NCBI GenBank assembly: GCA_024762935.1
Contig: JANTGK010000006.1
Location: 1-46,112 of the forward strand
Reading direction: 5' to 3'
DNA length: 46,112 bases
Source of the DNA: Candidatus Peregrinibacteria bacterium
Lineage (GTDB): Bacteria > Patescibacteriota > Gracilibacteria > CAIRYL01 > GCA-016699755
Shown here piece by piece: positions 1 through 46,112 of the stretch. Below the pieces are notes generated by a model. The model was not told the DNA's origin, made no database searches, and was given only the letters and a program-made list of their open reading frames with translations. Numbering within the stretch: the first letter of the stretch is position 1; each line of letters begins with the position of its first letter. Made by a program: the position numbers and the translations under genes.

Positions 1-96
1 TAATTTGTAATTTGTAATTTGTAATTTGTAATTTGTAATTTGTAATTTGTAATTTGTAATTTGTAATTTGTAATTTGTAATTTGTAATTTGTAATT
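1..96. repeat. Direct tandem heptanucleotide repeat (TAATTTG)x~13.7
   Basis: Perfect period-7 repetition of taatttg from base 1 to 96, then unique sequence cttcccc... Confidence 0.98.
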
Positions 97-143
97 CTTC
101 CCCACTCCCTCTTCCATATTTTACCAACAAAGAGTATAATAGA

Positions 144-1457
144 ATGAAAATTACACCCAAAATTATGGAAGATTTTTCTTCACCTCTCATCTCTCTTCTC
201 ACTGCTGCTGGACTTGCAGGACTTATTGGACTCGAAAGAGAAATGCGAGTACAGAATGAAGAACCCGATGGAAGTAATCTTGGAGGGCTTCGAACATATT
301 CCATGATGGGAGCCTTAGGATTTTTGGCATCATTTATGTCAATAAAATTTGAAATCTCATGGTTTCTTCCACTTATTTTTATAGGTTCTTTTATGTTCCT
401 CTTTATATCTCATACTCTCGTTGCTATTTTTCAAAGGCAATTTGGAATCACTTCTCAACTCTCACTTATTGCTAGTTTTCTCGTTGGAATCCTTATTGCT
501 TTCGACCTTCTCTACCTTGCTATTGCCGTTAGTGTTCTCTTTACCGGTCTTCTCGTTCTGAAAATTGGTCTTCATAGTATTGCTAAAAAAATAAACAGAG
601 AAGAACTTCTCGCCATCTTAAAGTTTTTTATCTTTTCTGCGATTATTCTTCCTCTTTTACCGGCACACTGGATAGATCCATTTGAGTTCTTTGATTGGCG
701 ACCGCAAACAATATGGCTCATGGTCATATTGGTAGCCTCTATTCGATTTGTTGGATATTTTCTCTCAAAATTTTTCAGTAGTGAAAAAAGTATTCTCTTT
801 TCTGGAATCGTTGGAGGATTTGTCTCATCTACAGCTCTGACCATGGGGATTTCTCAGCAATCGGAGGGAAAAAGGCGAGTAATACTTTTCCTGATTCCGA
901 TTCTTCTTGCTTCCGCACTCATGTTCTTCCGTGTGATTCTTGAAGTATCACTTACAACAGGAAGAGAAAGAGATTTACTGCTTACAATCGTCCCCATTTT
1001 AGGTACTGCCGGACTTGCTTTTGTCATTGTCGCACTGGGACTCCTCATTAAACGTGCTCATGATATTAAAGGAAAGAGTGACATCAAAACATCAATTGAA
1101 ATCGATCAGCCACTCCAAATGAAGTCTGCCATTTCCTTTGGCATATTCTTCCTCGTCATTTTTCTCCTCTCAGATAAAATTGCTGAATTTTTTAGTGATT
1201 CTGGGCTCCTTTTTGCTGGTGCGGTAGCAGGACTTACTGATGTCGATGCCATCACACTTGCCATGGCAAACCTCCAAAAAAGCGGAGAAATCAGTACAAA
1301 TCTCGCATCTCAGGTAATACTTCTCGCGGTCATGGTTAATACACTCGTTAAAGCAGGGATTGTATTTCTCTTCGGATCAAAAAAACTCTTTCAAGCAGTA
1401 CTTCTCTCTGTTATCGGTATCATAACTCTTGGAGCAGGTTTGTATTTTCTCCTTTAA
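144..1457 (+). CDS. MgtC/SapB-family N-terminus with DUF4010-like C-terminus, polytopic membrane protein
   Basis: 437-aa ORF; AAGLAGLIGLEREMR...GGLRTYSMMGALGFLASF is typical of MgtC/SapB-like proteins; many hydrophobic helices; AGLTDVDAITLAMA near the C-terminus as in DUF4010 proteins. Confidence 0.85.
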   Translation: MKITPKIMEDFSSPLISLLTAAGLAGLIGLEREMRVQNEEPDGSNLGGLRTYSMMGALGFLASFMSIKFEISWFLPLIFIGSFMFLFISHTLVAIFQRQFGITSQLSLIASFLVGILIAFDLLYLAIAVSVLFTGLLVLKIGLHSIAKKINREELLAILKFFIFSAIILPLLPAHWIDPFEFFDWRPQTIWLMVILVASIRFVGYFLSKFFSSEKSILFSGIVGGFVSSTALTMGISQQSEGKRRVILFLIPILLASALMFFRVILEVSLTTGRERDLLLTIVPILGTAGLAFVIVALGLLIKRAHDIKGKSDIKTSIEIDQPLQMKSAISFGIFFLVIFLLSDKIAEFFSDSGLLFAGAVAGLTDVDAITLAMANLQKSGEISTNLASQVILLAVMVNTLVKAGIVFLFGSKKLFQAVLLSVIGIITLGAGLYFLL

Positions 1458-1464
1458 ACTTTCC

Positions 1465-2340
1465 TTAGGCTGCTAAAGTAGCTTCCTTGAAGAAGTGATC
1501 GCCCAAAGAGTTTTCCTGTAAATCTTGCCGAGTCCCAAGAATTCGCTTAATAATATTCGGATGTGCCAATGTAGCAGCCCCCTTATCTATTGATTCTGAG
1601 GCTTTTTTCATACCAAAAAGGTCTGTCCAAGCTTTCAGAGAATTTTTACCAGAATAAATTCCAGACTTAAAAACAGAATCAATCATCATCCCTGCTGCAT
1701 TTCCTGCATAATACCCGGTGAATGCTTCACCCAAACTATTTCGTGCACTACTCGCCAAATTTGCCGAAGCCTGCTGGGCTTTTTTCCACCCAAAAATTCC
1801 CGCTATACCAGAAAGTGCAGAGGCAACGCCTTTTCCCGTTGCAGCAACAATATTTAGAGGTGCTGATGCAAGCCGTAATGCATCATGGGGAATGTGTACA
1901 GCTGAATGTGCAGCTCCAATAGCCGCATCAAGCGAAGCTGCTCCAATAGGAGCTGCAGCAATCTTTATAGGAGAAACAATACCAAAATTTGCTGCTTTTC
2001 CGGAGCCCCACCCGATCGTCTTCATTGCCGATCCAGCACCACGTTCTACACGGTTTTTAATAGCACCACCAAGACTCGGTATTGCTGTACCTGCTGCCCA
2101 TTTACTGAGACCATAAGCCGTATCAGCTGCAAGAGTCGTTGGTACTGCCAAAAGCTTAGGAGACTGTCTAAGTCCCTGAGTTCCTTCAAGCAGCTTCCCC
2201 GTAAGGGGAAAGTATTCAGGAATTCCTTCATTTGTCCTACTCTGTTGCGGAGAAGAGGAGTCTGGAATACTATTAAATACTGGTCTCCGCTCAAAGAGCG
2301 ATACCTTTTTACCCTGATGACGCGTATAAAGCATATTCAT
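1465..2340 (-). CDS. Hypothetical protein, Ala/Gly-rich
   Basis: 291-aa ORF, convergent with the MgtC-like gene; Ala/Gly-rich hydrophobic/amphipathic segments; no recognised domain. Confidence 0.6.
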   Translation of the reverse strand: MNMLYTRHQGKKVSLFERRPVFNSIPDSSSPQQSRTNEGIPEYFPLTGKLLEGTQGLRQSPKLLAVPTTLAADTAYGLSKWAAGTAIPSLGGAIKNRVERGAGSAMKTIGWGSGKAANFGIVSPIKIAAAPIGAASLDAAIGAAHSAVHIPHDALRLASAPLNIVAATGKGVASALSGIAGIFGWKKAQQASANLASSARNSLGEAFTGYYAGNAAGMMIDSVFKSGIYSGKNSLKAWTDLFGMKKASESIDKGAATLAHPNIIKRILGTRQDLQENSLGDHFFKEATLAA

Positions 2341-2429
2341 AATAATATATTATACAATATTTATAACTTTAATAAAAGTCAATTTTGAAAACAGTATATC
2401 TTTCCAAAAAAGGTACTCCACTGCATCTA

Positions 2430-2565
2430 TCCCCCTCTTTAAAATTGCGAAGCATCCTTTTCATCCCCCTCTTTTTCAAAGAGGGGACAGGGGAGATTTT
2501 ATTAAACCATCGCGAAGCATCCTACTCTTCCCCCTCTTGGGTTAAGAGGGGGAGTAAGGGGGCGT
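2430..2565. repeat. Intergenic palindromic repeat units (gcgaagcatcc ... CCCCTCTTn AAGAGGGG ... GGGGgngatttt), two full copies plus a partial
   Basis: gcgaagcatcc at 2447-2457 and 2512-2522; hairpins CCCCTCTTT-ttc-AAAGAGGGG (2466-2486) and CCCCCTCTT-gggtt-AAGAGGGGG (2530-2552). Confidence 0.8.
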
Positions 2566-2626
2566 TTTCGGTCAAAAACAACAAAAAAAACATTGCAACT
2601 ATCATTTTATATGTCTACCCCCAGGA

Positions 2627-2651
2627 TACTTCAGGGTTGCACCCTGAAGTA
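2627..2651. repeat. Perfect inverted repeat TACTTCAGGGT-TGC-ACCCTGAAGTA
   Basis: 11-bp perfect arms with a 3-nt loop, read directly. Confidence 0.9.
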
Positions 2652-2688
2652 CTACACTTTTAGATTAATCGTCAAACTATCAAAACCT

Positions 2689-2724
2689 GTAGGAAGTGAA
2701 GCAATTCACTTCCTACTTTTTTTT
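2689..2724 (+). terminator. Terminator-like perfect hairpin GTAGGAAGTGAA-gcaa-TTCACTTCCTAC followed by T8
   Basis: 12-bp perfect stem, 4-nt loop and T8 in + orientation; overlaps the stop codon of the minus-strand CDS 2713..4665. Confidence 0.75.
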
Positions 2725-4665
2725 ACTAGTAACCGCCTTCCAGAGTGAAGCGAGAGAATTTGAATAATCCTCAATGTTTTTATCAATATATTCCATAATA
2801 AATTTATGAACCTTGTCATGAACCCAACTCAGCTCCCTTGTCCCATACTCCTTTACAATATCAGCATTAATATTTTTTGCACTAATGTCACCAGTATAAC
2901 GTAATGGCTTTTTTTCTTGCTCCTCTGGTTCCGCACCCTCTTCATTGCTCCCATTTCCATCACTCTCCGCACCCGATGCTGGATTATTCTCCGAAGGATT
3001 AAGAGTACCATTTACATCATGAGGGGCAGCATTTTGTCCTTCTTCAATCTTGTCGCCCCCTTCCAACTGGTTGACGACTTCCGAATTTGCCCCAGTCTCA
3101 GTCACCTTTGAAGAATCATCAATTTTATTTTTTTCAGCAATTCTTTTTTCTGCTATTTTTTTCTTTATAGACCTTTTCGTTGATTGATGAAGCTTTTTGT
3201 AAAAAAGGTCTTTATTTTTCATAATATATTCTATCACCTTCTCCTGAGACGCTCCCGTTAAAAGAGCAAGAAAACAATTCTGTCTCCGATTTCCCATTGC
3301 AGAATAATCTGAGTAACATTTATCTACAGGTACATTTTTATTGTATAGCCCTCTTTTCTGATCTTCAGTTAGGCCATCTGTTGATATATCCAAATCACGC
3401 AATGTAGTTTCAGTAACCTGTGACTGAAGATAATCAAAAAGAATTCCTTTCACCGCTTCATTTTCAAGAATTGCCTTTAAAAGCTCTTCTATATTAGAGA
3501 GATCTTTGAAATCTTTTTCTCTATTGCGTGTACCATTCCTTCCAGCAAAATATTTTCTTTCGTATGCTTCTCTTAAAATTTCCTGACCCTCTTCTGACAA
3601 CACATCTTTATCTGTGACCCCTATCATTTCCTCCTGCACTGTTTGTATTTCGAGATCACCTTTTATACTCGGAGGAACATCATTTGAATCAGTATCATCA
3701 AGAGTGTTTACTTCATTTTCATTCGAATCCTCCTCAAGCTTCTTCTCTTCTTCCTCTTCTTCCTCCTTCTTTTTATCTTCTTCCTTTTTAAGCTCCAATA
3801 GTCCTTCTGCAGCATCAAAGATCATCTCCATAATTTGCTCCTTTTTTAACTTCGGTCGGACATTCCGAACACGTCGGATAAACATATTTAAGTAGAGCCC
3901 CATTGTCTGTACGTCTGGTGGAGATGTTTCTGGCAAATTCATTCCAATATCTTTTGAAACAATTTTTCCAAGAAGAGGAATACTCCTCAGAAACCCTCGT
4001 GTATTTCCCACTACTTTTTTAATATTCGGATCTAAAAGATTTTTATCTACCGTTTTATCCCCATAACCCGGTATTTTTTGAAGCAGTTTCTCTGCTTTTT
4101 CATCTCCATCTTCAGCATCGTGAAAGAGCGCAATAATCTTTTCCATTTTTTTCGCTCGGTCTTCTCCAATACTCCTTTCTTTTTCCGAAGATTCTACCAT
4201 TTTCGAATCCCACCAACGCTTCATCTTCCTCCGCATAAAATCAAAAATACCCTCTTTATTTCCTCGTTCTGGTGAAGCATATTTTTTTCCTTTAAAAACA
4301 TCTTCATACTCATCTTTGCTAAACTGCATTTCCCGAACCTTGTTTCGCTGATTTTTTATGAGAATTGCATTTGCAGCCGCAAACCCGACAAAACTTCCCG
4401 GTACCACTACTTCAGTAAGTCCACCAGCCACAACACCTTTTGCAACACCTTTTAATCCATCATCAACTTGGTATTTACGCTCTGGCTCTGTCAAAAAAGC
4501 TGCTTCGTGGTGCGATATATAATTTCCAAGAATTGGTATACCAATTCCCAAACCACTCAGAGCAGATCGAACTCCTTCTGAAACTCCATTAACCCCGGAA
4601 ACTGGGAGTGAATCAATAGGAGTAACACTCTTATCAACAGCCCGGATTTGATCTACAAAGGACAT
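2713..4665 (-). CDS. Hypothetical protein with hydrophobic N-terminus and acidic/charged low-complexity segment
   Basis: 650-aa ORF; Gly-rich hydrophobic N-terminal stretches, then KKKEEEEEEEKKLEEDSNENE; 3-bp gap to the next upstream gene, so probably cotranscribed. Confidence 0.7.
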   Translation of the reverse strand: MSFVDQIRAVDKSVTPIDSLPVSGVNGVSEGVRSALSGLGIGIPILGNYISHHEAAFLTEPERKYQVDDGLKGVAKGVVAGGLTEVVVPGSFVGFAAANAILIKNQRNKVREMQFSKDEYEDVFKGKKYASPERGNKEGIFDFMRRKMKRWWDSKMVESSEKERSIGEDRAKKMEKIIALFHDAEDGDEKAEKLLQKIPGYGDKTVDKNLLDPNIKKVVGNTRGFLRSIPLLGKIVSKDIGMNLPETSPPDVQTMGLYLNMFIRRVRNVRPKLKKEQIMEMIFDAAEGLLELKKEEDKKKEEEEEEEKKLEEDSNENEVNTLDDTDSNDVPPSIKGDLEIQTVQEEMIGVTDKDVLSEEGQEILREAYERKYFAGRNGTRNREKDFKDLSNIEELLKAILENEAVKGILFDYLQSQVTETTLRDLDISTDGLTEDQKRGLYNKNVPVDKCYSDYSAMGNRRQNCFLALLTGASQEKVIEYIMKNKDLFYKKLHQSTKRSIKKKIAEKRIAEKNKIDDSSKVTETGANSEVVNQLEGGDKIEEGQNAAPHDVNGTLNPSENNPASGAESDGNGSNEEGAEPEEQEKKPLRYTGDISAKNINADIVKEYGTRELSWVHDKVHKFIMEYIDKNIEDYSNSLASLWKAVTSKKK

Positions 4666-4668
4666 ATT

Positions 4669-7600
4669 TTATGAATCGGGTTCTTGGGGTTTAAGATTGT
4701 ATAAATACAAAGAAGTCATAATAAGATATTCCAACTTCATAGCAACACTCTTTTCAGAGTCAAGTGGGGGAGTAATATGCGAGAGAAAATCCTTTGGGTC
4801 TGGATAATCTGTACCATAGAATAAGTTAATATACCATGGGAGAAGATTTGGGTCAACGAGTGTTCCATACATATCTTTTGCCATTGTTTGAATATCATTT
4901 GCATCGGCACTTATGAGTCTCTGTAAGTTTTTATCTCCTTCTGTAAAAAACTGCTTCATAAAATCGCGAGATGACTTCAGTAGAGCAGTTTTGTCGGTTA
5001 TTGAAAGTCGATCAACATTTGACAGTGTGACTTTACTCGCAACAGCATCAAACAATTCCCCAACTTGAGATTTAATACTTCCACGTGTCCAAGGGATATC
5101 AATACTACTGTTTCCACTAGTATTAATAGCAGTATTTAAATGTGTTGTGGCATGAATAGCATTCAAGAGTATTTCTGTTTGTTTGAGTGAAGTTTTGTTT
5201 ATCGGTACTCCCTTCATGCTCTGTAACTGAGCACTCCAATGTGTAAGAGCATCAGTTCCAGCGGTGCCTGTTCCATGTTCTCCAACAAGCCACCAGTGAT
5301 TCCCTGGATCGACTATATCAATCATATTTGCGGGAATGAATCCGGCAATTCCACTCACCGCATCAGATCCTTCAAGAGCCACATTACTAATTGATACACC
5401 AGCATTGCGAAGCTTCGCCAGTATAACAGCAGCACCAAACATATCGTTCAGAAATATATCTTTGAGCTCTCGAGCTGAGACCTTCTCTCCAAGCTGAAAT
5501 TGATCTGAAGCATCTCGCCCCTGATTAACAGCCTTCTCAAAAGGGGAGTTTCCAGGAGGAGTCGTAGACTGAGTAAGGACATGTAAAAAATGAGCATAAT
5601 CTTCATCACGGAGGAGTCCATATGCCTCAATAATATCAGTTTTTACTGGTTTGAGAGCCTTTTCAAGATCTTGCGCATCAGCAATAGGAATATCTTTTGT
5701 TTCTACATTCAAAGCCACATCAAGAACTCCTGTTAATTCTTTTTTTACAACATCATCTGGAGCAGCTTCGAGAATCTTTTTCATTGCCTCTACGGTCAAA
5801 GCAGCAGAAAGAGTATTCCAAAAAGGAATATATGGTCGATCCACCTTTCCATCATTATCCCTATCTAGAATAGCCTTCATCTTGTCTCGTATATTTCCGA
5901 TTTGCAATGATGACATCTTTACTTTCTCTGTAGCAGCAGAAAAATGAGAGGGGAGATTTTTTAAATCGGTTGATTGGAACAAATTCAGCAAATCAGAAAG
6001 GCCGTTGACTGTTGTTTCAATAATCCATCCTCCAGCCGTAAATGGAGCTGCATACAACACTTTAGTGCCATTTTTTGCTGTCTCAATCGTCACATGGTTG
6101 TTGTCCAGAAAGAGAGTAAGTTTCCCCTTTGTCCACTCATATCTATTCACAACACCATCTTTTGCCCCCTTCAGAAAATCAAGTATTGTTTGACCCACTT
6201 CAGGCCCATAGACGGTAAAGAGTTTTACAGTAAATGCTTCTCCCTCTTTTAGCGATTGTATTCCAAGAGGCACTAATGTGTCCTTCAAAGCTTCCCATTG
6301 TTCTTTTGTGAAGACAGCGACATGATCATACAGACCCTGGGCCCGTTCGTTACTCTCTTTTTGCTCTTGTTCTGTTTGAATATATCGAAGCATATCTGAA
6401 AATGACACCTTTGACGCATCTTTCTCAAGAGAATCAGCAACGGTTCCAATCAATCTTCGAAAATATTCCCTACTCGTGAGCAGGTCTGGATTATCTTTCG
6501 TCATGTGTTCTCTCCAGTATGCATTTTTATATGTAAGGCGTAAAAACCCCATTGCAATAATAGGGATTTCATAATCCTGAACACCAGCAACATAAATATC
6601 GCTTAACCCACTTGGGGCACCATCCATAAGAGCATCATAAGACCCTTCCAGTGTTCCTGAATTTTTATGTTGGTACTTCTGTTCCCAATCAAGAAGATTC
6701 TCAGCAGAAATATCATGCATTTTTAGTCCAACAGTTACTCGATGAGCGTGTTCCTGAGCAAATTTTTCAAATTGACCTGTAACACCAAGATGCTCCCTCC
6801 TCTTATCAATCATATTCCACTCAACCCCCACAGAGGTTCCTGAATGCTGCTTTTCCATCGATTGAAGAATTTTTTCTAAAGCACCTTCGTTCCCAGTAGC
6901 TTTTTTATACACTTCATTTCCTGCAAAAAGCATTGCCCCCCATCGAGCTGCTTTTCCCCAGTTATTATCAGCCACGAGTGTCTTATATAGTCCATAAACG
7001 ACAATACCAGCCATAACCATATTTTTTGGTTCATCAATATCTGTAATCATGTCACTCAGGGCATCAAACCCCATATCTAAATAATTCTTCGGATATTCAT
7101 AATCCTCACTCTGTAATTTTGCCTTTTTATCATTTTCCATCTGACGTCCTCTTGACTGAATATATTGAGCCAGTTTCTCAAAAAATCCACCATCCTGTAG
7201 TTCCACAAGATTCATCTTCCTCTTTGCATCAAGAGTGTATTTTAAAAAACTATCATCTGCACCCACAGGGACAACACCCGCTTTCATACCCACAAGCATA
7301 CCTTGTGCCACATTTGGTGGTGCGTATGTAAGCCAAAATGAATCTGCGGTAGCGTTGATATCAAGCCCAGTTTTTTCTGTAAATTCTTGTCGCTCCTTTA
7401 GTTCCCTCTGATCCTTTTCCGTTTCATCATCAATAACGAGCTTATCCATAAGGTGAGCCTTTTTATATTGCAGAAGAAGGGCAGAGGGTTTGATTGAACC
7501 AGGATTCTTCTCTAGGTCTTCAAAAGAAATGGTCTCATTCACAAGGGAATATATAAGAGCAAACATTTGTTCATTGGTAAATGAGACGCCCTGTTTTGCC

Positions 7601-8436
7601 TCTAGCTCCTGAATTTTTTGATACGCATACGAAACAAAATTATTTGCCAAATTTTTTCTGCGCTGAACATTAGCCACCCTATCAAGAGCTCCAGTTGATT
7701 GTGATATAGCAGATAATCTCTCCTGGGCATAATCATCAATTTTTTTATTTGCCCACTCTTGAAAACTTTTCTCAAGCAATGCTTTTTTTTTCATCTCCTT
7801 TGCAAGAGGTTGAATAGCATTCAAATAGTCTACCATATTGGTAATTTCAGTATTTATCTGATCATCTTGCAAAGGAGTGATGAGAGAATTGTTTTTTTGA
7901 AGGGAACGCGCCTGAGTGATGTAGTTTTGAATCTCAGTGACAGCTCGCTCAATGTCAGCAGCATTATTAAGATTTGGTGGAATGGGAACGGGCGTTCTCA
8001 ATTGATACGGTGATGATAAAGGCTGAGCAGGAACAAAAAGTTGTTGTGTTACTGCGAATGCAAAGAGCGAAGGAACATTAGGAAAACGTTTCGAAATATC
8101 AGTAATAGCAGTATTAATATCTTCCGTGAGATTTTTAATTTTTTCTTGAATATTCACCGTTTGTTTTTTTTGAAGTGCCTGAAATTCTTGTTGAAAACTC
8201 GGATCTTGCGTACGAAAATAGAGAATATTCTTATTCTGTGATGGAATTATTCTTCCATTCTTCAATGAAGGCTCATTCATCTTCTCTTGAAGGAACTTCG
8301 AAAGACGAACACCTCCATCACCAAGTTCAGGATTTGAAGCAATGTTCATCCTCTCTGGTCCACTATTATAAAAACACATTCTCTCCCGCCACACGCTCCC
8401 TGCTCTTTGCCGCTGAAAAAGCCACGTTTTTTGCAC
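4669..8436 (-). CDS. Very large uncharacterised protein (start uncertain; an internal ATG at about 8349 is an alternative)
   Basis: 1255-aa uninterrupted ORF; no recognised global domain; contains an EF-hand/dockerin-like loop DRDNDGKVD. Confidence 0.75.
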   Translation of the reverse strand: MQKTWLFQRQRAGSVWRERMCFYNSGPERMNIASNPELGDGGVRLSKFLQEKMNEPSLKNGRIIPSQNKNILYFRTQDPSFQQEFQALQKKQTVNIQEKIKNLTEDINTAITDISKRFPNVPSLFAFAVTQQLFVPAQPLSSPYQLRTPVPIPPNLNNAADIERAVTEIQNYITQARSLQKNNSLITPLQDDQINTEITNMVDYLNAIQPLAKEMKKKALLEKSFQEWANKKIDDYAQERLSAISQSTGALDRVANVQRRKNLANNFVSYAYQKIQELEAKQGVSFTNEQMFALIYSLVNETISFEDLEKNPGSIKPSALLLQYKKAHLMDKLVIDDETEKDQRELKERQEFTEKTGLDINATADSFWLTYAPPNVAQGMLVGMKAGVVPVGADDSFLKYTLDAKRKMNLVELQDGGFFEKLAQYIQSRGRQMENDKKAKLQSEDYEYPKNYLDMGFDALSDMITDIDEPKNMVMAGIVVYGLYKTLVADNNWGKAARWGAMLFAGNEVYKKATGNEGALEKILQSMEKQHSGTSVGVEWNMIDKRREHLGVTGQFEKFAQEHAHRVTVGLKMHDISAENLLDWEQKYQHKNSGTLEGSYDALMDGAPSGLSDIYVAGVQDYEIPIIAMGFLRLTYKNAYWREHMTKDNPDLLTSREYFRRLIGTVADSLEKDASKVSFSDMLRYIQTEQEQKESNERAQGLYDHVAVFTKEQWEALKDTLVPLGIQSLKEGEAFTVKLFTVYGPEVGQTILDFLKGAKDGVVNRYEWTKGKLTLFLDNNHVTIETAKNGTKVLYAAPFTAGGWIIETTVNGLSDLLNLFQSTDLKNLPSHFSAATEKVKMSSLQIGNIRDKMKAILDRDNDGKVDRPYIPFWNTLSAALTVEAMKKILEAAPDDVVKKELTGVLDVALNVETKDIPIADAQDLEKALKPVKTDIIEAYGLLRDEDYAHFLHVLTQSTTPPGNSPFEKAVNQGRDASDQFQLGEKVSARELKDIFLNDMFGAAVILAKLRNAGVSISNVALEGSDAVSGIAGFIPANMIDIVDPGNHWWLVGEHGTGTAGTDALTHWSAQLQSMKGVPINKTSLKQTEILLNAIHATTHLNTAINTSGNSSIDIPWTRGSIKSQVGELFDAVASKVTLSNVDRLSITDKTALLKSSRDFMKQFFTEGDKNLQRLISADANDIQTMAKDMYGTLVDPNLLPWYINLFYGTDYPDPKDFLSHITPPLDSEKSVAMKLEYLIMTSLYLYNLKPQEPDS

Positions 8437-8530
8437 TTTTATTTTTTACATAAGATTATCTATTTATTATGCCCTTTTTTCGCTTATTTTTCAAGATAAA
8501 ACCATATTATCCAACACCCCGTACCTTCCC

Positions 8531-8557
8531 AAAAAAGGGGTCAGACACCTTTTTTTT
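8531..8557. repeat. REP-like palindrome AAAAAAGGgGTCaGACaCCTTTTTT upstream of the transposase
   Basis: AAAAAAGG/CCTTTTTT arms with inner GTC/GAC arms; about 75 bp upstream of a Y1 transposase start codon. Confidence 0.7.
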
Positions 8558-8631
8558 AAAATTCACTTGTATTTCCCTTTATAAAGTCATATTTTGATAC
8601 TCATATTTTATAATAATATTTAATATTCACT

Positions 8632-9327
8632 ATGCCAAGAGCTGCAAGACCTGACTTCGCTGGACTTATTTTTCATGTCCTCAATCGCGCAAATGGAAAA
8701 CGAAAAATTTTTAAAAAAGAGAGAGACTTTCAGGCATTTGAAGACACTCTCTTTTTGGCAATACATAAATTTGATATACAGCTCTACTCTTACTGCATCA
8801 TGCCCAACCATTGGCACTTAGTATTATCTCCAAATAGCAACGGGGGAATGGGAAAATGTATGCAATGGTTAACCCTTACTCACACCCAACGGTACAATGC
8901 CTTCCATGAGAGAATAGGATATGGACAAGTCTACCAAGGGAGATATAAATCTTTTCTTGTCGAAAAAGACTCATATTTTCTTCAACTTTGTCGATATGTA
9001 GAACGAAACCCTCTTCGGGCACAACTTGTTACACAGGCAGAGCAATGGCAATGGAGCAGTCTCCACAAAAGAAAGTTTGGAACAAATACAGATAAACAAC
9101 ACCTTGCTGTATGGCCAAAAGAAATCCCGAATAATCAGATTGAGTGGATTAACAAAGAACAAAAAAGCGACACCAAAGTAACAGAATCCATTCGAACTTC
9201 AATTCATCATGGAAAACCATTTGGATCTGACAAGTGGACAAAAATAACAGTAAAAAATTTCAATCTAGAGCATTCAATACGCCCAAGAGGACGACCAAAA
9301 TCATCACTCACCAAGGGCACTTTATAA
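8632..9327 (+). CDS. REP-associated tyrosine transposase (RAYT; IS200-like Y1/HUH family)
   Basis: 231 aa; MPRAARPDFAGLIFHVLNRAN start, HUH-type MPNHWHLVL, YFLQLCRYVERNPLRAQLV tyrosine helix. Confidence 0.93.
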   Translation: MPRAARPDFAGLIFHVLNRANGKRKIFKKERDFQAFEDTLFLAIHKFDIQLYSYCIMPNHWHLVLSPNSNGGMGKCMQWLTLTHTQRYNAFHERIGYGQVYQGRYKSFLVEKDSYFLQLCRYVERNPLRAQLVTQAEQWQWSSLHKRKFGTNTDKQHLAVWPKEIPNNQIEWINKEQKSDTKVTESIRTSIHHGKPFGSDKWTKITVKNFNLEHSIRPRGRPKSSLTKGTL

Positions 9328-9350
9328 TGAACAAGAAATCAGGAGAGTAG

Positions 9351-10733
9351 TTATTCCTCAACTTCTGGTTGCTGTAAGAGTTCATCCATAACAATTTTTT
9401 TAATCTCCTCAAGCTTCTCAGGTGTTCTCGCTTCAAACCGAAGAGTAATTTTTGGAGAGGTATTACTCGCTCGCACAATTCCCCAAGCTCCTGGTTCAAA
9501 ATCAATACGCACACCGTCTATTGTTAAGCATTTCTCTGGACCATAGATACTAACAAAATGTTCAACAAGTCGATCGATAACTTCAAATTTTGATTCCTCA
9601 GGACAAGCTACTTTAATCTCAGGCGTGTTATAAACTTCGGGAAGATCCACAAAATGTTCACGGAATGGCTTACCTCCTTTCTGAAGAATCTCAATGAGTT
9701 TAGCAGCCGCAACAAAGGCATCATCAAATCCATAATAATTTTCTCCAAAAAAGAGATGTCCGGAAACCTCACCTCCAAGTAATGCTCCCACTTCACGCAT
9801 TTTTTCTTCCACAAATGAGTGACCTGTTTTAACCATAAAGGTCTCTCCACCGAGTTTTTTTATTTCATCAAATAAAACCTGAGTGGCCTTCAAATCAATA
9901 ACAACCTTCACCCCTTTTTTACGAGAAAGAAGATCACGTGAAAGAAGAAGCAAAAGAAGATCTGCCGAATAGCTTTTTCCATTTGTGTCTACCACTCCTA
10001 CTCGATCACCGTCACCATCGAATGCTATACCAATATCAGCACCCTGACGAAGCACTTCTTGCTTAAGATCATCGAGATTCTCTTCCACTTCTGGATCTGC
10101 ATCATGATTTGGAAATGTCCCATCCACCTCACAATAAAGAGGAACAACATCACACCCCAACTTCTCAAAAAGCTTTGGTGCGAATGCTCCCGTAACACCA
10201 TTTCCTGCATCAATCACTACCTTTGGTTTTCCAGGAATAGTGATCAAAGAAGCAATTTTATCAAAATATTCATCTGTAAAACTTTTTTTTGTAAGAGTAC
10301 CAGTTCCGGTATCAAAATCTTGAGCCTCACAAAGCTTCCAAATCTCCTGAATTTCATCCCCGCATATAGCATGTGCATCATTCCTCTGAAGTTTAAAACC
10401 ATTATACTGGCTTGGATTATGACTTGCTGTAATGTTTACACCACCATCAAGTTTCCCTGAACAAATCGAAAAGAAAAGAAGGGGAGAAGAAGAAAGTCCA
10501 ATATCTATTACATTCGCACCGGCTTCTAGAGCACCTTCAATAAAAGATTTTTGCATTTTTTCACCAGAAACCCTTCCATCACGACCAACACTAATTTCAG
10601 GAGTGTCGATTCCATCAATTCTTCGGAGATATGTCACATACGCTTTACCAATATCTTTTGCGCCACTCTCATCAAAATCGTCACCGACGATTCCGCGAAT
10701 ATCATATGCACGGAAAATATGTTTCTTCAGCAT
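9351..10733 (-). CDS. manB: Phosphomannomutase/phosphoglucomutase
   Basis: Start reassigned to MLKKHIFRAYDIRGIVGDDFD; active serine TASHNPSQYNGFK; metal loop AFDGDGDRVGVVD; GGEVSGHLFF. Confidence 0.93.
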   Translation of the reverse strand: MLKKHIFRAYDIRGIVGDDFDESGAKDIGKAYVTYLRRIDGIDTPEISVGRDGRVSGEKMQKSFIEGALEAGANVIDIGLSSSPLLFFSICSGKLDGGVNITASHNPSQYNGFKLQRNDAHAICGDEIQEIWKLCEAQDFDTGTGTLTKKSFTDEYFDKIASLITIPGKPKVVIDAGNGVTGAFAPKLFEKLGCDVVPLYCEVDGTFPNHDADPEVEENLDDLKQEVLRQGADIGIAFDGDGDRVGVVDTNGKSYSADLLLLLLSRDLLSRKKGVKVVIDLKATQVLFDEIKKLGGETFMVKTGHSFVEEKMREVGALLGGEVSGHLFFGENYYGFDDAFVAAAKLIEILQKGGKPFREHFVDLPEVYNTPEIKVACPEESKFEVIDRLVEHFVSIYGPEKCLTIDGVRIDFEPGAWGIVRASNTSPKITLRFEARTPEKLEEIKKIVMDELLQQPEVEE

Positions 10734-10794
10734 TATTCCTAAAAAATATGAAAACAGTATTCCCCAAAGTACCAATCATTTACAAGTCCATTAC

Positions 10795-10829
10795 AAAAAA
10801 GAAATTCTCTAGAGAGAATTTCTTTTTTT
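10795..10829 (-). terminator. Intrinsic terminator (bidirectional) between the sigma4-like gene and the phosphomannomutase gene
   Basis: GAAATTCTC-TAGA-GAGAATTTC with A6 on the left and T7 on the right. Confidence 0.8.
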
Positions 10830-10848
10830 ATTCAAAATTTTTCGTAAA

Positions 10849-11985
10849 TTACAATCCTTCTTGATCAAGCATTGCTTTTTTCTTTCTCCCACGACCAGAA
10901 GGTTTTGGATTCCAAGCATCTTTATTAAAATCATAAACAGCACGACCAACTCGAATAAATGCAGGTTCCTTTTGAAGGTTGAGAGAAATAGTCCCAATCT
11001 TTACATCACGTTGATCTTGAACCCTTTTTACAATTTCTTTTTTTGTGAGTGGTCCATCAGCTTTTAGGATTGAAGCAATTACGTCTGCGACGGTTCCAGG
11101 GTTATACCCCCACTCTCTCAGTGCATACATTCCTCGTCCCACTAAAACAAAATCAGCATATCTAATTAAATCATTATGTACAGCCTGTACAGTAACGGGC
11201 CTATTATCAAACTCCTCAGATGCTATAGCATTTGCAATTTCAATAAAATGCATTGGTTTTCTAATTTTTCTCATGACAATCAGTGCCTTATCATGAATAC
11301 TTTTTGGATTAATATGCCTCCACTCTTGAAGACCCCATTCTCCCTGATTCATCTTTTTAAACCGAACATCTGACTCAATGACAGAAAGTATTTTCTCAAA
11401 AGAATCAGAAGGAAGTTTCAACTGTTTTGCAACCTTTTCCACAAGCTCAGATGTGCTGATGACATCACTCTTCTTATTGGCTATTTGGTATGCCGCTTTT
11501 GCAATTTTCTTCACTTCCATCATAGAAGTAATTTGTTTATCATACCAAAATCGATGAAATGACTTTGGAGAGTCAGATCGAACAATTTGAGGTGTAATAG
11601 AAAGAGCAAGTCGAACAATATGACCATTTACCGGTGAGTCAGGACCATGAAGTTTATTAAGCGCTTCTGTGATAATCTGCTTTTCTCCGCAAAGCCCCCC
11701 ATGAGCATCAAGGATAACTCTGATTTCTTGACCAACTCTTCGTATTCTTGAGTTTGCTGCATTCCTTTGTAATTTTTTCAATGCTGTTGCCTCAATTTGA
11801 CGAATACGTTCACGAGTAACAGAAAAACTTTTCCCAATACTTTCAAGAGTTTGTCGAGGCTTGTTATCTAGTGAGAAACGTTTTGTAATAACAGCTCTCT
11901 CTTTATCAGAAAGAACCATTAGTAACTCATTGACAACCTCTTCAAGATTTAAATCGACTTGTTTCATCTGAGATGCTTGTGGCAT
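10849..11985 (-). CDS. Sigma-70 region-4-like HTH protein fused to HARE-HTH-like winged-helix domains
   Basis: 378 aa; N-term LSDKERAVITKRFSLDN..TLESIGKSFSVTRERIRQIEATALKKLQ is sigma region 4; C-term has repeated segments such as DKALIVMRKIRKPMHFIEIANAI and VADVIASILKADGPLTKKEIVKRVQ; no region 2. Confidence 0.8.
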   Translation of the reverse strand: MPQASQMKQVDLNLEEVVNELLMVLSDKERAVITKRFSLDNKPRQTLESIGKSFSVTRERIRQIEATALKKLQRNAANSRIRRVGQEIRVILDAHGGLCGEKQIITEALNKLHGPDSPVNGHIVRLALSITPQIVRSDSPKSFHRFWYDKQITSMMEVKKIAKAAYQIANKKSDVISTSELVEKVAKQLKLPSDSFEKILSVIESDVRFKKMNQGEWGLQEWRHINPKSIHDKALIVMRKIRKPMHFIEIANAIASEEFDNRPVTVQAVHNDLIRYADFVLVGRGMYALREWGYNPGTVADVIASILKADGPLTKKEIVKRVQDQRDVKIGTISLNLQKEPAFIRVGRAVYDFNKDAWNPKPSGRGRKKKAMLDQEGL

Positions 11986-12245
11986 AGGAGATATTGAAAA
12001 GAAATATAATTGTGGTGATAGATGTACTGTACTTCATAAACAGCTTAGATAGGATTTCACTACCAAACCTCATGAAAAGAACATCCATAATCCTCCCCCA
12101 TATTTCACGTATTGTCAACAATATTATTTTACGATGTATTTATGAGTATTGAAATCCGAATTTCATATTGTACAAATCACATTTTCATCTTGCTCAAGAA
12201 GACTATTCATGAAAAAATGCAAATGTGATTACTATTTCTCATACT

Positions 12246-13238
12246 ATGATTCGACTTGGCATAAATGGATATGGACGGATAGGAAGAAATATTCATCGTC
12301 TTTCCCTTAATAATCCTGATATCGAAGTGGTCGCTATAAATTCACGAGCACCGGCAAAAATGCGTGCACACCTCTTGAAGTATGACTCCCTTCACGGAAC
12401 ACTTTCAAACTCGATTTCTGCAGAAGAAGAGAGTTTCACAATAGATGGCAAAAAAGTCGCAAGCCTCTCAGTAAAAAATGCAGAAGACATCCCGTGGAGC
12501 GATTTTGATGTTGATATTGTTTTAGAATCAACAGGAAAAGCAAAAACAAAAGAACTTGCTGAAAAACATCTCGAAGGATCCGTTCGAAATGTTCTTGTTT
12601 CAGCACCCATGAAAGATGATACTCCCACTTTTGTTTTTGGAATCAATGAACAAGACATCTCCCGGGACATCAAAATTCTCAGTAATGCAAGCTGTACCAC
12701 AAATTCCATTGCCCCAACGCTAAAACTTATTAGTGAAAAATATGGAATTAAAAATGCATACGTCACTTCGATTCATAGTTTTACAAACTCCCAAAATCTT
12801 CTCGACAACTCTGGAAGGGACCTCAGAAGAACAAGAAGTGCAGTTGAGAATATCATTCCTACTACAACTGGCTCTATCGCAGCCATTGGACAGATTATCC
12901 CAGAATTGAACGGTAAGATTGATGGTTTGGCCTTTCGAATTCCAACACCAACAGTCTCTATTAGTGATATGAGACTTGTTTTACAGAAAGAAACCACAAG
13001 AGAAGAATTAAATGAATATTTCCGAAGTGCATCAAAAACAGATCGACTAAAAATGATTCTTGGTGTTTCTGATGAAGAACTGGTTTCTATGGATTTCAAA
13101 ACAGATTCTCGAAGTGGGATCATAGATGCCCCACTCACAAAAGTGATAGATGGAAAATATGTTCAAATACAAATTTGGTATGATAATGAATGGGGATACG
13201 CGGCTCGACTTATAGACGTTCTCGAAAAACTCCAATAA
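12246..13238 (+). CDS. gap: Glyceraldehyde-3-phosphate dehydrogenase, type I
   Basis: MIRLGINGYGRIGRNIHRL; catalytic SNASCTTNSIAP; WYDNEWGYAARLID; start moved to the internal ATG from the ORF-track GTG at 12225. Confidence 0.95.
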   Translation: MIRLGINGYGRIGRNIHRLSLNNPDIEVVAINSRAPAKMRAHLLKYDSLHGTLSNSISAEEESFTIDGKKVASLSVKNAEDIPWSDFDVDIVLESTGKAKTKELAEKHLEGSVRNVLVSAPMKDDTPTFVFGINEQDISRDIKILSNASCTTNSIAPTLKLISEKYGIKNAYVTSIHSFTNSQNLLDNSGRDLRRTRSAVENIIPTTTGSIAAIGQIIPELNGKIDGLAFRIPTPTVSISDMRLVLQKETTREELNEYFRSASKTDRLKMILGVSDEELVSMDFKTDSRSGIIDAPLTKVIDGKYVQIQIWYDNEWGYAARLIDVLEKLQ

Positions 13239-13316
13239 AATAATAAAAAGGATTAGCTATAGAGTATTGAGCATTCACGCACTCTTCTATAGTCTGTATT
13301 TGATATTCTTCTCGTT

Positions 13317-14654
13317 ATGATTTCGTTTCTTCGAAAATCCATACCTCAAAACTTTTTTCTTCGACGTTGGTATTCCATTATGCATTCATATATGGCTGCA
13401 ATATACTACGGATTCCCTGGAAAGAATATGATTGCTATCGGCATTACTGGTACTGACGGAAAAACAACTACAACCGAACTCATTGCACATATTTTGAGAA
13501 AAGCAGACAAAAAAGTGCTCTCTATTACAACAGCGCAAATACAAATCGATCAACAGAACCTCCCTATCAGCAAACGAACGACACCAAGTCCGTGGGTATT
13601 ACAAAAGCTTTTAAGACAAGCCGCCTCAAGGGGTATTGATTACCTAGTAATAGAAGTGAGTTCTCATGCTTTATCACAAAAGAGAATCTTTGGACTCAAA
13701 TTTCAGGCGAGCGTTCTCACAAATATTACCCGAGAACACCTCGATTATCACAACTCACTCAAACAATATCAATTGACAAAAAAGAGACTCTTTACCCACT
13801 ACCTCAGTCCAAATGGAGGAGCAGTACTCAATGCTGATGATCCTGCTGGCAGAGCATGGTCACATGATTTTGCAAAAAAAGGAATACAGGTCATGTCATA
13901 TGGAATTGAAAAACGTTCAAAAGACAATTGGAATGCAGAAGAAATTATCAATAAAAGTTGGGGAACTGAATTCACTATTCACGACAATATCCATAACTCG
14001 TATAAAAAAATAGAGCTTCCAATGTATGGACTCTTCAATGTCTCCAATGCCCTAGCTGCTATCCAGGCTTCCACCCTAGTAGGAATCGATATCAATGAGT
14101 GTGTGAAAAATATTAAAACATTTCCCGGCATTTCGGGAAGAATGGAGAAGATCGAAATGGGGCAAGATTTTCTTGTCTTCGTTGATTTTGCCATTACTCC
14201 AGGAGCATTTGAAAAACTCTTAAAAACAGCAAAAAAATTAGCAAAGAACAAAGAAATCATTCTTGTTTTTGGGTCACCAGGAACACATCCAGATAAAAAA
14301 ACACGACAAGAAATAGGAGAAGTAGCAGCAAACCAAGCAGATACCATCATTATTACTGATGATGAACCATATTTTGAAAATCCAAATCACATTCGATTAC
14401 AAATTCTTGAAGGAGCTCAAAAAAGTAAAAAAGCTTCTCAGAAACACATATTAGAGATACCAGATCGTCGTCAAGCTATCATATCAGCACTAAAAAAAGC
14501 CAAAAAAGGAGATGTTGTTATCATTTCAGGAATGGGACACCTCAAGCAAAGGAATATCAATGGCAAAGAAATCAATTGGAATGATGCTCAAGTCATCCGT
14601 GAGTCCCTCTCCTCTCTTGGATTTAAAAATTATAATAACTCCCTAAACACATGA
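13317..14654 (+). CDS. MurE-like Mur ligase (UDP-N-acetylmuramyl-tripeptide synthetase family), short N-terminus
   Basis: ITGTDGKTTTTELI P-loop; VIEVSSHALSQKRI; TNITREHLDYHNS; GRMEKIEMGQDFLVFVDFAITP; DDEPYFENP in place of the DNPR motif. Confidence 0.88.
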   Translation: MISFLRKSIPQNFFLRRWYSIMHSYMAAIYYGFPGKNMIAIGITGTDGKTTTTELIAHILRKADKKVLSITTAQIQIDQQNLPISKRTTPSPWVLQKLLRQAASRGIDYLVIEVSSHALSQKRIFGLKFQASVLTNITREHLDYHNSLKQYQLTKKRLFTHYLSPNGGAVLNADDPAGRAWSHDFAKKGIQVMSYGIEKRSKDNWNAEEIINKSWGTEFTIHDNIHNSYKKIELPMYGLFNVSNALAAIQASTLVGIDINECVKNIKTFPGISGRMEKIEMGQDFLVFVDFAITPGAFEKLLKTAKKLAKNKEIILVFGSPGTHPDKKTRQEIGEVAANQADTIIITDDEPYFENPNHIRLQILEGAQKSKKASQKHILEIPDRRQAIISALKKAKKGDVVIISGMGHLKQRNINGKEINWNDAQVIRESLSSLGFKNYNNSLNT

Positions 14655-14965
14655 AAAGGTTTCTCTTGAAATCAAAAATTATGAATCTTGTTATCACGAA
14701 AAGTGATCTCGAATATGAGGGGAGTCTTGCTCTCCCAAAAGATATTATGAGCAAAGCAGACCTCTGGAGTGGAGAAAAAATACTGGTGGCGAATAAAGAG
14801 AATGGCAAAAGATTCGAAACGTATGTCATTGAGGGAAAAGGGGATGAGGTAATCTTAAATGGGGCTGCTGCACATCTCGGAAAAATAGGGGACCGGCTTA
14901 TCATTATGGCTTTTACCGAAAGCAATAGTCCCATTACTCCAAAAAAAGTCATTATATCACCATGA
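14651..14965 (+). CDS. panD: Aspartate 1-decarboxylase (PanD)
   Basis: Aligns by eye without gaps to remembered E. coli PanD: K9, Y22-E23-G24-S25 processing site, R54/Y58 in NGKRFETY, N72 in NGAAA; 4-bp ATGA overlaps with both neighbours. Confidence 0.85.
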   Translation: MKRFLLKSKIMNLVITKSDLEYEGSLALPKDIMSKADLWSGEKILVANKENGKRFETYVIEGKGDEVILNGAAAHLGKIGDRLIIMAFTESNSPITPKKVIISP

Positions 14966-15840
14966 AATCCGGTTTCCTCCTCATCAATAAGTCAGCAGGA
15001 ATGAGTAGTTTTGGAGCACTGCGAGAAGTGCGAAGGTCTCTGGGTATCAAAAAAATCGGTCACGCAGGAACCCTCGATCCCTTCGCATCTGGACTTTTAG
15101 TCGTAGCTATTGGCAATGCCACAAAAGCCCTCTCTCACCTCATCTTGAGCGAAAAAACATATCGAACAAAAATCATCTTTGGGGTCACGTCTGATACCCT
15201 TGATACAGAAGGTCTTCTCTCATACGAAAAAATCACTCCAGAATTAAAAAAAGAACAAATCCAAAAAAAACTTACATCATTCCTCGGAGAACAAGATCAG
15301 CTCCCTCCAAAATATTCAGCCCTAAAGATTAATGGAAAACGTGCCTGCGATCGCATGAGAGAAGGAGAAGAAGTGGAGCTCAAATCACGAAAAGTAATAA
15401 TGCACGAGAACAAGCTTTTAGATTTTGGACCGGAACAAATAAATACTCTTGAAGAGAGTATGTATCCGTATGCTGATATTTTTCTTCGAGTGGGGTCGGG
15501 GTTCTATGTCCGTAGTTTCGCACGAGATCTCAGTGCATCACTCAATACTGTTGGAATATGTACAGAGCTCCACCGCGAATCAGTAGGTGGGTTTTCTATT
15601 ACAAATGCCAAATCACCAGACAACATCACCGAAGCAGATATACTTCCCATAAAACCAGAATATTTTTCACTCCCTTCTCTTATTCTCCCACATGAACACC
15701 TCGATGACTTTTTCCACGGGAGACAGATTCAAATAAATGTCCCAAATGGAGATATCTCCATTTTTGGAGCTGAGGGAAAATGGCTTGGTTTTGGGCTCGG
15801 AAACAGTGACATACTTGCACCAAAAAAGGTGATTCGATAA
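14962..15840 (+). CDS. truB: tRNA pseudouridine(55) synthase TruB
   Basis: GFLLINKSAGMSSFGALREVRR; GHAGTLDPFASGLLVVAIGNATK; FYVRSFARDL. Confidence 0.95.
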   Translation: MKSGFLLINKSAGMSSFGALREVRRSLGIKKIGHAGTLDPFASGLLVVAIGNATKALSHLILSEKTYRTKIIFGVTSDTLDTEGLLSYEKITPELKKEQIQKKLTSFLGEQDQLPPKYSALKINGKRACDRMREGEEVELKSRKVIMHENKLLDFGPEQINTLEESMYPYADIFLRVGSGFYVRSFARDLSASLNTVGICTELHRESVGGFSITNAKSPDNITEADILPIKPEYFSLPSLILPHEHLDDFFHGRQIQINVPNGDISIFGAEGKWLGFGLGNSDILAPKKVIR

Positions 15841-15888
15841 AGTGTAGCCAATGGTATAGAGAATGATATAAAAAAATTTTGCAGTTCC

Positions 15889-18009
<2,121 letters not shown>

Positions 18010-18111
18010 TTATATTGAGATTATATAGAAACGAAAAAAAAAGAGGAGGGGAAGTACTAGAATAAATCCAGAAATTATGGAAAAATAAAAAGTGTAATTT
18101 CTTCCCCTAAA

Positions 18112-18501
18112 ATGCATAAAGCTCTCGTTCGTACAGCACTTGCTCCCGCAGCTATTGGTCCATATTCACAAGCAACAGTATACAGAAACATAATGTATAT
18201 TTCCGGTCAACTCGGTATTACACCAACCAATTCAACGCTCCCAGAAGATTTTGCAACAGAAGTAAAAAACGCACTCTACAACCTGAAATCTATAGTCGAA
18301 GCTGGAGGCTCCAAAATGGACCGTGTGCTAAAAGTCACAGTACTCCTGTCAGATTTTGATAATTTTGAGACCATGAATGATTTATATGTTCGATTTTTCC
18401 CAGAAAACTATCCTGCACGTGAGTGCTACGGTGTCAAAGAACTCCCAAAAGGGGCTCGAATAGAAATTTCAGCAACAGCATATGTCCGGGAAGATTTTTA
18501 A
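18112..18501 (+). CDS. RidA/YjgF/YER057c family protein
   Basis: 129 aa; AIGPYSQATVYRNIMYISGQLGI; GARIEISATAYV. Confidence 0.93.
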   Translation: MHKALVRTALAPAAIGPYSQATVYRNIMYISGQLGITPTNSTLPEDFATEVKNALYNLKSIVEAGGSKMDRVLKVTVLLSDFDNFETMNDLYVRFFPENYPARECYGVKELPKGARIEISATAYVREDF

Positions 18502-18550
18502 AATTCTCCCCATATATATTCCTGATGAACTCTCTCTCAGAAAAACAAAA

Positions 18551-18823
18551 CTATAGAGTACCAATTTCCCCTGAAAGAGCTGTTGAAATACTTGATGCTG
18601 CTTGATCGGCAACTCCTGCAATTTCAGGATTCATCACCTCTGGAATATTTGCTAAAAAACCTTCTCGCAAAACTTCACCAGTGGCCTGTATTTGACCACC
18701 TGCATATTCAGTCGCAAATGGAAGAGCCGCTAAAGCCAACCCTATTACAACGCCACCTTTTATAACATTTTTAGCTCCTTGCTTGAATCGCTCATGAAAT
18801 GGTTTTTTTGAAGAGAGAGACAT
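18551..18823 (-). CDS. Small hypothetical membrane-associated protein
   Basis: About 90 aa from MSLSSKKPFHERF; one hydrophobic helix VIKGGVVIGLALAALPF; homology not recognised. Confidence 0.5.
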   Translation of the reverse strand: MSLSSKKPFHERFKQGAKNVIKGGVVIGLALAALPFATEYAGGQIQATGEVLREGFLANIPEVMNPEIAGVADQAASSISTALSGEIGTL

Positions 18824-18899
18824 TTGACATAAATTATAAACATATAATAAATGCATATTTTTTCTTTCGCAACACTATTTTATTAATGGAGTTCACATT

Positions 18900-21206
18900 C
18901 TATTTGTCATGGTTTTTTGATCCAACCTTTCTTATTTCTAAAAGAATTTTTTTTGAAACGAACTCAAGTAAATCTTCATCAGATGCAGAAAAAATACCGG
19001 ATGGACTTTTAAATTTTTGAAATAATTTTTTTTTGGTGTGCGCCCCGATTCCTGGAATTTCATCAAAAACAGATGCTGTTTCTGATTTTTTTCGAAGTTG
19101 TTTATTAAAAGTGATAGCAAACCTATGAGCCTCATCACGTATTTGTTGTAAGAGTTGATTTTCAGGAGCATTTTTTGGAACAACAAGAGGATTTGACTGG
19201 CTGGGGATAAATATTTCTTCTTCTCTCTTCGCCAGACTACACACTGGGATACTCTCTGAAAGACCTATCCTATCGAGAACCTTTACTACAGCAGAAAGTT
19301 GACCCTTTCCACCATCGATTACAAGGAGATCGGGGATAGCTTTTGCATTTTTTCTTAATTTTTTCGGAGAAATTTTCAAAAGAAGAACATCTTCCCCTGT
19401 TTTCTCTTTATGCTCTTGAATACTCTTTTGAAAAGATTGTGGGGGGTTCTTCTCTTCAGAGAAACCAATTTTTTGCAATGAGACAAGGAGTCTCAAATCT
19501 CTTTTTGGATAAAGAAATCGAAGTGTTTTTTCGCGAGAACTCAGGAAAAACACCTGTAATAATTCTGCTTCTATAAACTCTTGATAAAATTTAGGGAGAA
19601 CAAAAAGACCGGTAACAAAAGAGCTTCTTCCAATCTTTCGTAACTGAATATACCCAATATCCTTCTGAACTGATTCATCTCGAAATACAAATTGATGAAG
19701 AAATGACCCCATAAGAAATATTTTTCTTTCTTTCATGAGGGTTTCAACAAGTTGAAGCTCTGATTGTTTTTTTACCTCTCGAAAAACAATGGATTGAGAA
19801 TGACGAGAAAGGTGTTGCAAACGCCTTCCAAGCACTTCTGCCATAGCTTGAAAATCATCTATTTTTCCCTCTGGAAGAGTTTTTATTTTATATTTTCTAT
19901 ATTCAGACTTCGCTGGTTTTCCCTCAAGAAAAACAATCTGAGATCCCACTGGGTGAGTACCAGAAAGATGTGAAATATCATAACATTCAATCCTCTCTGG
20001 ACGATGAGAAAGCATGAGGGATTTTTGCAGGAGATCAAGAACATCTTTCTTTTCATAACTTGCTCGTGAATTTGCAGCCTGAAGAGCAGCATTTTTTTGG
20101 GCTATCTCTAAAAGTTCACGTTTCGCTCCTCTTTGCGGAAACCTGATTTCCGACTTTCGTCCAGTATATTTCTCTATAAATGCCTCCCATAAGGAATATT
20201 GACTCTCTAAAAGAATCTCAGGAACAAGAAGCAGAGGTGGTATTTCTGGTGAATAGGAGAGATGATCTCGTAAAAAGGTGAGAAAAGTTTCTCTCTCATC
20301 TTCTCCACTGAGAAGAGAGAAATTTTCGGTTCGAAGGATTTTTCCTTTTCGAATATATAAAACATGAAAAAAACTTTTCTCCTTTCCAAAAGAGAAACCA
20401 ATAACATCTGCTGAAAAATTCTGAGGTACAGCAGCTACTTGTGCTGCATCAAATGTCTGAACATATATAAGAAGATCACGAAATCGACCTGCCTTCTCAA
20501 ACTCCTTCTTTTGTGCTGCTTCATTCATAATATCCTGAAGACGATGTTTTATCGATGATGTATTTCCTCGAAGAAATCGAACAACTTCTTGAATATCTTC
20601 ATTATACTTCTCAACTGATATTCGTTTATTACATGGAGCAGTGCAACGTCGTATCTGAAAATCAAGACATGGTATTTTTCTATTTTCTGGGTTCTGAAGA
20701 GGTTCTCCATCCTGTGAAATCTCGACCTTACATGTTCGAAATAAAAGAATTTCTCGAAGAAATTCTATAATTTTCCGGACATGTTTTGCTTTTGCATATG
20801 GTCCAAAATATAAAGATCCATCCCGTTCCAGTTTTCGCGTAAAAACAACCTTTGGGAATGGTTCTTTAGTAATCTTCACATATAAAAAATGCTTGTCGTC
20901 ACGGAGAAGAATATTAAAAGGAGGCTTATGTTCATGAACAAAATTTGCCTCAAGTACGAGAGCTTCCACTTCACTTCGAACAGTAACATACGTAATATCA
21001 GCAATTTTTTTTACCATTTTCCGAGTCTTGGAGCTATGATTGGCACTCTTATGAAAATAACTCCTCACCCTTTTTCTCAAATTGAGAGCTTTTCCTATAT
21101 AGAGGAGTCTTTTATCCTCATCAAAAAACTGATACACGCCAGGCTCTTGGGGAAGATTTTTTAATGCTTTCTTTATTGCCGATGGAATATTCTTCTCTGT
21201 ATTCAT
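18900..21206 (-). CDS. uvrC: Excinuclease ABC subunit C (UvrC)
   Basis: 768 aa; GIY-YIG-type GVYQFFDEDKRLLYIGKALNLRKRVRSYF; ECYDISHLSGTHPVGSQIVF; LLVIDGGKGQLSAV; EIPGIGAHTKKKLFQKF. Confidence 0.96.
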   Translation of the reverse strand: MNTEKNIPSAIKKALKNLPQEPGVYQFFDEDKRLLYIGKALNLRKRVRSYFHKSANHSSKTRKMVKKIADITYVTVRSEVEALVLEANFVHEHKPPFNILLRDDKHFLYVKITKEPFPKVVFTRKLERDGSLYFGPYAKAKHVRKIIEFLREILLFRTCKVEISQDGEPLQNPENRKIPCLDFQIRRCTAPCNKRISVEKYNEDIQEVVRFLRGNTSSIKHRLQDIMNEAAQKKEFEKAGRFRDLLIYVQTFDAAQVAAVPQNFSADVIGFSFGKEKSFFHVLYIRKGKILRTENFSLLSGEDERETFLTFLRDHLSYSPEIPPLLLVPEILLESQYSLWEAFIEKYTGRKSEIRFPQRGAKRELLEIAQKNAALQAANSRASYEKKDVLDLLQKSLMLSHRPERIECYDISHLSGTHPVGSQIVFLEGKPAKSEYRKYKIKTLPEGKIDDFQAMAEVLGRRLQHLSRHSQSIVFREVKKQSELQLVETLMKERKIFLMGSFLHQFVFRDESVQKDIGYIQLRKIGRSSFVTGLFVLPKFYQEFIEAELLQVFFLSSREKTLRFLYPKRDLRLLVSLQKIGFSEEKNPPQSFQKSIQEHKEKTGEDVLLLKISPKKLRKNAKAIPDLLVIDGGKGQLSAVVKVLDRIGLSESIPVCSLAKREEEIFIPSQSNPLVVPKNAPENQLLQQIRDEAHRFAITFNKQLRKKSETASVFDEIPGIGAHTKKKLFQKFKSPSGIFSASDEDLLEFVSKKILLEIRKVGSKNHDK

Positions 21207-21312
21207 TTTTATTAAAAGTATACATGATTCTTTTTACATTTTGTAAGAGTGCTTCACTGCTTGATATTTCCATATATAAATGTTATAGTTATAAGAAATA
21301 TATTTTAATCCA

Positions 21313-21438
21313 ATGAGTAAAGATAAAGAGATTCAAAATCTTAAAAAACAACTCAAGCACACACAAGAAGCAGTTCTCCTTGGGCTTCTTATTATAGCTG
21401 TTGCCATTTGCTACAGTATTTACCTGGGTATTAAATAG
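21313..21438 (+). CDS. Putative 41-aa single-TM small protein
   Basis: ATG..TAG encoding MSKDKEIQNLKKQLKHTQEAVLLGLLIIAVAICYSIYLGIK; below the ORF-track size cutoff; overlaps the recF 3' end convergently by 8 bp. Confidence 0.4.
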   Translation: MSKDKEIQNLKKQLKHTQEAVLLGLLIIAVAICYSIYLGIK

Positions 21439-22489
21439 ACTTCTTCAGTCTGTATAATTCCATTGAAACATTCCGCACCGCTCGAGAGGGAATATCCGTA
21501 GTAGTAATCAATGTCTGCATTGATGAAACCATCTCCGCAAGATGTTTTCTTCGACGTGAATCAAGCTCAGAAAAAACATCATCCAAAAGAAAAAGAGGTT
21601 TTTGTCCTGTTATACTCTGAAGATATTCATTCTCAGAAATTTTTAATGCAAGAATAGCACTTCGAACCTCTCCGCGAGAACCACACTCCTGCAACGGAGT
21701 ATCACGAAGAGTAAAAGAAAAATCATCCAAATGTGCACCAGATGTCGTTACACCCCGGAAAATATCTCTCTCATGATTTTTTTGGAGAGTCTCTAAAACA
21801 TTCTCAGAAACATGAGAGCAAAAACGCAAAGTGAGTTTTTCTTTTGTTCCAGATATTTCGCAATATCTCCTGGCAACGGCATCTGAGATAGCTTCAAAAT
21901 ATTGAGATCGGACCTGAGTAATCGCTTCAGACTCTCGAGAGAACTCATTATCATAAAAATCGAGTTCATCTTTTTTCGAAATTCCTTCTGCTACTCTCTT
22001 TAAAAGAGCATTTCGTGTCTTTAAAATTTTTTCAAACCGTCTCATGGACTGAAAGTGTGAAGAAAAAAGAGGAATAAGAACACGATTCATATACCGGCGT
22101 CTTTTTTCAGGAGAGGAGTGAGGGAGAAAAAGATCTTCGGGTGAAAAAAGAACAGCAAAAAAAGATTTTTTCTTCAATATTTCAGCTGGCTGAGTAATAA
22201 TTTCATTAAAGGAGAGTACCGTTTGTTTTTTTGGGGAATTTTGCCAGCGAAAAATAAAAGAGTCATTCTCAGTTTCTGCAGATACTTCAGCAAGATTTTG
22301 ACCATGCTGTATACACTGCATCGTTTGCTGAGCACGAAATGATTTGAGCGTGGCAAGTGTGTACACAGCCTCGAGAATACTTGTCTTTCCTGACCCATTT
22401 GGACCAGTAATAATAAGTCCCTCTCTTGGTATATCTAAGGCGAGGTCAGTGAGATTCCGGAAATTTTTCAAATGAATGTTTCTCAGCAT
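21431..22489 (-). CDS. recF: DNA replication and repair protein RecF
   Basis: 352 aa; LKNFRNLTDLALDIP..GLIITGPNGSGKTSILEAVYTLATLKSFR; LFLLDDVFSELDSRRRKHL. Confidence 0.95.
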   Translation of the reverse strand: MLRNIHLKNFRNLTDLALDIPREGLIITGPNGSGKTSILEAVYTLATLKSFRAQQTMQCIQHGQNLAEVSAETENDSFIFRWQNSPKKQTVLSFNEIITQPAEILKKKSFFAVLFSPEDLFLPHSSPEKRRRYMNRVLIPLFSSHFQSMRRFEKILKTRNALLKRVAEGISKKDELDFYDNEFSRESEAITQVRSQYFEAISDAVARRYCEISGTKEKLTLRFCSHVSENVLETLQKNHERDIFRGVTTSGAHLDDFSFTLRDTPLQECGSRGEVRSAILALKISENEYLQSITGQKPLFLLDDVFSELDSRRRKHLAEMVSSMQTLITTTDIPSRAVRNVSMELYRLKKSI

Positions 22490-22516
22490 AGAAAGGTATC
22501 AACAGAAAAGAGATAC

Positions 22517-22999
22517 CTACTCATCAGCAAATTGTTTTGCCCAATCTTTCATCGCTCTCTTCAAACGAGAATCATAAAATTTCTGCCATACAAATCCAAC
22601 AAGAATACCACAAAATGCAGATAATAAAACTGTAAAAGCCAAGAGAAAAGGAAGATTCTCACTAAGAAATGCTGTACCGCCAATTCCAACAAGGAGCCCA
22701 AAAAGAGTGGGGATAGGCCAAAATTTCTTTTTCTCTTCTGGTGAATTTGCCTCTCCCGTACGAGAAAGCTGAAGAATAGTATTTGTAGAAAGAATAACCT
22801 CTTCATCAGCGCGAGCAGCAAGAATCTCAGAAATATCCTTATGAAGTATTGTTTCTGCAAGCTCAGAAAGATGAACAGAAGCATGTTTACTACTGAGTGT
22901 CATTTTTCCAGAAAGATCATTCGGAATCGACACTGGATCAGTTTGAACAATGGCCTCATCTAATTTAATGGGCCGAATGGTAAATGGAAACTTTCCCAT
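22517..22999 (-). CDS. Hypothetical membrane protein (two TM helices)
   Basis: 160 aa; hydrophobic PTLFGLLVGIGGTAFL and FLLAFTVLLSAFCGILVGFVW; adjacent upstream of recF. Confidence 0.6.
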   Translation of the reverse strand: MGKFPFTIRPIKLDEAIVQTDPVSIPNDLSGKMTLSSKHASVHLSELAETILHKDISEILAARADEEVILSTNTILQLSRTGEANSPEEKKKFWPIPTLFGLLVGIGGTAFLSENLPFLLAFTVLLSAFCGILVGFVWQKFYDSRLKRAMKDWAKQFADE

Positions 23000-23058
23000 A
23001 TGATTAATATTTAAAAAAATATTCGCATATTTTCATAAAAAACGCAAAAATATATTCC

Positions 23059-23898
23059 ATGGAAAAAGTTATAATATTTGGAGCTCAAAGCTTACTCGGA
23101 AAAGAGTGTTTTTCAGTCTTCTCTCAATCAAAACTATATGAGGTCATTCCACTTTCTCATTATAATTATGACCTTTTAAACGCAGAAGAACTCAAAAAAG
23201 CTTTCTCAGACCACAACCCAGACATCGTTATCAATTGCGCAGAATTTGCAGATATCGATGCCGCAGAGAAAAAAGAAAATGAAGATCTCGTATATACTCT
23301 TAATTGTGATGCTCCAGAAATGATGGCACACCTATGCACCAAGTCTGGAACAAAATTTATTCACTTTTCGACGGATCATGTATTCGATGGAAAAGAAGAA
23401 ACATACAATGAACAGTCACCAGTACATCCAATAAACGTATATGGAGAATCAAAAGTAGAAGGTGAATTGGCTATATGGGAAGAGAACCCCTATGCCATCA
23501 TTATTCGCACAGGTACACTTTTTGGAGAAAGTTCTGATAATTTTGTAACACAAGCCATATCACTCGCAAAAAAACACAGAAAGATATTTGCTGTCGATGA
23601 TGAAATGAGTAATTTTACGTCGGCAAAGGATGTAGCTGAGAGCGTATTCCAAATGATTGAGGATGACCCCGAGCAATACGGAGTATTCCATTTATTTGGA
23701 AAAGATTTTACTTCACCAGCTATAATTGCTACAAAAATCATTCATATTCTTTCTTCTCGGTCAGCTCTTACTCTTGTGCACGCAGATGAAGCATATCAAC
23801 AAGCAAAAAGAGCAAAAAAACGTCATTTAGAAGCCAGTAGGGGACAAGTTCTTCCGGGAATACTTGAGACATTCCCTTCTATCGTTTCTCCCATATAA
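23059..23898 (+). CDS. RmlD-like NAD(P)-dependent sugar-nucleotide reductase (SDR)
   Basis: VIIFGAQSLLGKE nucleotide-binding start; STDHVFDG; YGESKVEGE (YxxxK). Confidence 0.85.
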   Translation: MEKVIIFGAQSLLGKECFSVFSQSKLYEVIPLSHYNYDLLNAEELKKAFSDHNPDIVINCAEFADIDAAEKKENEDLVYTLNCDAPEMMAHLCTKSGTKFIHFSTDHVFDGKEETYNEQSPVHPINVYGESKVEGELAIWEENPYAIIIRTGTLFGESSDNFVTQAISLAKKHRKIFAVDDEMSNFTSAKDVAESVFQMIEDDPEQYGVFHLFGKDFTSPAIIATKIIHILSSRSALTLVHADEAYQQAKRAKKRHLEASRGQVLPGILETFPSIVSPI

Positions 23899-23907
23899 TC
23901 CACACAT

Positions 23908-25161
23908 ATGAAATCTCTTCTCAGATCAACAATGGAAGGCCTTCTTCTTCCAAGAGCAAAAAAAGTTCTCAAGAACGCTCGAAATATCATTGGAATTACT
24001 GGTTCTATCGGAAAAACATCAACAAGAATGGCAATAAAAGATATTCTTTCACAAAAATATACCGTTCAGACCAGCCCACAAAACTTCAATACCAGAATCG
24101 GACTTCTTCTTTCCATTTTAGATATTCCTGCTGCAGGGAAAAATCCAATCGAATGGTTTTTAATACTCCTAAAGGTCTATCTGAAGAAACTTCCAAATCC
24201 TGAAATCCTTATCCTCGAATATGGTATTGATAGCAAGGGGGATATGGACGAACTTCTAAAAATTGCCATACCCAATATCGCTGTTCTTACTCCAATAACA
24301 CTCGCTCATACCGGAGCAGGTCAATTCTCTGATATAGATCAAATCCGACACGAAAAGTTGAAACTTGCACACTGTGCCCGAAAAGTAATTGCCAATGGAT
24401 TTGACAAGGATACCGTAGAAACACTTCGAAAAACCATCCCTCATGCCCTAACCACTTTTGGAATCGATCAAGACAACGATATCCCCATTAGTGAAACGGA
24501 AATTACAGAAAATGGTATTTCATTTTTTGTTGAAGGGGAAAAATTCTTTGCACCAGTATTTGGCCTATTTCAATCACAAATATTCACACCAGCAATTCTT
24601 CTGGGCATTGGATATGGCATTCCAATAGAAGAGATTAGACAAGCTATCAAAAAATATCTCCCTCCTCCTGGGCGAGGACGAATATTTTCGGGAATAAATG
24701 GATCAAAAATATGGGATTTCTCATATAATTCTTCACCATCAGCCGCACAAAGTGCCATCACAGCATTAAAAACCATACCATCACAGTCCCGAAAAATAGC
24801 ACTCCTGGGAAATATGAACGAACTGGGAAAGTATTCTGATCATGAACATGAAAAAATTGGGAGATTGGCAACACAAATTGCTGATTACACATTCTTTATA
24901 GGGAAAGATACCAATGGGATGATACGAGGCGCTCAATCCGGAAGAAAGATTCAAACATTCAAAAATGCAAAACAAGCGGGGATATTTTTAAGAGATTTTT
25001 TACAAGAAGGAGATTTTCTACTCGTCAAAGGTTCACAAAATGGTGTTTTTCTAGAAGCAGCAATAAGTGAAATCCTCAAAAACCCGGATGACAAAAAATT
25101 TCTCTGTCGACAAGGTGAATATTGGGAAAAAGTTCGAGAAAAATCTTTCGCTGCTCACTAA
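23908..25161 (+). CDS. MurF-like Mur ligase, short N-terminus
   Basis: GITGSIGKTSTRMAI P-loop; NFNTRIGLLLSIL; LEYGIDSKGDMDELL; DFSYNSSPSAAQSAI; ALLGNMNELGKYS. Confidence 0.87.
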   Translation: MKSLLRSTMEGLLLPRAKKVLKNARNIIGITGSIGKTSTRMAIKDILSQKYTVQTSPQNFNTRIGLLLSILDIPAAGKNPIEWFLILLKVYLKKLPNPEILILEYGIDSKGDMDELLKIAIPNIAVLTPITLAHTGAGQFSDIDQIRHEKLKLAHCARKVIANGFDKDTVETLRKTIPHALTTFGIDQDNDIPISETEITENGISFFVEGEKFFAPVFGLFQSQIFTPAILLGIGYGIPIEEIRQAIKKYLPPPGRGRIFSGINGSKIWDFSYNSSPSAAQSAITALKTIPSQSRKIALLGNMNELGKYSDHEHEKIGRLATQIADYTFFIGKDTNGMIRGAQSGRKIQTFKNAKQAGIFLRDFLQEGDFLLVKGSQNGVFLEAAISEILKNPDDKKFLCRQGEYWEKVREKSFAAH

Positions 25162-25229
25162 ATATCCCTTATTTCGTTATTGATTGTTCTACAAAAAGTC
25201 CCTACTATTTTACGGAAATTTAAATATAT

Positions 25230-26498
25230 ATGCACACAGAAAAAGAGCTTCCAAATGGATTAAAACTCATAATAGCACCACTACATAACACAAAAGCTAT
25301 TACAGTTCTTATTCTCGTAGGATCAGGAAGTCGCTATGAATCAAATCATGAGAGAGGTATTGCACATTTTTTAGAACATATGTTCTTTAAAGGGGGTAAA
25401 AAATTTGATAGCCCTAAAAAAGTTGCTGAGACTATCGATTCAGTCGGCGGTGATTTCAACGCCTTCACTGGCAAAGAGTATGCAGGATACTATGTAAAGT
25501 GTGCATCAGAAAAGAAGAAAGTAGCATTTGATGTTTTAAGTGACATGCTCCTCTCTACAAAACTCGATATCAGTGATATTAATCGAGAACGAGGTGTCAT
25601 CATTGAAGAACTCAACATGTATGAAGACACCCCAATGTATCAAATCGGATGGGATTTTGAACGACTTCTCTATGGAGATACTCCCATGGGGCGTGATCAG
25701 ATTGGCCTCCCTCAAACAATAAATGCTTTCTCGCAAAAAGATTTTCAAACATATAGAAAAGATCTCTATACCGGAGATAACACTGTAATCATCGTTTCTG
25801 GTGATATTTCTCATGAAGAATCAGAAAAACTCACAAAGCAATATTTCACATTTCCTGATCAAAAAAAAGTCCGATCAGTAGAACCTACAAAAATACCTTC
25901 TCCATCACATAAAGTACATATTCGAACGAAAAAAACAGAACAAGCTCATCTTGTAATCGGATACCCAGCTGCTTCCTTTGGACATAAATACGAATTTGCC
26001 ACACGACTGCTTTCTATTATACTCGGAGGAAATATGAGCAGCCGAATGTTCCTAAATGTCCGTGAGGCAAAAGGGCTCTGCTATTCTGTATCAACTTCTA
26101 GTGATCATTATTCAGATAGTGGCATTATATCGACACATGCTGGAGTAGATCTTTCGAGAGTATCAGAAGCTATTTCAGCGATTGTCGGTGAGTATCAAAA
26201 AATGAGAGAATTAGGTCCAACAACTGAGGAAGTGGAAAAGGCAAAAAGTTATTTAAAAGGAAAACTCATTTTACGCATGGAAGATAGTGAAGAACTAGCA
26301 AGTTTCCTTGGAGTGCAGATGATACTTAAAAATAAACTCTCTGATCTGGAAGAAGTATTCACAAAAATTGAGAATACGACAGAAGAGGAAATCTCTCAAA
26401 TTGCCAAAACATATCTCCTCCCTGAAAACTGTCGACTAGCTGCTATCGGACCTTTTCAAGGAAGGGAGGAGGAGTTTCAAAATATTATCTTACAATAA
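25230..26498 (+). CDS. M16 family (insulinase-like) zinc peptidase
   Basis: 422 aa; RGIAHFLEHMFFKGG (HxxEH); DVLSDMLLSTKLDISDINRERGVIIEELNMYEDTP. Confidence 0.95.
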   Translation: MHTEKELPNGLKLIIAPLHNTKAITVLILVGSGSRYESNHERGIAHFLEHMFFKGGKKFDSPKKVAETIDSVGGDFNAFTGKEYAGYYVKCASEKKKVAFDVLSDMLLSTKLDISDINRERGVIIEELNMYEDTPMYQIGWDFERLLYGDTPMGRDQIGLPQTINAFSQKDFQTYRKDLYTGDNTVIIVSGDISHEESEKLTKQYFTFPDQKKVRSVEPTKIPSPSHKVHIRTKKTEQAHLVIGYPAASFGHKYEFATRLLSIILGGNMSSRMFLNVREAKGLCYSVSTSSDHYSDSGIISTHAGVDLSRVSEAISAIVGEYQKMRELGPTTEEVEKAKSYLKGKLILRMEDSEELASFLGVQMILKNKLSDLEEVFTKIENTTEEEISQIAKTYLLPENCRLAAIGPFQGREEEFQNIILQ

Positions 26499-26565
26499 GA
26501 AAGAAAAAAACAAGAGTTGCAATTCCTAAAAAAAAGGTGAACGATATATTTAGTAGTCTAGAATC

Positions 26566-26994
26566 ATGAAGCAGATACAAGATCTCAAACAACAGCTCCT
26601 CAAGGAAACAAAGAGAAGAAAGATTATTCTTCTCTCGTCAGTCATTTTTCTCATTGGATCAATCCTGCCATGGTATATGATTCCATACCCGTATTTTACT
26701 GGAGGAATGCTAAAAAACGTCACACAAAATGGATGGCATGGAATAGGTTTTATTGGCGTATTAGCAGCGATTTTTATGATGAGTATGTGGATTATTCTTC
26801 AACAAAAGCCATCTCTTAAAGAATTAAAAAACAACAACATTCTTCTTGAAAAAATACTTGCTTCAGCAATGCTAGCAAGCCCTATTATTTATCTTCAGCA
26901 AATTCATTTTACTTTTTCTATTACTGGTATCGGTCTCTGGCTATCAATGCTTGCAGGAGGCATATCAGTGTATTTTGCTTTTCAAAATAAATGA
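26566..26994 (+). CDS. Hypothetical membrane protein
   Basis: 142 aa; several hydrophobic helices. Confidence 0.6.
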   Translation: MKQIQDLKQQLLKETKRRKIILLSSVIFLIGSILPWYMIPYPYFTGGMLKNVTQNGWHGIGFIGVLAAIFMMSMWIILQQKPSLKELKNNNILLEKILASAMLASPIIYLQQIHFTFSITGIGLWLSMLAGGISVYFAFQNK

Positions 26995-27043
26995 AATAAA
27001 TGTAAGATGTATTCCTCAAAAATGCTTTCTTTCTTTCCTGCTA

Positions 27044-27352
27044 ATGAATATCGAAGAAGTCCGTAAAGTCATCAGTACAAATGATGTTGTTATCTTCGGA
27101 AAAGGGAAAAAAGGTGAGCCTGAATGTGGAGATACTGCTGAAGTGCAGGGGATTTTTGATGAACTCGCACCAGAATACATTATGATTGATATTCTGGATG
27201 ACAAAGAAGGGTGGGATGAGCTCTTGAGTGAAATCACAGACTGGACGAGTTTTCCGCAAGTTTTTTTACAGGGAGAATTCATCGGAGGTTCCAATGAGGT
27301 AATGCAACTCGAAGAAGAGGGTATTCTCGAAGAAAAGTTTGGTATGCACTAA
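27044..27352 (+). CDS. Monothiol-glutaredoxin-like protein (Grx4/GrxD type) with non-canonical CGDT motif
   Basis: Start at MNIEEVRKVIS; ECGDTAEVQGIFDEL; YIMIDILDD; WTSFPQVFLQGEFIGGSNEV, which matches GrxD-like WPTFPQLWVDGELVGG. Confidence 0.85.
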   Translation: MNIEEVRKVISTNDVVIFGKGKKGEPECGDTAEVQGIFDELAPEYIMIDILDDKEGWDELLSEITDWTSFPQVFLQGEFIGGSNEVMQLEEEGILEEKFGMH

Positions 27353-27466
27353 ATTAGGAGAAAGAAAAATATTAAAAATACAAGCAAAATTGTAAAATTT
27401 TTCTCACCATGAACCGCTCCTCAATACACAAAATGTTCCACTATACAATCTTCATTTTTAAATTCT

Positions 27467-28261
27467 ATGAAACAGTATCTCAATCTGGCTCAAAAGATAT
27501 TCGACGAGGGGAGTCATAAAGGTGATCGAACGGGAACAGGAACAACATCACTGTTCGGTGCCCAGATGCGTTTTGATCTTCGAGAGAACTTTCCCGTCAT
27601 AACGACAAAAAAACTTCATCTCAAATCTATTATTTATGAACTCCTTTGGTTTCTAAAAGGAGATACAAATATCCAATATCTCCAAGATCACGGTGTTCGT
27701 ATTTGGAATGAATGGGCAGATAAAAATGGAGATCTCGGTCCCGTTTATGGAAAACAATGGCGAAAATGGAAAACAGATGATGGAAGAGTTATAGATCAGA
27801 TTTCAGGAGTCATAGATCAAATAAAAACAAATCCAAACTCCAGAAGACTACTCGTCTCAGCATGGAATGTCGGTGAGATTGATAAAATGGCACTACCACC
27901 ATGTCATCTCTTATTTCAGTTTTATGTCAGCAATGGTGAATTGAGTTGCCAGCTCTACCAGAGAAGTGCAGATCTTTTCCTTGGTGTCCCTTTTAACATT
28001 GCCAGTTATGCTCTTCTGACACTGATGGTGGCACAAACCTGCGGATTAAAACCGGGTGATTTTATTCACACCCTGGGTGATGTTCACATATATGATAATC
28101 ATGTTGAACAAATGAAAGAGCAATTATTACGAACACCAAAAAAACTTCCAAAAATGAAACTGAATCCCGAAAAAAAAGATATATTTTCCTTTACATATGA
28201 AGACTTTGAGCTCATAGACTATGAAAGTTGGCCACATATTGCAGGAAAAGTAGCAGTATAA
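27467..28261 (+). CDS. thyA: Thymidylate synthase ThyA
   Basis: 264 aa; [54 protein letters not shown]. Confidence 0.97.
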
Positions 28262-28273
28262 TAAAATACAAAC

Positions 28274-28774
28274 ATGCTCTCTCTAATAGCTGCCATCGGG
28301 AAAAATCATGAACTTGGAAAAGAGAACCAGCTCCTCTGGTCTCTTCCAGATGATTTACAATCATTTAGAACCTATACTGATGAACACCCTATTATTATGG
28401 GACGAAAAACGTTTGAATCAATTGGAAGACCCCTTTCAAATAGAAAAAATATTGTCATTACACGAAATATTGATTTTCAACCTTTTGGAGTAGATGTTAC
28501 GAGCTCACTTGAAGCTGGCATATCCCTCGGAAGAAATCTTGAACATTTCCCTATTATTATCGGTGGTGCCCAAATTTATCGTCAGTCCATCCCACTCGTT
28601 AATCACATGAAAATTACGCATGTAGATGGAGAATTTCCCGATGCTGACACATTTTTTCCGGATATTGATCCGAAACAATGGAAGGAGGTGTCTCGTATTC
28701 ATCATCAAAAAGATAAAGATCATAAATATGCATTTGATATCGTAGACTATGTAAAAAAAGAGAATTCTTTATAA
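28274..28774 (+). CDS. folA: Dihydrofolate reductase
   Basis: MLSLIAAIGKNHELGKENQLLWSLPDDLQSFR; IIMGRKTFESIGRPLSNRKNIVITR; IIGGAQIYRQSI. Confidence 0.95.
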   Translation: MLSLIAAIGKNHELGKENQLLWSLPDDLQSFRTYTDEHPIIMGRKTFESIGRPLSNRKNIVITRNIDFQPFGVDVTSSLEAGISLGRNLEHFPIIIGGAQIYRQSIPLVNHMKITHVDGEFPDADTFFPDIDPKQWKEVSRIHHQKDKDHKYAFDIVDYVKKENSL

Positions 28775-28949
28775 TTGTCTTTTCAATCTCATAAATGAGT
28801 ACTAAATGTTGTGGAAGAGCATTATTATAATAAGAGTCTTCTTCTTATTCCATAAGAAAAACTCTTACCATTTCTCTTTGCATTTGAAAAACAATCCTAT
28901 AACCCCCCTTTTTTTTCTGCTGTAGTAAAAAAACAAATAAATTTCTGGT

Positions 28950-31900
28950 TCATTCTTCTTTCATCACCTCCAGCACAACTTGTATTCCATCAATTTCAAC
29001 TTCAGAAATTTCATCGGGATTTGTACAAGAAGTCAATATGTCTGATGCCAACACCTCATTTTTGATAAGAGTATGGAACTGCTGAACTACTTCATCAGCA
29101 CCAGTAATCGAGATAATGATTCGATCAGAAATATCATAATCTGCTTTTTTTCTGAGTTCTTGAATATGCCGAATAATCTCACGAGCAACTCCTTCTGCTT
29201 TTAATGCAGGTGTTATCATCGGGTCTAATGCCACAACAATCCCTTTATCCGACTCTACATCAAGACCCGCTTTTCCTATAAAACCGATTTCTATTTCATC
29301 AGTTTCAAGTTTCCATTTCCCAGCAACAGTTACCGTGCCATTCTCATTTTTCACAAAGTTTCCTGATTTTGCTTCACGAATAATATCCTGAATCTCTCTT
29401 CCAAATTTTGGTCCAAGTTTGCGTGCATCTGGCTTTGCGACTACTTCAGAAAGTTCATCTGGATTCTCCACTATCTCGAGCTCTTTCACATTAATTTCTT
29501 CTGTAATAATATCAAGGTTCTCAAGAATCATCTCTTGAGAAATTCTTGGTGGAAGTGCGACTTTTACTTTTGAAAGAGGTTGTCGAACTTTTATTTTCTC
29601 TTTTGCACGGATTGTGAGAGCAAGTGAAATAATTGTACGAACCGCTGAAATTTCAGTGAGAAGATTAGGATTTGCATAAAAAGATTGAAAATCTGGGAAA
29701 TCCGTTAAATGAATTGATTCTGGATCACTACTCCTTCTGAGATTTTGCCATATTTTTTCAGGAAGAAAGGGTGAAATAGGTGCAATAATTTGAGAGACCG
29801 TTTTTATTACAGTATACAAAGTCAAAAATGCTTCATTTTTATCAGTATCTACTTCAGATTTCCAAAACCTCCTTCTGCTTCTGCGAATATAAAAATTTGT
29901 TAATTTATCTAAAAATTCTGGAACAAGACGACACGCTGCATCAATCTCATATGAGTCCATATTGCTTCGAAAATTCTGAATGAGTGTTCTCATTTCAGTA
30001 ATGATCCACTTGTCTAATTTATTATTTAAACACGTTTGTAGCCCTTTCCATTCACCTTTTTCCCACTGATCAATATTCGCGTATGTCACAAAGAAGGAGT
30101 ATGCATTCCAAAGCGGAAGAAATACTCTTCTCATCACCTCTGAAACACCCTCTTCAGTAAATCGAAGATCATCGGCTTTAACCACCTGGGAGTGCATGAG
30201 ATAAAAACGCATTGCGTCAGCTCCATACTTATCAAAAATAACCTGAGGATCTGGATAATTCTTCTTAGATTTACTCATCTTTTGCCCATCTTCAGCCAAA
30301 ACAATTCCATTTACAATAACATTTTTAAAAGCTGGAGAGTCAAAAAGAATATTTCCCAGTACATGAAGCGTATAGAACCATCCGCGTGTTTGATCTAATC
30401 CTTCTGCAATAAAATCTGCAGGAAATCCAACCATACTCTCTGCTGATTGCCCTTCCTCAAAAGGAAAATGATTTTGAGCATATGGCATCGATCCACTTTC
30501 AAACCAACAATCAAGAACCTCAGGAACACGATGCATATCAGTCGAACACTCAGGACATTTAATAAGAATATTATCAATGTATGGCCTGTGCAGATCAAGC
30601 TCTCCAAAATCGTTCGTTGGCAATTGTGAAAAAGAGTATTCCAGTAGTGTTCCAGGGGGGAGACGAAGACCAAACACAGCTTCTTCTGCAAGATTCCGAA
30701 AATACTTTACAATAAGGCGTAAAACGGCACCATGTGTAACAATAAGAACATTCTTATCACCGTGTGTCTTTTCTACTTCTTGTAAAAATTCCAGCGTACG
30801 TTTTTCTACATCCGCCTCTGATTCACCCTCATGAGGATTTTGATGAAACCGTGGACCAGCATCAAAACTAGCCTTCCATTCTGGAATTGGTTTTGAATCG
30901 AGTTTTCCCGCATCGATTTCTTTGATTCGCTCATCCGAAATAATCTCAACATCTACACCCGCAGAATCAGCAATATGTTGAGCAGTTTGTCGAGTACGAA
31001 GAAGAGGGGAACAATAAATAACATCAATACCTTTTTCTTTTAAAAGACTTCCTATTTCTTGAGATTGCTTGACTCCAAGTTGAGTAAGAGAAACCCTATC
31101 ATCAATTTGTGTTGAAAGAATATTCTCAACATTATGAGTCCCTTCACCGTGCCGAACAACAAATATCTTCCCCGTTTTTTTTGCCTTTTTTCCAATCTCC
31201 TCAACGGACCCGACTACTTCACGATGGTTACATTTTTCACACTTCCACACAGGAATCGGCGCCCCCCAATACCTACTCCGTGAAATTGCCCAATCCGGTG
31301 CCCCTTCTAAAAGTTTTCCAAATCGACCATCTCTTAGGTGGGACGGAACCCAACTAATATCTCTATTACTCTCAATAAGTTGTTTTTTAATCTTCTGTAT
31401 GTCTACAAAAAAAGTGTGAATTCCTCGATACATAAGAGCACAATCAGTTCGCCAACAAAAAGGATAGCTATGACGAATCCACTCCTGTTTGAATAATTTC
31501 CCCTCATCTTCGAGTTTTTGAACAACTCTTTTGTTCACATTGTCTTTTATGGAATCAGCAACCGTCTCATCCTTTCGAAAATAGAGTCCAGAAAATTCCG
31601 GAATCGAATCATCAAAATAACCATTTTTATCAATGGGATCGATTGGTTCTATGGAGTGAGCCCGGCACACACGACTATCTTCTTCACCAAAAGCTGGTGC
31701 CAAATGAACAATTCCCGTTCCATCAGCATCACTCACAAAGTCATTTCCTAATATCTGAAAAGCATTTTTGTGATCTGCAAAAAATGAAAAAAGGGGAGTA
31801 TATGTTTTTCCAACGAGATCAGATCCGTGATAGATTTGAATAATTTTTGGTAAAGTTGATAAAGACTCATTTGACTGAAGATCTTTTGCAGAAGGAAATA

Positions 31901-32726
31901 ATTCATTCTTCTTTTTTTCAAAAATACTCTTTGCCAAAATATAGTGTTTATTCTCTCCTGATTTATTCTCATATTCTACTTTCACATACTCAATATCCGG
32001 ATTCACACAGAGTGCCAAATTACTCGGAAGCGTCCACGGTGTTGTTGTCCAAGCTAATACATATGTTCCTGGCTTATCAGCAAGTTCAAACTTCACTGTA
32101 ACTGCTGGATCATCAATATCTTTATAATTCAAATTCGCTTCAAAATTACTAAGAGTAGAAGCAAGTTTTGGAGAATACGAAACTACTTTTTTACCCTCAT
32201 AAATAAAACCTTTTTTCCAAAGTTCTGAAAAAACCCAGAGAATTGATTCCATATATTGAGGATCCATCGTCCGATATGAATTCTTAAAATCAACCCATCG
32301 CCCCATCCTCTCGACAGTTTGTTCCCATTCACCAGTGTATTTCTGAACAATACCGCGACAAGATTCACAAAAATTTTGGATACCATACTTTTCAATATCC
32401 TCACGATTCTTAAAGCCAAGTTGCTTCTCCATTTCATGTTCCACAGGTACACCATGACAATCCCAACCAAAGCGACGAGGAACATATTTACCGAGCATGG
32501 TTTGATACCGAGGGATAAGATCTTTTAGTGTTCCAGCAAGAATATGTCCATAGTGTGGCAAACCCGTTGCAAATGGAGGACCATCATAAAAAGTAAATTG
32601 ATTTGACACATCACGATTTTCAAGAGACTTTCGAAAACAGTCATTTTCTTTCCAGAAACAAAGAATCTCCTCTTCGATTTGAGGAAAATGTACTCTTGCA
32701 TCAACCGGTTGAAATGAGGAAGTCAT
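28950..32726 (-). CDS. ileS: Isoleucyl-tRNA synthetase (eukaryal/archaeal-like type) with inserted histidine-phosphatase domain
   Basis: PFATGLPHYGHILAGTLKD signature; CP1-type WTTTPWTLPSNLAL; KMSKSKKNYPDP; RHGEGTHN...LLRTRQTA...VTHGAVLR insert; start reassigned from TTG at 32750 to ATG at 32726 (MTSSFQPV). Confidence 0.96.
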   Translation of the reverse strand: MTSSFQPVDARVHFPQIEEEILCFWKENDCFRKSLENRDVSNQFTFYDGPPFATGLPHYGHILAGTLKDLIPRYQTMLGKYVPRRFGWDCHGVPVEHEMEKQLGFKNREDIEKYGIQNFCESCRGIVQKYTGEWEQTVERMGRWVDFKNSYRTMDPQYMESILWVFSELWKKGFIYEGKKVVSYSPKLASTLSNFEANLNYKDIDDPAVTVKFELADKPGTYVLAWTTTPWTLPSNLALCVNPDIEYVKVEYENKSGENKHYILAKSIFEKKKNELFPSAKDLQSNESLSTLPKIIQIYHGSDLVGKTYTPLFSFFADHKNAFQILGNDFVSDADGTGIVHLAPAFGEEDSRVCRAHSIEPIDPIDKNGYFDDSIPEFSGLYFRKDETVADSIKDNVNKRVVQKLEDEGKLFKQEWIRHSYPFCWRTDCALMYRGIHTFFVDIQKIKKQLIESNRDISWVPSHLRDGRFGKLLEGAPDWAISRSRYWGAPIPVWKCEKCNHREVVGSVEEIGKKAKKTGKIFVVRHGEGTHNVENILSTQIDDRVSLTQLGVKQSQEIGSLLKEKGIDVIYCSPLLRTRQTAQHIADSAGVDVEIISDERIKEIDAGKLDSKPIPEWKASFDAGPRFHQNPHEGESEADVEKRTLEFLQEVEKTHGDKNVLIVTHGAVLRLIVKYFRNLAEEAVFGLRLPPGTLLEYSFSQLPTNDFGELDLHRPYIDNILIKCPECSTDMHRVPEVLDCWFESGSMPYAQNHFPFEEGQSAESMVGFPADFIAEGLDQTRGWFYTLHVLGNILFDSPAFKNVIVNGIVLAEDGQKMSKSKKNYPDPQVIFDKYGADAMRFYLMHSQVVKADDLRFTEEGVSEVMRRVFLPLWNAYSFFVTYANIDQWEKGEWKGLQTCLNNKLDKWIITEMRTLIQNFRSNMDSYEIDAACRLVPEFLDKLTNFYIRRSRRRFWKSEVDTDKNEAFLTLYTVIKTVSQIIAPISPFLPEKIWQNLRRSSDPESIHLTDFPDFQSFYANPNLLTEISAVRTIISLALTIRAKEKIKVRQPLSKVKVALPPRISQEMILENLDIITEEINVKELEIVENPDELSEVVAKPDARKLGPKFGREIQDIIREAKSGNFVKNENGTVTVAGKWKLETDEIEIGFIGKAGLDVESDKGIVVALDPMITPALKAEGVAREIIRHIQELRKKADYDISDRIIISITGADEVVQQFHTLIKNEVLASDILTSCTNPDEISEVEIDGIQVVLEVMKEE
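30624..31172 (-). other. Histidine phosphatase (phosphoglycerate-mutase-like) domain embedded in IleRS
   Basis: KTGKIFVVRHGEGTHNVEN...YCSPLLRTRQTAQHIA...DERIKEIDAGKL...EGESEADVEKRTLEFLQEV...NVLIVTHGAVLRLIVKYF, flanked by CEKC and CPEC. Confidence 0.93.
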
Positions 32727-32734
32727 AGTATTTC

Positions 32735-32760
32735 TAAAAAAAGCCAGCAAATATCATGCT
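32735..32760 (-). terminator. Candidate leader terminator at the end of the T-box
   Basis: Minus strand CAGCA-TGATATT-TGCTG-GC-TTTTTTT immediately before the ileS ATG. Confidence 0.55.
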
Positions 32761-32985
32761 GTCCAAGGATCCCAATCTACTGGGATGGTACCACCCTGGT
32801 TTCCCCTGATAAATCAGAGAACACTTATTCATCGCTTAACGGAGCGGATCCGGTGAGTTCTACTAACTGAAATTTCAGCGTTCTTCTCACAGCTCTTCTG
32901 GCGATACCCAGAATCAAACGCTTTTCCTCACACAGCATACGCCTTCGATAATACTCATGCAATAGAGAATGAATAAATTTTTATC
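32735..32985 (-). promoter_or_regulatory. T-box riboswitch leader for ileS
   Basis: Minus strand: AGGGTGGTACCA core at 32786-32797; CCGTTA in a CGCT/AGCG stem (about 32837-32842) as in the T-box Stem III region; GTGAG...AGTAGAACTCAC Stem-II-like S-turn; candidate AUC specifier at 32903-32905; directly upstream of ileS. Confidence 0.88.
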
Positions 32986-33048
32986 AAAAATACACATAAT
33001 AAATGTATTGTTATATAAATATAATATGGTATAATAATTTCTGATAAT

Positions 33049-35460
33049 ATGAAATACAAAAAACTCCTGAGCCGGCATAATGATAAATTTTTAAATATAT
33101 CTTTATCTGAATGGATTCGTGTTCTTCCTGCATTTATCATAAAACTCCTTATACAGGTGTCTGTCATTGCAGGTGGTACTATTATTACTGCACTATTCAT
33201 CGAAGAATATGGAGCCGATAAGCTGCCGATTTTTTTTATGATCCAAGCACTACTTGTTATTTTTGGGACAACAATTGCAAGTGGTTTTCTCAAAAAGCAT
33301 CAGCCGAGCAACTTAATAATATGGGGGAGCTTCTTAGCATCTCTTTGTTTTATTTCTGCTTCCTTTATAAAAGACCAACCAATATTCTATTTTTCAATTC
33401 TTTTTATAGGGTTTTCTATTTTTTTAACTCAGGTTTCAATCTGGATGCTCCTTTTTATAGAAAACCTCTTCTCCCCACTTGAAGGAGAGAGAACAATTCC
33501 AGTCATTGAAAGTGCCGAACCAATTGGCGGAATTGTCTCGGGTCTTGTAATTATCAGTTTTGTTAGCGAAATCAGCGCCCTGAGAATGATTCTTATTGTT
33601 GGAGTAATACTCGCGATAGTTCCATCCTTTCTGCTTGTTTCAATACAAAAATTAAACTCTATTCCTGTTTTAAAAGTTCGTCGAAAACACCGACTTCAAA
33701 AACAAATAAAACGAAATATGTTTCAAAATTCTATACGATTCTTCCGGAAGAATCGTTTTGTAACCGGACTCTTTATTTCTATCTTTCTCACTTTTTTTAT
33801 CGTTCAAATCCTTGAATATCAATACACCCTTGCAGTAGACGAAAAAGTTCAAATAGAAGCTGCTCATTCATATGGACCACATACCGAACATGCCATCGCA
33901 AATGCACTCACACATAATTTTGGAGAAATACAAATTGGAATCTTTGGAATCCTCTTTTTTATACAAATTTTATTCGCAAGCAGGTTATTACAGATGCTCG
34001 GCGTCATGAAGACATTTGCTTTGGGGCCACTCCTGTCACTGATCTCCTTTTCAGCAATGTTCTTTCATCCAAGTTTTATAACAACAATACTGGCAAAAGG
34101 AACATTTGAAGTCACTCATGGAATCGGAAAAAATGCTTTCGCAAACATATTCTATGCACTCCACGAAGACATACGTGATGACGCAAAAGAAGTGCTAGAA
34201 GGTATCGGAAAACCATTAGGCCTTTTTTTTGGAACCGTTGCTATCCTTCTGATGGAATTGTTCTTACCTCATGAAAAATTATCAATATGGATTACCATTA
34301 CACTCTGCATCACTACTGCTTTTTTATTCTTTTTAATACTTCGACTTCAAAAAAAATATACACTCGTGAGCAAAAGAAAACTCTGTTCTCAAGGAAATCT
34401 TCCGGAAAAAATGAATGCCATTGAAATACTCAGTCAAAAAGGACATATCGGTTCAACAGAATATCTCATTGAAGCGCTTCACAAAAAAAACGAACTTCCT
34501 GAAGTACAAATAAAAATTCTAAAGGTCATGGGTATTCTTGAGGATCAGATGGCAATTCCTGCCATTTTAAAAAGTTTTCATAGTCCGCAACAAAGCATCC
34601 GACTTGCCGCAGTAAGAGCCCTTGGAAACTATCAGCACCTTGGAAAAAAATTCTTCTCTCAGGCCTTTTCTGTCTACAGTATGCAATCAGCACTGAAAGA
34701 AATATTTCTAGACAATCGTGATATGGATATAAAGATTGCAGCCATAAAAGTATTTGCCAACCTCAAAGACCCAAGTATCATCCCGTTTCTCATTAAGATT
34801 CTCAAAACAAAAGATCCAGAGCTCATGGCTGAATCAGTCTCTGTCTGTGGGATGTTTAAAGACGTTGGAACTATTTCATATCTGGAAAAACATCTCAATG
34901 ACCCTTCTCCTCAGGTTCGGGCTGCAACAATCATCGCCCTATGGCAGTTTAGGAGATTACGAGTAAAACTTCTTGGTAAAATGGTTGATATGCTCGACTC
35001 AAAAAATGAGGAGGATCTTCTGGCAGGTATTCATACCGTTGGAGAAACAAAATCTGTACAAGAACGAGAGCGACTTATAGATTTTCTCTCGAATAAAAAT
35101 GAGCGTGTCCGACGATATGCTGCTATAGCTCTTGCAAAGATGAATGAAAATAAAGCAATCGAGCATCTCGTCGAATTCCTTTTTCATGAAGAAAAAATAG
35201 TTGGACTAAAGACAAAAAAAATGATGCGCGGTGTGCATAAAAAAATACAAAATAAGATTAAAAAAAGAAGTATACAAGAGGCAATAGCACGAGTATCAAA
35301 AATACTCAAAAAATCAAAAACAAGCATATTAGAAGATTTAAAACCAAAGGATCTCCATGAAATTTTTCATCTTTTTCATCTCATAGATGCTGAACGTGAA
35401 ATGTGGAAAATCAGAATGATTCTTAAAGAAAAAGGTGAACGACTCCCTGTATACAGCTAA
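33049..35460 (+). CDS. Polytopic transporter-like (NTT/MFS-like) N-terminus fused to C-terminal HEAT repeats
   Basis: 803 aa; about 12 hydrophobic segments in the first ~430 aa; then repeated helical units such as IKILKVMGILEDQMAIPAILKSFHSPQQSIRLAAVRALG and PSIIPFLIKILKTKDPELMAESVSVCG. Confidence 0.82.
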   Translation: MKYKKLLSRHNDKFLNISLSEWIRVLPAFIIKLLIQVSVIAGGTIITALFIEEYGADKLPIFFMIQALLVIFGTTIASGFLKKHQPSNLIIWGSFLASLCFISASFIKDQPIFYFSILFIGFSIFLTQVSIWMLLFIENLFSPLEGERTIPVIESAEPIGGIVSGLVIISFVSEISALRMILIVGVILAIVPSFLLVSIQKLNSIPVLKVRRKHRLQKQIKRNMFQNSIRFFRKNRFVTGLFISIFLTFFIVQILEYQYTLAVDEKVQIEAAHSYGPHTEHAIANALTHNFGEIQIGIFGILFFIQILFASRLLQMLGVMKTFALGPLLSLISFSAMFFHPSFITTILAKGTFEVTHGIGKNAFANIFYALHEDIRDDAKEVLEGIGKPLGLFFGTVAILLMELFLPHEKLSIWITITLCITTAFLFFLILRLQKKYTLVSKRKLCSQGNLPEKMNAIEILSQKGHIGSTEYLIEALHKKNELPEVQIKILKVMGILEDQMAIPAILKSFHSPQQSIRLAAVRALGNYQHLGKKFFSQAFSVYSMQSALKEIFLDNRDMDIKIAAIKVFANLKDPSIIPFLIKILKTKDPELMAESVSVCGMFKDVGTISYLEKHLNDPSPQVRAATIIALWQFRRLRVKLLGKMVDMLDSKNEEDLLAGIHTVGETKSVQERERLIDFLSNKNERVRRYAAIALAKMNENKAIEHLVEFLFHEEKIVGLKTKKMMRGVHKKIQNKIKKRSIQEAIARVSKILKKSKTSILEDLKPKDLHEIFHLFHLIDAEREMWKIRMILKEKGERLPVYS

Positions 35461-35486
35461 AAATTCACTCTTCATTCCCTTTGTGA

Positions 35487-36293
35487 TCATCTAGAGTACA
35501 TTCTTTTCCAATAGTACCGAAAAACATCAACAAAATGAATTCGAATAATTTTTTTTGTAAAGATATCTAGAATCCCTCCCTCAGAGCACCTCCTTCCATC
35601 TGCAAGAACTTCGACCTCAGGATAAAATATTACTTTTTTCCCAATCCTCTTTGCCTGCAAACACATTTCAACATCAGACATAAAAATGAAGTAACGAGTA
35701 TCAAAACCTCCGAGCTCATCCCAAACTTCCTTTCTCATAGCCCAAAAAGATGACTGGATCCAATCGACCTCTTTTATAGAATGCATATCCATATTTATTT
35801 GTTCATATTTTTCGACTGGTTTTCGAAATGGCCATACATTCCTCAGTGGTGTCCTCCTCAATAATTGAGCCACAGGAGTGGGGAAATGTCGTGCAGTGTA
35901 CTCAAAGCAAGAGTCGGGGTTCTTCTGACGAGGTCCAAGAATTCCAATATCAGGATTATGAGTGACATAGTGAGTGATATTTAAAAATGTATTAGGATTG
36001 ATGCTCACAATATCAGGATTGATAATAAACAAAATTTCTCCAGTCGCATGACTGGCAGCGAGATTATTTCCTGCTGCATATCCCTTATTTTTTGTAAAAA
36101 GAAGACGAACATTTTCCCGTTGATGAAGAGGATATAAAATTTCCCTATTCCGCTGTAATCCCGAGTTATCAACAATAATTATCTCAAGATCAAAATTTCT
36201 ATTCTGCAGAAAGAGACTTTCGACATTTTTTAGTACCTCATATGGCTTTGAAGTATTCAGAATGATTGCCGAAACTTTTTTTACTACACTCAT
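35487..36293 (-). CDS. Family 2 glycosyltransferase
   Basis: VSAIILNTSKPYEVLKNVESL; DLEIIIVDNSG; NKGYAAGNNLAASHATGEILFIINPDI; rhamnosyltransferase-like arrangement. Confidence 0.92.
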   Translation of the reverse strand: MSVVKKVSAIILNTSKPYEVLKNVESLFLQNRNFDLEIIIVDNSGLQRNREILYPLHQRENVRLLFTKNKGYAAGNNLAASHATGEILFIINPDIVSINPNTFLNITHYVTHNPDIGILGPRQKNPDSCFEYTARHFPTPVAQLLRRTPLRNVWPFRKPVEKYEQINMDMHSIKEVDWIQSSFWAMRKEVWDELGGFDTRYFIFMSDVEMCLQAKRIGKKVIFYPEVEVLADGRRCSEGGILDIFTKKIIRIHFVDVFRYYWKRMYSR

Positions 36294-37327
36294 AAATGAA
36301 AAAATGATTGAATATCTCTTGCAGATATATGAACAGACATGCTCTGTTTCTTGCTTTTTAAAGAAGGATACTTTTTTAAAAAAACAACAACCTGATACAA
36401 AAGCGTCGGTTCTCGAAAGAGAATATAGAAAAATCTGAAAAAGAGGGAGAGAGAGATTCTCAATTTTAACCGAAAAGAGAAGGAATGACCGAATACATTT
36501 TTATAGAGAACAACAAGGTGTCCAAAAAAAGAATTTTTTCGTACCCACTTTGTTTTTTGTTTTCTATTTATAACGAGAGTACCTACATGCCACTGAGATT
36601 TCTCTTTCACTCCTACTTGACGGTTGTGCCAAACATGGGCATTTGCCACTAGAAGAGTTCGCACTCCTGCCCATTTGAGCCGATATGCCATATCAATATC
36701 ATCCTTGTAGTGAAGAAATTCATCAAAATATTCATTCCTCTTGCCAGAATCTTTCCATACGATAGATTGCAAAGCAGAAACATGAAATACGGAGAGTGCA
36801 CCGCTTGGACCAAATATCTCCTTGTTTTCTTGAAAGAGAGATGTATCAGGAAGTCCTTGTCCAATGTCAAAAAAATACTGACCCCGTGTGACACCTATTC
36901 CCATAGAATCAATAATCGGAAGCTTCTTATGGCGAAGAAAGTCCCAAGATAAAATTTTTACACCAGCGACACCATACTCTGGAGCATGAATAAAAGCGTC
37001 TATTACATTCTTTAAAAAATCAGATGCATAGAGCATATCATTACTGGCACAGACATAGTACGAACCAGTCATTTTCTCCATCATCAGATTATGTCCTCCT
37101 GAATGGAACAACTTGTTTTTACTTTTAAGAAATTGACAACTCCCGAGTTGTTGTGATGAGAGTGTTTTTCGAAGAAAGTTTTCTGCAGAATATTCAGGTC
37201 CATAATCAAGGAAAAGTATTTCTATATCACCCGGATACTTTAATTGTAAAAGGCTCGGAATTGAGTAGGGGAGATACTTCTCCCCACTGTAGAGAATAAC
37301 TCCAATAGTGACTTTCGGATATTTCAT
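36290..37327 (-). CDS. Family 2 glycosyltransferase
   Basis: VTIGVILYSGEKYLPYSIPSLLQLKYPGDIEILFLDYGP; NKLFHSGGHNLMM; 4-bp overlap with the downstream GT gene. Confidence 0.88.
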   Translation of the reverse strand: MKYPKVTIGVILYSGEKYLPYSIPSLLQLKYPGDIEILFLDYGPEYSAENFLRKTLSSQQLGSCQFLKSKNKLFHSGGHNLMMEKMTGSYYVCASNDMLYASDFLKNVIDAFIHAPEYGVAGVKILSWDFLRHKKLPIIDSMGIGVTRGQYFFDIGQGLPDTSLFQENKEIFGPSGALSVFHVSALQSIVWKDSGKRNEYFDEFLHYKDDIDMAYRLKWAGVRTLLVANAHVWHNRQVGVKEKSQWHVGTLVINRKQKTKWVRKNSFFGHLVVLYKNVFGHSFSFRLKLRISLSLFFRFFYILFREPTLLYQVVVFLKKYPSLKSKKQSMSVHISARDIQSFFHL

Positions 37328-37482
37328 ACTTCATATAGTATCTCGTGAAATACGTATCAGAGCAAGCAATCAACCCAAAGAGGATAATCTGAAAAATTGA
37401 CGTATTGTTGCAAGATTTTCAATACAAAGTTTTTAAATCTGAATTTTTGATTATTTATTTCTCTTTCAGTAATATAACGCAT

Positions 37483-37941
37483 ATGGACAAGAAAAATTAT
37501 ATTCTTTGGGGAATTGTTATTTTCATCTTCCTCTGGATGGGGACTACCCTCATACCAGAGCGAAATAAAGAGGCATCAATAAATAAAAATCAGTCTCAAG
37601 AAAACCGAGTCATACAAGCCGTACAATCAGCAAAAGCTCAAATACAATGTGGATACTCTAAAGTGGAATATGAATATATCACCCCATCAGAGGGGGTTGA
37701 AAAATTTATCGAAGCCCATCAGATCATATCTACAACCAATATTTTTGGAGATGAAGACGAAGAAAAAAAACAAAAACCAATAGAGTATGTTCTCAGAAAG
37801 GCAAAATCTTCTTGGCAAGTCTCCCTTACTCCAAACAACGAAGAAAAGACAATCCGTATTACTGGATACGGAAGAGATATGCTCAATCCACTCAAACGAG
37901 TAACTATACAATGTTCTTCGGGGGACCCTCAAGAATTGTAA
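37483..37941 (+). CDS. Hypothetical protein with N-terminal TM/signal anchor
   Basis: Start at MDKKNYILWGIVIFIFLWMGTTLIP; soluble remainder unrecognised. Confidence 0.6.
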   Translation: MDKKNYILWGIVIFIFLWMGTTLIPERNKEASINKNQSQENRVIQAVQSAKAQIQCGYSKVEYEYITPSEGVEKFIEAHQIISTTNIFGDEDEEKKQKPIEYVLRKAKSSWQVSLTPNNEEKTIRITGYGRDMLNPLKRVTIQCSSGDPQEL

Positions 37942-38587
37942 TAACACCTGTTTTTTGATCAACACTTATTTTCCCAGATTCACGAAGACGCCTCATCTCA
38001 CGAGTAACAGTGACTCGATTCAATCCACTTCTTTTAGCAAGTTCCTCATGGGTGATGATAAGCGGTCTATTTAAAAATCCAAAGAAATTTTTCTGACGAG
38101 TATTTTTTAAACGACTTAACTCATTTAAAAGAAGCTCTCCAGCAGGTGCAGAACTATCTTTGAGACGATTTTCATAATCAGAAAGTCTTCCAGAAACTTC
38201 TTGCCAAAAACGTACCATGGCTCTTGGATTTGTAGAAATAATTTTCAACATCACATCTTGTGGAAAATTACAGATTTTTGAACCAAGGACCACTTCAGCA
38301 AAATGCTCAATTTTTTCTGGTTTCAAACTTATTCCACCAAATACCGAACCAGGGCCAAGAGTGTCAAATACAATCCTTTTTTCATTCCTCATATGGTATA
38401 AAATAACTTCACCCTGTTTTATCATATATATTTGGTCTGTTTGTTCACCTTCTTTATAGAGAACTGTCCCCTTCGGATAATCTTTCATATGCGTATTTCC
38501 AGCTACTTCATCAATCTTTTCAGGAGGAATATCACCAAGAAATTTAAAATTCCTCAGATACCAAAGCTTACTTCCACTGAGAGTCAT
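37904..38587 (-). CDS. Crp/Fnr family transcriptional regulator
   Basis: cNMP-binding-like fold MKDYPKGTVLYKEGEQTDQIYMIKQGEVILYH; C-term HTH THEELAKRSGLNRVTVTREMRRLRESGKI. Confidence 0.93.
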   Translation of the reverse strand: MTLSGSKLWYLRNFKFLGDIPPEKIDEVAGNTHMKDYPKGTVLYKEGEQTDQIYMIKQGEVILYHMRNEKRIVFDTLGPGSVFGGISLKPEKIEHFAEVVLGSKICNFPQDVMLKIISTNPRAMVRFWQEVSGRLSDYENRLKDSSAPAGELLLNELSRLKNTRQKNFFGFLNRPLIITHEELAKRSGLNRVTVTREMRRLRESGKISVDQKTGVITILEGPPKNIV

Positions 38588-38820
38588 ATGTATATTTCAA
38601 AATATATGTTTAGTTTTGCTCTTCCGAGAGAAAAATACAAGAAAACGAAACAGGAGCACATACAAGAGAGGAGAAGTAGTAGAGACAAAAAACTCATACA
38701 CATTTTCAGAGAACACCATAAAAATGCTTCTTTCTAGACTTCCACACCAATCGTATTGAGCCTCTCTCTATTTAGAGTGGAGCAATTCTCATTTTTCATT
38801 AAGCTTTTTTTTCTGTGGAA

Positions 38821-38860
38821 CTTTGTTCCTTTGTAACTCTGCAACTTTGAGACTTTCTAT
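38821..38860. repeat. Degenerate period-8 repeat (CTTTGTAA-like)
   Basis: CTTTGTTC CTTTGTAA CTCTGCAA CTTTGAGA CTTTCTAT read consecutively. Confidence 0.55.
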
Positions 38861-38896
38861 CTTCCATATTCTCTCTTCTGTACCCCACACTCTCTT

Positions 38897-39598
38897 CTAC
38901 TTCTTATATTCTTTTAAAGGAAGGTTTTTTGCACAAGCAGGACACTCTGACGTATGAAATGAAGGAGCATAAACAACCCCCATTGCATAGAGCTCATTTT
39001 TTGGCTCCATTAAGAAGGCATGACCCCTATGGATTCCATAGAGAATGGAAAACCCAGTAATTCCCATTTTTTCTTTTTTTTGTTTTATCTCTGCTACAAG
39101 TTCTCTTGAAGAAGTACCGTTATTACAAATATCTTCTATAAACAGAAGATGCTTGCCACGACACTTATCCAGTTGCTCTCCATAAATCCCTAGTACTCCT
39201 TCTCTCTTTTCAGTATATGCATATTCAATACCCGTTTTAGCAAACATACTCAACTGTACTACTTTTGGAAGCATAAGCGACCCCATAGCAACACCAACGA
39301 TAATAAGATTTTTTTTATCTGAAAAAAACTCTTCAATAGCTGTTGAATAAAACTGAGCAAGTTCAAGCTCTTGAGCAGTGGTCAAAAGACGGTAGTTAAT
39401 AAAATATTCTCCATGCATTCGTGAGCCATCTATTGCTTTTCCCTTATATTCGAAATGTCCTTCCTGAATAATGTGAAAACTTTTTAATTTTTCAATAAAT
39501 TCTTCTGACCGAGAGAATGTCTTTAAATTTTTGGGTGCAGGAGGAGTCATAAGAAATAAAACTTCCTCCATTGTTCCAGAGTTCCTTTGTATCTGCAA
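38897..39598 (-). CDS. Orotate phosphoribosyltransferase-like PRTase with C-terminal CxxC tail
   Basis: PRPP-loop-like HLLFIEDICNNGTSSRELV; LIIVGVAMGSLMLP; C-term FHTSECPACAKNLP; start uncertain (ATG at about 39571 possible). Confidence 0.75.
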   Translation of the reverse strand: MQIQRNSGTMEEVLFLMTPPAPKNLKTFSRSEEFIEKLKSFHIIQEGHFEYKGKAIDGSRMHGEYFINYRLLTTAQELELAQFYSTAIEEFFSDKKNLIIVGVAMGSLMLPKVVQLSMFAKTGIEYAYTEKREGVLGIYGEQLDKCRGKHLLFIEDICNNGTSSRELVAEIKQKKEKMGITGFSILYGIHRGHAFLMEPKNELYAMGVVYAPSFHTSECPACAKNLPLKEYKK

Positions 39599-39655
39599 TC
39601 TCTTTCATGAAACTCAAAAAAAGTGTATAATAATAAGAATTAACTCTTAATACTC

Positions 39656-41329
39656 ATGCCAGAAGGAAATCTCGAAATCAGCGCAAACCCTGAAATGAGA
39701 AAAGAGGCAGTGAACCGTTCAATGACAGACATGAATCAAGTCTTCAAAGAACGTGAAGTGATGGAAAAGGCAAAAAGCCTTGGATTGCATTATATTAATC
39801 TCCAAGAAACAGCTATTAACCCAGATTTATTTCAGATCATCCCAAAAGATGTTTCTCTCCAAGCATCAATAGTTCCTTTTTATCGACTTGGAAAACACCT
39901 TCGAGTGGCTTTTACTGAGCCAGAAAATGAAACAACAAAAAGGGCAATTACTGCTCTTGAAAAGAAATTTGAAATAGACCAAAGTCTTTGCTCAATAGAA
40001 TCACTAACTTTCGCTCAAAAGAATTATGAAAAATTAGGAGTAAAAAAGGCTGAGACTATTCGTGCTGTCGTCGATGAAGATCGTGAAATCAATCTCCAAG
40101 ATGAACTCAGAAAAGCAAAACAACTCCCTGATAGAATGAAAGGCGTAAAAACTGATATTGCCCTGAACATGCTCCATGAAGTAGTTTTGAGCCTTAGAGT
40201 TTCTGATATTCATTTTCAGCCAGAAGAAAAACAAACGAGCATCAGGGCACGTGTTGATGGAATGCTCCAAAAAATATGTGAACTCCCCATACACCTCGGA
40301 AATGACCTTGTTCAGCAGATTAAACACGACTCTCACCTCAAGTACAACATCACCAATGTACCCCAAGATGGAAAATACTCATTTCTCGCAAAAGACAGAA
40401 GCATTGATGTTCGTGTCTCCACATTTCCAACAAATTATGGAGAAAGCGTCGTGCTTCGATTTCTCGATGCTAAAAAAGGAATTGTCCCATTTGAAAAACT
40501 TGGATTTTCACCACGAATTAAAACTCAATTTGAGCGCGCAATACTCGCAACTGGTGGAATGATTCTCGTCACTGGTCCAACCGGATCAGGAAAAACAACT
40601 ACTCTCTACTCAGCAATTGCAAAAATTAATACACCCGAGAAAAAAATCCTCACACTTGAAGATCCAATTGAATTCCGCCTCCCTGGCGTCCTCCAATCAG
40701 GAATCAATCACCGGGTTGGATTTGACTTTGCCCGAGGACTGAGATCACTCCTCCGTCAAGACCCCGACGTTGTCCTTGTAGGAGAAATCCGTGACCAAGA
40801 AACAGCAGAATCAGCTGTTCAGGCATCTCTTACGGGTCATGTCGTTTTTTCAACACTCCATACAAATTCAGCATCAGATGCCATTCCACGACTGATGAAT
40901 ATGGGACTCGCCGCATACGTCCTCGCCCCATCACTAAGAATGGTCGCTGCACAAAGACTTGTTCGAACTATTTGTGATAAATGTAAACAACCACATCCCA
41001 TTACAGAAGAAGAAAAACAAGAAATTACCCCCATTATTTCGCAGTTTCAACGCGCCGGAATTGAGATATCAACTCCTACTGAGCTTATGAAAGGAAAAGG
41101 GTGTAGCAGATGCTGTAATTCTGGCTACAGAGGCGAAACAGCTGTTCTCGAAATTCTTGAAGTGACCGACGAGATTAAGGAGCAGATGTACAGTGACTTT
41201 TCATCACAAAATATCGAACGGACTGCCCGAGAAGATGGCTTCCTCACGATGTGGGAGGAGGGAATTCTAAAGACTATCAATGGGGAAACAACCCTCTCCG
41301 AATTAAAAAGAAAAATAGAAAAAAGATAA
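39656..41329 (+). CDS. pilB: Type II/IV secretion ATPase, PilB/GspE family
   Basis: 557 aa; Walker A VTGPTGSGKTTTLYSAI; LTLEDPIEFRLPGVLQSGIN; LLRQDPDVVLVGEIRDQETAESAVQASLTGHVVFSTLHTN; CDKC/CSRCC cysteines. Confidence 0.97.
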   Translation: MPEGNLEISANPEMRKEAVNRSMTDMNQVFKEREVMEKAKSLGLHYINLQETAINPDLFQIIPKDVSLQASIVPFYRLGKHLRVAFTEPENETTKRAITALEKKFEIDQSLCSIESLTFAQKNYEKLGVKKAETIRAVVDEDREINLQDELRKAKQLPDRMKGVKTDIALNMLHEVVLSLRVSDIHFQPEEKQTSIRARVDGMLQKICELPIHLGNDLVQQIKHDSHLKYNITNVPQDGKYSFLAKDRSIDVRVSTFPTNYGESVVLRFLDAKKGIVPFEKLGFSPRIKTQFERAILATGGMILVTGPTGSGKTTTLYSAIAKINTPEKKILTLEDPIEFRLPGVLQSGINHRVGFDFARGLRSLLRQDPDVVLVGEIRDQETAESAVQASLTGHVVFSTLHTNSASDAIPRLMNMGLAAYVLAPSLRMVAAQRLVRTICDKCKQPHPITEEEKQEITPIISQFQRAGIEISTPTELMKGKGCSRCCNSGYRGETAVLEILEVTDEIKEQMYSDFSSQNIERTAREDGFLTMWEEGILKTINGETTLSELKRKIEKR

Positions 41330-41389
41330 AACAAACTATACACTCATAGCCTTTGAGCACAAGCTCTGGAATAGTTCGATTTCTTCCCC

Positions 41390-41423
41390 CCGAGAATTCT
41401 CCGAGAGAGAATTTTTATTTTTT
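41390..41423 (+). terminator. Probable intrinsic terminator downstream of pilB
   Basis: AATTCTC-CGAGA-GAGAATT followed by TTTATTTTTT. Confidence 0.6.
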
Positions 41424-41552
41424 CCTCCCTCGGATTAATGGGGTTTTTTTTTGCATGAACAGCCTATAGAAGTCACTTCTAAAAGCCATAAATGATTGAA
41501 TTTTTCGTAACTTTTTGATAGTCTAAAGAGATACTCTTACAAAAAAACAAAA

Positions 41553-41891
41553 ATGTCAGATGTCTCCGTAATAACGGCAGAAAAAGGGATCGAAGAACTC
41601 ATTGCTGAAAGTATTCTTTCTGAGAGTCTCCAGAAACAACTCTTGCAAATTCTTCCCGATGCTTCTGAGCAGCAAAAACAGGGGATTATTACTGTTTTAA
41701 CACAAGCAGATCAAAAACGAAGAGAAATCAACAAACAATATCACGAAAGAACAAATACGATTCTTAGTGATTTTGATAGTGAGGTTTCTGCATTTGTTCG
41801 AAAAAAGAAAATGCAGTGGAACAAAGTGCAAGAAAATGTAAGCAGAAATAAAGAAGGAAAAGAGATGGAAGACATTCTTAAAGAACTCTAA
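41553..41891 (+). CDS. Hypothetical coiled-coil protein
   Basis: 112 aa, charged helical; stop codon immediately adjacent to the next start (41892). Confidence 0.6.
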   Translation: MSDVSVITAEKGIEELIAESILSESLQKQLLQILPDASEQQKQGIITVLTQADQKRREINKQYHERTNTILSDFDSEVSAFVRKKKMQWNKVQENVSRNKEGKEMEDILKEL

Positions 41892-44800
41892 ATGAAAAAC
41901 ACCCACTCATACACTTGGCTCTTTCAAGAGGAAAAATCCTTTCAGGAGAACAGGATTATATTTGAAACACAACCATCTCTCCATTCACATCTTGATGCTG
42001 TTACAGATACAAATGATGGAGAAAAAATACCAGAATACCTCGGAAAATCAGATAGCAGAAACATTGGGCAAGAACACATTGCAACGGCAATACATGAAAT
42101 AGAAGAAAAACTATCCAACATGTATGGAAGAGGACTCCTGAATAAATCAGACAAAGAGTATTACCTCGGCAGGGCCAATTCTGGGCTCATTATCATTGCT
42201 GATGAATATACAGAAAAACTAAATCAATCATGGGTCACGCACACAGGAGAGATAGATTCACTAAAAAATGCAGTTTTACAAGATATTGATCGATACATAA
42301 GAGAGATTGAAACAGAAGCAGCACAAGACTTTAGAAACAAAGCAGCCTACAATAAACGTGTGAGAGACATGAGAGAAAAATTTGAAGCTGCGAGAGGCAT
42401 TATCGTCCCATCAAAAAATTCTTCAGGAAATTTTACTGAACCGTACCCTCGCTCTGCATCAAGTCAGGAACTGGAACTGACATACAAGACTTTAAAAAAT
42501 GAAAACAGGAAAACAACCTACCATGATCTCATGGATCAGGTACAAAAGATTGAAAACTATGAACCGAATGTGAAGCAAATAGTAAAAGCCATTTCAGATC
42601 CCAAAAAAGCCAAAGAAATAGAGACAATACTTCTTAGTAATCAAAAGAAATATACTGGACAAATGGCACACCTGATTATCGAAGAAGAAAATGAAGGTAT
42701 GGGCGAAAAAATCAGTGAATTTTTTAACAACAAAAAAGAACTCGAAGTCTTTGCAGGAGACCCGAGTGCAGTAATACAAGCATTTCTCCTGAAAAAGGCA
42801 GAGTATCTGTTAGCTGTCGATTATAAACTCGTACGAGAAGAGGGGAGTCAGCCAGAGACAAAAAACCCAACTGAGAAAGAATCAAGAACAAAAAATATAG
42901 ATTTTGAAAATATTTATGCTCAATTAGTCCATCTCAAAATTGCCAATTCTTCAGCAGAAGCCAAAGAAATACTCCAGAACGGAAATGTAAACATTGCTGG
43001 GCAGCAACTTTCATTTCATGAAAAAGACCCCCAAACAATAACTCAAGAACTCGAGAGACTTCTTCAAATAAATGCAGAAACAGCTGCAAAATATGTAAGC
43101 GAGCACTATGTCGATGAAAATGAAAGAGAGTCAAACCAAAACACGATACAAAAGCTCGGAAAGATACTTTCCGGAAAATATAACTTCTTTGAGAAAGATA
43201 AAAAAGTGATCATCTCTCAGTTCGGAAAAGGAGAAGAAATAAAGGAAGATACCCTCATCGATGACCTGAAAACAAACTACGACATTTCCCTCAAGGAGGA
43301 TGGAAAAATAGATTTTACAACACTTTCAGAAGAAAATTTGCAAAAAATTACTGATGATTCAGAAAAAATGGATAAAATACACACCCTCCTCGAAGGAGCA
43401 AGTGGTTCCGGAGAAACCCTCTGGAAAAAAATCATCGCCATCCTCATCGAGATATTCAGCGGAAAAGACCTCTTTAATGCCATAGAAGAATCAGAGATAA
43501 AAATGATTCTTGATGAATTTGAAGATATCGAAAAACCAGAAAATGGCTGGAACACCGGAGATACCATCAACATTGATTACAAAAATAAAGATTCTGATAT
43601 CCTCAAAGAATTCAAGGTGTCTAAAAATAAAAAAATTCAGAAAAAAATACTCGCAAGACATCTCGGAATTCCAGCAAAAGAAATCAGTGCCATAGAATTT
43701 AAAGACGAAAAAGTCATCGTCACCATCGGCAGCTCTAATGCTGCAGAGTCTAAAAAATCAGGAGAAGTGCAAGTATCAGAATCTAATCTCGAAAATGCAA
43801 AATCGTATATGAACCAGAAGGATGTCGAAACTTTTTTGAAGACTGATGCTGGTGCAAAAAAACTCCTAACAGAATTGGAGTCATACGGAGGAAAAAGCCT
43901 CATAACTGCCATTATTGCACAAGAATCAGGTGGGCTTGGGAACCCTCAGGATATGCAAACAGCACAGTCTCCTGTTCATGCCCTTGGAGGAACACAAGTA
44001 ATGCCAGAAACAGCTATTAACCTCATTACCCAGTACAACAGGGAATATCAAGAAACATTTACGGAATGTGGACTTGATGAAACATCCATAAAAAATATAA
44101 ATATAAAAAATATAAAAGAAAAACTAAACAATAACCCGAAGCTCAGTGTCTTCTTGAGCATGTTACACCTGAAACGATCACTGGCAAGATGGGAGAACAT
44201 TAATGGTGGAGGAGAGATTTCTAAGACGATTACCAATAAAAATAAAGAGGAAGAACACCTCAAATGGAATACAGTAGTAGAAGGAAAAAAACTCTCTCCA
44301 GAGCAATTCAGACTTATTATTACATCAGAGTACAATGGAACGCCGTTTATAATACGACGGATTTGGAATGATGTTGCACAAGGTGATCCAGATAGATTTC
44401 CAAAAACTGCACATGAACTCGCAAGCGCAATTCGAAAGATTAAACAGCGAGACCCAACCACAACACTTGAACAAAAAGATCTCGATCAAAATGCTGACTA
44501 TCTCGAAAAAGTCAGTGCGTACTACCAAGTACTCAGAGGAAAAACAACCATAGCAGCACTAAAAAAGACAACCAAAAAACCACAAGAAACAGCACAAACA
44601 CAAGAGAACAGAACTCCACAGCAAAAATTACAACAATATCTTGATACACTCCACGAAGACAATGACATCTATAAAAGAATACAAGGATACAAAACAGCAT
44701 ATAACGACAAGGAATATATCGCCTTTAAGAGTCAGCTATTAGAATTCCTGCAAAATGATATCAATGGAGAAGAAACGAAAATACTCGATGCGCAGGAGAT

Positions 44801-45509
44801 AGATATTCCAAAAAAATTAGAAAAAGTAAGAAAACTTTCTGATCTATCACAAGCAGTAAAAAAAGAAGGAATGAATATTCATTTCCTCTTCTGGCAAGGT
44901 GCAAAAGCAATAAAGCTCATCAATGACTTCCAGAAAGAATGTTCTGATACTCCCATAAAATTCCAAAGTATCGAAAAATACATTCCTGAAGAGACCAATG
45001 CATCCACATATTTTGATCTTCTTGTCTCTGAACAATCGATAAATAAAACCACACAGCAACCAAACGAACGTTTCGAGAGCATCTTTCAGAGATACACACA
45101 AATCCTCTCTCAGAAGAAGGGAAAAGAGGGTTCAGAGAATGCCGATTTCCAGAAAATTATCCTCCAAAAACTCAATGCCCATATAGAGCAATACAGATCA
45201 GAGACCATGAGTTCCTCTCTTTCTCCAACAAAAAAATTACAGAGAATGAAGAACGTATACAAGAAAATACAAGCATCAAAATTAAAAATCCCATTCGATT
45301 TTTGGGAACGTCAGGAAACAACAGAAATGATTCAAAAATATTTCCATGACGCCATTGAGAAAAGAGAGTCCTACTGGTTTTTTCAAAGGAGAAAAGCAAA
45401 TGAAGAATTTAAGAAAAGTATTTCTCTCCTCAAAGATTCTATCCCCGAAGACCTCCCGATTTATAATGTATTTCTCTTCTTTCAAAACAGTTCTGATAAA
45501 CAGAAATAA
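41892..45509 (+). CDS. 1205-aa protein with lytic-transglycosylase (SLT)-like segment
   Basis: Around 43860-44460: SLITAIIAQESGGLGNP...SPVHALGGTQVMPETAINLI...SEYNGTPFIIRRIWN resembles the Goose-type/SLT pattern AxxxxESGG..GxxQvMPeTA..YNgG. Confidence 0.75.
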   Translation: MKNTHSYTWLFQEEKSFQENRIIFETQPSLHSHLDAVTDTNDGEKIPEYLGKSDSRNIGQEHIATAIHEIEEKLSNMYGRGLLNKSDKEYYLGRANSGLIIIADEYTEKLNQSWVTHTGEIDSLKNAVLQDIDRYIREIETEAAQDFRNKAAYNKRVRDMREKFEAARGIIVPSKNSSGNFTEPYPRSASSQELELTYKTLKNENRKTTYHDLMDQVQKIENYEPNVKQIVKAISDPKKAKEIETILLSNQKKYTGQMAHLIIEEENEGMGEKISEFFNNKKELEVFAGDPSAVIQAFLLKKAEYLLAVDYKLVREEGSQPETKNPTEKESRTKNIDFENIYAQLVHLKIANSSAEAKEILQNGNVNIAGQQLSFHEKDPQTITQELERLLQINAETAAKYVSEHYVDENERESNQNTIQKLGKILSGKYNFFEKDKKVIISQFGKGEEIKEDTLIDDLKTNYDISLKEDGKIDFTTLSEENLQKITDDSEKMDKIHTLLEGASGSGETLWKKIIAILIEIFSGKDLFNAIEESEIKMILDEFEDIEKPENGWNTGDTINIDYKNKDSDILKEFKVSKNKKIQKKILARHLGIPAKEISAIEFKDEKVIVTIGSSNAAESKKSGEVQVSESNLENAKSYMNQKDVETFLKTDAGAKKLLTELESYGGKSLITAIIAQESGGLGNPQDMQTAQSPVHALGGTQVMPETAINLITQYNREYQETFTECGLDETSIKNINIKNIKEKLNNNPKLSVFLSMLHLKRSLARWENINGGGEISKTITNKNKEEEHLKWNTVVEGKKLSPEQFRLIITSEYNGTPFIIRRIWNDVAQGDPDRFPKTAHELASAIRKIKQRDPTTTLEQKDLDQNADYLEKVSAYYQVLRGKTTIAALKKTTKKPQETAQTQENRTPQQKLQQYLDTLHEDNDIYKRIQGYKTAYNDKEYIAFKSQLLEFLQNDINGEETKILDAQEIDIPKKLEKVRKLSDLSQAVKKEGMNIHFLFWQGAKAIKLINDFQKECSDTPIKFQSIEKYIPEETNASTYFDLLVSEQSINKTTQQPNERFESIFQRYTQILSQKKGKEGSENADFQKIILQKLNAHIEQYRSETMSSSLSPTKKLQRMKNVYKKIQASKLKIPFDFWERQETTEMIQKYFHDAIEKRESYWFFQRRKANEEFKKSISLLKDSIPEDLPIYNVFLFFQNSSDKQK

Positions 45510-45552
45510 AAGAACTTGTTTTTCCATTCTGGTTCATTCAATCTATTGACTG

Positions 45553-45966
45553 ATGATTCTCGCCTACTCAAACCTGTCAGCCCCTTTTTTCATCCAGCTT
45601 TTTGATGACGAAAAAAACCTCATTGATACCCTTGATGTTACAATTCAAGGAGATTCAAAATTTTTTCGGTTTGACCTCCTGAAAGGAATCTTTCAGCTTC
45701 TCGAAAAAAATTCACATACCCCAAAAGACATTACTGGAATTTTCCTCGTAAACGGGCCGGGCCGATTTACTCCTGTACGTATTGCCTGTCTCATAGCAAA
45801 TACATTCCTTAGTGAACAAAATGTAAAACTTTGTACTCTCACAGCTGATGAATTCGAAAAAGCAGGAAGTGATTTTTGTAGAATTATTAAAGAACACACA
45901 TGCACCGAAACCACTTTTGCACAGCCAATATTTAGCAGCCCACCACGGATAAATATAAAGAAATAA
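45553..45966 (+). CDS. TsaB-like (t6A biosynthesis, YeaZ family) short protein
   Basis: 137 aa; FLVNGPGRFTPVRIACLIANTFL resembles the TsaB GPGSFTGLRIG motif; N-term ILAYSNLS. Confidence 0.65.
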   Translation: MILAYSNLSAPFFIQLFDDEKNLIDTLDVTIQGDSKFFRFDLLKGIFQLLEKNSHTPKDITGIFLVNGPGRFTPVRIACLIANTFLSEQNVKLCTLTADEFEKAGSDFCRIIKEHTCTETTFAQPIFSSPPRINIKK

Positions 45967-46037
45967 AAAGGATTGATTTGAGACTAAGAATGAGATCGTA
46001 TCTCTATTGAGCTCTTCTCCTTATTTTGATAATGGAG

Positions 46038-46112
46038 TAATTTGTAATTTGTAATTTGTAATTTGTAATTTGTAATTTGTAATTTGTAATTTGTAATTTG
46101 TAATTTGTAATT
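46038..46112. repeat. Direct tandem heptanucleotide repeat (TAATTTG)x~10.7, running to the window end
   Basis: Perfect period-7 repetition, same unit and orientation as bases 1-96. Confidence 0.98.

Follow-up and report, generated by a model that had tools for sequence, protein, structure and literature searches.

The isoleucyl-tRNA synthetase (IleRS) encoded in the window, i.e. the whole 46,112-nucleotide stretch of Candidatus Peregrinibacteria DNA analyzed here, carries a complete histidine phosphatase domain inserted in frame within its own chain. On balance, we favor reading this protein as a bifunctional IleRS with an active PhoE/PspA-like phosphatase that is tied to the charging of Ile and Val tRNAs; both the activity and the role are inferred, in the absence of activity, substrate or protein-level data. 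The gene and its landmarks are as follows, with percentages giving the conservation of the residue over 138 inserted domains:

28950..32750, minus strand: ileS, coding for the fused isoleucyl-tRNA synthetase of 1266 aa; a single ORF matching TIGR00392
32544..32555, minus strand: HYGH (the HIGH motif) of the synthetic site, aa 66-69
32031..32048, minus strand: TTTPWT of the CP1 editing site, aa 235-240; invariant in 21/21 fused IleRS
31677..31694, minus strand: AFGEED with the editing Asp358; the Asp is invariant in 21/21 fused IleRS
31230..31241, minus strand: CEKC, first half of the Zn knuckle, aa 504-507; kept in ~60% of 21 aligned fused IleRS
30624..31190, minus strand: in-frame insert, histidine phosphatase branch 1, ~aa 521-709 (site A), recognized by PF00300 and delimited by comparison with relatives without it
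31143..31154, minus strand: RHGE, aa 533-536, with Arg533 (R 98%) and the nucleophilic His534 (H 99%)
30996..31010, minus strand: SPLLR, aa 581-585, with the second catalytic Arg585 (100%)
30906..30923, minus strand: KEIDAG, aa 610-615, with Glu611, the proton donor/acid (90%)
30729..30740, minus strand: VTHG, aa 671-674, with the second catalytic His673 (98%)
30546..30557, minus strand: CPEC, second half of the Zn knuckle, aa 732-735
30267..30281, minus strand: KMSKS of the synthetic site, aa 824-828

The host chain meets each of the membership tests for an isoleucyl-tRNA synthetase, namely an equivalog-level score in a profile search (924.7 bits with TIGR00392, ileS, over the 1266-aa ORF against a cut-off of 621.4), the HIGH and KMSKS motifs, and the Thr and Asp of CP1 editing. 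It thus bears out the initial annotation, which had read a single 1266-codon ORF through HYGH, CP1 and KMSKS. The ORF as listed begins at a TTG codon; translation more likely starts from the ATG at aa 9 (nt 32726). As the whole genome (1.38 Mb in 82 contigs, a MAG-like assembly that is ~96% complete) contains a single ileS match at E<=1e-160, the fused protein is very probably the IleRS of the cell. Both its synthetic-site and CP1 editing residues are intact. A model of aa 9-900 (pLDDT 81, pTM 0.77) matches the type-2 (eukaryote/archaea-like) IleRS, e.g. 7d5c and 1ile. These type-2 enzymes (7d5c, 1ile, 8c8v) share the whole catalytic body with the window protein, including HYGH, KMSKS and the residues of CP1 editing, but none of the IleRS structures or family models examined has a phosphatase in the Zn-knuckle loop.

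The boundaries of the insert, which were set by comparison with relatives that lack it, place it in the loop that separates the two Zn-knuckle halves, directly ahead of DCWFESG, and the coordinates first proposed for it agree with them. It meets three tests for membership in branch 1 of the histidine phosphatase superfamily, i.e. profile, catalytic motifs and alpha/beta fold. First, PF00300 matches aa 529-705 with 134.4 bits (E 5e-39; cut-off 21.7) and is covered over positions 1-179 of its 194; this is the sole PF00300 domain in the 1.38-Mb genome. Second, the motifs that the initial annotation had picked out between the CxxC knuckles, RHGE, SPLLR, KEIDAG and VTHG, are all located (aa 533, 581, 610 and 671), and the catalytic set is complete (R533, H534, R585, E611, H673), just as had been proposed from their apparent integrity. 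Third, the insert is predicted by AlphaFold2 to fold on its own (pLDDT 93.9, pTM 0.90) and within the aa 9-900 model it stands well ordered between the knuckle strands (block means mostly 83-96, one 69).

In Foldseek comparisons the structures nearest to the insert by TM-score and rmsd are those of the broad phosphatase PhoE (1ebb/1h2e; TM 0.81/0.79, 2.2 A), with PspA (4ij6; TM 0.79/0.76, 2.2 A) also near, and the best sequence match in the PDB is PspA (4ij5; E 3.5e-15). PhoE (1ebb/1h2e) and the metal-independent phosphoserine phosphatase PspA (4ij5/4ij6) thus have in common with the insert both the fold (TM ~0.8, 2.2 A) and the five catalytic residues; however, they are separate enzymes, whereas the phosphatase of the window is nested in a synthetase. 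No NCBIfam phosphatase equivalog cut-off is reached: the insert falls under those for PspA (NF045917, 85.1 vs 350 bits), the CobC alpha-ribazole phosphatase (TIGR03162, 98.0 vs 162.9), the SixA phosphohistidine phosphatase (TIGR00249, 44.0 vs 74.5) and the cofactor-dependent phosphoglycerate mutases (PGM; TIGR01258, 64.9 vs 81.7, and NF038349, 98.9 vs 225), and the substrate cannot be named from the family models. The possibility that the insert is the glycolytic PGM relocated into IleRS could draw on the high rank of PGM structures when the fold matches are ordered by E-value and on the absence of any other PF00300 domain from the genome. Nevertheless, we give it virtually no weight in face of a cofactor-independent PGM encoded in the genome (iPGM_N, 227.6 bits), the missed PGM cut-offs and the PhoE/PspA phosphatases as the closest structures. 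Several other identities were also set aside. An intein or splicing element was rejected as PF00300 alone was found in the insert, without any Hint or splicing domain; an anti-phage defence protein, as neither the whole protein nor the insert has a match in PADLOC-DB; and the GNAT-bearing IleRS family (NF040702), as the window protein scores 301.8 against a cut-off of 1999 and has no GNAT match.

The mechanism that we infer is one in which a complete, independently folding PhoE/PspA-type phosphatase sits in the surface Zn-knuckle loop, leaving the synthetic and CP1 sites intact. It would break a small phosphomonoester via a phospho-His534 intermediate, with Arg533, Arg585 and His673 predicted to hold the phosphate and Glu611 to act as the acid. 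It may have been kept on IleRS to serve the charging or quality control of Ile/Val tRNA, with the phosphatase being supplied in cis by fusion or in trans by a neighboring gene. The initial annotation had suggested that the domain might act on a phospho-metabolite, a nucleotide or an aminoacylation intermediate. For the substrate, our leading guess is a nucleotide or else an amino acid in phosphorylated form, close to the charging reaction; it is a rather doubtful one that we put forward with low confidence. Compensation for a lost editing function was rejected, given the invariance of the CP1 editing residues across 21 fused IleRS.

The fusion is recurrent. When the insertion sites of 41 IleRS-bearing loci of the window's class were aligned, at least six in-frame sites were recovered, the commonest being that of the window itself, site A. 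Histidine phosphatases, which account for 43 of the 51 inserts in this set, also occur at site B (just before DCWFESG, often in tandem with A), site C (just after DCWFESG) and site D (after KMSKS), while other relatives have a NUDIX domain before CP1, an IS200-like Y1_Tnp domain inside CP1, a GNAT domain at C or a Ser_hydrolase domain at B. A scan of GTDB genomes yielded at least ~30 further IleRS-phosphatase loci, which are labelled Parcubacteria, Nomurabacteria, Taylorbacteria, Adlerbacteria, Magasanikbacteria, Peregrinibacteria, Peribacteria and similar. The initial annotation had guessed at a CPR genome. The window's class is inferred, without a label to read it from, to be GTDB Gracilibacteria, as its other members cluster with named Peribacteria, Peregrinibacteria and Gracilibacteria and some of them read TGA as a sense codon. 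In an evenly drawn sample of 137 Patescibacteria genomes the fusion is present in 21 (15%), comprising 17 listed cases of a split IleRS and 4 fused genomes that fell under the listing threshold. The 17 are split at position ~495-513 of TIGR00392 in ORFs of 1124-1480 aa, and the six of them that were newly inspected all carry the phosphatase. The fusion is hence absent from ~85% of the Patescibacteria sampled, and in several genomes where IleRS is unfused, a free phosphatase is encoded far away from ileS. Among 110 Chloroflexota IleRS, no split occurs at the site-A position, the five partial matches among them lying elsewhere in the model. A single fused locus (L120) is labelled Spirochaetia; its domain falls among those of Patescibacteria, its genome is of 0.4 Mb with the sole PF00300 domain in IleRS, and the label is likely a mislabelling or misbinning, such that an occurrence outside Patescibacteria was rejected.

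An assembly chimera, pseudogene or sequencing artefact is a concern that the MAG-like assembly in 82 contigs might raise. We consider that there is next to no chance of this: the frame is open without stops, the inserts are under purifying selection, and the same fusion recurs at the same site in dozens of separate, unrelated assemblies, including single-contig genomes (G157, G049). Hence, none of the three outcomes that the initial annotation had named as fatal to its claim, namely a chimera, the lack of homologous fusions in related genomes or the lack of a PF00300 match, has materialized.

The 138 inserted domains are highly diverged (mean column conservation of 38%) and yet the catalytic columns are among the most conserved (90-100%), with the full set of five catalytic residues in 122 of the domains and four in 133. 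The dN/dS values of the inserts in four pairs are 0.037, 0.133, 0.134 and 0.138, which are similar to or somewhat above those of the synthetase cores. These observations lend support to the bifunctional synthetase first suggested for this gene, with the activity itself remaining an inference. They also bear on an alternative, raised in part by the initial annotation as a structural insertion, in which the insert is a structural or regulatory element, serving in binding or scaffolding (e.g. tRNA contact or dimerization), with the phosphatase chemistry being irrelevant. Such a role is consistent with the retention of a few inserts that have lost catalytic residues (those of IleRS L059 and ValRS L199 and the first of the phosphatase domains in ValRS L082) and with the mycobacterial MutT1, whose RHG domain supports its partner without its own catalysis being required (PMC11784022). 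We nevertheless find it improbable: the catalytic conservation and purifying selection speak against the inserts as a whole being purely structural, and the presence of the domain at four IleRS sites as well as in ValRS leaves no single conserved scaffold position.

Trees of the domains point to multiple origins. In a tree of 155 domains, those from one insertion site tend to group together (23 label changes as against 84 for shuffled labels), and a careful 54-row tree separates three phosphatase stocks. The first, a 31-row clade (97/97), unites all site-A and site-C inserts and part of those at D with two ValRS inserts from other classes, a single UvrB insert and free phosphatase genes that lie beside ileS or close to it, and contains nothing else. 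The second (91/80) combines the site-B and the remaining site-D inserts with ordinary free phosphatases, and the third (100/99) the ValRS inserts of the window's class with an AlaRS insert. IleRS and ValRS thus appear to have captured at least three phosphatase stocks, a count that is a minimum with moderate support because the branches are long and the bootstrap is not fully settled.

Free-standing relatives of the inserts are also found in the neighborhood of ileS. Three genomes with an unfused IleRS (two Nealsonbacteria and one other) show the gene order argS-phosphatase-ileS, where the free phosphatase belongs to the first stock and lies directly upstream of ileS and next to or near argS. 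In one of these (L185) the phosphatase gene overlaps the ileS start (a stop/start overlap) and a single RhuM/Fic-like gene intervenes between it and argS. In two further genomes (G088, G094) an operon has, in this order, ileS, the genes for a glyoxalase, a tRNA_edit domain protein (PF04073) and the phosphatase, and ilvA for threonine ammonia-lyase; here short overlaps flank the phosphatase gene, whose product and a site-C insert are sisters in the tree (100/93). The sole PF00300 domain of several small genomes is in or beside IleRS.

The range of host proteins, most of which were identified by NCBIfam and the remainder by BLAST and motifs, bears on how specific the association is. In a fully listed sample of 79 genomes, all PF00300 domains in ORFs >900 aa belong to 11 IleRS and 3 ValRS genes, and the only other PF00300-bearing ORFs >450 aa (552 and 665 aa) have the domain at their C-terminal end. 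The ValRS of the class carry one, two or three phosphatase domains at the loop homologous to site A, with three in the 1433-aa L082, and a single AlaRS (L081) has one. In a UvrB of 1125 aa (L074:1061-4435, in G015) a phosphatase and a Ser_hydrolase domain are inserted in tandem; its phosphatase and the IleRS insert of G015 are sisters in the tree (99/96) as well as reciprocal best hits, which indicates that the domains also move within one genome. Accordingly, an insertion confined to IleRS was rejected in light of the ValRS, AlaRS and UvrB versions, and a capture confined to synthetases in light of UvrB, UvrC and UvrD-like cases.

This breadth is the basis for the main rival explanation, a landing pad without coupling, in which large housekeeping proteins of the lineage tolerate the in-frame capture of small enzymes at exposed loops, and the phosphatase is an ordinary one that is constantly expressed and hard to lose. 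It is consistent with the NUDIX, GNAT, Ser_hydrolase, Y1_Tnp and MuF_C domains that IleRS relatives carry at other sites, and with the phosphatases in UvrB and AlaRS, the tandem NUDIX domains in LeuRS, GNAT in a UvrD-like helicase and GNAT-like domains in UvrC. We hold it to be somewhat unlikely, and favor a coupling to charging, because a mere landing pad fails to predict the restriction of the internal phosphatase inserts of the unbiased sample to IleRS and ValRS, the convergence of different phosphatase stocks on these two enzymes, or the close free relatives in ileS operons. Against coupling, in turn, stand the ~85% of Patescibacteria that lack the fusion, the free phosphatases encoded far away from ileS, the few inserts with lost catalytic residues, and the related insert in UvrB, a protein without a link to charging. 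In its fullest form, which we see as quite possible though short of probable, the coupling hypothesis credits the branched-chain synthetases with the convergent gain of a third active site, namely a dedicated phosphatase that complements those of synthesis and CP1 editing. It would perform an undescribed step of charging quality control or metabolism, its substrate being a phosphorylated compound that IleRS/ValRS either produce or are poisoned by. Some Patescibacteria would have this phosphatase in cis, and others in trans as a product of the ileS operon.

Few enzymes are as conserved as the synthetases, whose classical additional activity, CP1 editing, already stems from an inserted hydrolase. 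What is seen here is the repeated capture of a different enzyme, both at loops that correspond between IleRS and ValRS by homology and at other sites, in bacteria whose genomes are among the smallest known, with the active site of the captured phosphatase having stayed under selection. That the insertions recur almost only in IleRS and ValRS is suggestive of a so far undescribed connection of phosphatase chemistry with tRNA charging. If the phosphatase serves charging, there would be an unknown substrate or quality-control step to account for; if it does not, the lineage offers a natural experiment in the in-frame capture of complete enzymes by essential ones. Either way, the inserts explain the unusually long IleRS, ValRS, LeuRS, AlaRS and UvrB genes of Patescibacteria.

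Accessory enzyme domains on synthetases are a known kind of architecture, CP1 editing and appended synthetase domains having been reviewed (PMC7373986), whereas a histidine phosphatase nested in IleRS/ValRS is new within the open-access literature that we searched, where no report of one was found. Like the phosphatase, the CP1 editing domain is a hydrolase that interrupts the Rossmann body of class I synthetases as an inserted module and provides them with a second active site (PMC7373986); however, CP1 is an ancient deacylase common to IleRS, ValRS and LeuRS, whereas the phosphatase is a third module found in only a part of the Patescibacteria examined. The family NF040702 (ileS_w_GNAT) provides a precedent for an enzyme domain within the IleRS chain, albeit an N-acetyltransferase rather than a phosphatase. 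The mycobacterial MutT1 (Nudix plus RHG histidine phosphatase; PMC11784022) likewise has a histidine phosphatase domain fused to another enzyme, but it is no synthetase, and the window protein lacks a Nudix domain; a MutT1-like pairing of NUDIX and phosphatase in one IleRS chain does occur in two relatives (L042, L063).

Some of the IleRS relatives show still more elaborate architectures. The 1739-aa IleRS of the TGA-recoding genome G047 (L063) combines a NUDIX, a phosphatase, a Ser_hydrolase and a second phosphatase domain, and an 1805-aa version from Gracilibacteria (L175:185-5599) has MuF_C, GNAT and phosphatase domains. An IS200-type Y1 transposase domain (PF01797) lies in frame in the IleRS CP1 of L041 (G014) and L058 (G035), with NHIH or DHVH as the HUH motif. 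In the IleRS of L034 (G003), ~220 aa without a Pfam match (~aa 627-850) are found upstream of the GNAT domain, and the host motif ADFI is repeated around this region, as if two insertions were stacked.

Comparable architectures were observed in other proteins. In a LeuRS (L232:1-3126, G015:C36), KMSKS is preceded by an in-frame tandem of two NUDIX domains, the second of which matches MTH1-type hydrolases, and a UvrD/PcrA-like helicase (L233:370-3861, G025:C6) has an in-frame GNAT domain. C-terminal fusions, read by eye, were noted in L235, L237 and L234, i.e. TrmD-GNAT in two genomes and AroA-NUDIX in one. Most UvrC proteins of the class have a GNAT-like insert, including that of the window (18900-21206, minus strand), which reaches 768 aa through an insert of ~160 aa (~19335-19820) in the RNase H region. 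The homologous inserts of its relatives resemble GNAT acetyltransferases, while the window's copy is degenerate and has no Pfam match; the UvrC ORFs of G009, G020 and G026 are shorter and apparently without the insert. Finally, three large ORFs of the window have no Pfam match at 1e-4: 4669-8436 (minus strand, 1255 aa), 2713-4665 (minus strand, 650 aa) and 41892-45509 (plus strand, 1205 aa).
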